This document shows positions 1 to 64,000 of a DNA stretch of 64,000 bases, piece by piece (position 1 is the first letter of the stretch; each line of letters begins with the position of its first letter). The stretch is from Deltaproteobacteria bacterium (GTDB taxonomy: Bacteria > Bdellovibrionota > Bdellovibrionia > Bdellovibrionales > Bdellovibrionaceae): positions 62,001 to 126,000 of the forward strand of contig JAFLCC010000010.1 in NCBI GenBank assembly GCA_017302835.1. The letters run 5' to 3'. The translations under genes and the position numbers were made by a program. The notes below the pieces were generated by a model. The model did no database searches. It was not told where the DNA came from and saw only the letters and a list, made by a program, of their open reading frames with translations.

Positions 1-10
1 TTTAATTTCC

Positions 11-925
11 TCATAAAGATTTCCTGTTCTCTACTTGAAGAAATAAAATGAAAATTTCAGATATTGAATTTACGACAAAATAAATGGTACCTAAAAAAAT
101 CACACAGCCTAAAATAAGGGGCAAGTCCCTATTACTCATGGCTTCCACAAAACTGAGTCCCACTCCAGGAATCGAATAAAATGACTCAACTAAAAAGTTT
201 CCAGAAATGAGAGTTAGAAAAGTTGCCTGTGAAAAATTAATGACGGAAGGGACAATGTTTTTAAATGAATGCCTTGTGTAAATCTGAAACAGGGATAACC
301 CCTTGGCCTTTGCCGTTAAATTATATTGGGCCTTTGTTTCAGAGGTCCATTTCTGTAAAATTAACTCTGTAAGCTGAAATAGAGGTTTCAATGAAATAAT
401 AAAGACAGCAAAAAGATAACTTTTGATATTTTCAGAGTCATACCTGGTTGGAACAAATTCGAATTTAAAGGCCATAATATATATTATCAAGGGAAGAAGA
501 ACTAATAAAGGGATCGAATTTAAGAAATTAATCGTATAACCAAGATACTTTCTTAGCCTTTTGCTTAGCAATGCCAGCATTGAAAACAACAAAGCGATTA
601 ATACAATAATCATAAAGGAAACAAGTAAAATTTTTATCGAGGACTGATACCTACTGAGAATAATTTCTTGGACTGTCATTTTAGGACTTTGATAAGAACT
701 ACCAAAATTGAATTGATATACCTTGAATAAATATTTTTTGAGTTCAAAAAAAAAATTTTCGCTTATCTGGCTTTTTTCAACAACAATAAATTCATCTTCG
801 ATATAACTGCCTGGAAGAAATTTTAAAAATAGAAAGGTAATCACTATTAAAAAATGGATAGAAATTAAAAATTTTAGTATTCCTTTAAAAATACTTTTAA
901 CGATTCTTAAACTCAGTTCCAGCAT
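11..925 (-). CDS. ABC transporter permease, DppB/OppB type
   Basis: 304-aa inner-membrane protein, probably the first of two permeases of a peptide/oligopeptide-class ABC importer. It has an N-terminal membrane segment (about residues 15-36), a short periplasmic loop, then a cluster of membrane segments from about residue 97 to the end. The permease EAA-type loop is visible near residues 205-220 (AKAKGLSLFQIYTRHSFKN), followed by the FLVESFYSIPGVG stretch typical of DppB/OppB. Its ATG overlaps the TAA of the upstream transglycosylase gene by one base (TAATG), suggesting translational coupling. A GAGGAA sequence follows the stop at the window edge, so another gene, possibly the partner permease, may begin just outside. 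The substrate cannot be deduced. The family call is secure. Confidence 0.85.
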   Translation of the reverse strand: MLELSLRIVKSIFKGILKFLISIHFLIVITFLFLKFLPGSYIEDEFIVVEKSQISENFFFELKKYLFKVYQFNFGSSYQSPKMTVQEIILSRYQSSIKILLVSFMIIVLIALLFSMLALLSKRLRKYLGYTINFLNSIPLLVLLPLIIYIMAFKFEFVPTRYDSENIKSYLFAVFIISLKPLFQLTELILQKWTSETKAQYNLTAKAKGLSLFQIYTRHSFKNIVPSVINFSQATFLTLISGNFLVESFYSIPGVGLSFVEAMSNRDLPLILGCVIFLGTIYFVVNSISEIFILFLQVENRKSL

Positions 926-3324
926 TATATCTCTTCCCAGGTTTCTTTTGTTGGTGCTTTTTCTTTTAGAGTAAATGGCAACTTACCAGATAAAAAAGGT
1001 ACGTGATCAGGCTTTGTCGAACCGTTTGGAACGTACAACTGAGAATAAATATACGAATTCGTAATTACTTTTTTAACGTAGTTTCGTGTCTCTAGAAATG
1101 GAATGTGTTCTATAAATTCATCAGTCTCTAAATGACCAAATAATTGCAGCCAATTTTTTACCCGGTGCGGACCTGCATTATAGCTGGCGGCTACCAAAGG
1201 TAGGGCTTGATTGAATTTTTTATTTAATCGTTGCAAATACTTAGTACCGATTTTTATTGCCTGCTCTGGCTCTAATAAGTATTTCGGACTGAACTGTTTA
1301 TCCCCTAAAATTTCAGCAATTCGATTTCCTGTGTAGGGCATTACTTGCATCAAGCCAAGAGCCCCTACTGGAGATATCGCCTCCATACGATATTGGCTTT
1401 CGGCTTTCATGATACTCCAAACTAATTCACGATTGACATCAAATTCCTTTGCATATCTATCTACGATTTGCGGGTAGGCCCTAGGAAAGGCATATTCCCA
1501 TAACTGCTTTCCTTGATTCATTCCTAATTGTACTTTCACCTTGTTAAAATAAATTTGGCTGATATGACTGGATCGGTAATATTGACCAACTAAAGAGTAT
1601 TCATTCATTAATGCCTTCAAGTAATCCTTATTTTTTGTTCGTTTCTCGATGTCATATAAATCCCATTTTGCCCATTGCTCTAAACCAACAATAATCAAAG
1701 CCCTGGCCTTTTCAAATCTTTCGATAAGCTCTGGTGTCTTAAATGGAATTTCTTCATTCTCTGTCAAAATTTCAACAGTTGGAGTGGGCTCGAAAGGATC
1801 AATTTCTTCTTCGACCTGTTGATTTTCCACTAGGGAATCTTCATCTAGAATAACCTCTTCGTTAGAGGGTGATAAAAACTCCTCGATTTGAAAGCGAGAA
1901 ATTTTATGAGGTATCTTAAAGGTCGCTGCCTGGGAAGCCAGTTTTATTTCTTGATTCACTTTTTCTAAACGCTTTTGCGCGGCAATAGAATAGTAACCCT
2001 TTTCCTTGTCTTGTGATAATTTTTCAAAATAAACTTTAGACTTATCTAATTTATTTTGACGGTACAAGGACATTCCAATCCAATAATTAAGTCTTTCTTG
2101 GCTTAAAGATCGGTATTTTTTTTTGTTCTTAACCGAGGAAAGTTTTTTAAAATCCGCATAAGAGCCAGAATAATCTCCTCTTAAATATCTCATCCAAGCC
2201 AAGTACCATTGGGTTTCTTTATTCAGTTTTTCATTCTTACTTACCTTTAAAAATTCCCGAAATTTTCTTGTTGCCCAATCATAATCTTGCGCCTGATAAC
2301 TCATAAAAGCAGCTTGAAATAGCGCCTGTATTCCTTTCTCTGAAGTTTTATGAAGCTGATACGCTTTGTAATAGGCCGAAATCGCCGTTGGAAGATCTCC
2401 TGCACGTGCCGCGATCGGTGCAAATTGAGTTAAAAAATCATGATTGTTCTCATTTTCTTTTAGATATTTTTTAAGAACCCCATAGGCTTCCTCTAAATTT
2501 CCTTCTTGGGCAAAATAAGAAGCTAAGATTTTATCAGCTTCGAAGTCATATTTTCCTTTAAAATCTATTCTGAATTTATTAATTTCTTCAAAAGCTTTTT
2601 TTTCTAATCCGGCCCAAAGAGAATTTTTCACCCTTTTTTTAAAATCGTCGACTTCCCAAGAACAGTTGCTTGGTTTTTCATTTATCTGATTTAAGTTAAG
2701 ATTATATCCCCAATTCGAAACTTTATCAAACTGAGGGTATTGAACATATAATTTCATGATATGCTTGCACTTTATAGGGTTTTTTTTTAACTGATCAGCA
2801 ACACTTGCCAATTGATAAAGAATTTCAGGGTGCTGTTCAGTTCCTCGAGTGGCTTTTTCTAATTTCGTTAAAAGTTCAAATGATTCATTATATTTTTTCT
2901 CGTTAAGAGCAATTTGGCTCAGATAAAACATGGATTCATTTTTTAATTTTAAATTTGTTTTTTGTTTTAATACTAATTCAAATGACTCTTTAGCTTTAGC
3001 AAATAAATTTTGATGGTAATTAATTAGGCCAATAAAATAAAGGGTGTACTCGTTAAATACATTTTTATCTTTTTTTAAGTCAACGAAGATTTCTTCTGCT
3101 GTTGTGTACTTTTTTAATTGAAAGTAACAATAGGCTTTTTGAAACAAAAGGAGTTCTCGATCTGTAGAGTTTTTTTCTAACTCTTTATTTAATTCCAAAA
3201 TAACAGTTTCCCATTGATTATTTTGAATAAGAATTCTTGTCTTCGCAAACACATCTGATTGTGAGCTGACCTGTTTGGTCGTTATAAAAATGAGCGCCAC
3301 TATAAGCCAAGCAAATAATTTCAT
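925..3324 (-). CDS. Periplasmic soluble lytic murein transglycosylase (Slt-like)
   Basis: 799-aa exported protein with a signal peptide (about residues 1-22), a long helical TPR-like region (about 30-450), an acidic/proline linker around 480-520 and a C-terminal SLT domain (about 625-745). The predicted catalytic glutamate is Glu642 in KAESQYR, followed by the family hallmarks SPVGALGLMQVMP and AASYNAGPHRV. The family cleaves peptidoglycan glycan strands, forming 1,6-anhydromuramic ends. The domain order matches Slt70, but the protein is longer. A good ribosome site (AGGAAAAATTA) precedes the ATG. It lies 55 bp from the divergent radA start and is coupled to the permease downstream, which could link wall turnover to uptake of released peptides; that link is inference. 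Confidence 0.88.
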   Translation of the reverse strand: MKLFAWLIVALIFITTKQVSSQSDVFAKTRILIQNNQWETVILELNKELEKNSTDRELLLFQKAYCYFQLKKYTTAEEIFVDLKKDKNVFNEYTLYFIGLINYHQNLFAKAKESFELVLKQKTNLKLKNESMFYLSQIALNEKKYNESFELLTKLEKATRGTEQHPEILYQLASVADQLKKNPIKCKHIMKLYVQYPQFDKVSNWGYNLNLNQINEKPSNCSWEVDDFKKRVKNSLWAGLEKKAFEEINKFRIDFKGKYDFEADKILASYFAQEGNLEEAYGVLKKYLKENENNHDFLTQFAPIAARAGDLPTAISAYYKAYQLHKTSEKGIQALFQAAFMSYQAQDYDWATRKFREFLKVSKNEKLNKETQWYLAWMRYLRGDYSGSYADFKKLSSVKNKKKYRSLSQERLNYWIGMSLYRQNKLDKSKVYFEKLSQDKEKGYYSIAAQKRLEKVNQEIKLASQAATFKIPHKISRFQIEEFLSPSNEEVILDEDSLVENQQVEEEIDPFEPTPTVEILTENEEIPFKTPELIERFEKARALIIVGLEQWAKWDLYDIEKRTKNKDYLKALMNEYSLVGQYYRSSHISQIYFNKVKVQLGMNQGKQLWEYAFPRAYPQIVDRYAKEFDVNRELVWSIMKAESQYRMEAISPVGALGLMQVMPYTGNRIAEILGDKQFSPKYLLEPEQAIKIGTKYLQRLNKKFNQALPLVAASYNAGPHRVKNWLQLFGHLETDEFIEHIPFLETRNYVKKVITNSYIYSQLYVPNGSTKPDHVPFLSGKLPFTLKEKAPTKETWEEI

Positions 3325-3379
3325 TAATTTTTCCTATCAATGATTGTCATACATCTATGGTATATGATACCCAATAGAG

Positions 3380-4753
3380 ATGGCAAAAACGAAGTCTAAA
3401 ACGATTTATACCTGTCAAAACTGTGGAGCCCAACGACCAAGGTGGGAGGGTAAGTGCAGCGAATGTAATGCTTGGAATAGTTATGTTGAGGAAATCTTTA
3501 CTGAAATTAATCCCACCCAGACCAGGGGCTGGTCTGTTGATACGCAAAAACCAGTTCGGCTCAACGAAAGTCCAAAAGAAGATATTTTAAAAAGATTTGA
3601 TACGGGAATTGAAGAATTCAATCGCGTTGTCGGTGGTGGCATACCCGAAGGTGGTTTTTTACTTTTGGGTGGCAGCCCAGGAATCGGAAAAAGTACTTTA
3701 TTGCTCCAAATTGCTGGTGGACTGGCAATTAAGAATCTAAGTGTATTGTATATCTCGGCCGAAGAAAGTACAAATCAAACAATGTCCAGAGCCCACCGCT
3801 TGGGAATTAAATCCGCGAATGTAGAAATTGGCTCCGAAAGTGAACTAAATAAAATTATCCAGCTTGCTAAAGAATCTAAGCCAGATGTTTTGGTTATTGA
3901 TTCGATTCAAACTGTTTTTCTTTCCCAACTGGAATCGGCACCAGGAAGTGTCTCCCAAGTTAGGGAGTGTGCAGCTAATTTAATGTCTTTAGCAAAGCAG
4001 TTTGGAATTGCCGTTATTCTCGTGGGTCATATTACCAAAGATGGAAGCATTGCTGGGCCGAAAGTATTAGAACATATGGTCGATTGTGTTCTTTCCTTTG
4101 AGGGCGACAACCAATCCCATTTCAGATTGTTAAAAACAATTAAAAATCGCTTCGGAGGATGTTTAGAATTAGGGATTTTTCAGATGAGCCATCGAGGCCT
4201 CGAGGAAGTGAGCAATCCTTCCGAGTTATTTTTACAGGAGCGAGGACAAAAGCCAATTGGATCAGTTGTCTTTAGTTCATTAGAAGGGCAACGAACTTTG
4301 CTCTGCGAGATCCAAGCACTTTCTTTGAACTCTCATTTACCTCTCCCTCGTCGTACAAGTGTTGGAATAGAGTTAAATCGATTGCATATGCTCACTGCTG
4401 TTCTTGAAAAACACGCACATATTCATGTTAATCAAAGTGATATTTATATTAATGTTGTTGGCGGCTTAAAAATATCTGAACCAGCTGCCGATTTGGCAAT
4501 TGCTGCTGCCATTATTTCAAGTGAAAAAGATAAACCAATTGATATGAAATCCTGTTTTTTTGGAGAGGTGGGTCTCACTGGAGAAATCAGAGGTGTCATG
4601 CTTCCTGAAATTCGTGTCAAAGAAGCCATCAAGCTGGGCTTTAAAAATTTCTATTTACCCGGAGGACAAAAAAATCAAATTGAAATTCCAAAAAATAAAG
4701 ACCTAAATTTTTATTTCTTGAACCATATCAAGGAAATAAATAACTTAATTTAA
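3380..4753 (+). CDS. radA: DNA repair protein RadA (Sms)
   Basis: 457-aa RadA. It has an N-terminal four-cysteine zinc finger (Cys12, Cys15, Cys26, Cys29), a RecA-like ATPase with Walker A GGSPGIGKST at residues 97-106, the RadA-specific KNRFG motif near residue 255, and a C-terminal Lon-protease-like domain. The family drives branch migration of recombination intermediates and has full length close to this. The ATG is preceded by only a weak AATAGAG ribosome site. The gene is transcribed divergently from the transglycosylase gene, so both promoters must lie within the 55 bp between them. It is followed by 55 bp with no clear terminator before the convergent PilZ gene. Confidence 0.96.
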   Translation: MAKTKSKTIYTCQNCGAQRPRWEGKCSECNAWNSYVEEIFTEINPTQTRGWSVDTQKPVRLNESPKEDILKRFDTGIEEFNRVVGGGIPEGGFLLLGGSPGIGKSTLLLQIAGGLAIKNLSVLYISAEESTNQTMSRAHRLGIKSANVEIGSESELNKIIQLAKESKPDVLVIDSIQTVFLSQLESAPGSVSQVRECAANLMSLAKQFGIAVILVGHITKDGSIAGPKVLEHMVDCVLSFEGDNQSHFRLLKTIKNRFGGCLELGIFQMSHRGLEEVSNPSELFLQERGQKPIGSVVFSSLEGQRTLLCEIQALSLNSHLPLPRRTSVGIELNRLHMLTAVLEKHAHIHVNQSDIYINVVGGLKISEPAADLAIAAAIISSEKDKPIDMKSCFFGEVGLTGEIRGVMLPEIRVKEAIKLGFKNFYLPGGQKNQIEIPKNKDLNFYFLNHIKEINNLI

Positions 4754-4808
4754 TCCTCCTTACTTAAGGCCCTTAGAAAGGTCTAACAACGCTCATAAAA
4801 CGGTGAAG

Positions 4809-5504
4809 TCATCCTTTTTTGATAAACTTTAAGTAAATTTCTCTTTGCACATCCATATAAAGATTTAACATTTTACCCTCAAAAAATGGATCTGAATTAA
4901 TAAACTGAACGCCTAAGGCTTGGGGTAAATCTGTTAATTTAAAAATTTCTTTAGTGTGTCTTACTTCGACTTCAGCCTCAAAAGAACTTCTATTTCCAAG
5001 TGTGATTAGCATTTTGAATCTTTCCTGTGTTCTGATAAGCGGAAGCATCGAGCTTAACGAAATTTTGCAGCCTCCGCTGCTAAAATCAATCACCTTAAAT
5101 TCTAATTGCATTTTTTTCCCATAAAAATCAAGAACTTTGGCTTTGGCAACATAAGAATCAGGAATTTCCATCCTTGCAGATTTCCGACGTTGCAGATAAA
5201 AAAGCTCTCCCTGAATATCAATATAGATTTGTTTCTGTACTGTTCTAACCACTCCCGAAAAAAAATACCGATCTTCTAAATAGGTAAGGTTGATGACCGC
5301 GACTTCTGGAATTTGAAGATCTAGGTCATCCCCTTTTTGGCATTCACACTCTAGGGTTCTATCGTCCAAATTTCTTTTGACAATAATTCTCTTTACATCT
5401 TGTTTTTCAACTTTTAATAAAAGAAGCGTGTTCTCAGTAGCAATCTGCCTGAAAATCCTTTTTTTATCAGAAAGGTGTACTTTTTTAAAAATATCTCTAT
5501 CCAT
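4809..5504 (-). CDS. PilZ-domain protein (second of a pair)
   Basis: 231-aa protein with a C-terminal PilZ domain. The c-di-GMP binding signatures are visible: an RxxxR-type element in QRRKSARMEIP and the D-x-S-x-x-G element in DFSSGGCKI. The N-terminal 100 residues resemble the YcgR-N type beta domain in position but have low similarity to anything I recognise. I choose the ATG at 5504 over an upstream GTG at 5516, because neither has a strong ribosome site and the ATG needs less overlap with the preceding gene. It overlaps that paralogue by 8 bp and belongs to the glpK-pilZ-pilZ transcription unit. A role as a c-di-GMP receptor is a family inference; its target is unknown. Confidence 0.8.
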   Translation of the reverse strand: MDRDIFKKVHLSDKKRIFRQIATENTLLLLKVEKQDVKRIIVKRNLDDRTLECECQKGDDLDLQIPEVAVINLTYLEDRYFFSGVVRTVQKQIYIDIQGELFYLQRRKSARMEIPDSYVAKAKVLDFYGKKMQLEFKVIDFSSGGCKISLSSMLPLIRTQERFKMLITLGNRSSFEAEVEVRHTKEIFKLTDLPQALGVQFINSDPFFEGKMLNLYMDVQREIYLKFIKKG

Positions 5505-6165
5505 GATGTAATTCACTTTGTAATTCGGAGTATAATGTTTTTAGATAACTCTCTTGGTAATGGCTCATTTTAACGAATCTAATACCAAAGGTTTGTTTAA
5601 ATTTTCCTTTCTCTGTTCTAAAGTAATGCATCAATTCCGCTTGAACTTCCACGCCATTTTTGGTTCCAATTCTTAAAGTCCCAATAAGCTCATCACCTTT
5701 TTTAAAAAGTGGAGTGTCTGTGTTCAGGGCCACTTTACAGCCAGATTCAGAGAAATCTAAAAGAACAGCCTTTAAAAAAGTTAAATTAAAATTTTGTTTT
5801 TTTATCATTAAAAAAGCCAAATATGAAGATGGAATTTTTATTCGTCTATTTCTTCGCCTCTTTAAATGGTAGAACTCAGAATCTCTTTTAAATAAAAGAT
5901 AATTTCCTTCTATAAGTAAATAAGATTTAAAAAAATATCTTTCTTCCCCGTAGGGCAAAACAGCCATGGCCTCTTCCTTCGTCTTCAACGTAATCAGTTC
6001 TTTAGGTCTTTTGCAGGTAATATAATACTTTCGACCCAAGCTTTCTATACGGGTACGTATCACTTTGGAATGAGCATACTTAAATACAACCATCGTTCTA
6101 TTCAAAAGAGCGTAATGTAAAATCTTTTCTTTTAACTCTTCGGTTACTTGTTTAAACATTTCCAT
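5497..6165 (-). CDS. PilZ-domain protein (first of a pair)
   Basis: 222-aa protein starting at MEMFKQV, whose ATG overlaps the TAA of glpK (TAATG); the open frame extends further upstream but that would run into glpK. The C-terminal half carries PilZ signatures KRRRNRRIKIP (RxxxR type) and DFSESGCKV (D-x-S-x-x-G). It has the same length and architecture as its downstream neighbour, and both contain an ERYFF or DRYFF segment before the PilZ domain, so the two are probably ancient tandem duplicates. Probably a cytoplasmic c-di-GMP receptor. The link to glycerol kinase is only positional. Confidence 0.8.
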   Translation of the reverse strand: MEMFKQVTEELKEKILHYALLNRTMVVFKYAHSKVIRTRIESLGRKYYITCKRPKELITLKTKEEAMAVLPYGEERYFFKSYLLIEGNYLLFKRDSEFYHLKRRRNRRIKIPSSYLAFLMIKKQNFNLTFLKAVLLDFSESGCKVALNTDTPLFKKGDELIGTLRIGTKNGVEVQAELMHYFRTEKGKFKQTFGIRFVKMSHYQESYLKTLYSELQSELHHG

Positions 6166-7658
6166 TATTTTTGTTTCTGTATAGTTAATTGAATGGCTTG
6201 CTGCCACGATCGGTACCTAGCTGACAACTCTTTTTTATTTCTTTGCGGTTTAAACTCCCTATCTTCTTGCCATAATTTTTCTAACTCATTCTTAGATAAC
6301 CAAAATCCAGATCCAAGCCCTGCAATGAATGCAACACCCACGGCAGTTGTTTCTGCAATTCTCGATCTTTTAACTGGGACATTTAAATAATCAGATTGAA
6401 GCTGCATCAATAAATTATTTTTACTAGCCCCGCCATCGACCTTTAAGAATCTAAGCTTGGACCTTGTTTCCAGTTGCATGACTTTAAAAATATCCACATT
6501 TTGCAAAGCCAAGGATTCCAAAGTAGCATACAACAGATGGGCCTTTGTTGTTTTACGAGTAAGACCATGAATTAAGCCGGTGGCCTTTTCCTTCCAGTAT
6601 GGAGCACCCATACCCGTTAAAGCGGGAACAAATTCAACACCTTCTGCAGAACCTACCGAACCAGCAATTTCTTCAATATCTTTAGACTGGGTTAACAAAT
6701 TCAAATTATCTCGCAACCACTGAATCACTGAACCACAATTGAAAGCTCCTCCTTCAAGAGCATAGCTAGGTTTCTCGCCCTTTAGTTCCCAAGCTAAGGT
6801 CGTTAAAAGTCCTTTTTTGGATGTGGCTATGGAATGTCCTGTGTTAAACAAAATAAAACTTCCTGTGCCAAAAGTGCACTTTGCAGATCCTTTTTGAAAA
6901 CAAGTTTGGCCAAAAAGAGCTGCCTGTTGGTCCCCGGCCACCCCATGAATGGCGATGGGCGTTTGAATCAAACCAGATAACTCCGCACAATCCACTGTTC
7001 CGAAAAAATCATTGCATGGTTTTATTACCGGTAATATTTCCTTTGGTATTTTTAAAATTTTTAAACACTCAGGACTCCAATTTCTGGTTTTCAAGTCCAT
7101 TAACATGGTTCTGGAAGCATTTGTCACATCTGTCGCATGAACTTTTCCTTTGGTCAGTTTCCAAATTAAGAAAGAATCGATCGTCCCAACAACAAGTTTT
7201 TTTTGCTTCAAAAGCACTTTAGCCTTTGGCACTTCATCGAGCAACCAACGAATTTTAGTGCCAGAAAAGTAGGGATCTAAAAGCAAGCCAGTAATTTTAT
7301 TTAATTTTTTCTCAAATGGTTTTAATTGAGTACATAACTTTGCTGTTCTTCGACATTGCCAGACGATGGCATTATATATAGGAATCCCTGTCTCTTTGTT
7401 CCAAGCAACTATGGTTTCTCTTTGATTCGTTATTCCTATCGAGACGATATCCTTTGAGTTATATTTTTTTAGAATCTCTGTTAAGCAAAAAATAACAGAG
7501 CTCCAAATTTCTTCGGGGTTATGTTCCACCCATCCTGGTTTTGGAAATATTTGCGTGAACTCCTTTTGCTCTTGATCCACCAAAGAACCTGATTTATCAA
7601 ATAAGCAAACACGAGAAGATGTTGTACCTTGATCAATAGAAAGAATATACTTAGACAT
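6165..7658 (-). CDS. glpK: Glycerol kinase
   Basis: 497-aa FGGY-family kinase, close to the usual length of about 500. N-terminal phosphate-binding motif DQGTTSSR (from Asp9), GVAGDQQAALFGQ in the middle, and the C-terminal adenosine motif KVDGGASKNNLLMQLQ are all present. It phosphorylates glycerol to sn-glycerol 3-phosphate with ATP. No glpF or glpD is in the window. The two PilZ genes follow it in the same direction, the first coupled through TAATG. Its start lies only 3 bp from the divergent acyltransferase start, an unusually tight arrangement; both proteins relate to glycerolipid metabolism (glycerol 3-phosphate supply and acyl transfer). Confidence 0.95.
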   Translation of the reverse strand: MSKYILSIDQGTTSSRVCLFDKSGSLVDQEQKEFTQIFPKPGWVEHNPEEIWSSVIFCLTEILKKYNSKDIVSIGITNQRETIVAWNKETGIPIYNAIVWQCRRTAKLCTQLKPFEKKLNKITGLLLDPYFSGTKIRWLLDEVPKAKVLLKQKKLVVGTIDSFLIWKLTKGKVHATDVTNASRTMLMDLKTRNWSPECLKILKIPKEILPVIKPCNDFFGTVDCAELSGLIQTPIAIHGVAGDQQAALFGQTCFQKGSAKCTFGTGSFILFNTGHSIATSKKGLLTTLAWELKGEKPSYALEGGAFNCGSVIQWLRDNLNLLTQSKDIEEIAGSVGSAEGVEFVPALTGMGAPYWKEKATGLIHGLTRKTTKAHLLYATLESLALQNVDIFKVMQLETRSKLRFLKVDGGASKNNLLMQLQSDYLNVPVKRSRIAETTAVGVAFIAGLGSGFWLSKNELEKLWQEDREFKPQRNKKELSARYRSWQQAIQLTIQKQK

Positions 7659-7661
7659 ACT

Positions 7662-8408
7662 ATGATGATTAATGAATTACTTAAAAAAATCAATACAGAG
7701 TCGTTTTATTTTAAAACAATTCCCTCTCACCTTTTAGAGCTCCTAAAAATCTACTTTCGTCTAAATATAGAAGGAGCCGAAAACATTCCAAGGAAAGGTT
7801 CCGTACTAATTACTCCAAATCATTCTGGCTTTACTGGGATAGATGCCTTATTGTTAAATTATTCTATTGTTAAAGAAGCCAAACGCTACCCACGTATTTT
7901 AACCCATAAATTTTGGTTTGCAAGTCAGCTCACCGCCATTCCCTTCCAAAAAATGGGTTTCTTCGAAGCAAAATATGAAAATGGAAAAAACTTTTTATCA
8001 AAAAAAAATGCCGTTGTTCTTTTTCCAGAAGGAGAACAAGGTAATTTTAAACCCAGTCAAAAAATGTATCAATTACAAGAGTTCAAAAGAGGCTTTGTCA
8101 GAATGGCCATAGAAACAAACTCGCCGATTATTCCCGTATTGATCATTGGTGCAGAAGAATCACATATCACTCTTTCTCAATTTAATGCGAGTAAAATCTT
8201 TAAAGGCCTGACCTTGCCCCTGCCTCTAAATCTTGTTCCTTTTCCAGCTAAATGGAAAATTAAATTCCTTGAACCCATTTATTTGCCTTATGATAACTCA
8301 GCACTCAATGACAATGATCTCATTCATGAAATCGCCAGTGACATTCAAGAACTCATGCAAAAAAAACTCAATGAGGAACTAAAAAAAAGAACATCTATTT
8401 ACTTTTAA
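7662..8408 (+). CDS. PlsC-like 1-acylglycerol-3-phosphate acyltransferase family protein
   Basis: About 248-aa acyltransferase. Motif I is NHSGFTGID (NHx4D, catalytic His/Asp). The motif III position reads FPEGEQG, where most relatives have FPEGxRS, so the glycerophosphate-contacting arginine appears replaced. The IIPVLIIGA segment matches the later conserved block. The family transfers acyl chains to glycerophospholipids at the inner membrane. The start is uncertain: ATG at 7662 or 7665 fits best, because the frame upstream reaches back into glpK on the other strand. No strong ribosome site is seen. A substrate other than lysophosphatidic acid is possible. Confidence 0.75.
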   Translation: MMINELLKKINTESFYFKTIPSHLLELLKIYFRLNIEGAENIPRKGSVLITPNHSGFTGIDALLLNYSIVKEAKRYPRILTHKFWFASQLTAIPFQKMGFFEAKYENGKNFLSKKNAVVLFPEGEQGNFKPSQKMYQLQEFKRGFVRMAIETNSPIIPVLIIGAEESHITLSQFNASKIFKGLTLPLPLNLVPFPAKWKIKFLEPIYLPYDNSALNDNDLIHEIASDIQELMQKKLNEELKKRTSIYF

Positions 8409-8425
8409 GACTTTTCAATCACGCT

Positions 8426-8656
8426 CTATTGGCAATTGGGCTTAAAGCAAGAATCCGCCTGATCTTCAGCAATTGATTTAATAACTGCGGTCCAACCCTT
8501 TATAATAGCACCAGGTTCATCTTCATTTCGACTTCCCAATTTATTGACGATAATAGCTGCAATCACCGCAGAAATTGAAAGCAGTAATACATACTCTATT
8601 ACTAACTGGCCTTTTTGGTTAAAGCCCAATTTGTGAAGGTAGCTGTTTTTTTTCAT
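8426..8656 (-). CDS. Flp-type (type IVb) pilin-like small protein
   Basis: 76-aa protein with a 16-residue positive leader ending in NQKG, followed by QLVIEYVLLLSISAVIAAII. This matches a prepilin-peptidase site: Gly at -1, Glu at +5 and Tyr at +6 as in Flp pilins, then one hydrophobic helix. After processing the mature protein would be about 60 residues with two cysteines near the C-terminus (SCFKPNC). No tad or prepilin peptidase genes are in the window, so it is an orphan pilin or pseudopilin. Its start lies inside the end of the upstream gene (38-bp overlap), indicating coupled translation. Confidence 0.7.
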   Translation of the reverse strand: MKKNSYLHKLGFNQKGQLVIEYVLLLSISAVIAAIIVNKLGSRNEDEPGAIIKGWTAVIKSIAEDQADSCFKPNCQ

Positions 8657-9041
8657 TTATTTCTTTCCATTTAAAAATGGCAATTTGAAACAAGTCTACT
8701 AGTTTTTCTATTTCAGATTCATCCATTGGTTTTTCAATGCCCAATACAATATCCTGATTCCAAATTTCCAACCCCACTGTCTTATCGGAAGAAAATCCAT
8801 ATTCATATTGTTCCCTATCTGGATAAATCATGACCATCATATTTGAATGAGTTTTTTTTGAGGCGGACTTAATTAACTGAAGATCTTCTTTAAACCGTTG
8901 CTGAATTTCAAAATAAACTTTCAAAGCAAAGGCTTCATGAAACTGAGCAAAATATATTCTTATAGGGCCGTCAAATATAGCTGAATTAAAAGCCAAGGTG
9001 AAATATTTAGACTGCATGATATTAGCATAGGAATTTCTCAT
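8619..9041 (-). CDS. Hypothetical protein upstream of the pilin-like gene
   Basis: 140-aa protein I do not recognise. It has no signal peptide or membrane segment and looks like a small cytoplasmic alpha/beta protein, with a segment MMVMIYPDREQYEYGF and a C-terminal amphipathic helix. It overlaps the Flp-type pilin gene by 38 bp, so the two are probably expressed together. It could be an accessory or assembly factor for the pilin, but nothing in the sequence shows that. The start ATG is preceded by AGGGGTAATTA on the minus strand, a good ribosome site, which supports the gene being real. Confidence 0.6.
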   Translation of the reverse strand: MRNSYANIMQSKYFTLAFNSAIFDGPIRIYFAQFHEAFALKVYFEIQQRFKEDLQLIKSASKKTHSNMMVMIYPDREQYEYGFSSDKTVGLEIWNQDIVLGIEKPMDESEIEKLVDLFQIAIFKWKEINEKKQLPSQIGL

Positions 9042-9066
9042 TAATTACCCCTCCTTGGGTCCAACT

Positions 9067-9093
9067 AAAAGCAGCAACTCGTATGCTGCTTTT
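9067..9093. terminator. Perfect A-tract/T-tract hairpin, probable bidirectional terminator
   Basis: Arms AAAAGCAGC (9067-9075) and GCTGCTTTT (9085-9093) are perfectly complementary, with a 9-nt loop. The shape is that of an intrinsic terminator readable in both directions. It sits between two divergent gene starts, where a terminator is unexpected. It lies just downstream, on the minus strand, of the hutI-like relic at 9136-9187 and may be that lost gene's terminator. Confidence 0.55.
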
Positions 9094-9105
9094 CCTAAGC
9101 TTAGG
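9094..9105. promoter_or_regulatory. 12-bp perfect palindrome
   Basis: CCTAAGCTTAGG is a perfect palindrome directly adjoining the hairpin at 9067-9093. It could be an operator for the genes starting at 9041 (minus) or 9252 (plus), or an extension of the terminator structure. Chance occurrence cannot be excluded. Confidence 0.3.
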
Positions 9106-9135
9106 TAGATTCCAAATTAAGAATCAATTCATTTC

Positions 9136-9187
9136 TTACAGATCTCTCCAGATTGCCGCGCTGTTTAATTTCTCAATTTCAGAATTA
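9136..9187 (-). pseudogene. Possible relic of a hutI-like 3' end
   Basis: Positions 9156-9187 repeat the last codons of hutI (14882-14913) with about three differences in 32 bases and in the same orientation. Read on the minus strand it encodes SEIEKLNSAA, against SKIEKLNSAV at the HutI C-terminus, then runs to a stop at 9136-9138. No longer homology to HutI is visible upstream, where the RCC1-gene start lies. The simplest reading is the surviving 3' end of a duplicated or rearranged hutI, with the hairpin at 9067-9093 as its terminator. A short recombination footprint is an alternative. Confidence 0.4.
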
Positions 9188-9251
9188 AAGTTTAATGGCC
9201 TTAGATAGCTTGCCAGAAGCTGATCTCCACAATAGGAGCGCACATATCAAG

Positions 9252-12200
9252 ATGAAACAAAATCGTCTCATGTCTCATAAGGATCCGCTGTCTCGACATA
9301 ATAATTTAACTTTTTTTGTGGTTTTGCCGATCTTCTTTCTAACGAGGATTTCATTTTTTCTATTAGTATCTTTTTTCCTTTTTTTATCATCAGGATGTGG
9401 GTGGTATTCGGTAAATATTCGAGACCTTCAATCAGCAACTGACTCTTCCAAAACTGGATTAAACTTATCTTCTAAAAAATTTATTGGCCTAAACTTAAGA
9501 AATAAAGCTCCCTTTCAAGGAGCATCAACAATGGAGATTTAGAAACCACTTCTCTTTCTGTTGTGTTAAACATGACCTATTCCAGTAATTTTAAAGAGAT
9601 GTACCTTACTAACGATCCAAATTGTTCTTCCGGAGGCGTATGGGAAAGCGTAGCTCTAACAAAACCTTGGAATTTAAGTTCTGATTCTTCTTTTAAAAAA
9701 TCAGTTTTTGTTAAATTTAAAGATTTAGATAATAAGGTTACATCTTGCAGTTCTACTTCGATCAATTATGTAAACTCCCAACCGATGGCCCAACTATATA
9801 ACTTGCCTCAAAATGGAAATAGCGATGAATACTTAGCGGTGGAAGTTGGTGGTGAGTACTTGGCCGCTTATAAATATAAATTAGGAACAACCGCAAGCAT
9901 CGACTGTTCCCTGCCTTCGGGATATTCTGCTGCTGGGATTAGCCCAAAGAATTGGATTTGGGATTCATTAAATTCCTTTGGTAATGAATCTATCACCCTA
10001 TGCGTGATAGGAATAAGTTCTAATGGGGTTCAGCAAGCCTATTCCGCAGCCACGAGCCACTCTTGGACCAGGTCGGCCAAATCTTATATCGAGGTTTTAG
10101 GTTCAGCGAAGTCCGTCATCGAAGGGAATCAAAATGTCCAATTCACATTGTATTCGAAAGTAGCTCCCTTATCACCCATAACAATTAACTATGATCTTTT
10201 TTTTTGGTGATCTAGTTGATGAATTGGGGTTGACCGCAGGTCAGGTGACTCTACCTGCTGGTCAGAACTCAGTAAATGTCACGGTGCCACTCGTATCAAA
10301 TCCAAGCGAAGGCGCTGATAAGTTAATATCTTTAGGAATATCAAGCGTGACAGGTCCTCATGGTATTGGAAATAGCAGTATAGGAAACATTCTTGTGAGA
10401 GATGCTCAACGAGCTGCTACGGCCTCCGTTTTAGATTTTGGCTATTATGGAGAATGCCAAATATTGACAAACGGAGATTTAGTTTGCACGGGAAGTGTCG
10501 GTGGCGGAGGCGGTGCCTCTAAGTACGCAGAAGGCTATAAAAAACTTAACGTAGGAACTACTTTTAAGGAAATCATTACCGATCAAAGTTTTGATTGCGC
10601 CTTAAGTACGAGTAACGAGCTCTACTGTTGGGGTTGGGGTTTTGATGGAAATCTGGGGCAAGGAACAAATGTCGATATTGCCTCACCAACAAAAATAAAC
10701 GGATTTACTTGGAAAAAAGTTGAGGCGCAACAAGACTGGAATGTCGTTTGCGGAATTGATATCAATGATAATCTTTATTGTTGGGGGGATCAATCCTATA
10801 CTGATGGCGCCGTTGGCATTGGTACAACTACAGATGTAAGGTCACCAGCACTTGTTGATAGCCCGAACAAGTATGCGGAAATAAACATCACCGGTGGATC
10901 ATATAATAGTAAAGTATGTGGAATCACAACTACAGGTATATTGAAATGCTGGGGTCATGGGCCCTTAGGAAATGGAACTACATCCAATAGCAACATCCCT
11001 GTGACAACGGATGCTGGTACCTTATATTCTAAGATTTTTTTAAAGGGTATATCTTGTGGAATCACCGTCGCAGGGGCCGTCAAGTGCTGGAATTCAAATC
11101 ATCTGTCTCCGGTAGTACTTGATGATTCTCGTGTTTATACAAAGGTAGCAGCAGGTTCAAGTCTATGCGCCTTAACCAATCTTGGTCAGATTTACTGCTT
11201 TGGAACAAGTCCCGATTTTCAATCACCGATACTGGTTGACAGCCAGAACACCTACACTGACCTTTTTGCCTTAGATTATAACCGAGGAATGTGTGCCTTA
11301 CGTTCCGATCAAAAGGTCGCTTGTTGGGGAACGCCAACTGCAGGAGATAATCAAAAATCGTACTTTTCTATGACTCCTGTTTTGTGGGATGAGGAAAGCT
11401 ATGCTCGATTGAAGGTTACACGAAAAGGTATTTGTGGAATTACCATATATGGGTATTTAAAATGTATCTCTTTCCCTGATTATATTCGCTATGCTAACAC
11501 CGAAGCCCCTTTAGCTAATACCGATACCCTTTTATCTTATCCAAGCACCATTAACTACAAATCAGTGAGAAATTTATGTGCTACAGATATTTCTGATAAA
11601 CTTCGTTGTTGGAAAGCCACGCAAAATTCCAGTGATAATACTAATTACTATAGATCTAATCCTTTGAGCTATTTCCCAGGCGAGACATTTCAACAAATTT
11701 CTATAAAATGCGGAATAACTGGATTGGGAGTCTTGAAATGCTGGGGAGATGGCCCTTTGGGAGATGGTTCAAAAAATAAATCAGATTCACCTATTGTAAT
11801 TGATCCCGGTGTCTCTTACTCGAAAATAAACGTTACCAACTTTAATCAGCGTGCTGGATTGACAACCACAGGCGATATAAAAACTTGGGGCCCGGGTGTA
11901 AACTCAGATTATTATAATCTTGGAACTGGCGATAAGTTGGAAAGGCTAACTCCAACAACTATTTTATCCAACATCACTAATTTTTCTTATAATGATAGCT
12001 TGGGTTGTGCGATAAATACCTCCGGACTGCTTAAGTGTTGGGGAAATGCCTATACTGTAAAAATGGGAGATGGGATTACTGAATACTCTTTGTCTCCTGT
12101 GAGTATATCCCCTGGAATATCATTCAGTGACGTTTCGGTTTCGAGTCAGAGGGTCTGCGCGATTCGTGCTTCAGATCATAGAGTCATGTGTTGGGGTGCT

Positions 12201-12554
12201 GGTCCCGTAGGAGATGGAACCTCTTCCACAAGATCAGTTTTTACTCTGACCACCGATACAAGTCCCTATGATCGTCTTGAAGTCGGAACTCTTGCCTGTG
12301 GGAAAGTAGAAACGGTAAGCCCTACAAAACAAATAAAATGTTGGGGAGAAAGTTCTAAATTATCACCAACTCTTGTATATACCGGATCTTTTAGAGATAT
12401 GACTTGGGCTTCAGGTACTCTCATCATTATTGATGATAACGGAAAACTTTTCTATCTGAAGAAATCCTTCAATGTGCCTGGAGTTCCAGATGCTTCTAAA
12501 TTTTTTCAGTTTGTATTGGGATTGGTTGACAGAACCCTTTCGATTCTTCCTTAA
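9252..12554 (+). pseudogene. RCC1-repeat surface lipoprotein gene, interrupted by two frameshifts
   Basis: Three open segments in alternating frames make up one gene of roughly 1100 codons. The first (from 9252, after AGGAG at 9234) has a hydrophobic segment and lipobox LSSGC. It stops at 9540-9542, but reading must shift between 9506 and about 9526 to continue as INNGDLETTSLSVVL. The second runs to a stop just after a T9 tract (10197-10205); removing one T joins it to GDLVDELGLTAGQVTL, part of a Calx-beta-like module. The third (to 12554) holds about a dozen RCC1-like repeats of the CWG...LGxGT...SP type, predicting a propeller. The two shifts cancel in frame. It may be a true pseudogene, homopolymer phase variation (T9) or sequencing error. 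A surface-exposed lipoprotein is the family inference. Confidence 0.7.
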
Positions 12555-12649
12555 TCGACTCTTTACGAAACTCAGGAACCACACCCACAAAGGGTTTTGT
12601 GTGAATTTCTGAAGAATAAAAAGTGGATAAATTTTATGGAGGAAGCGAA

Positions 12650-12838
12650 TTGGATATCGCAAATATTTGGAATACTGAGAAGCAGATAAAAATAGCTGCA
12701 GGCTTAACTCTTGATGAAGCTAATGAACTTGTTAATGATTTTGAAATTGAACTGAATGCACTGCGATTCAATCCAAATTCCAACTCAAATAATAATGATG
12801 GATGTCCTAGAAAACTATTACGTTACAACAAGTCCTAG
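12650..12838 (+). pseudogene. Probable N-terminal transposase fragment
   Basis: 62-residue open frame, starting at a TTG six bases after a strong GGAGGA ribosome site (12638-12643). The text AAGLTLDEANELVNDFE followed by a GCPRKL element resembles the N-terminal helix-turn-helix region of IS5-like transposases (HTH_Tnp_4 type), which read roughly LTGLs-x-EEF-x-L followed by GRPRKLS. The rest of a transposase is missing: the frame ends within the 3' end of the convergent TIGR02147 gene, and no terminal repeats were found. It could instead be a genuine small protein. Confidence 0.4.
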
Positions 12839-13978
12839 ATCAGGATCAGACATCATGTTCATGGGAGGACTTTCCTCAAGACCAAAATGAGTCATCATCA
12901 TCGCACGCACCACCACGTCTTCGCGATCACTGTCTTTGATTAATTGCATAATTTCATGATGGGACTGTCTAATCAAATCCGTAATTTTAATTGCCGTTTT
13001 TCTTGAAACACTAAAAACCCGAAAGCTAGCAGCATTGCGAATTTCTGTTTTGGCATTATTGTTTTTTAATTTATTGTTTAGAAAACACAAGCTTCGATAA
13101 GCCCAATAATTAAATAACGGCACGGTCTGACGAAAATCCGAAACTGGAAACTCCATCCAGCGGGTATTTATGCAATATTTCTTTCCGTCATACTCTATGG
13201 ATTTGTCTTCTAACAGTGTGTATAGCGCCGACTCTACTTGCTTTTGAGTCATTTGTAATCGCCGAGTAATTAAACCAACGTCGTGCGTTTTTAATTTCCT
13301 ATATTCCGTTGTATCAAGAAAATACAAGACGGCCGAATTGCCAGGGGCAACGAACTGACTATGAGCAATCGATTTAATCCAAGCCATTTCTTTTTTTATT
13401 TCTGGCAACGAATCTGAAACATGCAATGTATCCAAAAATTCCACAAAATGCTGCGGACGATAGGCTAATAATTTAAAAATAATGGATGCTGGAGCGGGAG
13501 TTTCTTTCTTCAGCATTCGTCGAACACGAAGCACTGGGATTTCTAAAACTTTTGAAAAATTCGAAAGATCACGGAAAAAATAAAATTCAAAAAAATGTAG
13601 TAATACCGTTGAGGAATCCGCCTGTTCTGATTCATCTAAGATTTTATATGTATCGGCAAACGTTTTAGAAATATTAATTTTTTTCAGCTGAAATACTTTT
13701 ATTAAATCAGACCACATAACTATTTTGGCACCGGATTCCCATTTTCCATAAATGTTGAATTTATACTTAAGCCGTTGGCTCATTTGCATTTGGCTTTGTT
13801 TTCCTCGCAACGTTCGAAGTATTAAATTCTCAAGGTGGCGAATTTCTTTCTTGGTCTGAAACGTTTTAATATCAAAACTCTTGGGAACATAGTCACCTGA
13901 AAATGTTGAATCACCTTTTTCGATCACAAATATCCTTTTCAAATTTTTCTTAAGCCAAATATGAAACTTATTTATCAC
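12818..13978 (-). CDS. TIGR02147/DUF4423 family protein
   Basis: 386-aa protein. The second half carries the family pattern: DVGLITRRLQMTQKQVESALYTLL (winged-helix-like), then VSRKTAIKITDLIRQSHHEI and EDVVVRAMMMTHFGL. An N-terminal XRE-like helix-turn-helix (about residues 60-100, QSQMQMSQRLKYKFNIYGKWE) suggests DNA binding. The family is largely confined to Bdellovibrionota and Fibrobacter-like genomes and is of unknown function, probably regulatory. The start used is GTG; no clear ribosome site is visible and internal starts are possible. It is convergent with and overlaps the transposase fragment by 21 bp. Confidence 0.75.
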   Translation of the reverse strand: MINKFHIWLKKNLKRIFVIEKGDSTFSGDYVPKSFDIKTFQTKKEIRHLENLILRTLRGKQSQMQMSQRLKYKFNIYGKWESGAKIVMWSDLIKVFQLKKINISKTFADTYKILDESEQADSSTVLLHFFEFYFFRDLSNFSKVLEIPVLRVRRMLKKETPAPASIIFKLLAYRPQHFVEFLDTLHVSDSLPEIKKEMAWIKSIAHSQFVAPGNSAVLYFLDTTEYRKLKTHDVGLITRRLQMTQKQVESALYTLLEDKSIEYDGKKYCINTRWMEFPVSDFRQTVPLFNYWAYRSLCFLNNKLKNNNAKTEIRNAASFRVFSVSRKTAIKITDLIRQSHHEIMQLIKDSDREDVVVRAMMMTHFGLEESPPMNMMSDPDLGLVVT

Positions 13979-14092
13979 AAATGGCTTGTCTAATTACGAA
14001 GTCCACCGAATTTAAGCTAGTCACCATCTCCTCGTCCATCTAAAATTCAATCAATTACCAAATTTAAAATTGGAAAGCCCGAGGTAACAGAA

Positions 14093-14782
14093 ATGCTTGA
14101 GCCAATCGACACCGAAAAAAAACTAAAGAAAATCAGAAAAGCCTATGACTCTCCGCCTTGGTGGTATGATATTCGTGGTTTTTTCATATTAAAACTCTCC
14201 TACAATGATTCTCTCATTCAACAAATTCGATTCTTTGGCCAGAATACTGGCGGAAGCCATCTGGAAGCGGCCATTGGTACCGGCACACTGGCTAAAATGA
14301 TTTATCTCTATAATGTGTATATCCAAAGAAAACCAAAATGGCATGGATATGGCTTTGATTACTCGGATGAAATGCTTGAAGGCTCTCGGCAAAAATTTAA
14401 AGACACCGGGTTTGAAATGGTTCTTGCTGATGTCGGCAAGTTACCGTTTGAAAATGGCCAGTTTAGTACCATCAACGTCGCAAATGCATTGCATTGTTTT
14501 CCCGAACTGGATCAAGCAATCAAAGAACTGTATCGAGTGTTAAGCCGTGATGGTTCGCTCTACGTAAACGTAATTTTGTATCCCAACGAAAAAACTTTTT
14601 TCGGCCACATTGCTAAAAGAATTAGTGATTGGGGAATGAAAAAAGGAATTCTGTACCGCCCATACTACCAAGATGAAATTATTGATGCCTTTAAAAATCA
14701 GAATTTTACAATTGTTAGCGCCCAACGGTCTGGTAATAGCCTAAATCTAATTTTAGATAAGCAACGAAACAGTCTGCACTGA
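14093..14782 (+). CDS. Class I SAM-dependent methyltransferase
   Basis: 229-aa protein of the UbiE/Methyltransf_11 type. The SAM-binding motif I appears as HLEAAIGTGTLA (about residues 56-67), the second strand as GYGFDYSDEML, and the post-motif region as VLADVGKLPFENGQFSTINV followed by NALHCFPE. The acceptor cannot be predicted. N-terminal SPPWWYDIRGFFILKL suggests a hydrophobic or lipid-like partner. The gene stands alone between a divergent TIGR02147 gene and convergent hutI. A weak inverted repeat (GGGATT...AATCCC) followed by a T-rich run after the stop might be its terminator. Confidence 0.8.
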   Translation: MLEPIDTEKKLKKIRKAYDSPPWWYDIRGFFILKLSYNDSLIQQIRFFGQNTGGSHLEAAIGTGTLAKMIYLYNVYIQRKPKWHGYGFDYSDEMLEGSRQKFKDTGFEMVLADVGKLPFENGQFSTINVANALHCFPELDQAIKELYRVLSRDGSLYVNVILYPNEKTFFGHIAKRISDWGMKKGILYRPYYQDEIIDAFKNQNFTIVSAQRSGNSLNLILDKQRNSLH

Positions 14783-14873
14783 TTGGGGATTCTTTTCTCC
14801 CGTATTTGGTTCATAATCCCATTATTTTTATTAATATTTTCTAATACGCTTTCAACTGACCTGCGTATTGTCA

Positions 14874-16118
14874 CTAGAAGACCGCGCTGTTTAATTTTTC
14901 AATTTTAGAATCATAAAATCTTTCTGTGATGGGATTGTCCGTGCTTGAATAAAATAGATCTTGATATTCACCAGAAAGAATTGAAAAAAAGGCTTTTTTT
15001 CCTATCTCGACTGAACCATACTCCCTTTCCAATTGAAGTGCATAACTACTTCCCATGGTGTAGGCGCAAATAACTTGAGCCAAGGTCATTTTCATTTCTA
15101 AACGGGCCAGTAGCCCCACCATCATCACATCCTGGGAAGGACAGCTTCCAGGATTAAAATCAGTTGCCAGGGCCACTCTGGCCCCCTCATCAATCAATTT
15201 TTTTGCTGGAGGGTAAGAACACTTCATATAAAGATCTGCAAGAGGCAATAACACACAAGTCACTTCTGAATCAGCTACTTTTTCTATCTGCTTGTCTGAA
15301 ATTTGGATCACATGATCCGCAGAAAGTGATTGAAGCTCACAAGCCAGCTCTGTCCCTCCACTCAAGGAAAGCTGATCGGCATGAATTAAGGTTTTAAAAC
15401 CCAACTGACTGGAATAAACTAAGTAGTCTCGAGCCGCCTCCACTGAAAAAAAACCTTTCTCGATAAAAATGTCCACTCTCTCTGCTAATTTTTTTTTCTT
15501 TACAAGGGGAAGGACTTGATACTTTAAAAACTCGAGATATTCTTTTTCACCGTGAAATTTTTTCGGAATCCCATGGGCTCCTAAAAATGTTGGAACAACT
15601 TGAGCTCCCTTAATTTTTTTTAGAACGGCAAGGGATTTTATCTCATTTTTTAAATCCAATCCATAGCCGCTTTTTATTTCAATAACAGACACACCTTGCT
15701 GAATAAACTTGTTCACTCTCTCTTGGGTTAATTTCAGAAGTTCGTTCGCACTGATTTTATCTAACTCCCTTTGTGTCGATAAGATGCCCCCACCTTTTTG
15801 GGCAATTTCTTGATAACTCACCCCTTGATTTCTTAATTCGAACTCATCTCTTCTTGTTCCTGCAAACACGCTGTGAGTATGACACTCCACAAAGCTAGGC
15901 ATCACCGTTTTGCCTTTTAGATTGATCTCCTTTTTAATTTGCGGTTTAAATACTTTGGGAATTCTTTTTAAGTCACCTAACCAAATAATTTTATTTTTAG
16001 AAACAAGTATAGATTGTTTTCCCACAATGCCTAGATCTTCGTCTTGAATGCCTCGAGCTCTTTTTTGAGCCGCTCCTGCCAAGGTTAAAACCTTATCAAT
16101 GTCCCTTAGTAATATCAT
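14874..16118 (-). CDS. hutI: Imidazolonepropionase
   Basis: 414-aa amidohydrolase of the usual HutI length. Metal ligand motif HTH at residues 80-82 (FVECHTHSVFAGTRRDEF), substrate region EIKSGYGLD, a later IHADQ histidine and the ATDFNPGSCPSQD block are all present. It hydrolyses imidazolonepropionate to N-formimino-glutamate in histidine breakdown. No hutH, hutU or hutG is nearby, so the pathway would be completed elsewhere. Its last 30 bases are repeated at 9156-9187. Confidence 0.94.
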   Translation of the reverse strand: MILLRDIDKVLTLAGAAQKRARGIQDEDLGIVGKQSILVSKNKIIWLGDLKRIPKVFKPQIKKEINLKGKTVMPSFVECHTHSVFAGTRRDEFELRNQGVSYQEIAQKGGGILSTQRELDKISANELLKLTQERVNKFIQQGVSVIEIKSGYGLDLKNEIKSLAVLKKIKGAQVVPTFLGAHGIPKKFHGEKEYLEFLKYQVLPLVKKKKLAERVDIFIEKGFFSVEAARDYLVYSSQLGFKTLIHADQLSLSGGTELACELQSLSADHVIQISDKQIEKVADSEVTCVLLPLADLYMKCSYPPAKKLIDEGARVALATDFNPGSCPSQDVMMVGLLARLEMKMTLAQVICAYTMGSSYALQLEREYGSVEIGKKAFFSILSGEYQDLFYSSTDNPITERFYDSKIEKLNSAVF

Positions 16119-16225
16119 AACAAGTATTATGATTCACTTTCTGGGCTTACGGCAATAAAAACTTAAAAAATTTAACTTCCACTCATGAATTTCTTTTTTA
16201 GAACGATGAGTTCAATGAGGTATTC

Positions 16226-16918
16226 ATGAAAAAATTTATTTGCAGTTTATTGACTTTATCCCTAACTCAGATTGTTTTCGCCTATGAGGTGGATGATAGC
16301 TCAAATCCGCTTTGCAACAATGAAGCAAAGCTAACCTATTTTTGGAATAAGGAAGAAAGATATTGTCAAAGTGAAATCAAAATAAAAGAAACTCACATTT
16401 CTATAACAGCTGAAAATGGAGTTTTTGTTATAAAAACTGATCAAGGAGAAACGGTGAATGCATTCTATGATAAAACATTGAAATCCTTACCTGAAAAATA
16501 TGGTTTTGCTTCTAAGAATTGTGGCAATAATCGTAGATTGTGCTTTGTCGAAAAAGCATCAACTAATACAACCGAAGATAAATTAAAAGTACGCATGGGG
16601 CAAACTCTTGAAGCTTTTCCTACAAATGATAAAATAGACTCTGATTTAGCTTACATATTTAAATTTGAAGCAATAAATTGCCAAAAAAAAACAGGAGAAA
16701 CGGAAACAAGGTTAATAATTCGAGAACCAAAAACCAATAAGATCTTTGCCGCCCTGACATCAGATACATCATTTAGGGTTGAAGAAACCTGGGCTCGCAA
16801 TAATGAAGACGCGTGTAAAAAGCTAAATACCGAAAAACGAAATCAAAATAGTATACAAAGAACTTCACCCCCAGGAGGGCAAAAATCGCCAAAAAATAAT
16901 TCTCCAACTAATACGTGA
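16226..16918 (+). CDS. Secreted protein of unknown function
   Basis: 230-aa protein with a clear signal peptide (MKKFICSLLTLSLTQIVFA, cleavage after residue 19). The mature part has several cysteines (Cys29, Cys47 and others) suited to disulfides in the periplasm or outside. It ends in a low-complexity tail rich in Asn, Pro, Ser and Gln. A GAGG ribosome site lies 7 bases before the ATG. I recognise no domain. It is convergent with the 1157-residue protein. Confidence 0.6.
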   Translation: MKKFICSLLTLSLTQIVFAYEVDDSSNPLCNNEAKLTYFWNKEERYCQSEIKIKETHISITAENGVFVIKTDQGETVNAFYDKTLKSLPEKYGFASKNCGNNRRLCFVEKASTNTTEDKLKVRMGQTLEAFPTNDKIDSDLAYIFKFEAINCQKKTGETETRLIIREPKTNKIFAALTSDTSFRVEETWARNNEDACKKLNTEKRNQNSIQRTSPPGGQKSPKNNSPTNT

Positions 16919-16963
16919 TTTAGAAATGTAAAAAATAAAACTTAAATCTAGTTAAAAATATCC

Positions 16964-19900
16964 TCATTTCGTGGAATCTTCCAAATTCAGTAATTTCTGA
17001 TAATAACTCACTTGAGTACTTGCCTTCGATTTCGTGAGCTTGCTGTATCCTGATTGGGAATTTTTCACTGTTTCCCAAAGCTCCAATGCCCATTTCCCAA
17101 CAAAATCACCGCCTCTTTGCACCGCATGATTTTTTAGGAAAAACTCCAAAGATGTTAATAATTCCTTCTTGGTGTCTACAGCCTTAGTATTTTCGGCTAC
17201 CTTTAATACCGTGTTAAAAACATCCTCAACAACCGGTTTAAAAACATCGACTTGTTTTGATTTTAAAATAGAGTACATGTCATATTTTAAACCTTTTAAA
17301 TCAACAATGGCCTGTTGATACAATTTATTATTAGGTTCATAGGTCAACGAGCCAAGAATATTTGTATGGTTTGCAGAAGTTGCAGAAAATGTTAAGTAAG
17401 GAGTAAAATCGGCTTGTGGTTCCAGATGGTTGACCATCATATCATAGAGTTCTCTCGATCTAGGTGAGAGAACTGCGAGATTGACACCAAATTTAGAAGC
17501 TCCCTTATAAATTTTTGAAGTCATGCCCCAGGATTTTATAGGCCCATATCCTTTTGTTGTGGTATCTTCGAACTGCGCTGCATAGCCTGACGCATAGTTA
17601 GCATGAATTTCACTTACTGGAATTTTTAGAACATAAATTTTTCCATCATCCTGTTTAGTAAATTTGTCATTATTTTTTTTGACCTTATTCACGAATTCAA
17701 TTACTTGATCTAAGGGTATTGAAAAATCTTTAGAAAAAGCACCTATCCAGCTGAGTGTATAGTAATCAACGTCTAATTTCTTCTTTGCTTCCCTTTGGGC
17801 TAAACTTGCTAGCCATTCTTTAGCTGCTTCAGTTGAATCTGTCTTTTGTTTGATATATTCCTTAAATAAGTCGATCAACCCCTTTTCGACTTCAAGTCTA
17901 GAAATCTGTTCGAAGGTTTTCAGCGATAACAAGTAAGTTGGGTCCGCCGTGGTTGACACTCCAAGCTTGCTTCCACGATTGATCGCATGAAGGGCATGAT
18001 TCATAAACAAAGACTCAAACTCTTCCATACTTTGAACATCTTGAGATCTTTTTGTAAATATGAGAACTCCCTCAGTGAAAATAGCTTCTGCTATCTTATT
18101 TCCACGAGCTAGTTCTGCAATTTTCTGCTTTACTTGCAAACTTAATGTCACGGGTTCAGAAGAATTATTTTTAGCTGGCGGGTTTTTGATTAAGGTGTAG
18201 ATTTCTCTTATCTGCGGTGCTAACAAACCATTTAAGGTTAATAGTCTAACTAAAAAGTGTCGTCGTTCTTCGACCTGAGATATAAAACCAAAAAAAGTCC
18301 CCTTAAGACCAGATTGAAGTCTATAAACAAAAACATGCTCATCCCCTAATTTAGAGATTGCCATGTCAAAGGTTTCATATCGTAACTTAGAAAAATGAGC
18401 AAAATAATCTTCAAGTTGAACGAATTGGGCGTTTTCACGAAGAGTTTTTAACTCCGAACGACTCAAATCTGATAGCCGTGTTAAAAAAGGTTTAAGAATC
18501 ACTCTCGCGGCGGTATGTAATTTTCTTCTGGACATTGAAATTTCATTTAGGATTAACGACTTTTTAAGCTCTGGTATTTGACGACTCTCCCGAACTTGTC
18601 TCGCGAGTTGATTATATTCTAGATCTCGCTGTTCATACTGACCAATAAGATCTCCAATCTTATTTCCACGATTACCTTTAAAGTAGTTTTGCTCAAAACT
18701 AGTTCTTCCAGCTTTTCTGTTTTCAATAGGATCTCCGCGAGAAGGAATAAGAACGGCATAAGGATTTTCAAATGGATTTTCTTGTATCTTAACGGCTCGA
18801 TCTAATGATTTTAGTTGCCAAGGATAAAGAAACAAGGAACCAGTCTTGTTAGCTTGTAAAACTTGGTGGTCATAAATTATTTCAAAGTCAGCGGAATGCT
18901 TATTCCCATTTAACAAGTCTTCGACAGCTGAAAGATTTGTTCCTAATAGTTCCTGATGTTCAGGAGTTATTTTTCTTCTTACCCCTTTTTGACCAGAGTA
19001 ATCCCCATTCAAACCAAGTAATTTATAGGCATAATCAGAAATGGGTAAAAGCTGCAATTTTCCATTCACGTTACGTACGGTATAAGGGACAATCCCCTCA
19101 TATAAAAATCCATCATCTTTGAAAATAAAACTTCTGTTTTCTTTTCCTAATTGGATCATCCTGCCATCTAGAGGAGTCACTCGATCCTTGGTTCTCATAT
19201 AGGAAATCGCACGGGGGTATTTTTCTGCATATTTTCCATAAATCTGTACTCTCAAACCGGCGGCTTTCCCTGTTAGAGAAATACCTTCTCTTTCAACATA
19301 GGCCTCCCTAGAATCCTTCTCCTGAAGTATTTCGTAGGTTTTAATTGTATAATTAATATAATCACTGATGCCGTTTCGGTATTGCTCAGCAACCTCCGCA
19401 ACAGACATCTTTATATCTACTGAAAGATTAACGGCAGGGTCTAAACCTAACTGAATCAGGACTCGATTGATCACCATTTGAATTGTTAATTCATTTAAAT
19501 TTGCTAAAGGCTCTAAGGAAATCAAACCCAAGTGAAGCTCTGAAACAAAATCAATTTTCTCTGAAAAACTTTTCAAGTTATTCTCTTTTAAACTCGTATT
19601 GGCAAATAAAAGTAATTTATCTAATTGTGTTTTTACTTTGTCGCCTGCAGGCAAAGACGCCAACAAGGCCCTAGAGTTTTCCGCTGAGTAAGTGGTCTCT
19701 TCTATATTTCCATTTATGGAATGGATATTTCTTTTTATATTTGCAAATTCAATCTCTGTTAATGAGTCCTTTGAATAATCCATAGTTTTAGATTTAGACC
19801 GAAACCCCTTACCAGAACTAAAATATTTTTTGATTTGCTCCAACATTTTATTCTTAAATAATTCAAATCTAGAGACTTCCCCGTTTTCAAAAACTAACCT

Positions 19901-20437
19901 TGGATTTAAATCTTGAATTAATGAAGTCTGGACATCACCTTTAAGCAGTTTATTCACATCCATTAATAAGTCTGAGCTTAAACTAAATTGGTCATTTGAA
20001 ATGTCTCGTAAAGTTCTCCAAGCTTTTGAATAAATTTTTACTTCCTTTTCAGTTAATAACTCTACGGGGTGTCTTTCAGTCTTCAATACCTGATCGACTC
20101 GATCTGAGCCCAATACCAGTGCCCATAATCCCAAATTTTCGTACTGTGAAAACTGTTCTATCACTCTGGTTTTTCCACTGACTTCAGTGAATATCTGCTC
20201 TTTTTTTTCAGCTCTTTCTTGGGCAAGAATTGTTTTGCTGTCTAAATAATAAGACTTACAAGTCACTTCGGCAGCAGGTTTTCTCTGGTTCAATCCAGAA
20301 GTATTGGGCCTTAAAGCTGTACTTGATGGGCCAACGGCTGTTCCTGGAAAAGCATGAATTTGACTACTGATTAATGGTGTTAAAACATGAATCGAAACAA
20401 ACAGAACGCGAGTGGATAATATTTTATAATTTTTCAT
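16964..20437 (-). CDS. Large secreted protein with possible degenerate Fic domain
   Basis: 1157-aa exported protein with an N-terminal signal peptide (about residues 1-29, ending SQIHAF). Residues 130-340 have the layout of a Fic domain: a helix like KAWRTLRDISNDQFSLSSDLL, then LPAGDKVKTQLDKLL, then SELHLGLISLEPLANLNEL (299-317), followed by INRVLIQLGLDPAV as in Fic after the HPFxDGNGRxxR motif. The motif itself reads EPLANLNELT, so the catalytic His, Gly and Arg are absent and any such domain would be inactive for AMP transfer. The remaining 800 residues are alpha-rich and unrecognised. The assignment rests on pattern only. It may be an unrelated helical protein. Confidence 0.55.
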   Translation of the reverse strand: MKNYKILSTRVLFVSIHVLTPLISSQIHAFPGTAVGPSSTALRPNTSGLNQRKPAAEVTCKSYYLDSKTILAQERAEKKEQIFTEVSGKTRVIEQFSQYENLGLWALVLGSDRVDQVLKTERHPVELLTEKEVKIYSKAWRTLRDISNDQFSLSSDLLMDVNKLLKGDVQTSLIQDLNPRLVFENGEVSRFELFKNKMLEQIKKYFSSGKGFRSKSKTMDYSKDSLTEIEFANIKRNIHSINGNIEETTYSAENSRALLASLPAGDKVKTQLDKLLLFANTSLKENNLKSFSEKIDFVSELHLGLISLEPLANLNELTIQMVINRVLIQLGLDPAVNLSVDIKMSVAEVAEQYRNGISDYINYTIKTYEILQEKDSREAYVEREGISLTGKAAGLRVQIYGKYAEKYPRAISYMRTKDRVTPLDGRMIQLGKENRSFIFKDDGFLYEGIVPYTVRNVNGKLQLLPISDYAYKLLGLNGDYSGQKGVRRKITPEHQELLGTNLSAVEDLLNGNKHSADFEIIYDHQVLQANKTGSLFLYPWQLKSLDRAVKIQENPFENPYAVLIPSRGDPIENRKAGRTSFEQNYFKGNRGNKIGDLIGQYEQRDLEYNQLARQVRESRQIPELKKSLILNEISMSRRKLHTAARVILKPFLTRLSDLSRSELKTLRENAQFVQLEDYFAHFSKLRYETFDMAISKLGDEHVFVYRLQSGLKGTFFGFISQVEERRHFLVRLLTLNGLLAPQIREIYTLIKNPPAKNNSSEPVTLSLQVKQKIAELARGNKIAEAIFTEGVLIFTKRSQDVQSMEEFESLFMNHALHAINRGSKLGVSTTADPTYLLSLKTFEQISRLEVEKGLIDLFKEYIKQKTDSTEAAKEWLASLAQREAKKKLDVDYYTLSWIGAFSKDFSIPLDQVIEFVNKVKKNNDKFTKQDDGKIYVLKIPVSEIHANYASGYAAQFEDTTTKGYGPIKSWGMTSKIYKGASKFGVNLAVLSPRSRELYDMMVNHLEPQADFTPYLTFSATSANHTNILGSLTYEPNNKLYQQAIVDLKGLKYDMYSILKSKQVDVFKPVVEDVFNTVLKVAENTKAVDTKKELLTSLEFFLKNHAVQRGGDFVGKWALELWETVKNSQSGYSKLTKSKASTQVSYYQKLLNLEDSTK

Positions 20438-20540
20438 TAAGACAGATTAAAGTAATAAAAAATCCATTTCAACTGTAGAAATTTAGACAGAATGACGATT
20501 AATGCTGTCATCGAACGGCCACCCCTAATTTCCAGGGATT

Positions 20541-20888
20541 TTAGGGCTGCGAAGTTAAAGGTTTTGTATTTACTAGTTCATAAACCAAAGCATGAGCCCA
20601 ACCGTTCGAGCCATCGGGAATGTATTCGTCATAACAAAGCTGAGGAGCTACCGCGAATCCAGTAATCTCCATAAAGACAGAATCATCCACAGTAAAACCT
20701 TCAGGTGCGCACTCTTTAATATTGTACCTATTAATTAAATTTCGATTGCAAGGACATTCCGGGTTTGGTGCCGTACTGTTTAAGGTCGTTCCTCCTGTCC
20801 AAACTTCCTTGAATAGATAGGTTACAGGTTTAGCATGAACAAGGTTACAAAAAAGAATTACCATTGAAACCAGTATCGACTTCTTCAT
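20541..20888 (-). CDS. Small secreted cysteine-containing protein
   Basis: 115-aa protein with a signal peptide (MKKSILVSMVILFCNLVHA) and a good ribosome site AGGTGG before the ATG. The mature part has cysteines in PECPCNRN, KECAPE and QLCYDE, suggesting disulfides. I do not recognise a family. An inverted repeat CCCTAA...TTAGGG (20523-20546) spans its stop codon and could act as a weak terminator, though no T-run follows. Confidence 0.55.
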   Translation of the reverse strand: MKKSILVSMVILFCNLVHAKPVTYLFKEVWTGGTTLNSTAPNPECPCNRNLINRYNIKECAPEGFTVDDSVFMEITGFAVAPQLCYDEYIPDGSNGWAHALVYELVNTKPLTSQP

Positions 20889-20928
20889 AATTTTCCACCT
20901 TTGCAGAAGGTTGTAAATTGTATCGTTA

Positions 20929-20941
20929 GGTAGGACCTACC
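20929..20941. promoter_or_regulatory. 13-bp dyad between divergent genes
   Basis: GGTAGG-A-CCTACC is a perfect 6+1+6 dyad in the 185-bp region between the start at 20888 (minus) and the start at 21074 (plus). Its place suggests an operator acting on one or both genes. The rest of this region is AT-rich with no clear promoter. Confidence 0.3.
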
Positions 20942-21073
20942 ACTAAAACGAGAATATAAATTGAAAATCTGAAAATTTCACCTGTAGATATTTGTACAGT
21001 CATATAAATATTATCAAAAGCGAAAAGTTCTCTCTTTAAAATCTTGGAATGTAACTTGCATTAATCAAAATAC

Positions 21074-22081
21074 GTGATTCCAAAAAGCACGAATTCATTT
21101 AAGTACGTTTTCTTGATTTTAGTTATCTGTTGGATAACTTCACCAGTCTTTGCAATTAATGCGTGTATAATAAATTACGATGCCTCTTTGAAAAGTATTG
21201 TTTCTTCTTTGGTTGGTCTAACAAAAATGGAACGTGCTTTGGAATTTGATGCTAAATTCGTGAGGGAGCTAGGAATCTCTCCAGAAAGTCTGGTACGGCG
21301 TTATCAGATTGAAAATAAAAAATCATCTGAAATCACCAAAAGACTTCGTAATGGTGACTATTCGATTGCGATCATGGCCCCAAATGAATACTTAGAAAGT
21401 ATACTATCACAAGGTATTAAGAATCTACATGAGACTAAATACGGCGGAGGCGTTGAAAATTTAGACATTAGAAAGGGAGTCGAATTATCTTTATCTGGAA
21501 TGACTGAAGAACAGTATTTGGCCTTACCTGATAAGTGGAAGCCGAAGTATGCGATGCTTTGGCCCGCGTTAAATAGCTCATTAGTTAACATCACCTTTTC
21601 CACATGGGGAAAGATCGCCCTTATTCTAAAAGAGAAAAATTTTATTGATCGTTTAACTTGGACGCCCATGGATAGCTTCGATATAGTTAAAGAGTTACAC
21701 TACAAAACACTTAAATCTGGAAAAGCCATTGACCCTGATAAACTGACTTGGTACCAGCAGTTTATCCCATTGAGTCGCATTGATCTTGCAACTTTGTTTG
21801 TGCACGAGTACGACAAAGCGATGCTTCGAAAAAAGTCAGAAAATAAATCTTTTATGCCCAAAAAAATTGAGATTGGATCACTGAATGTTTTCTTTAATCC
21901 TCCAGAGCGAGCCAACCATTTCCTTGAATTTCAAGTTTGGGATGAAATCAATCCTACGGACATTAAAGCAATTGTTTTTTTATCCGACCCTCCCTCTGAA
22001 GAGAATCTTAAGAGACTCAAAGAGCTATCTATTGTCGTCTACGATGGTAGAAGTGGTCAGCGCGTCCTTTGGGAAAAGTAG
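21074..22081 (+). CDS. Exported protein of unknown function
   Basis: 335-aa protein. A GTG start gives a signal peptide (KYVFLILVICWITSPVFA, cleavage near residue 27). The ribosome site is weak, so the start is tentative. The mature sequence is a mixed alpha/beta protein with phrases such as DYSIAIMAPNEYLESIL and FLEFQVWDEINPTDIKAIVFL. The latter looks like an N-terminal nucleophile or phosphoesterase-type strand order, but I cannot assign a family. It is convergent with the phospholipase D gene with only one base between their stop codons, so their transcripts must overlap. Confidence 0.6.
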   Translation: MIPKSTNSFKYVFLILVICWITSPVFAINACIINYDASLKSIVSSLVGLTKMERALEFDAKFVRELGISPESLVRRYQIENKKSSEITKRLRNGDYSIAIMAPNEYLESILSQGIKNLHETKYGGGVENLDIRKGVELSLSGMTEEQYLALPDKWKPKYAMLWPALNSSLVNITFSTWGKIALILKEKNFIDRLTWTPMDSFDIVKELHYKTLKSGKAIDPDKLTWYQQFIPLSRIDLATLFVHEYDKAMLRKKSENKSFMPKKIEIGSLNVFFNPPERANHFLEFQVWDEINPTDIKAIVFLSDPPSEENLKRLKELSIVVYDGRSGQRVLWEK

Positions 22082-22082
22082 T

Positions 22083-23537
22083 TTATAGAAGTGGTTCTTT
22101 TACCTTCATCATTATTTTTTCCCAGAAACCCCTAGGTAATAATATGGTTTCTATTTTGGGTCTCCCATAATATTCTTTGCAGGTTTGAGGCAAATATCTT
22201 AAATTATATTTCTTTTCTCCCTGACTTATTATCTCGACTCCTCTAAAAATTCCATTTTTTAAAGTTCTATCATAAATCACTTTTGCGATTTCAATACTTT
22301 TAAAGAAGACACCGTTTTCTGAATTAAAACTTTTTGAACGATTATCAAAATTATAGGATCCCCAGTAGATACTTTCTTTATCTACTACAATTACTTTTCC
22401 ATGAAACACGTAAAAAAACTCATTCAGATAAACCTCAAATCCACTATTTTCCAATTTTCTTAAATCGAACTTAAACTGCTTAGACACATCCCCCTCGTCT
22501 GACCCTCCAGCTTTATTCGTAAAAATCTTAATAATCACACCTCTGTTTTTTGCACTGATAAGGGCTTCATAAATGTCTTTAGGAAGTAAAACATAGGGGT
22601 TAGAAATAATAATTTCATGTTGAGCTGAAGAGATTAATTCTAGTATTTTTTTATGAATCTTATTGTTTTTCTTTATGAATGAGGATGTGTCATTTACATA
22701 CTCTAGATCTTGAACGGAAACAAAATGATTAAGTTCTTTTGAGTTTTTAATTTGATTTAAAAAACCCTTTTGCTTTAAAATGGCTTCATCATATTTTCTT
22801 CTGACATCATCGGTTAAGTTAACTTTTTCTCCCGTGGACCAAAATTCCGTTTCATTCCATTTCCTTTCAAACTCCTGACGAGCCTCATATTCGGCTGGAC
22901 CTTGAATCAAAATCTCTCTGTCTAAAAATGTCCACGCTTCCCACCTTTCCTTTTTGTCAGACATTTCCTTTTTTCCAAGAAGAAAATAATATTTTGAATA
23001 ATTCGAAGATCCTACGATAGTTCCATGTTTCGTGATAAAAACTTTATCATGTGTCCTCAAATTTAAATAATTAACAAAACCCAAAGGTCCTAGTTTTAAA
23101 AAATATAATAAATTTTTAAAATTGTAAGACAGTGGCCTGTAAGCCCGCAACTCTACACCTTTTTCTCTCATATAGGTCATAAGTTCAGAACTTACTTTCG
23201 AAGAAAAAGCATCGAACCCTATTCTGGGGGCTCCGCCCTTTTCTGCAATTTCAATAGCGGCGGCTAAAAGAGAAAAACCAACAGAATCTTCAGCCAAGGT
23301 AAAGGTCAGTACGTCTAACTGTTTATTTTCCGGATGCAAGGCTAAATCTATTCGACTTTGATAAGACTCTCTTTGCGTAAAAAGAGGCAAAACCATATCC
23401 ACAGAATCGTTCAATGATTGAATTCCCTCTTGATAACTTACTTTTTCTGATGCCCGCAAATTGAGAACAGTTAAGAGAAAAATTAAAATGAAAACTTTTA
23501 GCTGAGAATAAATTATGTGATTTAAAAATTCTTTCAT
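22083..23537 (-). CDS. Exported phospholipase D-family protein
   Basis: 484-aa protein from the ATG at 23537 (preceded by AAGGT); an upstream ATG would add 15 residues before the signal sequence. The N-terminus is a signal peptide or anchor (SQLKVFILIFLLTVLNLRAS). Two PLD repeats are present: the C-terminal one is complete, HGKVIVVDKESIYWGSYN, with HxKx4D and GSxN. The N-terminal one reads HDKVFITKHGTIVGSSN, where the Asp is Lys, so that half-site is altered. Family activities include phospholipid hydrolysis or transfer (cardiolipin-synthase type) and nuclease action. It follows a secreted EEP phosphodiesterase gene on the same strand, 150 bp away. Confidence 0.82.
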   Translation of the reverse strand: MKEFLNHIIYSQLKVFILIFLLTVLNLRASEKVSYQEGIQSLNDSVDMVLPLFTQRESYQSRIDLALHPENKQLDVLTFTLAEDSVGFSLLAAAIEIAEKGGAPRIGFDAFSSKVSSELMTYMREKGVELRAYRPLSYNFKNLLYFLKLGPLGFVNYLNLRTHDKVFITKHGTIVGSSNYSKYYFLLGKKEMSDKKERWEAWTFLDREILIQGPAEYEARQEFERKWNETEFWSTGEKVNLTDDVRRKYDEAILKQKGFLNQIKNSKELNHFVSVQDLEYVNDTSSFIKKNNKIHKKILELISSAQHEIIISNPYVLLPKDIYEALISAKNRGVIIKIFTNKAGGSDEGDVSKQFKFDLRKLENSGFEVYLNEFFYVFHGKVIVVDKESIYWGSYNFDNRSKSFNSENGVFFKSIEIAKVIYDRTLKNGIFRGVEIISQGEKKYNLRYLPQTCKEYYGRPKIETILLPRGFWEKIMMKVKEPLL

Positions 23538-23686
23538 AAGGTTGACCTTATAAAAGTGATTTTTTAAACTAACAACTGTCACTATTTTATCTGTAAATTA
23601 TTCGTATTTAAGATTTTAAATTGTATAAATGATAGTACCTATTTCCGACAGTTGTCATTGAAATTTTTACTCTACCACACAAATTC

Positions 23687-24751
23687 CTAATATTTATTAG
23701 AGTCAGACTTTCTTTCTATATTTAATTTTGCATAAATTGGAAAATGATCAGAAGAACCAAGCAGAGTCTTTGAGTTAAATCGTAGTGGTTTTTCATCTTT
23801 CGTTTGAGATTCTTCCATCTTAATAACCTTCACGGTTTCAGGAACAAATTTCAAACCGTCTTTGATAAGTCCTTTATTAAAAAATAAAACATCTAGAAAA
23901 GCCCAATGCCCTTTATACCAGTGCGTTCCTCTGCAAGTCTGGCAAGCGTCTAAATGAGATATTTTTCCCAGAGGAACCAACTGGTTTTTAAAATATCCAT
24001 CCTCTTCTTCTTCCTTGGCAGTGATATTAAAATCCCCACCCACAATTAAATTTTTATTTGAACTTTTCTCAATGAGCTCTTTTAGAAATAAAAGAGCCTG
24101 TTTCCTTAAGTAGGATGGATTACCTTGTGAAGGGAGATGAACCCCCATAAATCTAACTTTCAATAAGTTTGGTAAGACAACTTCAACGTCTAACAAACCC
24201 CTGGTCTTTCTCACTTTGTCTTGATCTTTTATATTTTGTGCTTGAAAAGGAATGTCATGCAGTTTTGGTTTTTTAGAAAGGGGGTATCGACTGAGAAAAG
24301 CCACATCGATTCCTCTTAGGTCTTTTCCTTCAATTAAAATAACTGTTTTATATTTTGCAGCTTTAAGAAAATCTGAATTGAGCCTCTTTAAGATTTTAAT
24401 ATTTTCTACTTCTGTTAAAAACAAATTATCTGGCCCTCTTCCCTCATCAACGCTGAGAATAACTTTGGCAATATTTTCTAATTTTGCATTCAGAACTTTA
24501 TCATTCCAATCGAGTGAAAAACATTCTTTTCGATAAAAATAAGAAGCTATCTTTTTACATTTTTCCTTATGTTTACTATTGTTTTTAACCTCCTTGGGAA
24601 GGAAAGTTTCATCATCTTTTCCCACATCATGGATATTATCGAATAAATTTTCTACATTATAAGTCATTACCGAAACTTCAATGTTTTCAACCTCTGCATT
24701 TAGCAGGTAAGGAGTAACGAGAAACAAAACCATTATAAATTTTTTAAACAA
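23687..24751 (-). CDS. Secreted endonuclease/exonuclease/phosphatase family protein
   Basis: 354-aa protein with a signal peptide (MFKKFIMVLFLVTPYLLNA). The EEP fold markers occur in order: VMTYNVENLFD, LTEVEN (metal-binding Glu), GVHLPSQ, GGDFNI and the C-terminal SSDHFPI. These are the metal and catalytic residues of DNase I-like phosphodiesterases. The family includes nucleases, sphingomyelinases and inositol phosphatases, so the substrate is open. Export suggests it digests nucleic acid or lipid outside the cytoplasm, fitting a scavenging or predatory life. It ends 150 bp before the PLD gene and begins 17 bp after the RluA-type gene. Confidence 0.85.
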   Translation of the reverse strand: MFKKFIMVLFLVTPYLLNAEVENIEVSVMTYNVENLFDNIHDVGKDDETFLPKEVKNNSKHKEKCKKIASYFYRKECFSLDWNDKVLNAKLENIAKVILSVDEGRGPDNLFLTEVENIKILKRLNSDFLKAAKYKTVILIEGKDLRGIDVAFLSRYPLSKKPKLHDIPFQAQNIKDQDKVRKTRGLLDVEVVLPNLLKVRFMGVHLPSQGNPSYLRKQALLFLKELIEKSSNKNLIVGGDFNITAKEEEEDGYFKNQLVPLGKISHLDACQTCRGTHWYKGHWAFLDVLFFNKGLIKDGLKFVPETVKVIKMEESQTKDEKPLRFNSKTLLGSSDHFPIYAKLNIERKSDSNKY

Positions 24752-24768
24752 AATCCTATCCCCTTCTT

Positions 24769-25749
24769 TTATAATTCTTGCACAGATTCTAAAGTAAATT
24801 TTTGCATTATTTGTGTAAATGGATTTATGAATTCAATGCAACTTGCTTGCAACGATAATCTAGGATTTGAATCTCCTCCATAGAGTTTATCTCCGACAAT
24901 GGGACTTCCTAAGTAGTGTAACTGGGCTCTGATTTGATGTGTCCTTCCTGTTTCTAATTCAATCTTCACCTTATCGTATTTCTTAATTGGATTTAAATTA
25001 AACCGATCTCTCAGGAAAGCGCTTTCCAGTTCACTGACTTCTAAAATATTTAACTCGCAAATTTTTGCATTTTCTTCCTTTTGAGAGATTATCACCTTAG
25101 GTGCTCTTTTAGAATTCCTCATCCAATGGACTTGCTTTCCTAAAGGCAATTGAGAATTTAAAACAATGGCTTCGTATTGTTTACGAATTTTCCTCTGTTG
25201 AAAGATTCGATGAAACTCCTCTTGGGCTCTTCGTGTTTTTGCGAGAATCAGTAACCCTTGAGTTTCGACATCTAACCGATGGACTGAAAAATAGCTTTGC
25301 CCGTTAAGTTTTTCTAACTGAACAAGAATATTTTCTGTAGCATTATCCAAACAGGGATGTATGGGTACACCTGCTGGTTTATCCAAAACAAGAAATTGAT
25401 CTTCTTCATAAATGATTCTTTGTTCAAGATTTTCCCATAAATAAAAATATCTTCGCGGACAAAAATGGAACCTTAAAAGACTGTTGGCACTCATTTTTTC
25501 AGTTCTCCATTTATCTGAAACCATTCGGACGTCTTGACAATAAACAGCCCCAAATTGAATCAAACTACTTAGATCAAAAAATCCATTGGCGATTAAATCC
25601 TGGTGATCTCCTGATGCCAAGACCTGAGTAAATGCTCTCTCTGCAAGGCTTTTTATTGAATTTTCCCAAAGCACTTCCAAAGAGATCTCATTCTGGGTTA
25701 CAAAATGCAGTACCGTTTGATGATGTCCAGAAAATTTATATTTATGCAT
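24769..25749 (-). CDS. RluA-family pseudouridine synthase
   Basis: 326-aa protein with catalytic motif HRLDVETQGLLILAKT (Asp of HRLD is the nucleophile in the family) and the downstream ETGRTHQIRAQLHYLGSPIVGD block. The region before it (about residues 30-95) resembles a degenerate S4-like RNA-binding domain. It converts uridine to pseudouridine in rRNA or tRNA; which site cannot be told from sequence. It is divergent from dedA, across a 164-bp region with two dyads. Confidence 0.88.
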   Translation of the reverse strand: MHKYKFSGHHQTVLHFVTQNEISLEVLWENSIKSLAERAFTQVLASGDHQDLIANGFFDLSSLIQFGAVYCQDVRMVSDKWRTEKMSANSLLRFHFCPRRYFYLWENLEQRIIYEEDQFLVLDKPAGVPIHPCLDNATENILVQLEKLNGQSYFSVHRLDVETQGLLILAKTRRAQEEFHRIFQQRKIRKQYEAIVLNSQLPLGKQVHWMRNSKRAPKVIISQKEENAKICELNILEVSELESAFLRDRFNLNPIKKYDKVKIELETGRTHQIRAQLHYLGSPIVGDKLYGGDSNPRLSLQASCIEFINPFTQIMQKFTLESVQEL

Positions 25750-25812
25750 AGAGAAATTTCAGGCTTTTTTAATACTTTTCGCAATACCTTTCATGTACAA
25801 TATGCGAACAAC

Positions 25813-25863
25813 TATACCAATTCTTATTGGTATAACAGGTCTCGGCATTAAGTTAAACTTAAT
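25813..25863. promoter_or_regulatory. Two inverted repeats in the dedA upstream region
   Basis: The first is TATACCAAT-TCTT-ATTGGTATA (25813-25834), perfect 9-bp arms with a 4-base loop. The second, about 15 bp on, is ATTAAGT-TAA-ACTTAAT (about 25847-25863). They lie between the divergent rluA-like (start 25749) and dedA (start 25914) genes, so they may be operators or a leader hairpin. No T-run follows the first, so a terminator is unlikely. Confidence 0.4.
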
Positions 25864-25913
25864 TAAGATACCTAAAACTGTTTTCATTTTTATTCTTTCT
25901 AGGAGTTGTTTTT

Positions 25914-26594
25914 TTGGAGAATTTGTTTAATCACGAAATATTTCAATGGTTTGCTCAATTTGCCTTTGAACCAAATAAAGTTTATCTTGGTGTTTGTTTC
26001 ATGATGCTTGCCTCTGCCTTAGGGCTACCTCTGCCTGAAGAAATCACTTTGGTAAGTGTTGGTTTTTTAGCCTTTATGGGTTCGAGACCTGATTTGTTTC
26101 CTCCCCCTTACCCAAGTGCCCCTGTTGTGAATGTTCACGAAGCCGCCTTTATCTCTTTTCTTGCCGTCTTTGGCAGTGACTTTCTTATTTATTTTATCGG
26201 CAGAAAATGGGGTCGAAAAATATTACATCATCAACGAATGAAAAAGATATTATCCGAGACCGTCCTTGCAAAGGTTGAGTCCTGGACTAAAAAATATGGC
26301 AATTTTGCCGTTTTTGTTTTTAGATTTACCCCTGGTATCAGATTTCCAGGTCATTTAGCCAGTGGCATGTTAAAATTTTCAGCTTGGAAGTTTGCACTTG
26401 TGGACGGATTTGCAGCTTTAGTCAGTGTTCCTACGCAAATTTATTTAATTGCAACCTATGGAAAAGAAATACTATCTGTCATCCATAAATTTAAAATCTT
26501 TCTGTTTATTAGCATTCTTCTGGTCATAGTTTATTTTATTATAAAAAAACTAAAAGAAAAATATCATAGCAAACAATTGGAGAAGCCGACTTGA
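25914..26594 (+). CDS. DedA-family membrane protein
   Basis: 226-aa integral membrane protein of the DedA/SNARE-associated family, now linked to undecaprenyl-phosphate or phospholipid flipping. Typical signs are LGLPLPEEITLVSVGFLA near the N-terminus, GSDFLIYFIGRKWGRKI, and FRFTPGIRFPGHLASGMLKF. About five membrane segments are evident. The start is TTG, eight bases after AGGAG (25901-25905). Its stop overlaps the next gene's start (TTGA), so the two are coupled. Confidence 0.88.
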   Translation: MENLFNHEIFQWFAQFAFEPNKVYLGVCFMMLASALGLPLPEEITLVSVGFLAFMGSRPDLFPPPYPSAPVVNVHEAAFISFLAVFGSDFLIYFIGRKWGRKILHHQRMKKILSETVLAKVESWTKKYGNFAVFVFRFTPGIRFPGHLASGMLKFSAWKFALVDGFAALVSVPTQIYLIATYGKEILSVIHKFKIFLFISILLVIVYFIIKKLKEKYHSKQLEKPT

Positions 26595-27277
26595 CCTTTA
26601 ACCATGAAGATCACTTGCTTGTTGCCATCGATTACTTTATTGATTTTGCAAACAATGTTTTTTTGTTAGGCTATGATCTGAGAATCGATGCTTATTCCTA
26701 TTGCCGGTTTCCACGGCATTTCTATTTTGAATCCATAGAGTTTAACACCATCCTGCGAGTTCAAAAAAACAGAATTGAAAGTAATATGGAAACCATGCCT
26801 CATTCTCTTGATGAAAATTATTTTTATTTAGTTAGCTCCATTTCTCCAGATGATTTAAACCCCATTGAAAAGATTTATTATACTCATTATCAGAAAAAAA
26901 AATCAGAACTTCTCACTGATGAAAACCCAAATCCAAACCGCCTTTGGATTCAAACAGGTACGGTTAAAAAAGTAACTGAAGTGGTTTCTCTGCTTGGGAA
27001 ATGCCTGGATCTAAAAATTATATGCACTTCCAATCTCCATTCTCCGGCAACCCCAACCTTAATTCCCAAAGCTGATTTTGAAATCACTGCCAGAACTCAA
27101 GAATTCGATTTTCAAGTTGAGGATTCAATTATTTTTCTAATTAAAAAAAATATCTCTTCACAGGGAATGACTCTAACATTATTGGGTGTAAAACCAAAAA
27201 AAGAATCAGCAAGTTACTTGAACTCTACTTTTCTAGATAAAAAAAATGACCAAATCAAGTGGATCGACTACCGATAA
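26591..27277 (+). CDS. Unknown cytoplasmic protein coupled to DedA
   Basis: 228-aa protein with TTG start overlapping the dedA stop by 4 bp and a GGAGAAG ribosome site 8 bases upstream. No signal peptide or membrane segments. It begins like a pterin/dihydropteridine-type or small-domain protein (EDHLLVAIDYFIDFANNVF) but I cannot place it in a family. The predicted fold is mixed alpha/beta. It may be a lineage-specific partner of the DedA protein. Its 3' end is 4 bp from the end of the convergent gene at 27282. Confidence 0.6.
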   Translation: MTFNHEDHLLVAIDYFIDFANNVFLLGYDLRIDAYSYCRFPRHFYFESIEFNTILRVQKNRIESNMETMPHSLDENYFYLVSSISPDDLNPIEKIYYTHYQKKKSELLTDENPNPNRLWIQTGTVKKVTEVVSLLGKCLDLKIICTSNLHSPATPTLIPKADFEITARTQEFDFQVEDSIIFLIKKNISSQGMTLTLLGVKPKKESASYLNSTFLDKKNDQIKWIDYR

Positions 27278-27281
27278 AGTA

Positions 27282-28316
27282 TTAGCTTGCTTTCTTAATG
27301 AAGTGTTTCGAATTCAATTCAGTGCAAACATGTAAACTAACTGAGTGTTGATGATCATGAAAATTATTTTCCGGCCAAAATATTTTCTCATAACCTTCCT
27401 GTATACCAAATATTTCTTCTCGTATTTTAAATAAGAGCCCTGCTTCTGACCCCAACAACCAGTCCATTTGAACCAAATACAATGCCTCTTCGAGCTCCTT
27501 TGGTTTTAAGGAAGACGTAAATTTCTCTGGCAAGTGATCTATCAAATGACAGGCATTATGAGAGTATTGATGGAATCCCCTATTCAATGGCTCAAACAAG
27601 AGTTTTTCAATTTTGATATCACTGCTGCTACCAGAAATAAAAGGAACGAATATTTTTTTAAAGTGATGGTACATGAGAGCATCGTTAACAATATATTCGG
27701 CCTTTGGAAGGTAATCAGTGATAGAATCCATCTTTAGGCCCTCATGACTAGAATCTTCTACATAAGAATTAAAATCGAAAGCAACCAAGGATCTGATATT
27801 CCACAAAAAGGAATATAAAAATAATAGTTTTTGCTGAAACTCTGGAGAAAAATGAACAGAAAAATTAAACAACAAGGGCTTTCTGAGACTTGATTCTAGA
27901 TAATCAATCAAATCGTTAACTAAAAAAAGGTCCTTTAAATTGATACTCTCTTTTTTTAGAACCTGATTTAAACAGTGTTCAATTTTTTTCTCAAAATCAT
28001 TTAACAATTCATCGTTGATGGAATTTGATTGCTCTGATAAGGCAATGACTCTTTTTCTGGAGCGCCCATACATCTCGTAGGATGGCTCTAATTGACGCCA
28101 AACATCCACCGAATTTTCCAATTCAAACAAATGACCCTTACCCAAGCTTTTGTTTAAATTATAAAAGCTAAGGAATGCCAAAACATCCGTGAAATACTTT
28201 AAAGGCTTTTGGTGTTTGTGATTATGGATATTTTCTTTTTGCAGCTCAAAGGAATAGGGTTTTAGATGTGGTCCTTTTTCTAATTTTAAATCGAATTCAA
28301 AAACTTTATTTGCCAT
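27282..28316 (-). CDS. Unknown protein, histidine-rich in places
   Basis: 344-aa protein without signal peptide or membrane segment. It is mostly alpha-helical in appearance, with basic and histidine-bearing stretches (ENIHNHKHQKPLKYF near the N-terminus, FHDHQHSVSLHVC near the C-terminus, GFHQYSHNACHLIDH in the middle). The histidines might bind metal, but no known motif is recognised. It is transcribed alone, divergent from tatD. Confidence 0.55.
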   Translation of the reverse strand: MANKVFEFDLKLEKGPHLKPYSFELQKENIHNHKHQKPLKYFTDVLAFLSFYNLNKSLGKGHLFELENSVDVWRQLEPSYEMYGRSRKRVIALSEQSNSINDELLNDFEKKIEHCLNQVLKKESINLKDLFLVNDLIDYLESSLRKPLLFNFSVHFSPEFQQKLLFLYSFLWNIRSLVAFDFNSYVEDSSHEGLKMDSITDYLPKAEYIVNDALMYHHFKKIFVPFISGSSSDIKIEKLLFEPLNRGFHQYSHNACHLIDHLPEKFTSSLKPKELEEALYLVQMDWLLGSEAGLLFKIREEIFGIQEGYEKIFWPENNFHDHQHSVSLHVCTELNSKHFIKKAS

Positions 28317-28409
28317 TTTTTTATCTCCCTAATGCCTAATGAGTGATAACAGATAAGCGATTATAGATTTCTATCGACAAATTTAGCATTCCTATGAGAC
28401 TAGTTTTAT

Positions 28410-29240
28410 ATGGGGATCCAAAATATTGATTGTCATAATCACCTTGCCGAAGTGTTCAAACAAGACCAAAGAAAGGCACAAGTATATATCGACTTAGCCT
28501 TAAAAAAAAATATTGTCTTTTTTATGCAGGGAGGGATTGGTCCTCCTAATTGGGACCATCAACTGGAGTTTAAAAAATGTTACCCCTTGCTCGTTGGACT
28601 CTGTTTTGGCCTCCATCCCTATTGGATCTCAGAAAACTCAGAAGCCAGCTGCGAACTCGCCCTAGACAAACTGAGCCATTATTTAGAACGACACTCAAAA
28701 CAAGAAAATAACATCATTGCCCTTGGAGAAATTGGCTTAGATTTTAGACCCCAAATCGTTAAAGAAAGCAAAGAACTCCAAATAAGAATGTTGGAGTTGC
28801 AATTAGAAATGCTCAAGTGGTTTAATATCCCGGCCGTATTTCACTTTGTAAAAGCCTTTAACGAGGCTCAAACGATTCTAAATTGGTGGACAGACTCTCA
28901 TCTGAAAGGAATGATTCATTCATTTAATGGAACTAGTGAGCAAGCCCAATTCTGGGTAGAAAAGGGGCTGTTACTTTCTATCGGAGGTCCTGTTTGTTAT
29001 CCAAAAAATCAGAGGCTCCATCAAGCCTTGCTTCATATTCCACTGGACCACCTTCTCCTTGAAACAGACTCCCCAGACCAATCTCCCCCTACTTATCCAA
29101 AAGGCGAGAATCAGCCGACTTCGCTTTGGGATGTTGCAAAAAAAATAGGATCCATAAGAAAACTAGACGCCGAAGAAATTCTTGATATAAGTAATCAAAA
29201 TTTTCAAAGAGTTTTTGGAGAAATACCTTATGGAAGCTAA
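28410..29240 (+). CDS. TatD-family metal-dependent hydrolase
   Basis: 276-aa protein with the TatD metal-site order: DCHNHL (HxH, residues 7-12), ALGEIGLDF (Glu), FHF, MIHSFNG and LLETDSPDQSPP (Asp). The family has 3'-5' DNase activity and is linked to DNA quality control. The HxH element usually reads DxHxH or TDTHCHL, so CHNHL is a normal variant. It overlaps tcdA by 11 bp and lies in a tatD-tcdA-small-membrane-protein unit. Confidence 0.9.
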   Translation: MGIQNIDCHNHLAEVFKQDQRKAQVYIDLALKKNIVFFMQGGIGPPNWDHQLEFKKCYPLLVGLCFGLHPYWISENSEASCELALDKLSHYLERHSKQENNIIALGEIGLDFRPQIVKESKELQIRMLELQLEMLKWFNIPAVFHFVKAFNEAQTILNWWTDSHLKGMIHSFNGTSEQAQFWVEKGLLLSIGGPVCYPKNQRLHQALLHIPLDHLLLETDSPDQSPPTYPKGENQPTSLWDVAKKIGSIRKLDAEEILDISNQNFQRVFGEIPYGS

Positions 29241-30057
29241 TCAAATAACTGAAACAAAATATGTCCTTCATCGACGTTTCGATCGCCTTGCCAGATTGAT
29301 TGGAGACGCTAAAATGGAAGCATTGTTTTCAAAACACGTGATGATCATTGGCCTTGGGGGTGTGGGTTCATGGGCGGCAGAGAGTCTTGCAAGATCGGGC
29401 ATTGGACAAATAACCTTAGTCGATTTTGATGAAATTTGTATCACCAATGCCAATCGTCAGCTTCATACCTTAACCGGTCTTATTGGAAAGAAAAAAGCCC
29501 AAGTCATGGGCGAAAGATTGCAAAAAATCAATCCTCAGGCCAGAATTAACTGCCTCAATGTTTTTTACAACGCTGAAAATTCAGCATCTATTTTATCACA
29601 CCAACCTGATTATATTATTGATGCCATTGATAATATCACTGCCAAATGTCATTTGATTGCCACCGCAAAAAATAAAAATATTAAGTTGATAACCAGTGGC
29701 GGCTCTGGAGCCAAACTAGATCCAACAAAAATCAAAATTTCTGATCTTGCAACTACAGAAATTGATCCCTTATGTGCCACTTTAAGAAAACTTCTTCGAC
29801 AAAACTATGACTTTCCAAAAGAAAGATTTTTTGGAATTCCCTGTGTTTGGTCTGATGAAGAGCCAAGAGATCCTCTTGCCCTTCATTATGACCAGGGAGA
29901 AGGGTTTAAATGTGTTTGCCCTCAAGGCCAAAACAATCTTCACTCTTGTGAACATCGAAATGTTATCCATGGGACAGCTAGTTTTGTTACCGGTTCCTTT
30001 GGATTGAGCCTTGCCTCTTGGGTTGTCAGAGATATTTTAGGAGAAATCAAACCATGA
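29230..30057 (+). CDS. tcdA: tRNA threonylcarbamoyladenosine dehydratase
   Basis: 275-aa E1-like ThiF/HesA-fold enzyme. It has the family opening RRFDRLARLIG, the nucleotide-binding IIGLGGVGSWAAESLARSG, DFDEICITNANRQ, and the CVCPQGQNN region with two nearby cysteines (KCVC). TcdA uses ATP to cyclise t6A37 of tRNA to ct6A. ATG at 29230 has GGAG nine bases ahead, better than the TTG at 29215. It overlaps tatD by 11 bp and the small downstream gene by 4 bp. Confidence 0.9.
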   Translation: MEANQITETKYVLHRRFDRLARLIGDAKMEALFSKHVMIIGLGGVGSWAAESLARSGIGQITLVDFDEICITNANRQLHTLTGLIGKKKAQVMGERLQKINPQARINCLNVFYNAENSASILSHQPDYIIDAIDNITAKCHLIATAKNKNIKLITSGGSGAKLDPTKIKISDLATTEIDPLCATLRKLLRQNYDFPKERFFGIPCVWSDEEPRDPLALHYDQGEGFKCVCPQGQNNLHSCEHRNVIHGTASFVTGSFGLSLASWVVRDILGEIKP

Positions 30058-30170
30058 TTGGTTATACTCTTTTTTTCTCTATTGGTTTTTTTACTATTCT
30101 TGTCGGTTCTATTTTAGTAGGGATTACTTTTAAAAGTTGGTATTTAGAATACAAAGATAAAAAAAGATAA
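30054..30170 (+). CDS. 38-aa single-span membrane protein
   Basis: Short frame starting at an ATG that overlaps the tcdA stop (ATGA). It encodes MIGYTLFFSIGFFTILVGS and a further hydrophobic stretch, then a basic tail (YKDKKR). The composition is that of a small transmembrane protein with a positive cytoplasmic end. The overlap and uninterrupted hydrophobic pattern support its being real. Function unknown. The 124-bp MITE-like element starts 50 bp after it. Confidence 0.5.
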   Translation: MIGYTLFFSIGFFTILVGSILVGITFKSWYLEYKDKKR

Positions 30171-30219
30171 AACTTCTAGAATTTTAAAAAATTGTATGAT
30201 ATTTCCACGCAACGAAAGA

Positions 30220-30343
30220 CATGGGTTACGCCTATGACTCAAATCGAGGCCGCAGGAGGAAGGCGACTGAGGCTTGGCCAAGGCCAAGTCGCAGGGAGTC
30301 CGACCGACGAGAACGAAGAGTTGAGTCATAGGCGTAACCCATG
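30220..30343. mobile_element. 124-bp MITE-like element with 23-bp inverted repeats and 10-bp target duplication
   Basis: Perfect inverted repeats of 23 bases lie at 30220-30242 (beginning CATGGGTTACGCC) and 30321-30343. Exactly abutting them are direct repeats CAACGAAAGA (30210-30219 and 30344-30353), the expected target-site duplication. The interior is visibly GC-rich for this genome and contains CTTGGCCAAGGCCAAG and a partial hairpin. No protein is encoded that could mobilise it. It is therefore a non-autonomous element. It sits between the small membrane gene and the deoxyhypusine-synthase-like gene, 28 bp before the latter's start. No second copy is in the window. Confidence 0.8.
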
Positions 30344-30371
30344 CAACGAAAGATCACTCAAAGGGGAATTT

Positions 30372-31340
30372 ATGTCAGTAACTGAATTTATCAATCATCA
30401 TTACCGTCACTTTAATGCTAGGGCCCTTAAAGATGCAGCTCAAGGTTATAAAGAGCATGTTGAAAAAGGTGGCGAAATGTTACTGACAATGGCAGGAGCC
30501 ATGAGCACCGCTGAGATCGGCCTTTCTCTTGCGGAAATGATACGACAGGGAAAAGTACAGGCTATTTCCTGTACCGGGGCTAATCTTGAAGAAGATGTTT
30601 TTAATCTGGTCGCCCATAATCATTACGAAGTGATTCCTAACTATCGAGACCTCACTCCAAAAGATGAACAACGCCTATTAGAAAAACATTTAAATCGAGT
30701 GACCGACACCTGCATTCCCGAGGAAGAAGCCATTCGAAGAATTGAAAAAGTAGTTCTCGAAGAGTGGCAAAATGCAGATCAAACAGGAAAAAGATTTTTT
30801 CCCCATGAATTTATGTATAAAATTCTTCTTTCTGGAAAATTAGAAAAGTATTACCAAATTGATCCAAAGGATTCTTGGTTATTGGCAGCGGCTCAGAAAA
30901 ATCTACCGATGATTGTTCCAGGTTGGGAAGACTCGACTCTTGGAAATATTTTTACAGGTCATATATTAAAAGGGGATGTTAAAAATGTTCATACCGTAAG
31001 AACAGGTATTGAGTACATGACTTTCTTTGCTGAATGGTATATGAAAACAGCAACCAAAAAATCAGTTGGCTTTTTTCAAATAGGCGGTGGAATCGCTGGT
31101 GATTTCCCGATTTGCGTTGTGCCCATGTTAGCTCAAGATTTACAATACAGCGAAGTCCCTTTATGGAGCTACTTTTGCCAAATTAGCGACTCCACGACGT
31201 CCTATGGTTCATACAGTGGAGCGGTTCCTAATGAAAAAATCACTTGGGGAAAACTTGCTATTGAGACCCCTAAACACATGATCGAATCAGATGCTAGTAT
31301 TGTCGCACCTTTGATTTTCTCTTATGTTTTAGGAAAGTAG
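30372..31340 (+). CDS. Deoxyhypusine synthase-like protein
   Basis: 322-aa protein starting at MSVTEFINHHYRHFNARALK, with AAGGGG just before the ATG; the open frame extends upstream through the mobile element but that is not coding. Family marks include MAGAMSTAEIGLSLAEMI, SCTGANLEEDVFNL, and the C-terminal SGAVPNEKITWGKL, whose Lys294 aligns with the lysine that forms the enzyme-imine intermediate in deoxyhypusine synthase. Bacteria lack eIF5A, so bacterial homologues probably act on another acceptor, e.g. polyamines (homospermidine-type). The substrate here is unknown. The insertion upstream may affect its leader. Confidence 0.85.
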   Translation: MSVTEFINHHYRHFNARALKDAAQGYKEHVEKGGEMLLTMAGAMSTAEIGLSLAEMIRQGKVQAISCTGANLEEDVFNLVAHNHYEVIPNYRDLTPKDEQRLLEKHLNRVTDTCIPEEEAIRRIEKVVLEEWQNADQTGKRFFPHEFMYKILLSGKLEKYYQIDPKDSWLLAAAQKNLPMIVPGWEDSTLGNIFTGHILKGDVKNVHTVRTGIEYMTFFAEWYMKTATKKSVGFFQIGGGIAGDFPICVVPMLAQDLQYSEVPLWSYFCQISDSTTSYGSYSGAVPNEKITWGKLAIETPKHMIESDASIVAPLIFSYVLGK

Positions 31341-31344
31341 AATT

Positions 31345-32235
31345 CTAAATACACTTAATAAGAACAATCTTGTCATTAGTTAACTTTGAATCCGCATTAG
31401 GTATTTTTTTAACTTGGTCGTTATCTTTGAGGGATAGGCCTCTTACAAATAAGACCGAAGAGCCTTTGGTTAATTTTATCTTATTTAAGACAAGATTATC
31501 CGAAGAAACCTTATTTGGTTCAGATAATATTTTTTCATCAGTCAAACACTGAAAACTGGCCATAATTCCATTATCTTTATCCGCATTATTTTCGATAATA
31601 TCTACTGTCGATACGCCTTCTTTTAATTCTTTTTTAATAATACCGGCTTCGGCCTCATAGTTTGAAGCCTCCACTTTTGAAGAACATGAAATTAAAAATG
31701 GTTTGGATAAAAGTGAATCTGAATTTTTGAATCTCATAGTTGAATGGATCTGAGAATTGTTTGTCAGTAGCAGCTTCAGCTCTATATTTTTTAAATCATC
31801 AGGGTTTAAAAGATTGTTAAATACATCTTTATCTTTTAAGCTCCTTAAGTCAGAACAGCCAACCTGCACTTTTACGAAATTAGTACTGTCTTTTCGAGAA
31901 TCAATAGAAAGCTCTGCTGCCATCGCTTTGTCCTCTTCTAAATGAAGACTCATTGTCGAGTTCTCTGGGATATTAGGATAGGTGCTTAAAACGTCAGTGG
32001 GTGTTGGTTTTCCTGGATTTTGCTGAGCCGAGGTCTTTTCTGTATTAGGCTCGCCATTAGGAGTTTTATTTTCTTCTGCTTTTTTACAGGCTTCATTCTT
32101 CCCTTTATCTTTTCCATCACATTGCAATCCACTTCCTTGCACCGCTTTTCCAATTTGCCCTTGTTTTTTCTCTTTTTTTCCACAAGATATTAAAAAAGCA
32201 AAAACAGCAATCGAAAGAATAAACCAATTTTTCAT
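31345..32235 (-). CDS. Lipoprotein of unknown function
   Basis: 296-aa protein with a lipobox at FAFLISC (Cys18). After the Cys is a strongly charged, low-complexity linker (Lys, Glu, Gly, Asn, Pro; residues 20-80) and then a mixed beta-type domain to the end, with paired cysteines (VGCSDL, ISCSSK, FQCLTD). I recognise no family. Its end is 4 bp from the DHS-like gene's stop, with convergent transcription. An outer-membrane or surface location is likely. Confidence 0.6.
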   Translation of the reverse strand: MKNWFILSIAVFAFLISCGKKEKKQGQIGKAVQGSGLQCDGKDKGKNEACKKAEENKTPNGEPNTEKTSAQQNPGKPTPTDVLSTYPNIPENSTMSLHLEEDKAMAAELSIDSRKDSTNFVKVQVGCSDLRSLKDKDVFNNLLNPDDLKNIELKLLLTNNSQIHSTMRFKNSDSLLSKPFLISCSSKVEASNYEAEAGIIKKELKEGVSTVDIIENNADKDNGIMASFQCLTDEKILSEPNKVSSDNLVLNKIKLTKGSSVLFVRGLSLKDNDQVKKIPNADSKLTNDKIVLIKCI

Positions 32236-32364
32236 AGGAACTCCTTACTCAGAGATCCATGCTCACTTTATGCCAAAGGAAATGAGATACCTTGCAATAG
32301 GGAATGGAAAAATTCCAAAATTATCAAAAAAATACACTTCTTGGCACTACAGATGTTGAAACTT

Positions 32365-32393
32365 TTGACAGTACCTGAATAGCCGCTTAAATT
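32365..32393 (+). promoter_or_regulatory. Predicted sigma-70 type promoter for the protease operon
   Basis: TTGACA (32365-32370) is followed by a 17-base spacer and TAAATT (32388-32393, four of six to consensus). The ATG at 32418 follows 24 bases later with AGGAG in between. The remaining part of the 182-bp intergenic stretch (32236-32417) shows no other clear signal. Confidence 0.45.
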
Positions 32394-32417
32394 AATCCTA
32401 TTACTTTTAGGAGTTCT

Positions 32418-33389
32418 ATGCCCAAAAAACTTAATGGCACTCAATTCGTTTTATTCTTTATTACCTTTCTTTCTCTGGCCTCTTGCAATAGAGAAATGGC
32501 TGTTAAAAGTGGAGTAGCCAAAGGTAATGACACTCCACCTAGTTACAAATTAGATTCTAAAAATGGATGTTTCGTGATGGGAATTGTTGGAGGCTCCAAA
32601 GTGGATGAAACAAGTCCACTGGGAAATCACTTGCTTCTGATTCGATCCACTTTCCAAAATAATACACCTGGTTCAACAGAAAAAATAGAAGTTATATGTA
32701 CGGGTACCTTGATTAAGAAAAATTCCGTTTTGACCGCCGCCCATTGCTTTTATAAAAGTAATTACACCCTTATATTTTCCTCTATCAATGCAAGTAAAGA
32801 TTTACTCTGCTCCAGTGGCTTTAATAAAAGTTTAATCTTCGAAATCACCTCGCAAAATATACATCCTAAGTATAATCCAATTAAGGATAAATCACTGGAG
32901 GATATCACTCCAGAATATGACTTAGCCGTTGTTCATTTTGAAGGTTCTTTACCTGCTAACTATATGCCTCTAAATATAAATGAAAGTGGAATTAAAAAAA
33001 TTAAAGATACTAAAAATCTGGAGCTTATCATTGCTGGATATGGACAGATCTCTACTCAAAGTAAACTACCTCCTGAATTAAGATTTGCTAAAAAGCAACA
33101 AAGTCAGATTCTCATATCGCAATTTATCCCTTCAGCTAAAAAAGAAATTGATTTAATAAATCAAAAGGGGATTTTTGGACTTAAAAAGAATGATTCTAAA
33201 AATTTTTGTCATGGAGATTCAGGTGGGCCGCTCTTGATTAATACTGAAAGCGGACTTGAAATATTAGGTATCGCCTCCTTTCTTGTTGGAAACAAGAAAA
33301 ACACCATTTGTGAAGATGGAAATATGTATTATACCGAAATTTCTGAATTCCCAGATCATGTCGAATGGATAAAGGAGGTTATCCAATGA
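32418..33389 (+). CDS. Trypsin-like serine protease lipoprotein
   Basis: 323-aa S1-family protease. The N-terminus carries a lipobox (LSLASC, Cys23). The catalytic triad is His109 in LTAAHC, Asp168 in EYDLAVVHF and Ser268 in FCHGDSGGP. An IVGG sequence (56-59), like the trypsin activation site, follows an N-terminal spacer of about 30 residues, suggesting a propeptide or tether. Cysteines near the catalytic residues would form disulfides. Acting at the envelope or surface, it may digest proteins; substrate unknown. The stop overlaps the next gene (ATGA) so the unit is coupled. Confidence 0.9.
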   Translation: MPKKLNGTQFVLFFITFLSLASCNREMAVKSGVAKGNDTPPSYKLDSKNGCFVMGIVGGSKVDETSPLGNHLLLIRSTFQNNTPGSTEKIEVICTGTLIKKNSVLTAAHCFYKSNYTLIFSSINASKDLLCSSGFNKSLIFEITSQNIHPKYNPIKDKSLEDITPEYDLAVVHFEGSLPANYMPLNINESGIKKIKDTKNLELIIAGYGQISTQSKLPPELRFAKKQQSQILISQFIPSAKKEIDLINQKGIFGLKKNDSKNFCHGDSGGPLLINTESGLEILGIASFLVGNKKNTICEDGNMYYTEISEFPDHVEWIKEVIQ

Positions 33390-34807
33390 AACTATTTTTT
33401 CAAAAAAATATCACTTCCTTTTTTATCTTTTTTTATTTGTTGATTGCCTTTGTGAATGACGGGTTCATGGGAACCGATGAATACTGGAATGCGATGGTAA
33501 AGTACCTGCCAGCACAAACTGCCAAAGTAACTACCCTTGTCGATGCCGAAGATGTTAAATCCCCGCTACAAGTTCTTCCTATGTTTCTTGCTGCGCAAAT
33601 TGCTTGGAAAATAAATATAGAACATCCCTATGACCAGTACCGATTTACAATTATTTTTCTAACTTCCCTAAGTATTTTAATTTATCTTTTGTCATTTCAT
33701 TTATTAACGAAATATAAAAACTGGAAGAATGAAAATGATTCCATTCTATTTATTGGGCTCATGACCTTCTATTTTGCCGCCTCATTTGCCCTCACCCGGC
33801 CAATGTTTGAATCGCTCGGAGCCCCGTGGATATTGCTCTCTTGTGGATTTTTCCGTAAATACCAAACTACAAACAACATTTTTTCATTGATACTCAGTAC
33901 CCTTGCCGTCAGTATGGCTTTTGTTCTACGCCAGCAAACTGGCATTGGTGCCCTCACAATTCCCCTCTTATTAATTCTTGACAAAGATTATCGAGGTTTT
34001 TTCATTTCTACTTTAACCGGCTTGTTTGCCTTTTTGATTTCTGGTCTTCCAGATCTTTTTCTACGTGGCGAATTTCACCAGTCACTGGTGGCAGTTACCA
34101 CTTATAATATCAAACATGGACAAGAGTACGGAAACACAACAATTTGGTTTTATCCTTTCATGTTAGTCATGATGAGTTTTTTGCCCTTTTATTTTTCAAA
34201 GAAGTATGAAAAGAACTTCATTTCAACAAACTTGATTCAACAAAAATTTAGTCTTGTTTTTATTTTCTTTTTTGTATTACTGCATTCCTATTTTCCACAA
34301 AAATTTGAACGATTTTTAATTTCTATAATCCCATTGGTTCTTGTCGTCATAACACCCTTTCTGGGACATTTGGTTTATAACTATAAGCAATACAAATGGC
34401 GACTTTCATTCCTTGCTCTCATTAATTTAATCCTCCTCTTTACAGCCAGCTTTCGCCCCTCGCAAAGTAATATTATTCAAATGGCATTATATATAGACAG
34501 GCACCCTGAAGTTTTAAAAGTATTAAATTATGGAAAAACTTTAGAATGGATTCCAGAGAAATTTATTGTTAAAAATCATCATTACCAAATAATAGATGTC
34601 GATGATTCTGGTTTACTAGACTTAAACCATGAAAAGTGTGAAAATATCCTTGTTATTAATGAATATGAATATAAGGCTCACCCAGAGAAATTTTCTAAAT
34701 TTAAAATTAAAGATATTTTCGGTGTTAATTTTATTGAAGCCTTATCTTATAAATTGAATCAAAAAAATAACATTAGAAGATCACCCTTGATTGTTTTAGG
34801 ATGTTAG
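33386..34807 (+). CDS. Multi-span membrane glycosyltransferase, GT-C-like (GT22/ALG9 type)
   Basis: 473-aa membrane protein starting at MKLFFQKNITSFF, after an excellent AAAGGAGG site inside the protease gene. About ten membrane segments. The first loop has GTDEYWNAMVKYLP, an acidic-bearing loop as in GT-C enzymes that use polyprenyl-phosphate sugars. The later VTTYNIKHGQEYGNTTIWFYP segment resembles the GT22 mannosyltransferases (ALG9/PIG-B). The family call is by pattern only. It may glycosylate a lipid or surface polysaccharide. It overlaps neighbours on both sides. Confidence 0.6.
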   Translation: MKLFFQKNITSFFIFFYLLIAFVNDGFMGTDEYWNAMVKYLPAQTAKVTTLVDAEDVKSPLQVLPMFLAAQIAWKINIEHPYDQYRFTIIFLTSLSILIYLLSFHLLTKYKNWKNENDSILFIGLMTFYFAASFALTRPMFESLGAPWILLSCGFFRKYQTTNNIFSLILSTLAVSMAFVLRQQTGIGALTIPLLLILDKDYRGFFISTLTGLFAFLISGLPDLFLRGEFHQSLVAVTTYNIKHGQEYGNTTIWFYPFMLVMMSFLPFYFSKKYEKNFISTNLIQQKFSLVFIFFFVLLHSYFPQKFERFLISIIPLVLVVITPFLGHLVYNYKQYKWRLSFLALINLILLFTASFRPSQSNIIQMALYIDRHPEVLKVLNYGKTLEWIPEKFIVKNHHYQIIDVDDSGLLDLNHEKCENILVINEYEYKAHPEKFSKFKIKDIFGVNFIEALSYKLNQKNNIRRSPLIVLGC

Positions 34808-34815
34808 GAAAACTT

Positions 34816-35631
34816 ATGAAAATTTTTCTGGGAATTCTTATAGGGATTTCGCTTATATTAACCAGCTGTTCATCTTTATTTTACTATCCAAGTTCCGATG
34901 AGTTTTACAAAAAGGAACTATTCCCTTTTCCAATTGAAGATAATTTTATAACCGATCAAAAAGGTAATCAAATTCATTACTGGTATCTCAAGTCAGAAAA
35001 AGCAAAAGGAAAAATTCTTTTATTTCATGGCAATGCTCAGAATTTAACTTCCCATGTGGGATTACTTGCCTGGATTGTGAAATACAACTATGACTTAATG
35101 ATCTTTGATTATCCAGGCTATGGGAAGTCTTCAGGAAAACCTTCACCTGAGTCTACAGTTATTTCAGGGATTGCAGCTATCGAAAAAATAATAGCCATAA
35201 ATCCAGAGCTACCCCTTTTTCTTTACGGTCATAGTTTGGGTGGACAGATTTTGCAAAAATGCATCAATTTAAAATCAGAAGTTAACTATAAAGCTCTCTT
35301 TGTCGAAGCCTCTTTTTTGTCCTATAGAAACGTGGCCAGAGATGCCCTAGCCAAAAATTGGATCACTTGGATTTTTCAACCTGTTGGATGGATGGTGATG
35401 AGTGATGAATGGGCCGGTGATCCTTCATCCATAGCGCCAAAACCATTGTACGTCATTCATGGAGAGCAGGATAAGGTAGTTAGCCTATCACAGGGGCAAC
35501 AGATTTTTGACAAAGCCAAATCTCCTAAAACTTTTATACCTATCAAGAACGCAGGTCATGGCAATATCTATTACATTGAAAATGGTAAATATCGAAATCA
35601 ACTCTTAACTATTTTAAATTCTTTTATTTAG
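34816..35631 (+). CDS. Lipoprotein alpha/beta hydrolase
   Basis: 271-aa protein from MKIFLGI with TTAGGA upstream; a second in-frame ATG lies at 34801. A lipobox (LILTSC) precedes Tyr-rich FYYPS. The hydrolase fold shows LFHGNAQNLTSH (oxyanion region), the nucleophile elbow GHSLGGQ, the IHGEQDKVV acid region and GHGN histidine. This is the YqiA/BAAT-type or bem46-like group. Substrate unknown. It ends the protease-glycosyltransferase-hydrolase unit. Confidence 0.8.
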   Translation: MKIFLGILIGISLILTSCSSLFYYPSSDEFYKKELFPFPIEDNFITDQKGNQIHYWYLKSEKAKGKILLFHGNAQNLTSHVGLLAWIVKYNYDLMIFDYPGYGKSSGKPSPESTVISGIAAIEKIIAINPELPLFLYGHSLGGQILQKCINLKSEVNYKALFVEASFLSYRNVARDALAKNWITWIFQPVGWMVMSDEWAGDPSSIAPKPLYVIHGEQDKVVSLSQGQQIFDKAKSPKTFIPIKNAGHGNIYYIENGKYRNQLLTILNSFI

Positions 35632-35661
35632 TTTTAAAAGCCATCCAAACATTGAAGGGCC

Positions 35662-36552
35662 CTAAATATTTCCTGTAAGCATATTTGCCAATTGATTGAG
35701 CCGTTCGTTACTTTCTTTTCCCATTGGTTTTTTACAAAAAAAGGCAATTTCAGAAAAATTACGATCAAGCAGTTCTGTAAACATAAAAACATGACTAAAG
35801 GTACTTGATTTATCATAAATATTTAAGATAATTTCCGGATCATCCATTATCAAGGTCCAATTTTTTGTGCTTTCTCCGATCGTTGACTCAAGATCAAAAA
35901 TTATTGGAGAAAGGTCATCCATAAATGGCAGCTTTGCTAGGATATTTCCTTTAAACTGCAAATAGAGAAGCCTTTCATTTCGTATTTCATTCACTTCATC
36001 AGAACTGCAAAAGTTTTCCCCTGAAGTGAGAGTGATAAAAACTGTTTTTTTATTCTCCTGTAAAGACTTGTGAACATAATTTCGAATGGCTTTCTGTTTT
36101 TCATGACTATTATAAGCAATAAAAAAAGTCCGCCGACTGTCTAGTGATTCCATTTTCAAATTTGCATTTTTTAAAATTAATTCAATATCCGATACGAGTT
36201 GACCTCCATGGATTGGCTTAATTAAACAACCCGTCGCACCTAAACTATAAATTTTTTCGCGTGTGTCCAACGAGCTTTCACTTGATAAACATAAAATGGG
36301 AATTGCCGACAAAAAAGGATGAACTTTAAAGTGGGACAATATTTCGTAACTATTTGCATTCTTCATATCCAAATCAAGAACGATCACATTGGGAAAGTAT
36401 TCCTGAGCCAGAACCAAAGCCTCTGCCCCTTGAGATGCGAACCGAAGGCTATAATCACTTTTTAAAGCCCCTTCTATAAAAGTTAATGACCCTTTATCGT
36501 CATCAATCACAAGAACGCGGCGTTTAGAAACTTCTTTTTTTACAGCCGTCAT
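35662..36552 (-). CDS. Response regulator with unrecognised C-terminal domain
   Basis: 296-aa protein. The receiver domain has the acidic cluster Asp17-Asp19, phosphoacceptor Asp60 (IVLDLDM), Ser90 in place of the usual Thr, and Lys112 in IKP. The C-terminal part (about 140-296) is not a known output: it has an alternating strand/helix pattern (RRTFFIAYNSHEKQKAIRNY, SPIIFDLESTIGES), like a P-loop-type or MEDS-like sensory fold, but no Walker motif. It is divergent from the polysaccharide cluster and may regulate it; that is inference from position. Confidence 0.75.
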   Translation of the reverse strand: MTAVKKEVSKRRVLVIDDDKGSLTFIEGALKSDYSLRFASQGAEALVLAQEYFPNVIVLDLDMKNANSYEILSHFKVHPFLSAIPILCLSSESSLDTREKIYSLGATGCLIKPIHGGQLVSDIELILKNANLKMESLDSRRTFFIAYNSHEKQKAIRNYVHKSLQENKKTVFITLTSGENFCSSDEVNEIRNERLLYLQFKGNILAKLPFMDDLSPIIFDLESTIGESTKNWTLIMDDPEIILNIYDKSSTFSHVFMFTELLDRNFSEIAFFCKKPMGKESNERLNQLANMLTGNI

Positions 36553-36658
36553 TAAAAGCCCTAGCCTTTCGTCAATACATAAATCTATGAATTTACTATC
36601 GACTTTCTAGCCTATAACTTTAGCGCTTATTTGCCGAACAGATGCCAGAGGAGAGTTT

Positions 36659-37975
36659 TTGGCAAATAAGAATTTCCGTCTTTATGAGGCCCGCATTTTT
36701 TCTGCGATCAGTTTCCTTTTTTTATGCGGAATCTTTGCCGTTCTGGCCTCTACAGCAAATGAGGGAAGATTTCAACAGGAAGCTCCTAACTGGTTAATTG
36801 CTACCATGTACTTATATTTAATTTTCATTTTTTTTAGGACTGTCTTTCATCTTCTTTTTTCTTTTGCTTGGTTATTATTTCGAAGAGATTTAAAAAATCC
36901 TCCGAACCATTTCCCATTAATTTCAATTATTGTTCCTTGCTACCAAGAAGAATTGGTTATCGATACCGCCATTAAGTCCATTCTTGAGCTAAATTATCCC
37001 AATTTTGAAGTCATCATTGTAGACGACGGTTCCACCGATCTAACATTTGAGAAAGCTAGAAATCTAATAGAAAACAAACGACTACGTGCTATCTTTCAAA
37101 AAAATTCAGGAAAGGCCTCTGCCCTTAACCGAGGAATCAGCGAAGCCAGAGGCGAGTATGTTTTCTGTATGGATGCTGATAGTAAATTGTCTCCTGATGT
37201 CTTACTACAAGGAATAAAACATTTTTCAAACAACAGCAACTTGGCTGCGGTCGCAGGAAGCGTTCGAATTGGAAATGCAGAAAATGTAATATGTGCTTTT
37301 CAAAAATTGGAATATATCACAGCTCTTAATTTTCTGAAGCTGGCCCAGTCATTTTTACAGATAGTTACCGTGGTGCCAGGACCGGTGGGTTTATTTAAAA
37401 AGGAAAAAATTCAGAATATTGGTGGGTATAAAACAGAAACCTTTGCCGAGGATTGTGATCTCACCTTGCGGCTACTCATGGCTGGATATGCGGTTATTTA
37501 CGAACCAAAGATGTATGCGATAACTGAGGCACCTGAAGAATTTAATTCTCTAATTAAACAACGCTATCGTTGGTCACGCGGAATCGTTCAAGCCATTAAA
37601 TTGAATTCAAAGTGGTTACTATCTCCTCTGAGTAATCTTCGAAATTTTTTTATAATGTGGTATATGTTGGTTGAAAGTATTGTTATTCCCACTGTGAATT
37701 ATCTTTTTGTTATGGTGGCTATTTTCATGGCCCTCAAGTCAGAATCACACATTATTATTGGTTACTATTTTTCGCAATTGGTACTGCTTGACTTGGTTAT
37801 TATCACTTACAGTCTTATAACAGAAAATTTTTCCTTTAGACTTTTACTTCTTGGATTTGTAAATCGTTTCACTTACGGATTAGCTTTAGAAATACAAAGA
37901 TTTTTCGCTATTTTTGATGAACTTTTTGAATTACCTATGACCTGGGGTAAGCTTGAAAGGAAGGGGTTGAAATGA
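36659..37975 (+). CDS. Processive glycosyltransferase family 2, PgaC/IcaA-like
   Basis: 438-aa membrane enzyme. N-terminal membrane segments (12-30, 45-75), a GT2 domain with Asp122-Asp123 (VDDGSTD), DAD at 172-174, catalytic TFAEDCD (Glu264, Asp265) and QRYRW (301-305), then C-terminal membrane segments. This matches beta-glycan synthases such as the poly-GlcNAc synthase PgaC. The start is TTG after a GAGGAGAG site. It overlaps the next gene (4 bp) in a three-gene cluster. Confidence 0.88.
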   Translation: MANKNFRLYEARIFSAISFLFLCGIFAVLASTANEGRFQQEAPNWLIATMYLYLIFIFFRTVFHLLFSFAWLLFRRDLKNPPNHFPLISIIVPCYQEELVIDTAIKSILELNYPNFEVIIVDDGSTDLTFEKARNLIENKRLRAIFQKNSGKASALNRGISEARGEYVFCMDADSKLSPDVLLQGIKHFSNNSNLAAVAGSVRIGNAENVICAFQKLEYITALNFLKLAQSFLQIVTVVPGPVGLFKKEKIQNIGGYKTETFAEDCDLTLRLLMAGYAVIYEPKMYAITEAPEEFNSLIKQRYRWSRGIVQAIKLNSKWLLSPLSNLRNFFIMWYMLVESIVIPTVNYLFVMVAIFMALKSESHIIIGYYFSQLVLLDLVIITYSLITENFSFRLLLLGFVNRFTYGLALEIQRFFAIFDELFELPMTWGKLERKGLK

Positions 37976-40098
37976 ATATCTATTCTATTTTAAACGCCGT
38001 CATCCTTGGTTTGAGTCTTGCTACCATCCTTATTACTTTAGTTGCTTTCATCATTTATCAAATAAAACGTTTGAATATTAATAACACCCAAAAGGACCAT
38101 GGATACAAATTAGAATCAATTTTTTTTATAAGATATGCCCCTCATATCCAAGAAAAAATTGAAGAATGGAAAAAAAACCAAATTGATACGAAGAGTAAAA
38201 TTACCAAAAAATTATCTTTTAGTTTTATAAAATTAGGCACTCTATTTGGGATACTAGCAATCGTCCTCATTCTCACACTCCTTACCGCAAGGGGTGGCAA
38301 AGAGCTTCTGGAACAAAGAATTTTAGACTCGCAAAATAAAAAAGTTAATGCCTTTAAAAAACAAGGCCTACTAAATAAAAAAACTTTTTCTCAACGTAAA
38401 ACGGATGGGCCTTTTCCATTTTTAGACCCACAGGATCTTAGAAAGATAATGCAAGAAAATTTCGAATTTCTAAAAAAAAGAAAAATAGGACTTTGGGTAT
38501 CAAAGTTAAATCCACTTGATAGAGAATCACAACATTTGGCGGCAAGGGAGGGGTGGCAACATTTCTTCAAAACAAATCAAATCACTTATGAACTTATTAA
38601 TTTTCCAGAAGATGAAATACTTTATTATGACGTTGTCATTGTCCCTCAACTTACGACCATGGATGTGACCACACTCAAAAAAATTGAGAGTGCCAGGCAA
38701 AAGGGAACAGGATTTATTTTTTCTGGAGCTGTTGGCGGAAAAGCTCTACCAGGAGACAAAAAAATAATTCAAGAGTGGTTCCAAGAAAAATTCGGATTGT
38801 CTTTTTGGACCAATCCAGAGCCTAAAAAATTTCAAGCCACCCAATTTGTGGCCTCAACTCAATCAATTTGGAGATTTAATCCAGGTCAAGTGCTCCCCAT
38901 AGCTACAACAGATAATAGATATTTCGCAATTTCCAACAATGAAAAGAGTATCCAATCCTTTGAAACAAACTACAAAGGAATTCCAGTCGAAAGAGAACAA
39001 TGGTGGGTGGTAAAAGCTGTTAGATCAAAAAATGATTCTGACAACTTATTTTGGGTCAGTTGGGATCCCATGAATTCTGATTCTGAAAATTTGAACACCC
39101 GTTACATTTTTTCTGAGGTATTAGCTCATATCGGGAAAAAACCTCAGGTTAAATTATCTTGGTGGCCTTCGGGAAAAACCTCTGCGGCAGTTATTTCTGT
39201 AGACACAGAATACGAGTTCGAAAATATCAAAAATATTTTAAATTTATTAACTGAATTTAAATTTCCTGCAACACTCTTTTTAGTATCAAATATGTATAAA
39301 GATCGCCCTGATTTCTTTCTAAACTACATAAATCAAATAGAACTGGCAACTCACAGTGATGAACATATTTCCTTTCTTGACCAAGTGGATTCAGTTCAGT
39401 TTGATAGAATTCAAGAATCAAGACATCTTATTGAAGAGTTATCAGGAACGATGGTCACAGGTTTTAGGCCTCCCTATGAAAAAATGGATCAAGATACGGT
39501 CCATGCTGCTAGTGAAAATGGACTTAAGTATATTTTCGGTGATCAGACATGTATCAGTTTATCACCATGCTTCTATGAAAACGATTTAGTTTTCTTCCCT
39601 AGATTGCTTAATGACGACTTTTTACTTATGAAAGATAGGACCCTTGCTGATTTAAACAGCATCAAAAATACGATGGTTAAGGATCTCAAACAAGCCACCC
39701 GAGTTGGCGGTGGCTACTTTTTAAATTTGCACACCCAGGGATTTGCTCGCACTGCCTATAACGAAGTCGTCGAAGGTCTTTTCAAGGAAATTTCCAATCA
39801 ACCTGGATTGTATTTAACTACCTTTGATCGTCTTTCTGACTGGTGGCTGATCCGACGAAATTTAGAAGCTGAATTAGTGATAGATCCGCAAGGAAGAAAA
39901 AAATTACGTATTTCAAACAAAGGAAAAATAACTGCACGAGAATTTGATGTCTTTGTCTCACAAGTTAAAAGTTCTGACGCCTCTCCAAGAAATCCAGCCA
40001 ACGAAATAAATACTCTATGTGATATCCAATTAAATGAAGTCCAATGCAGAGTATCTAAAATTGATGGTGGGCAAACTCTAGAGGTTCCTCTTGATTAA
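37972..40098 (+). CDS. Membrane-anchored polysaccharide deacetylase (PgaB-like)
   Basis: 708-aa protein with two membrane segments (about 8-30 and 85-105) and a periplasmic part. Residues 170-380 form a domain resembling a GATase1-like or beta-galactosidase trimerisation fold. A NodB deacetylase domain follows: Asp411 in VDTEYE, His461 and His465 in HSDEH, and RPPYE (499-503). The first motif has a single Asp in place of the usual pair. The C-terminal 100 residues (RKKLRISNKGKITAREF) form an unknown beta domain. Its context next to the PgaC-like synthase suggests that it de-N-acetylates the polymer before export. Confidence 0.82.
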   Translation: MNIYSILNAVILGLSLATILITLVAFIIYQIKRLNINNTQKDHGYKLESIFFIRYAPHIQEKIEEWKKNQIDTKSKITKKLSFSFIKLGTLFGILAIVLILTLLTARGGKELLEQRILDSQNKKVNAFKKQGLLNKKTFSQRKTDGPFPFLDPQDLRKIMQENFEFLKKRKIGLWVSKLNPLDRESQHLAAREGWQHFFKTNQITYELINFPEDEILYYDVVIVPQLTTMDVTTLKKIESARQKGTGFIFSGAVGGKALPGDKKIIQEWFQEKFGLSFWTNPEPKKFQATQFVASTQSIWRFNPGQVLPIATTDNRYFAISNNEKSIQSFETNYKGIPVEREQWWVVKAVRSKNDSDNLFWVSWDPMNSDSENLNTRYIFSEVLAHIGKKPQVKLSWWPSGKTSAAVISVDTEYEFENIKNILNLLTEFKFPATLFLVSNMYKDRPDFFLNYINQIELATHSDEHISFLDQVDSVQFDRIQESRHLIEELSGTMVTGFRPPYEKMDQDTVHAASENGLKYIFGDQTCISLSPCFYENDLVFFPRLLNDDFLLMKDRTLADLNSIKNTMVKDLKQATRVGGGYFLNLHTQGFARTAYNEVVEGLFKEISNQPGLYLTTFDRLSDWWLIRRNLEAELVIDPQGRKKLRISNKGKITAREFDVFVSQVKSSDASPRNPANEINTLCDIQLNEVQCRVSKIDGGQTLEVPLD

Positions 40099-41080
40099 AC
40101 CCCTATTATTTATAGTTTTATGCCTCATCGTTTTCTTAACCTCAAGTCCCAGTGAAGCTCAAGTCGAGTCAGTGCCTGAAAGTAAATGGTTAGGGCTTGA
40201 AATTGAAAATACCCGTACTTCAGATGAGCTTAATCTTAATCATTTTAGCTTTAACTACAGAAAACATCGAAGAAATTTATTTTTTCCATTTGCAAATGAA
40301 AAAGAGAAATCTGAGGATGTGGGCGTTGCGATGGATTATTTTGAGGGTCAGTTAAGCACCTTAAAATTCAATTCTCTTCGTATTCTTGGCCTTTTAGCTC
40401 GCAAATCCTCTCGAAATTTTCTCATTGAAACTTATTTAGGTGGACAATATTTTAAATCGGAACAAACAGAATCATCAATGGCTACTCCCGGAGTGTCCAT
40501 CTACTATCAGGTTCCTCAGAAGTTATTACTTCAAAGCCATTTAGATCGATTTTATTTAGCTCAAGATGGATTTTTAAATGGACCCTTATCAGATGGAACC
40601 AACGCCTGGAGGTGGAATCCTTCTGCTACCTATTTCTTAAATGAAAGATTTCGTTTTTTAATTCGACCGGAGCTGGATTTCATCTCTGATGGCAACAAAC
40701 GCTTCTATTCAGATTTCGCATTGATGTATGGAATTTCGTCATGGCCAAGATGGATTTGGGTAGGCCTAGGAGCAGAGTATTTATCAAATTCAATTACTGG
40801 AAATTATTGGTCGCCCTCTTTGTTCAAGTCATACGGTCTGCGCTTTGAATTAAATTCAGAAATCTCAAAAGGCTTCTCTGGAATCATTGGATTAAATTAC
40901 AATCAAATACAAGAGAAAGAAAATCCTTGGGGGTCGGGACATTATTTAAACTTAGGCTTAGCTTATGGAGATCGGAATTCATCAAATTTAAATTTTAGCT
41001 ATTTCCATATTCAGTCGGTTCAATCCAATAATGAATGGAAATCTAACACATTTGCCCTTAACTGGAACTACTTTTTCTAA
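40091..41080 (+). CDS. Outer-membrane beta-barrel protein, polysaccharide cluster
   Basis: 329-aa protein with a signal peptide (LLFIVLCLIVFLTSSPSEA), alternating hydrophobic strands and a C-terminal Phe (NWNYFF), the usual marks of an outer-membrane barrel. It starts at TTG, eight bases overlapping the stop of the deacetylase gene. The length is too short for PgaA, but in position it could serve the same role as an export pore for the polysaccharide. Family not recognised. Followed by a possible hairpin at 41097-41124. Confidence 0.65.
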   Translation: MIKPLLFIVLCLIVFLTSSPSEAQVESVPESKWLGLEIENTRTSDELNLNHFSFNYRKHRRNLFFPFANEKEKSEDVGVAMDYFEGQLSTLKFNSLRILGLLARKSSRNFLIETYLGGQYFKSEQTESSMATPGVSIYYQVPQKLLLQSHLDRFYLAQDGFLNGPLSDGTNAWRWNPSATYFLNERFRFLIRPELDFISDGNKRFYSDFALMYGISSWPRWIWVGLGAEYLSNSITGNYWSPSLFKSYGLRFELNSEISKGFSGIIGLNYNQIQEKENPWGSGHYLNLGLAYGDRNSSNLNFSYFHIQSVQSNNEWKSNTFALNWNYFF

Positions 41081-41096
41081 GTGTTGAGTCTCTGGA

Positions 41097-41124
41097 GTAA
41101 CCCCTGTCTTCAAAGGCTGGTTAC
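41097..41124. terminator. Candidate hairpin between convergent genes
   Basis: GTAACC (41097-41102) and GGTTAC (41119-41124) pair, with an inner CCT/AGG stem, giving a hairpin that straddles the stop of the minus-strand gene. It lies between the convergent polysaccharide cluster and the lysozyme-like lipoprotein. No T-run follows, so terminator activity is uncertain. Confidence 0.3.
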
Positions 41125-42264
41125 CACTTTACTAATAGGATCATAGCAGTATTCCTTTATTAGACTTCTTTGCACACCATGAACAACACCTGAAGAGTTA
41201 ATAATTGTTTTTTTTCTCGACAACACATCACTTTGCCATACCGGTTTAACATCCTTAATTCTAATTTCTAGTATTTTTAATAATTTTTGAGTTTCACTTA
41301 GATTTGGATTTAATTTAACAAAACTTTGATATTCAGTTAAAACCTTTTTCTTAAATCCTCCGTTTTGAACGACAAAGTCATACATAGTAAGAAGACTGCG
41401 AACTTCACTTAGACCGAAGGCTTTAAAATATAATAGGGCTTTATTAAAAAGTGTCAAAGAATACGCTAACTGAAGACTTTTGTAGTCTTTATGAGTCGCT
41501 ATTGAATTCAATACTTTTTCCCAATCAGATTTAAAAGTCTTTCCAGCATCTAAAAATAATTCACTCAAAGCCCAAGCTACAGATTTCTGGTTGATAATTG
41601 AAGACCCTTTATTTAAGGAATAATCTATGGCCATGCTCGATAAAAAATCCTGAACATCCAGCGCAGAGATCTGATGATAATTTTCTTGGAAAAGGGAATC
41701 GAAGGAATGTTGAGTTATCGATGAGGACATATCGTTTTTCCATTGAGCCACCATCTTATTTAATGATGTTAATTTATCTTTTTCAATACTGAAATCATCC
41801 TTAGGTAGGATACTAAAAAACTCGGCCAGAATAGGCTGCAAGGATCCCATACCTAAATTCTGTTGCAATATTCCTAAACTGATTCCCATTCCATCAAAAT
41901 TATTACTTAAATTGGCCCAACTACTTAACCCTTCAAAACTTCCAGAAATATTCAAAACTAGCGCTAAAAAATTTTTATCCAATTTTGAAATTACAGCTGG
42001 CCAAGTTATTTGGCTAAAATCTAATTTCGAACATATGGACAATTCGGGCCCGATGACCACGATGGGAACAATGGGAATAATCTCTGGGTCTAGGGAGCCT
42101 GGCGGTTCTTCATCATTAATATTTTTATCACCTTCATCAGGGACAGGGGGACTCACAAAGCCTTTGTTGAGCTCCTTATTACTTGAAATTTGAAAGGTTG
42201 ATTCTCCACACCCAGTGAGAATTAAAAATACTAAAAAAGGCGTTATCATTTGTTTAGTATTCAT
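41110..42264 (-). CDS. Lipoprotein with lysozyme/chitosanase-like FEG...GSLQP domain
   Basis: 384-aa lipoprotein (lipobox LILTGC, Cys19). An acidic/proline linker (about 35-70) precedes a domain with ISGSFEG (Glu111) and NFDGMGISLGILQQNLGMG, followed by SLQPIL (122-146). This NFDG-GIS-LGxLQ-N-G-GSLQP signature occurs in proteins thought to hydrolyse peptidoglycan or chitosan-like glycans, with the FEG glutamate as the likely catalytic residue. That assignment is from pattern memory, so moderate. It is the last gene of a three-gene unit with a lytic-transglycosylase-like protein, 4-bp overlap with the middle gene. Confidence 0.55.
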   Translation of the reverse strand: MNTKQMITPFLVFLILTGCGESTFQISSNKELNKGFVSPPVPDEGDKNINDEEPPGSLDPEIIPIVPIVVIGPELSICSKLDFSQITWPAVISKLDKNFLALVLNISGSFEGLSSWANLSNNFDGMGISLGILQQNLGMGSLQPILAEFFSILPKDDFSIEKDKLTSLNKMVAQWKNDMSSSITQHSFDSLFQENYHQISALDVQDFLSSMAIDYSLNKGSSIINQKSVAWALSELFLDAGKTFKSDWEKVLNSIATHKDYKSLQLAYSLTLFNKALLYFKAFGLSEVRSLLTMYDFVVQNGGFKKKVLTEYQSFVKLNPNLSETQKLLKILEIRIKDVKPVWQSDVLSRKKTIINSSGVVHGVQRSLIKEYCYDPISKVVTSL

Positions 42265-42653
42265 TTCTTATTAACTGGGCAAAGCCTGCTGATTATTGAT
42301 TTAACTTGTGCTTCTTGTTCTTTAAGTTGACCATTAAAATGAAGCTCCACATTTGACTGTGCACGATCACACTGGCCACCATCATCATAATCATCTTTCT
42401 CAAAAATGACCAAGGAACTTTCCACCATAAAGAAAAACTCACAGTTTTTCTTTACCTTTTCACAATGGGCATCCACTTTAGAAATATAATCCAGCCAACT
42501 TTTTTTAGTCAGATTTTTATTCTGACTCAATTTTTGTAGTTCTAAATAAAATTCTTTTGATTGATTAACCTCATCAGCAAAGCTAATACCAGCTAACCTC
42601 ACATGGTTAAATAACATAAATATCACGAATACTTTACCTAAATAAGATTGCAT
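42261..42653 (-). CDS. Small exported protein of unknown function
   Basis: 130-aa protein with a signal peptide (GKVFVIFMLFNHVRLAGISFA) and four cysteines in the mature part (AHCEK, KNCEF, GQCDR, RLCPV), suggesting two disulfides. It overlaps both the upstream (16 bp) and downstream (4 bp) genes, so it is expressed with two lysozyme-like proteins. It could be a small partner or inhibitor of them; nothing in the sequence proves it. Confidence 0.6.
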   Translation of the reverse strand: MQSYLGKVFVIFMLFNHVRLAGISFADEVNQSKEFYLELQKLSQNKNLTKKSWLDYISKVDAHCEKVKKNCEFFFMVESSLVIFEKDDYDDGGQCDRAQSNVELHFNGQLKEQEAQVKSIISRLCPVNKK

Positions 42654-43690
42654 GAATCACCTGTCTTCAACTTAACTTCTTTTAAGGTTTTATTTGTTCT
42701 TCGTAAATAGACTTCGTTATTTACAATTCTCTTCATAGCACTTTGGTTATTACTTCCTCTTAAATTATTGCGAATTAACGCTTTTGCCCGAGATAGCCCC
42801 TTGGGCCCATAGGCAACAAGTGTCAGTGAATCCAAAAGATCCTCATCCACTTTAAGATTTGATGCATACCTCTTGATTTCTTTTTTTAAAGATTCTCGAA
42901 GGAAAGTGAAGAAACCGAGAGAATAAACCAAACTTCTTGGAAGGCCTCTGTTTATGGATACCCATTCACAGATACTTTTATCACTTCTGTTTAAAAACAG
43001 TTTGTTACTCTTATCACCTCTAATAATTTCCTTTAAACTTGAGCACTCAGGTTTATTCGAATTCAGAATGGAATCAAGAATGTATCGCCCATTTCCTGAT
43101 TTTCCTGAACTGAGAATGTTCATTTCTTTTACAGCAATTCCCGTCAATTGCCCGGCACCAACGCCCCCACCGTAGGAAGGAGAAAAATTAAATCCACTTT
43201 CGTTATTTACTTTCTTAAAAAATGTTTTAGGACTTAAATGAAGAGAACCTCCGCCTTTAAGTTCCAAGTTGTTAAAACAATTTAAAACTTTGTTAGTGAC
43301 GTGAGTGATATAACCTGAGACCTCTGAATTCACACAGGAAGCAGATCTGGATATCAAATTTCCATTTAATTGGATTGGTTTTCCATCTTTACAGTAGGTG
43401 GCTTTCTGTTTTATTTGTCTCTTCAAAGCCCCTTCGATACAACTCTGTGAGATCAGTTGATTAATCTTTAAGTTAGGAGCTAACATAGAACCGGTTGAGC
43501 AATAGATACAAAAACCAACGGCTGTGGTATTTGCGATACCCGCTGCCTCTCGGTATTCCTTAACGATAGCTTCTTTGGCCGATCTTAACTCATATTCGAA
43601 ATTTTTGTTCATCGGTGAACCTTTAAGGCATTGATTGCCAAAAAGATAACATGAATAGAACAGAATGAATAAATAGGAAAGCTTCTTCAT
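42638..43690 (-). CDS. Exported lytic-transglycosylase-like protein
   Basis: 350-aa protein with a signal peptide (LSYLFILFYSCYLFGN). A lysozyme-like core is seen at residues 155-190: FFKKVNNESGFNFSPS (Glu164 as the predicted catalytic residue) and GGGVGAGQLTGIA, the equivalent of GlmQ in SLT domains. Many cysteines (about ten) imply a disulfide-rich mature protein. It probably acts on peptidoglycan outside the cytoplasm. It overlaps the following gene by 16 bp. Confidence 0.65.
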   Translation of the reverse strand: MKKLSYLFILFYSCYLFGNQCLKGSPMNKNFEYELRSAKEAIVKEYREAAGIANTTAVGFCIYCSTGSMLAPNLKINQLISQSCIEGALKRQIKQKATYCKDGKPIQLNGNLISRSASCVNSEVSGYITHVTNKVLNCFNNLELKGGGSLHLSPKTFFKKVNNESGFNFSPSYGGGVGAGQLTGIAVKEMNILSSGKSGNGRYILDSILNSNKPECSSLKEIIRGDKSNKLFLNRSDKSICEWVSINRGLPRSLVYSLGFFTFLRESLKKEIKRYASNLKVDEDLLDSLTLVAYGPKGLSRAKALIRNNLRGSNNQSAMKRIVNNEVYLRRTNKTLKEVKLKTGDSCNLI

Positions 43691-43799
43691 CCTGATCAGG
43701 ATAGCAACGATTTCAAGGATATTAAAATATCAATTATTCTCCTAGATCTTCTTCAGTCAAAGGTCTAGTCGGCCTCATCTTAAATAAATTCTAAAGACC

Positions 43800-45206
43800 T
43801 TAATTCACTTTTTTAAACTGCAATTCAAAGCAAGTACCAGATTCATTCTCTTTTGTCTCTAGAATATGAATGTCTGAATTTATGATTTCCGAATACTTTT
43901 TTACAATCGGAAGTCCAAGCCCTGTGCCTTTTTCACCACTGGTTCCAAGTCTATTGGTAGGTTTAGACAAGGAAAAAATATCTTTTTTTAACTCTTTTGG
44001 TATTCCAATCCCATAGTCTTGAAGTTTAATATTAATGGAGTCTTTTGTTTCAAATAAAAACAAATCAATGAAACCCCCTTCTGGTGAAAATTTGATGGCA
44101 TTTGAAAGAAGATTTGCCAGGACCTGGTTTTTAAGAATTTCAGGATCTGAAAAAGTAGATATTTCTGAGGAGTGACTATTAATTCTGAGGATCAGTTTTT
44201 TTTGATTCAATTTCTCTTCAAACAGAATGCTCAATTCTTCGCAAATAGTCACTAAGTTCACTTTTTTTAAACTTAAAGCGCTTTTACCAATTTTTAAAGC
44301 ATGTAATGAACGGATCGTTTTTATCACTTCATGAATGTTGTGCAGAGCTAGTTTAATTTTTCCAATAATTGGATCAAGTTCAGGTTTAGTGATTAACTTT
44401 GATATTTTATTATTACAAATTGAAATTATTTGAATTGGGTTGGATAGATCATGAACCAAAATATTAATGAGGGCTTCATTTTCGTTTGCCAGAATGTCTA
44501 GTTTCTTGTTTCGTTCTTCAAGTGACAGGTTCGAAAACTTTAATTGCTCCGTTAAATCGTTTAGTTCAGAAGTTCTTTTTTTAACTTCTAGCTGCAAATT
44601 TGAGGTGTATCTTTCCGATAACTTTTTGGTAATAAATAAGGGAATATAAATTGAATAACTAAAGAAAAAAACCAAACTCGCTGAAAACCCAAAAATGGCC
44701 AAATCTTCTTGGGGGCGTAAAATGGGATAATCCGCCATATGTAAGGTATTCATAAAAATAAGAAAAATAAATCCCTTTTGTAGATAATCAGGCTTTGCTT
44801 TTATGGCATCTATAATTGAAATAAGTAAAATTAAAACAACAGATACTACATAGGGCGTCACCGAAATGGTATAAGAAGAGCCCATTACAAACATTACAAT
44901 AGAAGTAAAAAAACCAACAAGCCCAATAAATAAAAACAAAATTGAAGGCACTTTGTTTTGAAACGAATCATAGAGAATTGAAGTCAAAAAATAAGCGCTG
45001 AGGCCATTTATTGAAAACCCCAGAAAACCATATAATGACAGGCTATTGAACACTCCCTGGAAAACATAGGCAAATAAACCGGTTAACCAAAAAAATAATA
45101 ATTTTTTTAATAAATCTTCTTTATTTCTATACCAAAGTATTCCAGTAAATACAGAATTAAAAATCAAAACAATTCCAAAAATATAAACAAGTGTTTGTAA
45201 AACCAT
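43800..45206 (-). CDS. Membrane sensor histidine kinase
   Basis: 468-aa kinase. The first 195 residues hold about seven membrane segments with little periplasmic part, so the signal is probably sensed in or near the membrane. A coiled region (200-245) links to HisKA, with His252 in NILVHDLSNPIQI, and a HATPase domain carries NLLSNAIKFSPEGG, DYGIGIPKE and GTGLGLPIVKKY. The HDLSNP H-box is a recognised variant. On the same strand, further upstream in the block, is a receiver-only regulator, a possible partner. Gap to the HDO gene is 101 bp. Confidence 0.88.
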   Translation of the reverse strand: MVLQTLVYIFGIVLIFNSVFTGILWYRNKEDLLKKLLFFWLTGLFAYVFQGVFNSLSLYGFLGFSINGLSAYFLTSILYDSFQNKVPSILFLFIGLVGFFTSIVMFVMGSSYTISVTPYVVSVVLILLISIIDAIKAKPDYLQKGFIFLIFMNTLHMADYPILRPQEDLAIFGFSASLVFFFSYSIYIPLFITKKLSERYTSNLQLEVKKRTSELNDLTEQLKFSNLSLEERNKKLDILANENEALINILVHDLSNPIQIISICNNKISKLITKPELDPIIGKIKLALHNIHEVIKTIRSLHALKIGKSALSLKKVNLVTICEELSILFEEKLNQKKLILRINSHSSEISTFSDPEILKNQVLANLLSNAIKFSPEGGFIDLFLFETKDSINIKLQDYGIGIPKELKKDIFSLSKPTNRLGTSGEKGTGLGLPIVKKYSEIINSDIHILETKENESGTCFELQFKKVN

Positions 45207-45307
45207 GCTAATTCTATTTCTCGGGAAGATATGAAAGTTCTTAAGACTTTTCTTTGGATTTTTTCATATTTTCCCAAAATGAAACAAAACTAAATATTAA
45301 ACAGCAC

Positions 45308-45982
45308 CTATAGTTGCAATTCTGGAACGCGGGCTAAGGCCTGACGATTCTGATTTTCATAAATATCAGAGAATATACCACGATAGATGACAGAACATTG
45401 TTTTATCGATTTCTCAACAATCGGTAGAAGATTTTCTGGGCATGATTTTAAGTAGGGCAAAGCGTTTGCGAAATGATCTTTGTCAACCTCGCAATGCACT
45501 TTCAAAAAACTAGTTGGAGTCAAACCGTGTTGATTTTTAACTCTTTCATAAATTTCACCCGCTTTTTGAGCAGCAAAACCTTCTAATGTGAGCGAGTATC
45601 CCAAAATTGAAATTGGGTGAACACGCTCAATCATGTAATTAAGCGTTTGGTAAAAAAATGAGCTGTGAGGATATTCTTGAAATTGAGAAAGGGAATAACC
45701 CATGGACTTTAAGTCATGAAGGCATAGTATTTCATGTTTTTTTTCTTCTCTGGCCTCTTCAACAAAGCGCCAGTGGTATTCATCTTCTATAACTGGTTTT
45801 GTATGAGCCGAGGCTAAAGCTAATTGTCTTGTTGTCCAAGAAACGTAAAAAAAGCTTTGTGCCAACCAATCAGCATATAAACCTTTATTTTCCCATTCAA
45901 ACGCCATTGCCACTTTATGAATGGAGTCAATCTCTGCAAGCATGGTGGAATAAACTGATTCACAGGTCGATGTCTTTATCAT
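45308..45982 (-). CDS. Haem-oxygenase-like diiron enzyme (HDO type)
   Basis: 224-aa all-helical protein. The ligand pattern of haem-oxygenase-like diiron oxidases is complete: Glu76 and His83 (EEAREEKKH), Glu134 (LTLEG), then His163, Asp167 and His170 (KVHCEVDKDHF). The E-x6-H and H-x3-D-x2-H spacings match the CADD/UndA/SznF-type family, which uses O2 for varied oxidations in natural product and fatty acid chemistry. A TenA/THI-4 role is less likely because of this full metal set. It overlaps the GNAT gene upstream by 23 bp, so they are translationally linked and may act in sequence. Confidence 0.78.
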   Translation of the reverse strand: MIKTSTCESVYSTMLAEIDSIHKVAMAFEWENKGLYADWLAQSFFYVSWTTRQLALASAHTKPVIEDEYHWRFVEEAREEKKHEILCLHDLKSMGYSLSQFQEYPHSSFFYQTLNYMIERVHPISILGYSLTLEGFAAQKAGEIYERVKNQHGLTPTSFLKVHCEVDKDHFANALPYLKSCPENLLPIVEKSIKQCSVIYRGIFSDIYENQNRQALARVPELQL

Positions 45983-46718
45983 ATATCTCTCCTTTTTTAA
46001 TACTTCTATTTAGACTATTTTTATTTGGAATTCTTTTGTTTAAATTAATATCTCCTTGGATGGCGGCTTTGGACCAAAGATCCTCCACCATTGTTTTTAA
46101 GGGGTGATCTGTATTTGAATAGCAGTTTTTTTCAAATTCGAAATAAGTGGACGGCTCATTATGTACTAATTGTCCAGTTAAAATGGGTCTAGCCCCCCAT
46201 CGGTGCGCGAGCGAGTCCGTCTTTTTTTGATTTCTTGTGTAACAAACACAACGTTGGAAAGGACTATTTTCCATGCGCTTGACCGCCAAACCTACAAGTA
46301 AATCAGCGGCTCCAAATCCACCACGCCAAAGTTTAGATACAGCCAGTTGATTTATAATAAAGGAAAATCCAAAATTATGAAAAATTTTTCTTTCTACTTC
46401 ATTTAACCAAGAAAAATAAGAATGACTCAAGTGAATTGGATTATCGAGATCAAACAAGTCCAACCCAAGTACGCCCACAACATCGGACTCATACGAAAGA
46501 GCTATGATTTCAAACTGCCTTAGGAATTCATCACTGTGCAATGAGTCCGCTTTTCCCACTGATCGCATTACGGGTTCCCATTGTTGTTTCCAGAAGCTAA
46601 ATATTTTGGAATACACTTCAGAATCGACCAATTCACCAAACTTACCAGGCAGTATATGGCAACTAAGACTTTCTTTAAAAATCACTCTACGTCCAACAGA
46701 AATTTCATTTTTGAGCAT
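45960..46718 (-). CDS. GNAT-type N-acyltransferase (autoinducer-synthase/FeeM-like)
   Basis: 252-aa protein. An FDLDNPIHLSHSYF element in the middle and NQLAVSKLWRGGFGAADLLV (acyl-CoA/ACP-binding motif A type) followed by YTRNQKKTDSLAHRWGA give the layout of GNAT acyltransferases, nearest in feel to N-acyl amino acid synthase (FeeM) and autoinducer synthase relatives. The substrate is unknown. Gene order regulator-GNAT-HDO-kinase, all minus strand, suggests a small molecule is made and sensed. The ribosome site is weak. Confidence 0.65.
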   Translation of the reverse strand: MLKNEISVGRRVIFKESLSCHILPGKFGELVDSEVYSKIFSFWKQQWEPVMRSVGKADSLHSDEFLRQFEIIALSYESDVVGVLGLDLFDLDNPIHLSHSYFSWLNEVERKIFHNFGFSFIINQLAVSKLWRGGFGAADLLVGLAVKRMENSPFQRCVCYTRNQKKTDSLAHRWGARPILTGQLVHNEPSTYFEFEKNCYSNTDHPLKTMVEDLWSKAAIQGDINLNKRIPNKNSLNRSIKKGEIYDKDIDL

Positions 46719-46799
46719 TTTTGGATTTTAAAATTAGACTATTTAAGTGTCAAACCACAAGTTCTTAAATCTCAGTAACTTTCTGTCAAATTATTTTGT

Positions 46800-47297
46800 T
46801 CAACCAATTTTACTTTTGAGATATTTTGCCACCTGTAAAATACCAACTGTTTTTTTCTGGTTTTCAATAATAAACTTATCAGAATTAGGAGTTTCTTTTG
46901 ATTTTAGGTTTTCCAGCTCATTTTTTTCACTTACATATTCCATGGTTCTTGAAACTAAGTCTGTAAACTTGTCCAGATCAAAGGGCTTTTCAATATAATC
47001 CACAGCTCCCAATCTCAATGCACTCATTAGATTTTCTTTGTTACCATTTCCAGTGATAAAGATAATCGGAGTGTGAACACCCTTCATCCGGATCTTTGTT
47101 AAAAACTCATCACCCTTCAGTTTTGGCATCATGATATCGGAAATGATGAGATCAAAATTCTGTTTAATCACTAAATTATAAGCTTCCTCACCATCTTTAG
47201 CCTTACTTATATTTTCAAAAAGATCACTTAAGACTTCCGAAACCGTGTCCGCTATGTCCACTTCGTCATCGATAATTAATACAGATTTGTACTTCAT
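46800..47297 (-). CDS. Receiver-domain response regulator
   Basis: 165-aa protein from MKYKSVLIIDDE (GGGGGTAG ribosome site; an earlier ATG lies 18 bp upstream). Acidic pair Asp10-Asp11, phosphoacceptor Asp54 (IISDIMMP), Thr82 region (FITGNGN) and Lys in IEKPF are present. A C-terminal 45-residue tail is charged, then a short hydrophobic end; no output domain. It would signal by protein contact. First gene of the regulator-GNAT-HDO-kinase block. Confidence 0.85.
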   Translation of the reverse strand: MKYKSVLIIDDEVDIADTVSEVLSDLFENISKAKDGEEAYNLVIKQNFDLIISDIMMPKLKGDEFLTKIRMKGVHTPIIFITGNGNKENLMSALRLGAVDYIEKPFDLDKFTDLVSRTMEYVSEKNELENLKSKETPNSDKFIIENQKKTVGILQVAKYLKSKIG

Positions 47298-47382
47298 GAC
47301 TACCCCCAACCTCACTCAGCCGATCGGAATTATTTTAAATAAGTTAAGGAGAATATAAACTAAAATAATCTTTAATTCTCAA

Positions 47383-48519
47383 TTAAAGATTCATTGTTCT
47401 AATATGAGACATTATTCTAAAAATCACCCCTGCAAGAAGTATTAATTGCCAAGACTTAATCTTCATTTTCTTTCCAAGAATGAAAAGCATGATCACCAAG
47501 GGAATTCCAATAGCATTTAAATTTCCTAACTTACACATATTAAATAGGGTCAAACAAATACAAGCGACAACAGCAGCGAGGGCGCCTTTTAAAAACACCT
47601 GAATGGTTTTTTTTGAAGTTAATTTTTCAGAAACAGATGGAAACCAGGTAAGCATATGAATCCAACCTGGCGCATATACCGCCAGTGTCGAAACCACCGC
47701 ACCCTTTATTCCAAGAACTTTGTAACCAATAAGCGCTACGATAACTAAAATGGGTCCTGGGGTCATTTGGCTTAACGCCAAGGCCGTCATAAACTCATCG
47801 TGAGTTATCCATTTGTTTTGAAGTACAAAATAGGTTTCTAATATGGGCGCAATAGCGATCCCGGTCCCAAAAACAAACGCGCCAGCACCAAAACAAATCA
47901 AAAACAAAGAGGCCAAGCTGGGCGCCACGAGGTTTACCCCCAAGCCTCCAAAACCAAATAGAATGAAGTTCAGAGGAGTTCCCTTTTTTAATTTATTTTT
48001 TTCAAGCAGCAAAGATAGGGAACCAAAAATAAATACGGATAGAATTTCAGTGGTATCAAAAAAAACAAACGACACCAGTGACAAGAAAAATAAAAGCCAA
48101 AATCTTTTATCAGGCCAGTATATCTTCGATAAACTTTCAACGGCCGATGCCATAAGAACAATGGCTCCCCATTGAAATCCCTGTATCCAAATTTTTATCT
48201 CTGAATTTTCACCGAAAGACTTTAAGAAAACCCCTAACCATACCATTAGAATGGAGGCGGGTAAAATTAAACCAAGTCCAGCGAAGAAGCCAGCTAATCT
48301 CCCACCTCTATGGTTTCCCAAATAAACAGCCGTTTGAAATGAAAAAGCTCCAGGCATCGATTTTAATAAAGGTAAAACTTGAATAAACTTTTCAGGGCTC
48401 ATCCATTTATTTTCCTCAATAAGTTCCTTTTGCATTATTGAAACAAGGGCGACTGGCCCGCCAAATCCAGTCATTCCCAGTTTCAAAAAATAACAAAAAA
48501 CCTCTAAAGTTAACTTCAT
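47383..48519 (-). CDS. chrA: Chromate transporter (ChrA) family protein
   Basis: 378-aa membrane protein with about ten to twelve segments and the CHR signature in the first half (GMTGFGGPVALVSIMQ, then PEKFIQVLPLLKSMPGAF). A second copy of the domain is visible as GAFVFGTGIAIAPILETYFV then LALSQMTPGPILVIVALIG. Two-domain ChrA exports chromate. Family members occur in bacteria without known chromate stress. It is monocistronic by spacing: 85 bp before the regulator and 36 bp after nrdD. Confidence 0.88.
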   Translation of the reverse strand: MKLTLEVFCYFLKLGMTGFGGPVALVSIMQKELIEENKWMSPEKFIQVLPLLKSMPGAFSFQTAVYLGNHRGGRLAGFFAGLGLILPASILMVWLGVFLKSFGENSEIKIWIQGFQWGAIVLMASAVESLSKIYWPDKRFWLLFFLSLVSFVFFDTTEILSVFIFGSLSLLLEKNKLKKGTPLNFILFGFGGLGVNLVAPSLASLFLICFGAGAFVFGTGIAIAPILETYFVLQNKWITHDEFMTALALSQMTPGPILVIVALIGYKVLGIKGAVVSTLAVYAPGWIHMLTWFPSVSEKLTSKKTIQVFLKGALAAVVACICLTLFNMCKLGNLNAIGIPLVIMLFILGKKMKIKSWQLILLAGVIFRIMSHIRTMNL

Positions 48520-48555
48520 CGAGTAACTGATTTCAGTAACAAAAATAAATGAACA

Positions 48556-50391
48556 TTAGATTGTACTCTGAGCCGTATTGAAATGATAGTTTTCCTGCTT
48601 GACTCTGTTCTGGTGAGTGTCGCAGTGATAATATCTTCGATCATGTTCCATCTGTCTTTGGCTACTAAAAGAAGATACTCTTTTTAAATATCCAATAACC
48701 CTTGTCGCATAGTCCACATTTTCAGATCCGCACACCACACAATGATCAGTGGTTTTTTTATCAATATGATTGCACGAGTTACATACAGTGACTTTTATAT
48801 TGGTACAAAAATAATTGCACCCCACTCTGGCAGCCTGATCCAGTAAATAAAGATATTGCCATGGAGTCAAACTCTCTTCTAAATTTAAATGCAACGCCGA
48901 CCCCCCATCCAGATATTGAGTGATCTCTTTTCCATGCAAAAGTAGTTTTTCACTGAAATCAATACTCTGATCCTCAACAATATAAAAATAGGAGTTATAA
49001 CATTCTCTTGGACTAAACAGTTTATCTTTTTTATCCCAAAATGAATTCTTAACCCCTAAATTTTCAGCTGGAACAAATTCCGTATTAAACATATAACCGT
49101 AGGTCTCCCTAGCTTTTTTATTTAGATCATAAATCCGTTTTAAATGTTCTTGTAAAAACTTTTTATATTGATCATTATCTGAAATTTTAATACCTAGCGA
49201 CTCAGCCGCCTCTACCATTCCATTGATTCCAATAGTTAAATACTGTTTATCCATTGAAATAAATCCGGCATCGTAAACATTCAAAAGTCCGGCATGATAA
49301 AAATCGTCCATTAATTTACGATAAGCAATTTGATATTTGTGAATTTTACTAATTTGATCTTCTAAGTTATTTCCCAATTGTATGAGCCTATTCATATTGA
49401 TAGTGATCACATTTAAACTACCTGTCGCTATTCCCCCAGCTCCCAGTGAATAACTAAATCCCTGATTTGTAATTTCATTTCGTAGACGACAGCAACTTGC
49501 CAGACTATCTGGAGTATCTGACAAATATATAAAAAATGAATTTCCTTTAGCTAGTTCATTTGCAGAAAATTCTGCATAATCCCTGCATTTTACTTTATCA
49601 TTTTCTGTCAATAGCGCCAAAGTCACTACGGGAAAGGTCAATAGGGACTTTTCTCTTTCTTTATTGAACCAAGTTAAAAACTTCTTTTGCAGCTTATCCA
49701 CAGATTCCCAGCTGGGTGTATCCCCATCAGGAAAGAAAAAGCCTTCAAATAAACTTGAAAAATAATATTTATCATACAGAGAAATATTCCAAAAAACACT
49801 CTGGTAGCCCCTGGCTGCAGCTGGCTGATTTATAGAATAAACAACTTGCTGAAAATAGGCTTCAACTTGTTTTTCATTTGTATCTAAATAATGAGGGCCA
49901 AATTCTTTTCGAGCAAAATGATCAAAATAATTTAAGAACTCTACCGTGGCAATAGCACCAGCAAATTGAGCACTAATGGCAAACACCAGATTGATAAAAG
50001 AGCCACAAAATGAGCCTAAATTTTTTGGAGCCTTTGATTCTCCACCTAATTTTGTCATTCCATCAAGAAGAAATGGATACATGGAAATCGAAACGCAATA
50101 GGGTTTTAAAGACGTCTCATCATGAACATAAATATCGTGGTCCTCAATTTGCCTTATGTATTCCTCAGCAAGGTCTCGGCCAAAAAGAGATTCAATTTTT
50201 TCTGAAACCATTTTACGATTAACCTGAATATTTATGTCTTTATGAATTTCAGATTCTAGCGTGGAAATATTTTTTATCGAGACATTGGCATTGGCATCCA
50301 TTTTTGAACTGTCTGCTGCATTGCTTGAAGACATGTACTGCTTCACATAGTCCTGTTTACTTTTTAATTGTGTTTCACTTAATCTGATCAA
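48556..50391 (-). CDS. nrdD: Anaerobic ribonucleoside-triphosphate reductase
   Basis: 611-aa class III reductase. The C-terminal glycyl radical motif is RVIGYL (Gly567) and the zinc site is CNSC and CVVC (Cys537, 540, 551, 554). It is about 100 residues shorter than E. coli NrdD because it lacks the N-terminal ATP-cone, so it may not be allosterically switched by dATP there. A KDxx-type residue row of substrate Cys is within the central barrel. It overlaps nrdG upstream by 17 bp. Anaerobic dNTP supply for an organism that can grow without oxygen. Confidence 0.93.
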   Translation of the reverse strand: MIRLSETQLKSKQDYVKQYMSSSNAADSSKMDANANVSIKNISTLESEIHKDINIQVNRKMVSEKIESLFGRDLAEEYIRQIEDHDIYVHDETSLKPYCVSISMYPFLLDGMTKLGGESKAPKNLGSFCGSFINLVFAISAQFAGAIATVEFLNYFDHFARKEFGPHYLDTNEKQVEAYFQQVVYSINQPAAARGYQSVFWNISLYDKYYFSSLFEGFFFPDGDTPSWESVDKLQKKFLTWFNKEREKSLLTFPVVTLALLTENDKVKCRDYAEFSANELAKGNSFFIYLSDTPDSLASCCRLRNEITNQGFSYSLGAGGIATGSLNVITINMNRLIQLGNNLEDQISKIHKYQIAYRKLMDDFYHAGLLNVYDAGFISMDKQYLTIGINGMVEAAESLGIKISDNDQYKKFLQEHLKRIYDLNKKARETYGYMFNTEFVPAENLGVKNSFWDKKDKLFSPRECYNSYFYIVEDQSIDFSEKLLLHGKEITQYLDGGSALHLNLEESLTPWQYLYLLDQAARVGCNYFCTNIKVTVCNSCNHIDKKTTDHCVVCGSENVDYATRVIGYLKRVSSFSSQRQMEHDRRYYHCDTHQNRVKQENYHFNTAQSTI

Positions 50392-50839
50392 TGAACTCCT
50401 CCTTGAAGTGATTTATTTTTTTACCTGACTGAATATGTATTAATTTCTGATTTGTTGTTGGGCTCTCTAATCCACCCAAAGATTTTATATAAGGTCCCGT
50501 TTTTAGAAAATCTAAATTATTTTTTAAATCTTCATCAATCTCTGTTAAACCCGTAAATAAGGCTGTTTTTAATTTTTTCGATTTTGTTATTTCTAAAAAC
50601 TGAATTAACTCTTTTTTGTTCCATTCTCCGCCAAGAAATAACACACAGGTAATCCAATTTTGTTTTTTTTGAAGGATTTCTACAAAAGTAGTTTCATTCA
50701 ATACGAACCCATTATCTTGTCTCCAAGAATCCTTAGAATTACAATCGACACACCTAAGAGGACACCCCGTAACTAATATTGAGAGACAAACTTCATCTGG
50801 AATTTCTCTAAAGGTAATTTGACAGCTCAAGTAGTTCAT
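50375..50839 (-). CDS. nrdG: Anaerobic ribonucleotide reductase activating enzyme
   Basis: 154-aa radical-SAM protein with CPLRCVDC (Cys26, Cys30, Cys33, CxxxCxxC). It uses a 4Fe-4S cluster and SAM to make the glycyl radical on NrdD. The length is typical. It precedes nrdD with a 17-bp overlap, the reverse of the usual nrdD-nrdG order. A dyad upstream (50841-50872) may control it. Confidence 0.88.
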   Translation of the reverse strand: MNYLSCQITFREIPDEVCLSILVTGCPLRCVDCNSKDSWRQDNGFVLNETTFVEILQKKQNWITCVLFLGGEWNKKELIQFLEITKSKKLKTALFTGLTEIDEDLKNNLDFLKTGPYIKSLGGLESPTTNQKLIHIQSGKKINHFKEEFIDQIK

Positions 50840-50840
50840 A

Positions 50841-50872
50841 ACTACCAGTGCAAACTATTCACTAGCGGTAGT
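50841..50872. promoter_or_regulatory. Imperfect inverted repeat upstream of nrdG
   Basis: ACTACCAGTG (50841-50850) is mirrored by CACTAGCGGTAGT (50860-50872), giving an ACTACC...GGTAGT dyad with an inner AGTG/CACT pairing. It sits directly before the nrdG start. It does not match the usual NrdR box. Its function is a guess: a regulator site or leader structure. Confidence 0.35.
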
Positions 50873-50921
50873 CAAAATATTACGAAAAAAATCAACAGAT
50901 TGATGATCTTAGTCATATTTC

Positions 50922-51239
50922 TCATTTGCGCTTTGCGCCGGAACACAATGGAGAGGTGAAATTATAATTGTCCTTTATTTTTTCCCACTCATCTAGACTG
51001 TAGATCCTCTGAGAAAGAGCATGAACTTTATTTTTTAATTCTTCGCCTAAAACTGAATAAACTAGTTGGTGCCTTTCGACTCGACCTAAGTCCTTAAATG
51101 AATCCGATGCCACAAGAATTTTAAAATGAGTTTCGCTATTTTCTGGAACTGAATGCATATGGGATTCATTTTCTACCAGTAAAAAAACAGGACTAAACTT
51201 TATTTGCAGTTTTTCTTTAATTAATTTTTCAATACTCAT
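50922..51239 (-). CDS. bolA: BolA-family protein
   Basis: 105-aa protein matching BolA: THFKILVASDSFKDLGRVER followed by HQLVYSVLGEELKNKVHALS, with the conserved histidines (His51 region, THF, and VHAL). BolA proteins pair with monothiol glutaredoxins in Fe-S handling and affect cell shape. The C-terminal KDNYNFTSPLCSGAKRK has an extra Cys. It overlaps the DUF3108 gene's stop by 4 bp and is the last gene of the long envelope operon. Confidence 0.88.
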   Translation of the reverse strand: MSIEKLIKEKLQIKFSPVFLLVENESHMHSVPENSETHFKILVASDSFKDLGRVERHQLVYSVLGEELKNKVHALSQRIYSLDEWEKIKDNYNFTSPLCSGAKRK

Positions 51240-52393
51240 AATTGCCCTTTATTAAGGCGAATGACTTCAGAAACAATGGTCCCAATTTTAATATTTGATT
51301 CGATTCGCAGTATAAACTTTCTGTCATCATCACTCAACCAGAAAAAAATATCTCCGATGGGTCTGAAAACACCCTTCACCGTTATCTCTGGCTTTACTAC
51401 GATGGTGTCAAACTCACCAATATCTGTTTCCAATTTTTCTTTTCTTAAGGCTTTCCCTCTGAAAACTAAATTTTCGCCCTGATCTGCCACACGAAATGCG
51501 TACTCCTTTCCAACTTCCCATTTAAAGAGACGCATATAATAAGCGGCACTATAAACATTCTGAGAAAAGGGCAACACTTCCCACTCTAATTTTTTCTCTT
51601 CTTGGCCACTTTTTTTTGTAAACTTTTTTTCCCAATAAGTGGCCATGTTTTTCTGTATATCTATTAAACCCTTGGCATCTTTTAATTGTCCTGTTTCTTG
51701 AACAGATAAAGTAAAAACGTGTGGAACCAGGTCGAAATAATCTACATAGGTTACCGATTTATCTTGGGCTGAATAAAAAGTGGAAAACATGGAAGAGGAC
51801 TTAATCTCTGTGGTAAAAGTGTATGCTTTTTTTCCATTTACTTCGACAAATGGTTCTACTCTTAAAAACAATTCCCCTGCCGAAACTTTGAAGTAATGAA
51901 CATCATGAACAACTTCTTCACCGACCCTGAAGGGATCAATTAAAGGACGACGGCCGCTAAAGCCTTCTAAATCTTCAAGATCCGGTTCCCTTTTAGGAAT
52001 TTCAGGGATGGATGTCTCTGGTACTTTTACTGGTGTTAAATCCGACTCTGCTTTATTTGGTTTCTCAGATTTAGAATTGAGCTGATTTCTTTTCTTTTTG
52101 GCTTTAGCCCCTGTTAAATCAAGCGCTGCTTTTTCTTTATCACTACTTTTTAAAACGGGAAGAGTGTTAGAATTCGCATTGGACTTTGTCGATTCAAGGG
52201 CCTGGGATGGTGGGGTGGAATCTTTAATCTCTTTGATTTCTTTAATTTCTTTAATAACGACTTTTTCTTCAAATTCTTTATTTTTTTTAAATTCATCATC
52301 TTTTTTGTCTAATTTTAAAAAACTAGAAGAACATGATATTAAAAAAAATAAAGCCGTTCCTAAAAAAATTTTTACCTTGATACCCACGTTCAA
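51236..52393 (-). CDS. DUF3108-domain lipoprotein
   Basis: 385-aa lipoprotein (lipobox FLISC, Cys21). A long, highly charged low-complexity region (25-150) includes the tandem EIKEIKEIK, coded by a short DNA repeat near 52225-52255. The C-terminal 230 residues form a beta-rich DUF3108 domain (VGEEVVHDVHYFKVSAGEL). The start is TTG at 52393 or GTG at 52387, both without a good ribosome site. A role in the envelope is likely, from its place between an lpxL-like gene and bolA. Confidence 0.75.
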   Translation of the reverse strand: MNVGIKVKIFLGTALFFLISCSSSFLKLDKKDDEFKKNKEFEEKVVIKEIKEIKEIKDSTPPSQALESTKSNANSNTLPVLKSSDKEKAALDLTGAKAKKKRNQLNSKSEKPNKAESDLTPVKVPETSIPEIPKREPDLEDLEGFSGRRPLIDPFRVGEEVVHDVHYFKVSAGELFLRVEPFVEVNGKKAYTFTTEIKSSSMFSTFYSAQDKSVTYVDYFDLVPHVFTLSVQETGQLKDAKGLIDIQKNMATYWEKKFTKKSGQEEKKLEWEVLPFSQNVYSAAYYMRLFKWEVGKEYAFRVADQGENLVFRGKALRKEKLETDIGEFDTIVVKPEITVKGVFRPIGDIFFWLSDDDRKFILRIESNIKIGTIVSEVIRLNKGQL

Positions 52394-52415
52394 ATAGTAT
52401 CATCTAAGACTATCA

Positions 52416-53303
52416 TTAATCATTAAAATTTTTCCAACGTCTGTGAATCCACATCCATTGATCTGGATGCTTTCGGATAAAGCTTTCAGTCACATGACAA
52501 AACTTTTGTGTCAAATCTAACAAAGTTTTGTCTTTATCTTCTGTTATTAAGTGATTGAGCTCTAGTTGAGGTTCATACACGACATGATATTTATCATCTT
52601 GACCTTCGTAACAATAAACAGGGATAATCGGAGATTTCGTTTTCAAATAAAACAAAGCTAATCCTTTGGCAGTACCAGTCTTTCGTCCGAAAAAAGAGGT
52701 TTCTAAGCCAAATGGTTTTCCCATATACTGATCTAATACAAAGACAACCAGGGCATTACTTTTCAAAGCTTTTAATATTTGAAATGGAGTTTTTTCTCCA
52801 TGAGGCTCTATGTAGCTAACACCTTGAGCGCCTCTAATACGAAACCAAATGTCGTTAAATATTTTATTTTTAAAAAACTTTGTAATTAAAAATAATTTAA
52901 ATTTTTGTAATTGAATGAGAGAAGCAGACAAATCTCCATTCCCCATATGCAAGCTCAAAACAAAAACACCTTTATCTAGACTTAATGCCTTTTGCATATT
53001 TTCGACGCCATGATAGACGACATTAGTTTCAATCCACTTTTGATCTATAAACGGAATAATAAAAAAATCAGCTAAACTTGCCATTAAATTATAGACACTT
53101 TGGCGTCCTATTTTCTCACGTTCTTTTAATGATAAATCGGGAAAGGCTATTTTCAAATTATCAAGAACAATTTTTTTTCTAAATTGAAAAAGATCAAACC
53201 AAAAAAATCCAAATAAACTGAATAATCCCCTTGAAACCTTTCTTGGCAAAAGAAAAACAAATCGACAAAACAAACTAAGACAAGTATCGAGAAACCACTT
53301 CAT
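52416..53303 (-). CDS. LpxL/HtrB-family lipid A acyltransferase
   Basis: 295-aa inner-membrane acyltransferase. The N-terminal membrane segment, HMGNGD (HX4D) motif, the GLALFYLKTKSPIIPVYCYE region and the C-terminal HPDQWMWIHRRWKN all match late acyltransferases. It adds a secondary acyl chain to lipid A. Only one such gene is in the cluster. Its start overlaps lpxK by 29 bp. Confidence 0.88.
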   Translation of the reverse strand: MKWFLDTCLSLFCRFVFLLPRKVSRGLFSLFGFFWFDLFQFRKKIVLDNLKIAFPDLSLKEREKIGRQSVYNLMASLADFFIIPFIDQKWIETNVVYHGVENMQKALSLDKGVFVLSLHMGNGDLSASLIQLQKFKLFLITKFFKNKIFNDIWFRIRGAQGVSYIEPHGEKTPFQILKALKSNALVVFVLDQYMGKPFGLETSFFGRKTGTAKGLALFYLKTKSPIIPVYCYEGQDDKYHVVYEPQLELNHLITEDKDKTLLDLTQKFCHVTESFIRKHPDQWMWIHRRWKNFND

Positions 53304-54282
53304 AAAGCTCTTTATCTTCTTTATTTAATTTTAAATCAAGTAATAGAATTCCTAACGGATATTCCCTAGGCCAAAACGATTTAATTTTTACATAATCCTT
53401 TTCCGTGGTCAGAAAATATTTGAAATTTAAAGGTTTCTCCAAAATTTTCTTAATATCTGATTCCCTGTACTGAAAATGATCAGGAAATAGTTTTACGATT
53501 ATTTCTAGATCCTTATTCACGTCTTTTAATCCTTTGATCAAAGGGTCTGGATTTGCTAATCCACAAAATAAAACTACTTTTTTGGGTAATTCAAAAATTT
53601 GTTTTTTTTCATTATTTATGGTGTCCAGAAATTGATCCGTTAAAAATTGAATTTCAAATTGAGGCCCTTTATAATTTAACTTTTTTTTCATTTCAGCGAA
53701 AGCCAGGGGTGAAATCAAATTTGTTTTTGTCCAAAAAAGAATGTGAGCTTTTTCTGCTTCAGAAAAATCATCACGATAACGACCCCAAGGAAGCAATTTT
53801 GCCGGAAATTCCCATTGAGTCACATCAATAAGTAAAATATTGCAATTTTTAAAAAGAGGATGGTGCTGAAATCCATCATCAATAAATATATAATCTACCT
53901 TTTCATTTCTTGTTACTTCTTTAGCTGTCAAATATTTTTTAGGACCAATATAACCAATCGATTGGGTTTTTTGATTGATCAAATAGGGCTCATCTCCATA
54001 GTCTGCAGCACCCTTTAGTTGAGCATCAATCTTAGATATTTTTTTAATTTTACTTTTATAATTTTTGCTAACAACCGCAATTTTATACTTTTTTTTCTGG
54101 AACAAATTAACAAGATAAATCATCACCGGTGTTTTTCCAGACCCCCCAACAGTGAGGTTACCAATAGATAATACGGGAACAGATAAACGATTTACTTTAA
54201 ATATTCCTAAAGAATACATTTTCTTATAAAAAGAATGCACCCCAGAATAAATTTGACTTAATAAAATAAGAATCCATTTCAT
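53275..54282 (-). CDS. lpxK: Tetraacyldisaccharide 4'-kinase
   Basis: 335-aa kinase with P-loop VGNLTVGGSGKTPVMIYL (about residues 40-57) and the DDGFQH motif (IDDGFQHHPL). It phosphorylates the 4' position of the lipid A disaccharide. N-terminal hydrophobic helix suggests membrane association. Overlaps lpxB by 4 bp (ATGA) and the lpxL-like gene by 29 bp. In Bdellovibrio, lipid A is reported to carry mannose in place of phosphates, so the presence of lpxK is notable. Confidence 0.93.
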   Translation of the reverse strand: MKWILILLSQIYSGVHSFYKKMYSLGIFKVNRLSVPVLSIGNLTVGGSGKTPVMIYLVNLFQKKKYKIAVVSKNYKSKIKKISKIDAQLKGAADYGDEPYLINQKTQSIGYIGPKKYLTAKEVTRNEKVDYIFIDDGFQHHPLFKNCNILLIDVTQWEFPAKLLPWGRYRDDFSEAEKAHILFWTKTNLISPLAFAEMKKKLNYKGPQFEIQFLTDQFLDTINNEKKQIFELPKKVVLFCGLANPDPLIKGLKDVNKDLEIIVKLFPDHFQYRESDIKKILEKPLNFKYFLTTEKDYVKIKSFWPREYPLGILLLDLKLNKEDKELYEVVSRYLS

Positions 54283-55433
54283 AAATATTGATCTAACAGC
54301 TTCACAACTCTTAAAGTTGCTCCTTTATTTCCTAATTTTTCTTTTAATAATTTTAATTCCTGTTTCTGATAATTGAACAAATCCTTCTTAGAAATTAAAT
54401 CAAAAACTAAATTTTCTAGGTTTTCAATACTCGCTTGATTTTGAAATCTTTCTGGACTGACTTCCTTTTCTAAAATTAAATTGGTGATACCAAAAAAACG
54501 TACCCCTTTTACTAAAAGCTTTGCAATGATTCCAGTCAACCATTTCATTCGGTACATGATAACCATTGGCTTTTCAAGAAGACCCACCATCAATGTCGCT
54601 GTTCCAGAAGCTGCTAAGATTAAATCTGTTAGTGAAATCATTTTAAAGGGATCGGTTTTCATTATTATAAATGGAATTTTAAAATCTTCTAAAAAAGGAT
54701 ATAAATCCGTTTTATCAAAACTGGGAGCACAAAGAATTAAAACTTTTAAATTGTCGACCCTCTGGGAAATCCGCCTAGCGACTTCTAATTGAATCTGGAA
54801 ATGTCTTTGTAATTCTCCTTTGCGGGATCCTGGCATAAGACCCAAAACAATCTCATGAGGCTGAATCCCACACTTCAATCGTTCATTTTCAATACTTGGT
54901 CCATCTAAATATTCTGATCTGAGCTCATCTAAGATAGGATGTCCCACGAACTCAAACGGCACTTTATGTTTTTCATAAAACGGAATTTCAAATGGAAAAA
55001 TAAGAAAAACTTTTTCGCAATAAGCTTTCATTTGAAAAACTCGATTTTTTCTCCAAGCCCAAATTTGAGGAGAAATATAATAGAATACGAAGACGTTCAT
55101 TTTTTTTAATTCTTTGGCTAATCTTATATTGAATTCGGGGTAATCAAGCAATAATGCAAATCTGGGTTTTCTGGCCTTTACTTCTTCCAAAATTCTATTA
55201 AAAACCTTTTTAATATCGCTATAGTGTTCAATAATTTCTGCAGCACCTACCAGGGCCATTTCCTCGGCTTTACCTAATCGTTCAAAGCCAAGAGCTTCCA
55301 TTTCGGAAGATCCAACACCAAAGGCTTGAAGGCGAGGATGGCTTTCCTTCCATATTTCTAAAATTCTTTGCGCATATAGATTAGAGGACGCCTCGGCAGA
55401 AATAATAAGAACATCTTTTCTTTCACTTTCCAT
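54279..55433 (-). CDS. lpxB: Lipid-A-disaccharide synthase
   Basis: 384-aa glycosyltransferase of the GT19 family. Typical signs are ISAEASSNLYAQRILE, where SGExSGD is usual, the FVGHPILDE region, LMPGSRKGE and AASGTATLMVGLLEKPMV. It joins UDP-diacylglucosamine and lipid X. The first motif has diverged (SAEASSN). Overlaps the oxidoreductase gene upstream by 11 bp. Confidence 0.93.
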   Translation of the reverse strand: MESERKDVLIISAEASSNLYAQRILEIWKESHPRLQAFGVGSSEMEALGFERLGKAEEMALVGAAEIIEHYSDIKKVFNRILEEVKARKPRFALLLDYPEFNIRLAKELKKMNVFVFYYISPQIWAWRKNRVFQMKAYCEKVFLIFPFEIPFYEKHKVPFEFVGHPILDELRSEYLDGPSIENERLKCGIQPHEIVLGLMPGSRKGELQRHFQIQLEVARRISQRVDNLKVLILCAPSFDKTDLYPFLEDFKIPFIIMKTDPFKMISLTDLILAASGTATLMVGLLEKPMVIMYRMKWLTGIIAKLLVKGVRFFGITNLILEKEVSPERFQNQASIENLENLVFDLISKKDLFNYQKQELKLLKEKLGNKGATLRVVKLLDQYL

Positions 55434-56361
55434 AAATTGACTCAGTAATTTTGTGAGCCCATTCCATTGATTTTAACCCATCTAAAACCGTAATTTTTGG
55501 TTTTTCCAGACCCAAAACACAATTTATAAAATGATTTGTTTCTTCCTGAAGGGCATCCACTTTATTTACCTGTAGATGTTGATTTAAAACCAAATCATCT
55601 GGGCTTGTTGGTTTCTGATTCTTTACCTGAATTTCAATTTCTAAATTCGCAGTATTCGCATTTAAAATTTTATCAGCTCCATAAACTTTGATATTTCTAT
55701 TTATTTTTGAACTCACTCGACTGACTGAAATGGTTGCTGTTTTCCCATTTTGCATTTTAAAACTTCCAGCAACTGAATCCAATTCTTTAGAAACTAAACT
55801 AGCACCGGAAACAAAATAATCCTTTACATCCGATTCTAATAAATAGAACAGTAAATCAATATCATGAATCATCAGATCATACACAACAGAGACATCAGAG
55901 CCCCTTGATTTAAACGTGCTCCATCGAGTTAGCTCGATATGATAGGTTTTCTCATTCATCTGGCTTTTAAGTTCTAAAATTGCCGGATTAAATCTTTCAA
56001 TATGACCTAAAGTTAATAAGGTTTTTGTTTTTTGTTGAATTTCAAATAGTTTTTGTGCCTGTTCTAAAGTGGCCGTCATGGGTTTCTCAAGATTCGTTGG
56101 AATACCCGCACTCAAAAACAGAGAAGCCAATTCAAAGTGATAGGTCGTTGAAGCCGCAATCGTTACCAAATCGACCTTTCCAATTAATTCCTTTGGATCG
56201 GAATAAAAGGGAACACCCAACTCCTTCGATCTTTGTTTTGCCAAGTCCAAGTTGGAATCACAAACACCCACAAGTTCAGATTGAGAATTGTTCTTATATT
56301 TTTGAGCATGAAAATGACCAAGATACCCAACACCAACAACAGCAGCCCTTAATTTTTTCAT
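55423..56361 (-). CDS. Gfo/Idh/MocA-family oxidoreductase, possible GnnA
   Basis: 312-aa NAD(P)-dependent oxidoreductase: Rossmann motif VVGVGYLGHFHAQKY, EKPMT and the HDIDLLFYLL block. In some bacteria a Gfo/Idh member (GnnA) sits in the lpx cluster and oxidises UDP-GlcNAc at C3 for GlcN3N-type lipid A. Bdellovibrio lipid A is reported to contain 2,3-diamino-2,3-dideoxyglucose, so GnnA activity would fit. GnnB is not in this window, and other sugar oxidoreductions are possible. A 67-bp gap separates it from lpxA upstream. Confidence 0.8.
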   Translation of the reverse strand: MKKLRAAVVGVGYLGHFHAQKYKNNSQSELVGVCDSNLDLAKQRSKELGVPFYSDPKELIGKVDLVTIAASTTYHFELASLFLSAGIPTNLEKPMTATLEQAQKLFEIQQKTKTLLTLGHIERFNPAILELKSQMNEKTYHIELTRWSTFKSRGSDVSVVYDLMIHDIDLLFYLLESDVKDYFVSGASLVSKELDSVAGSFKMQNGKTATISVSRVSSKINRNIKVYGADKILNANTANLEIEIQVKNQKPTSPDDLVLNQHLQVNKVDALQEETNHFINCVLGLEKPKITVLDGLKSMEWAHKITESIYGK

Positions 56362-56428
56362 TAATAAAATCCTTTTCCCTCAACAAGGCTTTTCATTTCT
56401 ATTTCAGTTTATTTCAAAGCACTTCAGT

Positions 56429-57250
56429 TTATTCCATTTCATTTTCAACGGAAGAAGCTTTTCCTCGTGAAATGGCAATTCCTCGTTTAGAAGATCTAAT
56501 GAATTGAACAAGATAACTTATGTTTTCAGAAGGAATACATTCCATGGAAATTTTACTTAATGCCTCTTCAACTGTGCCCGTACCCATTACCAAAATACGG
56601 ATAGCCTTATGAACATTTTGAACTTCCTCTTTTGAAAAACCTTTCCTAGCTAATCCCACCTTATTAGTGGCCCTGATCAAGGCATAGGTTCCTTGCGCAC
56701 GACTGAACGGAAGAATGTCCTTATTAACCACAGAGCTACCAGCTATAAAGGCATTCTTTCCAACTCTTGTAAATTGATTAAAAGCACAAATCCCACCAAT
56801 CACAACATTGTCTTCAATAATACAATGCCCTCCCATGTGAGAATCATTTGCCACGATCACATTATTTCCGATTTTACAATCATGTCCCACATGGGTGTAG
56901 GCCATAAAGTAACAATTATTCCCAATCTCCGTTTTTCCATCACCCTTGCTCGTTGCTAAGTTGACAGTGGAAAATTCTCTAAAGGTATTATTATTCCCAA
57001 TAATTAATCGTGTGGGTTCAGATTTGTAAGTCACATCTTGAGGTGGCCCCCCAATTACAGCCCCCGGCATGATATGATTATTTTCTCCAATATCCAAGAT
57101 TCCATACCTTGAACCAACGGTGGCATGACCCTCGATAAATGTTCCCTTACCTATTTTAATTTTTCCCTGAAGCAAGCAATAGGGGCCAATTTCGACATCA
57201 GGGCCAATTTCAACCTCAGGAGAAATAACACTTGAAGGATGAATTTTCAT
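56429..57250 (-). CDS. lpxA: UDP-N-acetylglucosamine acyltransferase
   Basis: 273-aa left-handed beta-helix enzyme with hexapeptide repeats throughout the first 190 residues. Markers include GGPPQDVTYK, FREFSTVNLAT, YTHVGHDC (catalytic His) and GGHCIIEDNVVIGG, then the helical C-terminal domain. It transfers an acyl chain to UDP-GlcNAc or UDP-GlcNAc3N. lpxD and fabZ, which often precede lpxA, are absent here. It starts 8 bp after the skp gene. Confidence 0.95.
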   Translation of the reverse strand: MKIHPSSVISPEVEIGPDVEIGPYCLLQGKIKIGKGTFIEGHATVGSRYGILDIGENNHIMPGAVIGGPPQDVTYKSEPTRLIIGNNNTFREFSTVNLATSKGDGKTEIGNNCYFMAYTHVGHDCKIGNNVIVANDSHMGGHCIIEDNVVIGGICAFNQFTRVGKNAFIAGSSVVNKDILPFSRAQGTYALIRATNKVGLARKGFSKEEVQNVHKAIRILVMGTGTVEEALSKISMECIPSENISYLVQFIRSSKRGIAISRGKASSVENEME

Positions 57251-57258
57251 ATAACTAA

Positions 57259-57765
57259 CTATTTTTCTTTTTCAAAAGCTTTAACAACTTCATCTGTCAG
57301 ATCATGGGAACTATCTATATATAAAACCATGGCTGTATTTTCAATAACGGCAGAATAACCTTTTTCTTTAGAAATTTTTTCGATTGTTTTTCTCATTTTT
57401 TCCAAAATAGGCTGAGTTAATTCTTGCTCTTTCTTCTGAATCTCTGATTGATTTTTTCCAACCACCTGTTGAAATTTCATCATCTCTTCACGAAACTCTT
57501 CTTGTTTCTTTATTAAGACCTCTTCGGAAAGAACACTTTTTTTCTTTTCAATATCCTCTTGCATCTTTTTCAAATCAGCTTCTTTTTTTTGTAATTCTTT
57601 TTTCTTTTTTTCAAAATCAGACTCTAATTCCGTTTTTGCTTTTTTCCCAGCCGCTGTTGCTTGAATTGCTTTTTGCATATTTACAACACCTAGCTTGAAC
57701 TCAGCAGAAAAAGAAACCGAAGCGATATACAACAAACCAACTAACAATTTAGAATTAAAAGTCAT
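57259..57765 (-). CDS. OmpH/Skp-family periplasmic chaperone
   Basis: 168-aa protein starting at MTFNSKLLVGLLYIASVSFSA after AGGAGAAATT; the open frame continues 45 bp upstream. Signal peptide, then FKLGVVNMQKAIQATAAGKK and a long coiled coil rich in Lys/Glu/Gln (about 45-130), ending in a globular C-terminus (GYSAVIENTAMVLYID). Skp holds outer-membrane proteins en route to BamA. It lies between bamA (84 bp) and lpxA (8 bp). Confidence 0.85.
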   Translation of the reverse strand: MTFNSKLLVGLLYIASVSFSAEFKLGVVNMQKAIQATAAGKKAKTELESDFEKKKKELQKKEADLKKMQEDIEKKKSVLSEEVLIKKQEEFREEMMKFQQVVGKNQSEIQKKEQELTQPILEKMRKTIEKISKEKGYSAVIENTAMVLYIDSSHDLTDEVVKAFEKEK

Positions 57766-57849
57766 AATTTCTCCTAAAATTAATAATCTTCTTAAAAATT
57801 GAAAACACACTAGCGGAATAATAACGACATTCTAAATAAAAGTCGACTC

Positions 57850-60288
57850 TTAAAATGGAGCGCCAATAGAAAACTCAAAAACGACGGCCTCATGCCAATA
57901 AGTATCTCTATTTAAAGGGAAACCCCACTCAAATCTTAAGGGACCAATAGGAGAAAACCAGCGAATACCAAAACCAGTATCTGCGAAAAAGTTTCCTTCA
58001 GTTATCACATCATTCGCCTGACCTACATCGTAAAAAGTCACTCCATACATTTGGGCTTCTCGAATTAAAGGAAACATCAATTCACCTTGATATATCAATT
58101 GCTGAGAACCGCCATAAAATCTCTTAGCTTTTTCATCTAAATCGACAGTTTCACCCTTGTCTTGAAGCTCTTTTTTAGCTTTTTGAGAAACAACTTGCTT
58201 ACCTACTCGAGGGTAACGGTAACCTCTTAAACTGTAGGGACCTCCAAGCAAATACAATTCATTAAAAGGAGGATTACGGGTCGGATCTGTGGACTCGATC
58301 CGAGCGTAACTAATGGAATTACGAAAAACAACATCCCAAAAAAGATTCTTAAAAAATTTAAAATCTGTATTGGCTTTATAATATCTTAAATTTCCACCAA
58401 AAGGCCCAGTTACCGAATAGCCAAGCCTTGCATGAATCCCCTTGGAGGGCTTAAACCGATCGTTTCGAGTATCATAATCTAAACTCAAACCCAACAAACC
58501 AGCATCCCCTTCTGCCGTGTTCAATGGGAATAAATCAAAATCAGTAACCACAACATCATTCACTTTAGCTGCAAACAATCTGGTAGCTGAATAAGTGTAA
58601 CTCGCATTAAATCTCAAGTAATCCCCCAAGGGATGTCCAAGGAAAATAGACCCACCCGTTTTGGTTTCGTCATAATCAGCACGTCCAGAATTTTCACTCC
58701 TAAAAACACGAAACCCCAGGGACCAAATGGAGTCACGAAAGTAAGGCTCAGTGAAAGAAACATCATACATGGAATAATTCTTTGCCAAGTTCAAACTCAC
58801 ACCCAAGTTTTGGCCACGCCCCAAAAAGTTTGTCTGCTGTACACTACCCTGTAAAGTAAATCCCTGAGAGCTTCCATAGCCAGCACCTACTTGAATTTGC
58901 CCGGTGTTTCTTTCTTTGATCACGACATCAATATTCATGATATCTAGTTTGTCTGGCGGAGTCGACGTTTTAAAATTCACCTCATCAAAAAAACCTAATC
59001 TTTGAATGTTTTCAAGAGACTGTCGTCGACGAGTCTCATTGTACAATTCCCCTTCGAGAATTTTCATTTCTCTTCTGAGAACTTTATCCCTGGTTTTAGA
59101 ATTACCAACAATTTGAATGCGTCCGAAATAGACCTTGTTTCCCTTATCAAATTCAAAAACCAAATCAACTTTTCTTTCTTTTTCTTTCACTTTCCACTGT
59201 GGATTCACATTCGCAAAGGCATAGCCAAGATCTCCATATTTAGCTTGCAAATCGACCAGATCCTTTTGAAGAACATCGTAGGCAAAAATTTTATTTTCAT
59301 CCAACTTGATTGTTTCTAACAGTTCATCTCTGGAAAATAAAACATCCCCAGAAAAATCAATCTCACCCACTTCAAATTGCTCACCTTCTTCAATATGAAT
59401 AGTGATATAGATCCCTTTTTTATCAGGAGTAACGGTGACCTGAGGACGATCAATTTTGGCCTGAATATATCCCTGATTAAAGTAAATAAATCGTATACCT
59501 TGTATCCAACGTTCAAACATATCTTGCTTAAACTGGCCAGAACCAGATAACCCAGTGAAAAAACCTTCTTCTGAAATAAGTTGATCAATGATCAAAGCAG
59601 AGTCAGAGAGCTTCTTGTTTCCTAAAAAAGTAATTTTCTTTACCTTGACACGGTCGTTTTGTTTAAGGTTTATTTTTAACTTTACTGTCTCATTTTTGAC
59701 AAGGTCTTCAGTTTTAATATCAATTTTTGCAAGAAAGAACCCTTTATCTTCGAAATATTTTTGAATCTTTTCCTGGCCTTCTTTAAGTTTGGCCATATTT
59801 AAGATCTCGAATTCCTTCACCCCTAGAGCTTCTTGAAGTTCTTCCTTTTTAACATCTTCTGATATACCCTCCCAGCTGATTTCAGCAATGGAAGGCTTTT
59901 CAAAAACTTTATATTTTAAAACAAAACCATCTGCAATTTCTGTTTTGTTAACTTCAACATTGAAGAAAAAACCTGATTTAAATAATTGGGTCACATCTTC
60001 TCTTAAGTTTTCCCTTAATTCTTCTTTTGAGTAGGATTGACCCACTTTAAGCTTAATTCGGTTGAGAATAGCATCCTTTTCAATTTTTCGTTGCCCCTCA
60101 ATTTGAATGTCTCTTAAAAAAGATTTCTGAGTAAGTAATGGGACCTCTTCTTTATTCTTAATTTTAGATTGAGATATTTTTTTTGCAAGAGTCTTTGGCG
60201 TTGTTTTCTCTTTAGAAAAAGATGCAGAAAAGCCAAATATAAATCCAAGAACTATTATTACTTTTAATCTTTGATAACCACATAGCAT
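57850..60288 (-). CDS. bamA: Outer-membrane protein assembly factor BamA
   Basis: 812-aa protein taking the ATG at 60288, which gives a good signal peptide; an in-frame GTG at 60324 would add 12 residues. Five POTRA domains (about 60-430), then a 16-strand barrel (IQVGAGYGSSQGFTLQGSV to the end), with the VRGY-type element LRGYRYPR and a C-terminal Phe (FSIGAPF). It inserts proteins into the outer membrane. It is directly followed by the skp gene. Neither start has a strong ribosome site. Confidence 0.94.
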   Translation of the reverse strand: MLCGYQRLKVIIVLGFIFGFSASFSKEKTTPKTLAKKISQSKIKNKEEVPLLTQKSFLRDIQIEGQRKIEKDAILNRIKLKVGQSYSKEELRENLREDVTQLFKSGFFFNVEVNKTEIADGFVLKYKVFEKPSIAEISWEGISEDVKKEELQEALGVKEFEILNMAKLKEGQEKIQKYFEDKGFFLAKIDIKTEDLVKNETVKLKINLKQNDRVKVKKITFLGNKKLSDSALIIDQLISEEGFFTGLSGSGQFKQDMFERWIQGIRFIYFNQGYIQAKIDRPQVTVTPDKKGIYITIHIEEGEQFEVGEIDFSGDVLFSRDELLETIKLDENKIFAYDVLQKDLVDLQAKYGDLGYAFANVNPQWKVKEKERKVDLVFEFDKGNKVYFGRIQIVGNSKTRDKVLRREMKILEGELYNETRRRQSLENIQRLGFFDEVNFKTSTPPDKLDIMNIDVVIKERNTGQIQVGAGYGSSQGFTLQGSVQQTNFLGRGQNLGVSLNLAKNYSMYDVSFTEPYFRDSIWSLGFRVFRSENSGRADYDETKTGGSIFLGHPLGDYLRFNASYTYSATRLFAAKVNDVVVTDFDLFPLNTAEGDAGLLGLSLDYDTRNDRFKPSKGIHARLGYSVTGPFGGNLRYYKANTDFKFFKNLFWDVVFRNSISYARIESTDPTRNPPFNELYLLGGPYSLRGYRYPRVGKQVVSQKAKKELQDKGETVDLDEKAKRFYGGSQQLIYQGELMFPLIREAQMYGVTFYDVGQANDVITEGNFFADTGFGIRWFSPIGPLRFEWGFPLNRDTYWHEAVVFEFSIGAPF

Positions 60289-60351
60289 GATTGAAAGAAT
60301 ATTATCTTTTACAAGATGACTCACAACTAAAAAAGCAGTGTGTTAGGGCCC

Positions 60352-61026
60352 TTAATTCCAGTTTCCATCTTTCAAATGCATCACTCTAGGAAATTTTTGT
60401 GCAAAGTGGAGATCATGTGTGACAACCACTAAAGTAATTTTTAATTGCTCTCTGATAAGAAAAAATAATTCTTGAATCTTTCGACTATTGATGGAGTCTA
60501 GATTTCCCGTTGGTTCGTCGGCAAAAATAATTTTGGGATGGCGGATAAGCGCCCTAGCAATGGCAGCCCTTTGCAATTCACCACCAGACAATTGATTTGG
60601 ATAATGGTCCATGCGATCCCCCAATCCAAGCATATTTAAAATCTCTTTGGCATAGTTTGCAGCTTTTATCATATTTTGATTTGCAATACGACAAGGCAAT
60701 AGAACATTTTCAATAGCTGTCAATTCCCTTAGCAAATGATGGAACTGAAAAACAAAACCCATAGTTTGATTTCGGAACAAAGAAACCTCTTCATCTGATA
60801 AATCAAAAAGATTTTTTTCCTGATAAATAAGCTCTCCGCTATTGGGCTTGTCCAAAGTTCCCAATATTTGCAGCAAAGTTGATTTTCCCGAACCACTACT
60901 TCCTACGATCCCTATGGCATCCCCAACTTTGATATCTAAATTAACTCCTTTTAAAATCTCTAATTCGCTGGAACCTTGTTGATAACTTTTATAGATATTT
61001 TCTGCTGACAATAAATTACTACCCAT
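60352..61026 (-). CDS. lolD: Lipoprotein-releasing ABC ATPase
   Basis: 224-aa ATPase of the LolD/MacB group. Walker A GSSGSGKST, Q-loop FVFQFHHLL, signature LSGGELQRAAIARAL, Walker B IIFADEPTGNLD, and H-loop VVTHD are all present. It powers release of lipoproteins from the inner membrane with LolC/E. It overlaps the permease gene upstream by 8 bp and precedes bamA by 27 to 63 bp. Confidence 0.93.
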   Translation of the reverse strand: MGSNLLSAENIYKSYQQGSSELEILKGVNLDIKVGDAIGIVGSSGSGKSTLLQILGTLDKPNSGELIYQEKNLFDLSDEEVSLFRNQTMGFVFQFHHLLRELTAIENVLLPCRIANQNMIKAANYAKEILNMLGLGDRMDHYPNQLSGGELQRAAIARALIRHPKIIFADEPTGNLDSINSRKIQELFFLIREQLKITLVVVTHDLHFAQKFPRVMHLKDGNWN

Positions 61027-62251
61027 ACCTTAAACCCTCGACGACTGTTAACCTTGAGCTTCTATACGCTGGCGCTAAGGTTGCTAAATAGCAAATGATT
61101 AAAGTCGCAATGCCAATAGCACTCAGGTCCAACCATCTTATTTCAATAACAATATTATCAATTTTATAAACAGAGCCAGGAATTAAATCAAAAATCCTTT
61201 GCCCCCACATAAACAACTGACACAAGATTAAACCGAGCACATTACCTAATACAAAACCAAAGGTGCCAAGAAACAACCCTTGCAATGTAAAAATATGCAA
61301 CACTTGCTTTTGCGAAACGCCTAAAGTTTTGAGAATAGCAATGTCATTATTTCTTTGAATAACACCCACATAAAGCGTCGAAGAAATATTAAAAGCTGCG
61401 ACAATAACGATAATTAAAACAACAAGAAAAATAACAACCCTTTCAATTACCACGGCATCAAAAAGATTTTCATTCACGTCTTTCCAGTCTCGAATCCAAA
61501 ACTCAGGCCCTAATTTTTTTGCTAAATGAAAAGCAGTTTCTCTGGCTCTGTCCAAGTCATAGGTCTTAATTAATAATCCCGTATAACGGTTGCCCACTAA
61601 TGCCACCTTTTGCGCTTCCTGGATATCAACAATGATGGATCGTTCATTCCATTCATGTTTCCCTAAATCTAAAATGGCTGAAATTCTAAATTCACCCATT
61701 TGCCTCTTAAAAACCCCTGGATTAAAATTATCCGTTATTGGAACAACAATTTTAAAGACATCACCAACCTTAAAATTCATTCTTTTCGCAATGCCTTTAC
61801 CTATGAAAGCACCAGGAAAACCATTTTTTTCAGAAAGAGAATTCTCGCCGTTAATAATTCTAGATTTTATATTTAAGACCTCATTATATTTATCTTTATC
61901 GACCCCTTGAACTAAGACGCCAGAAATTTGTCCCTGATTTGCTAACACCGCTTCTAAATATAAAAACCTTGTAGTGACTTTTATTTGCGGTTCTAGACTC
62001 ATTAAACTTGCTTCAAATTCTTGCCAATTTGGATTTGACTTAGGTCGTTCTATAACCTGAATATCCCCAGTTACATCTGACATGGTTTTTTTCAAGGTGG
62101 ACTCAAAACCACTCATCACGGCCATTGAAACAAAAAGACAGGCAACACCCAGAATAAGACCCAATAAACTTAAAGGAGTTGAACCTCCAAAAAGTGCTTT
62201 TTTTGTGAATAGTAATTTCCAAGCAATATAAAATATATTTTTATTAAACAT
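61019..62251 (-). CDS. Lipoprotein-releasing ABC permease (LolC/LolE)
   Basis: 410-aa permease with an N-terminal membrane segment (about 20-45), a MacB-like periplasmic domain (about 45-265), and three FtsX-type membrane segments to the end. IAWKLLFTKK at the start and NNDIAILKTLGVSQKQVL are typical of LolC/E. Only one such gene is found, consistent with a homodimeric LolF-like form. It overlaps prfB upstream by 8 bp and lolD by 8 bp. Confidence 0.88.
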   Translation of the reverse strand: MFNKNIFYIAWKLLFTKKALFGGSTPLSLLGLILGVACLFVSMAVMSGFESTLKKTMSDVTGDIQVIERPKSNPNWQEFEASLMSLEPQIKVTTRFLYLEAVLANQGQISGVLVQGVDKDKYNEVLNIKSRIINGENSLSEKNGFPGAFIGKGIAKRMNFKVGDVFKIVVPITDNFNPGVFKRQMGEFRISAILDLGKHEWNERSIIVDIQEAQKVALVGNRYTGLLIKTYDLDRARETAFHLAKKLGPEFWIRDWKDVNENLFDAVVIERVVIFLVVLIIVIVAAFNISSTLYVGVIQRNNDIAILKTLGVSQKQVLHIFTLQGLFLGTFGFVLGNVLGLILCQLFMWGQRIFDLIPGSVYKIDNIVIEIRWLDLSAIGIATLIICYLATLAPAYRSSRLTVVEGLRYG

Positions 62252-63369
62252 TTGAATTCTGCATTGTGGATTTTAAATAGGCCATAATAAATTCTTCAAG
62301 GTCTCCATCCATAACATCCTGAACTTGGCTTGTTTCATGGTCCGTACGATGATCTTTGACGAGCTGATAAGGATGCATCACATAGGATCTTATTTGCGAA
62401 CCCCACTCGACGGCTTTCTTCTGGGAATTCATTTCATCTTTCTCTTTATTCCTTTTTTCTAATTCTTTCTCGTACAGTTGAGCCTTTAACATTTTTAATG
62501 CTTTTTCGCGATTTTGAATTTGTGATCTTTGCGTTTGACATTGAACAATGATTCCGGAAGGCAAGTGATACATTCTGACTGCAGAATCTGTTCTATTAAC
62601 GTGCTGCCCACCAGCCCCACTGGATCGAAATGTTTCAACTTTTAAATCATCCGGCTTAACTTCAATTTCTATACTGTCGTCTACTTCCGCCCATGCAAAA
62701 ACAGATGCGAAAGAAGTATGCCTTCTTGCATTGCTATCAAAAGGTGAAATTCGAACCAAGCGATGAACTCCACTTTCTGCTTTTAAATACCCATAAGCAT
62801 AGGGACCCTCAATAAGAATCGTGCAGGATTTAACACCCGCCTCATCTCCATCATTACGATCGATAAGTTCATACCGGTAGCCTTTTTTATCACAAAATTT
62901 CATATACATTCTGAGCAACATTTCCGCCCAATCACAGGACTCAGTGCCACCAGCTCCTGAGTTTATTGACAAATAGGTGTTATTTGGATCTAACTCTCCA
63001 TTTAGAACCCTTTTTAATTCTAAAGATTTTCCAAGCTCTTCGATTATTTTTAATTCCTGTTTAACTTCTTTAAAAGTGCCCTCATCTTGTTCTTCGACGG
63101 CCATTTCTAAGAGAACTTTGGCATCTTCGAGCCTTTTGTAAAAAGAGTCCCACTCTTCAATGGATTTAATTAAAAAGGATTTCTCTTTATTAAGTTTTTG
63201 CATTTCCAGAGGCTTTTCCCAAATAGCAGGATTTTCTGAGGACATAACGACCTCTTCCAAACGCTTTTTCTTCGCGTCCAGGTCAAAGATACCCCCTGAT
63301 CTCTTTTGATAAAACATCCAAACTACTCATTTTTCGATTCACATCACTCAGCTCTGCGACTAAAGACAT
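62244..63369 (-). CDS. prfB: Peptide chain release factor 2, with +1 programmed frameshift
   Basis: RF2, about 374 aa after recoding. Translation begins at ATG 63369 (MSLVAELSDVNRKM), runs 28 codons to RGYL and an in-frame TGA at 63283-63285, then shifts +1 to read DLDAKKKRLEEVV from 63284 to the stop at 62244. The site reads AGGGGGTATCTTTGAC, with a Shine-Dalgarno-like AGGGGG before CTTTGAC as in E. coli prfB. GGQ is in SGAGGQHVNRTDSAV, and the stop-recognition SPF motif in ISPFDSNARRHTSFASVF. It is the second gene of the envelope operon, 4 bp after ybeY. Confidence 0.95.
63282..63297 (-). promoter_or_regulatory. prfB +1 frameshift recoding site
   Basis: On the minus strand this reads AGGGGGTATCTTTGAC. 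The internal Shine-Dalgarno-like element lies three bases before the CTT-TGA-C slip site, the same sequence as the E. coli autoregulatory site. Low RF2 promotes the frameshift and restores RF2. Confidence 0.95.
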
Positions 63370-63373
63370 GGCA

Positions 63374-64000
63374 TTAAGTCCTTTTCTTTTTGTCTGATTT
63401 GGGTTTGGATTTGGGTTTGGGTTTGGGTTTGAATTTGGATTTGGACTTGGCTATGGGTTTGGCTTTCGTTTTGGAATGAGTTTTAGAATTCAGCTTTTCA
63501 TTTGCTTTTGCTTTTTCCTTCGGTTTTACTTTAGGCGCCCCTTTTGCCTCAACATTCACATTATCCCTGTCGCTTTTTTTATTTGTTTTCTCGATTGTTT
63601 TTATATTCTTTTTTGGACTCCTTATGATTTCAAAAACATCATCTTGAATTCCCATCATTAAAGTTTCGTTTTCTTTACTCTTTTCATGATCATAACCAAG
63701 TAAATGTAAAACTCCATGTAGGAGCGTGTAACCGAACTCATCTTCACGACTGAGTCCATGTTCAGCAGCCTGTCTTGTAATAACCTGAGGACATAGAACC
63801 AATTCACCAAGTGAATCTGGATCTTCAGAATCAAAACTTAAAATATCTGTCGGATAATCTTTACAACGGTAATTCCAATTTAGCTTTTTGGCATCATTTT
63901 CATTTAAAAAAACCAAACCTACTTCTTTGCCTTTTTTATCAATAGAAAGAACATTTTTCTTTAAAAGTTCGATCGTTATGTCTTTGACCCACTTTAATAA
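63374..64000 (-). CDS. ybeY: Endoribonuclease YbeY, partial at window edge, with Lys/Pro-rich tail
   Basis: Open frame of 209 codons to the right edge, with the start outside. The body has the YbeY pattern YPTDILSFDSED and the zinc site HGVLHLLGYDH (H-x3-H-x5-H). YbeY matures 16S rRNA and supports 70S quality control. Unlike usual YbeY (about 150 aa), the protein continues for some 80 residues of Lys/Pro/Ser-rich low-complexity sequence coded by hexamer repeats (63398-63466). It ends with TAA just 4 bp before the prfB start. A TTG at 63916 is not the true start since the homology continues upstream. Confidence 0.88.
   Translation of the reverse strand, partial: LLKWVKDITIELLKKNVLSIDKKGKEVGLVFLNENDAKKLNWNYRCKDYPTDILSFDSEDPDSLGELVLCPQVITRQAAEHGLSREDEFGYTLLHGVLHLLGYDHEKSKENETLMMGIQDDVFEIIRSPKKNIKTIEKTNKKSDRDNVNVEAKGAPKVKPKEKAKANEKLNSKTHSKTKAKPIAKSKSKFKPKPKPKSKPKSDKKKRT
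63398..63466. repeat. Degenerate hexanucleotide repeat in the ybeY 3' region
   Basis: About eleven imperfect copies of GGGTTT/GGATTT on the plus strand, reading as Lys-Pro and Ser-Lys pairs in the YbeY tail on the minus strand. This pattern can change copy number by slippage without shifting frame. Confidence 0.75.

Follow-up and report, generated by a model that had tools for sequence, protein, structure and literature searches.

The analyzed window is a stretch of 64,000 nucleotides from a genome of the Bdellovibrionaceae (contig JAFLCC010000010.1). Four of its genes, all on the minus strand, encode, in this order, a stand-alone receiver-domain response regulator (46800..47297, 165 aa; PF00072, E 9e-28), a GNAT-fold N-acyltransferase of an unnamed family, which is a predicted acyl-transfer synthase (45960..46718, 252 aa), a haem-oxygenase-like diiron oxidase/oxygenase (HDO; 45308..45982, 224 aa; PF14518 Haem_oxygenas_2, E 2.6e-11), and a multi-span sensor histidine kinase (43800..45206, 468 aa; HATPase_c, E 9e-18, together with the catalytic motifs). 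Thus, the arrangement of four same-strand genes given in the original prediction is borne out, and the 23-bp overlap that it reported for the GNAT and HDO genes is exact. The receiver and GNAT genes are separated by 81 bp, and the HDO and kinase genes by 101 bp. A promoter-like site, TTGACA-17-TAAAAT (46725..46753, minus strand), recognized by an 11/12 match to the consensus, is located directly upstream of the GNAT start. No terminator-like sites above chance were found at the locus. No output domain was found in the receiver protein.

Membership of the window HDO in its superfamily is supported by a PF14518 match above the gathering cut-off. The closest solved relatives by sequence are PDB entry 3dde (family profile, E 4e-20) and MboA (E 2.5e-8), both with the same set of three His and three carboxylate ligands. 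This arrangement (E-x2-H / E / H-x3-D-x2-H) is present in the window protein at 45473..45745 (minus strand) as Glu80, His83, Glu134, His163, Asp167, and His170, all of which are invariant among the 37 aligned HDO members. In the profile alignment, Glu80 and His83 fall on Glu86 and His89 of MboA, which are among the metal ligands of that enzyme (PMC13185094). The HDO carries the full predicted diiron ligand set. The complete metal set proposed originally is correct for five residues and wrong for one: Glu76 was rejected as a ligand because position 76 varies in the 37 members, whereas Glu80, which forms the E-x2-H motif together with His83, is invariant. The substrate of MboA is a peptide, and the enzyme depends on the reductase MboB (PMC13185094); a gene for such a partner does not recur beside the GNAT-HDO pair.

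The GNAT protein has a recognizable fold but no sequence family. No match to the window protein was found among Pfam and NCBIfam profiles, the family alignment gave no consistent match to these collections, and a PDB sequence search with the family returned nothing convincing; only one of the 37 family members reaches Acetyltransf_1, weakly (E 0.07). The AlphaFold2 model (pLDDT 87.6, pTM 0.85) was aligned with 999 PDB chains, 898 of them at Z of at least 8, and the matches listed are GNATs. The GNAT assignment is thus upheld by structure prediction, at the level of the fold and without profile support. The best structural matches are the AHL synthases RpaI and BjaI (Z 15.0–15.3, 194–201 residues), with RpaI at Z 15.3 (rmsd 3.2, 194 aligned residues) and BjaI at Z 15.2. 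Arylalkylamine N-acetyltransferases follow at Z 14.7, within one Z unit, so the predicted structure has a LuxI-type fold in a tie with these enzymes. AHL synthases, and not protein acetyltransferases, rank first, though narrowly.

The original assignment of the GNAT to a known class of N-acyl-signal synthases receives no support from sequence. LuxI membership (PF00765) was rejected, as there is no Pfam match and the profile-profile probability, obtained with seven real LuxI proteins whose genes were taken from plasmids, is 0.4%, about the decoy level. The LuxI Pfam family was not found in the genome of the window organism, but the control genomes likewise gave no match, so this negative is no evidence of absence; no match was found between the Methylocystis GNAT and plasmids. 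The predicted fold resemblance to LuxI stands even though membership by sequence was dropped. N-acyl amino acid synthases such as FeeM, which share the GNAT fold, are also among the Foldseek matches of the model (E 3.9e-6, TMt 0.68), but the FeeM family has no sequence match to the window GNAT family. FeeM systems are not known to contain an HDO or a dedicated sensor.

The window kinase has the features of a two-component sensor histidine kinase, namely the phospho-acceptor motif HDLSNP with His252 and the ATPase boxes D-x-G-x-G (DYGIG) and G-x-G-L-G-L (GTGLGLPIV). Its N-terminal input domain (44607..45206, minus strand), predicted to be membrane-embedded with several hydrophobic spans, matches no Pfam family and is conserved among the kinases adjoining GNAT-HDO pairs.

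Conservation of the locus was analyzed in 61 genomes of Bdellovibrionota, where linkage was defined as a GNAT gene within 2 kb of an HDO gene. Such linkage was found in 43 of the 48 HDO loci, against a chance expectation of about 0.1% per genome for two single-copy genes in a genome of about 3 Mb. Two of the five unlinked HDO loci are near contig ends; at the others, the neighboring enzyme is a methyltransferase (genomes G004 and G005) or a weakly GNAT-like protein (genome G001; Acetyltransf_5, E 0.009). GNAT-HDO, HDO-GNAT, convergent, and divergent gene orders were all observed, so the linkage survives rearrangement. The pair was also found in Bacteriovoracia and in Methylocystis, and its linkage is thus conserved in two Bdellovibrionota classes and also outside them. 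The multi-span kinase, too, is found next to the pair in separate lineages. Linkage of all four genes, as originally proposed, was confirmed for GNAT, HDO, and kinase and failed for the receiver: of 19 kinase-type loci, only 8 have a receiver-containing gene close to the pair, and this gene is an optional part of the locus.

Two alternative sensors accompany the pair. Among the 48 HDO loci, 40 are adjoined by a PAS-type sensor, 6 by the kinase, and none by both; thus, exactly one sensor type is located beside 46 of them. In a wider set of about 89 loci, 54 PAS-type and 17 kinase-type loci were found, again none with both; this tally used greedy ORF calls, and several loci scored as having no sensor had a PAS gene by genome-wide search. 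A sensor is encoded in 49 of the 50 synthase-bearing genomes versus 2 of the 11 genomes without a synthase. The sensor of the PAS-type loci belongs to a new protein family, for which a PAS domain is predicted, and is usually accompanied by an XRE-type regulator. In the model of this protein, the C-terminal domain is predicted to have the strand and helix order of PAS, and the structural matches listed, with Z of at most 7.7, are to PAS/LOV domains; one of the 34 family members reaches Pfam PAS_9 (E 0.025). Bdellovibrio bacteriovorus, a predator with cultured laboratory strains, carries a PAS-type locus. The family was not found in the window organism's own genome; in most relatives of this organism, the PAS-domain protein and the XRE regulator take the place of the kinase. 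In the HDO tree, the kinase-type loci occupy separate branches, with at least four changes between kinase and PAS types, and the well-supported branches require that the kinase label was gained or lost at least twice.

A further property of the pair is a C-terminal Ala-Ala, found in 38 of 82 HDO and 30 of 79 GNAT proteins versus 18 of 1110 other neighbors (about 40% versus 1.6%). Such ends are as in ClpXP degrons, and by this analogy the enzymes of many relatives may be short-lived ClpXP substrates. The GNAT and HDO of the window itself lack Ala-Ala ends.

The recurrence of two enzyme genes that seem suited to making one small molecule, nearly always with one sensor type beside them and never both, suggests an undescribed chemical signalling system. 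We lean, by a little, towards the GNAT-HDO locus being a small-molecule synthesis-and-sensing module that forms a quorum-sensing-like loop of Bdellovibrionota. In such a module, the GNAT would acylate an amine, for example an amino acid or polyamine, with CoA or a carrier as the acyl donor, and the HDO would oxidize the product in a reaction such as desaturation, oxidative decarboxylation, or N-oxygenation. The acylated and oxidized product would enter or cross the membrane and be read by the adjacent sensor. This sensor would be the multi-span histidine kinase in the window organism, perhaps acting via the receiver protein, and the PAS-domain protein working with the XRE-type DNA-binding protein in most relatives. 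The Ala-Ala ends would make both synthases short-lived in many relatives. The synthesis-and-sensing interpretation made originally, with the signal synthesized by the GNAT and HDO and sensed by the kinase, is thus consistent with the GNAT-HDO-kinase linkage, the diiron ligands, and the structural ranking of the GNAT; the constant receiver, Glu76, and N-acyl class membership by sequence had to be given up. Points against the module are also eight GNAT loci that have a PAS sensor and lack an HDO within 2 kb, the tie in Z of the GNAT model, the non-significant comparison with LuxI, and the missing Ala-Ala ends of the window enzymes.

The most serious alternative, which we consider rather unlikely, is that the GNAT and HDO make a specialized metabolite, such as an antimicrobial, a metallophore, or a prey-directed compound, and that the sensor is a cluster-situated regulator reading an environmental cue instead of the product. 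PAS domains are often sensors of oxygen or redox, and the cue could be either of these or prey. Cluster-situated regulators usually occur one per cluster, so mutual exclusion of the two sensors is equally expected here. HDOs are also known mostly from natural-product pathways (PMC13108848), including that of mangotoxin (PMC13185094). However, the clusters are tiny, with two enzymes, and neighbor clustering revealed no recurrent NRPS/PKS, exporter, or resistance gene families beside the pair. In addition, 25 of 73 copies of the PAS sensor are encoded away from the synthases in the same genomes and resemble receptor solos.

A role of the pair in modifying a membrane lipid or a lipid-like amine, such as an N-acyl amino lipid, with the sensors monitoring the envelope, is improbable. 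The hydrophobic, membrane-embedded kinase input domain and the fatty-acid desaturase-type genes near nine loci would agree with this function, but most loci have no desaturase, most relatives have the PAS-domain sensor and not a membrane kinase, and Ala-Ala tails would be more in keeping with regulatory enzymes that are short-lived than with lipid synthesis as a housekeeping function. Finally, although kinase-type loci are a minority, the receiver is inconsistent, and the gene of the related kinase in genome G001 is not close to the HDO gene, it is very improbable that the window kinase is a chance neighbor of a functional unit consisting of the GNAT-HDO pair only, given that kinases with this input domain adjoin the pair in both Bdellovibrionia and Bacteriovoracia, with differing gene orders, that this kinase is found in only 10 of the 61 genomes yet adjoins the HDO in 6 of these 10, and that the PAS sensor is missing wherever the kinase adjoins.

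The proposed synthesis-and-sensing module has partial counterparts among known signalling systems. Autoinducer-sensing multi-span histidine kinases include the CqsS/LqsS, RpfC, and AgrC types. By description, the window kinase is similar to these in its membrane-embedded input, its kinase core, and the location of its gene next to the synthase, and differs in that its input domain matches no Pfam family. The LuxI/LuxR systems, which include the CoA-dependent LuxI enzymes RpaI and BjaI, share with the module a GNAT-fold synthase, comparable in size and matching in its C-terminal part, and a synthase gene adjoining the sensor gene; the PAS-domain sensor and HTH protein resemble a LuxR split in two. 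In contrast to LuxI/LuxR, the module has a GNAT with no detectable sequence relation to LuxI, couples a diiron tailoring enzyme, and has either PAS and XRE proteins or a histidine kinase for its sensor. A haem-oxygenase-like protein in signal synthesis is known from the ham/mgo/pvf systems: hamA is one of the genes in the quorum-signal cluster for valdiazen, and HamA is required for the diffusible autoinducing signal (PMC5878181); pvf is a related cluster (PMC10194917). Valdiazen, however, is built on an NRPS-like protein and an AurF-type N-oxygenase, neither of which was seen here, where a GNAT is found instead. More tentatively, and with somewhat less confidence than in the module itself, a new autoinducer class is proposed, made by a GNAT of LuxI-like fold together with an HDO, often ClpXP-degradable and re-wired several times between kinase and PAS/XRE sensors.

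If this interpretation is true, it would bring in an acyltransferase family that is new in sequence and give a diiron HDO a role in signalling, and the sensor swap at a single type of synthase pair would offer a natural experiment on the re-wiring of signalling circuits. Bdellovibrio-like predators must time attack, growth, and synchronous division, and a literature search of partial coverage found no self-made diffusible signal of these organisms. With the two-gene synthase and the sensor named, and the synthase-sensor cassette conserved in 49 of the 61 genomes, the question is directly testable. For predatory Bdellovibrionota, Bdellovibrio bacteriovorus among them, an autoinducer system of the proposed class would be the first signalling system based on a self-made signal to be described.

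The receiver, GNAT, HDO and histidine kinase genes lie on the minus strand of the window in that order, as originally predicted. The receiver (47297-46800) belongs to PF00072, the HDO (45982-45308) to the Haem_oxygenas_2 family (PF14518, E 2.6e-11), and the ATPase domain of the kinase (45206-43800) was placed by Pfam. The GNAT gene (46718-45960), whose protein had no match in Pfam or NCBIfam searches, shares with the HDO gene the 23 bp of overlap that had been claimed. The window genome comprises 3.6 Mb in 35 contigs. Within 46683-46753, a promoter-like site would put the transcription start at about the annotated ATG of the GNAT gene; the N-terminus of the family is better matched by a GTG at 46683, which may be the actual start codon.

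The HDO carries the complete metal-ligand set proposed for it, with Glu80 in place of the proposed Glu76. Glu80, His83, Glu134, His163, Asp167, and His170 are invariant in an alignment of 37 relatives, and Glu80 and His83 fall on Glu86 and His89, ligands of the known HDO MboA (PMC13185094). The 3H/3C ligand set is that of most HDOs (PMC13108848).

An AlphaFold2 model of the window GNAT, built with 30 relatives (pLDDT 87.6, pTM 0.85), matched arylalkylamine/polyamine N-acetyltransferases, EsaI, RpaI, LasI, FeeM, and BjaI in Foldseek. In VIA-align 2, the CoA-dependent AHL synthases RpaI and BjaI came first (Z 15.0-15.3, 194-201 residues aligned), followed by arylalkylamine N-acetyltransferases (Z at most 14.7, up to 172 residues), a gap that amounts to a tie. 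Among the top matches, the C-terminal segment to residue 228-233 was covered by AHL synthases only. Membership in the LuxI family was ruled out by sequence (profile-profile probability 0.4%). Thus, the family is modeled as GNATs with a LuxI-like fold. Nine loci have genes of the fatty-acid desaturase type nearby (PF00487; the one tested scored E 8e-36), a weak hint of a fatty-acyl product.

Linkage of GNAT and HDO is conserved. Profile searches found HDO in 46 and GNAT in 45 of the genomes of 60 relatives, and GNAT lay within 2 kb in 43 of 48 strong HDO loci; many of the genomes are draft MAGs, and genes were called throughout by simple ORF selection. Of the five remaining loci, two (genomes G021 and G013) are close to the end of a contig, and two (G004 and G005) have a methyltransferase gene next to HDO. 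The fifth, in G001, has beside HDO a gene (L063:125-613) for another protein with weak GNAT likeness (Acetyltransf_5, E 0.009; FeeM, E 0.05), possibly a non-orthologous replacement of the synthase. A SAM methyltransferase occupies the GNAT slot between HDO and kinase in two genomes (L096:6747-7571, L097:1002-1826); their sister genome (L091) retains GNAT. The arrangement of the pair varies between GNAT-HDO, HDO-GNAT, convergent, and divergent. A GTDB genome scan also found it in Bdellovibrio bacteriovorus kdesi (L124), Bdellovibrio qaytius (L125), Bacteriovoracaceae, Halobacteriovoraceae, and two Methylocystis genomes. One contig labeled as a Streptomyces griseus MAG (L158) has an HDO fragment together with an XRE gene and a Bdellovibrionota-type PAS sensor and is probably mis-binned.

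The input domain of the kinase is membrane-embedded and belongs to no Pfam family. It also stands beside GNAT/HDO genes in loci L062, L091, L094, L096, and L097 and in further Bdellovibrionota, mostly Bacteriovoracia (L135, L137, L139, L145, L148-L150, L152, L153, L155, and L156). The domain is not general, being found in just 10 genomes and beside HDO in 6 of them; G001 encodes a close relative of the window kinase away from its HDO, and three other hits are weaker. Of the proposed four-gene linkage, GNAT-HDO and the kinase recur, but the receiver, near 8 of 19 kinase loci, is a less constant partner. Some Bacteriovoracaceae have a gene for phenylalanine 4-monooxygenase ahead of the kinase-GNAT-HDO run (L149:4749-5546, TIGR01267, E 1.2e-88; L135:4704-5492).

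Neighbor clustering revealed a second conserved partner, a protein of 220-270 aa without a Pfam family, and a recurrent small XRE-type HTH protein (PF01381). For the 220-270 aa protein of L125, AlphaFold2 (pLDDT 84) predicts a helical N-terminal part and a C-terminal PAS domain, and the VIA-align matches listed were PAS or LOV domains. This family was not detected in the window genome. Of 73 such proteins, 25 are encoded away from synthases. The related complete genomes G010 and G035 have six copies each, most distant from any synthase and several with in-frame stops within the matched frame.

The two sensors exclude each other. About 89 de-duplicated loci include 17 with the kinase, 54 with the PAS protein, and none with both (Fisher 6e-9, kinship ignored); in the cleaner genome-wide count, exactly one sensor was found at 46 of 48 HDO loci. 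A quick HDO tree, with many branches open, has at least four kinase/PAS label changes, and its well-supported branches require the kinase label to have been gained or lost at least twice; the exclusion is therefore not one inherited event. Genome G014 has two cassettes, one per sensor type (L062, L116). A sensor is encoded in 49 of 50 genomes with a synthase gene, vs. 2 of 11 without.

Many of the synthases (loci L062-L158) end in Ala-Ala, mostly after Lys or Arg. The tail is present on about 40% of them (HDO 38 of 82, GNAT 30 of 79), compared with 18 of 1110 other genes of these loci (1.6%) and 1 of 57 PAS proteins; the counts are inflated by relatedness, but the PAS comparison is one within loci. 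The window GNAT and HDO lack this tail. Several adjoining kinases and three of seven plasmid LuxI control proteins (L170, L172, and L174) also end in Ala-Ala. The tmRNA tag of the window genome is ANENVAMAA. In ssrA-type degrons, which ClpXP recognizes, the key determinant is terminal Ala-Ala (PMC7652416), and control of the antimycin regulator SigAntA works through a tail of exactly this kind (PMC7142297); both synthases are thus probably short-lived in many members.

The main alternative, a conventional metabolite cluster whose regulator responds to the environment, is also compatible with this gene layout. No description of a GNAT-HDO-sensor system was found in the part of the Bdellovibrio literature covered. 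A haem-oxygenase-like enzyme has a precedent in a quorum signal, HamA of the valdiazen (ham) cluster (PMC5878181), to which the pvf cluster is related (PMC10194917). Linkage, exclusivity, and orphan sensor copies suggest that the sensors read the product. Most likely, GNAT would make an N-acyl compound, HDO would oxidize it, and the adjacent sensor would read the oxidized product.
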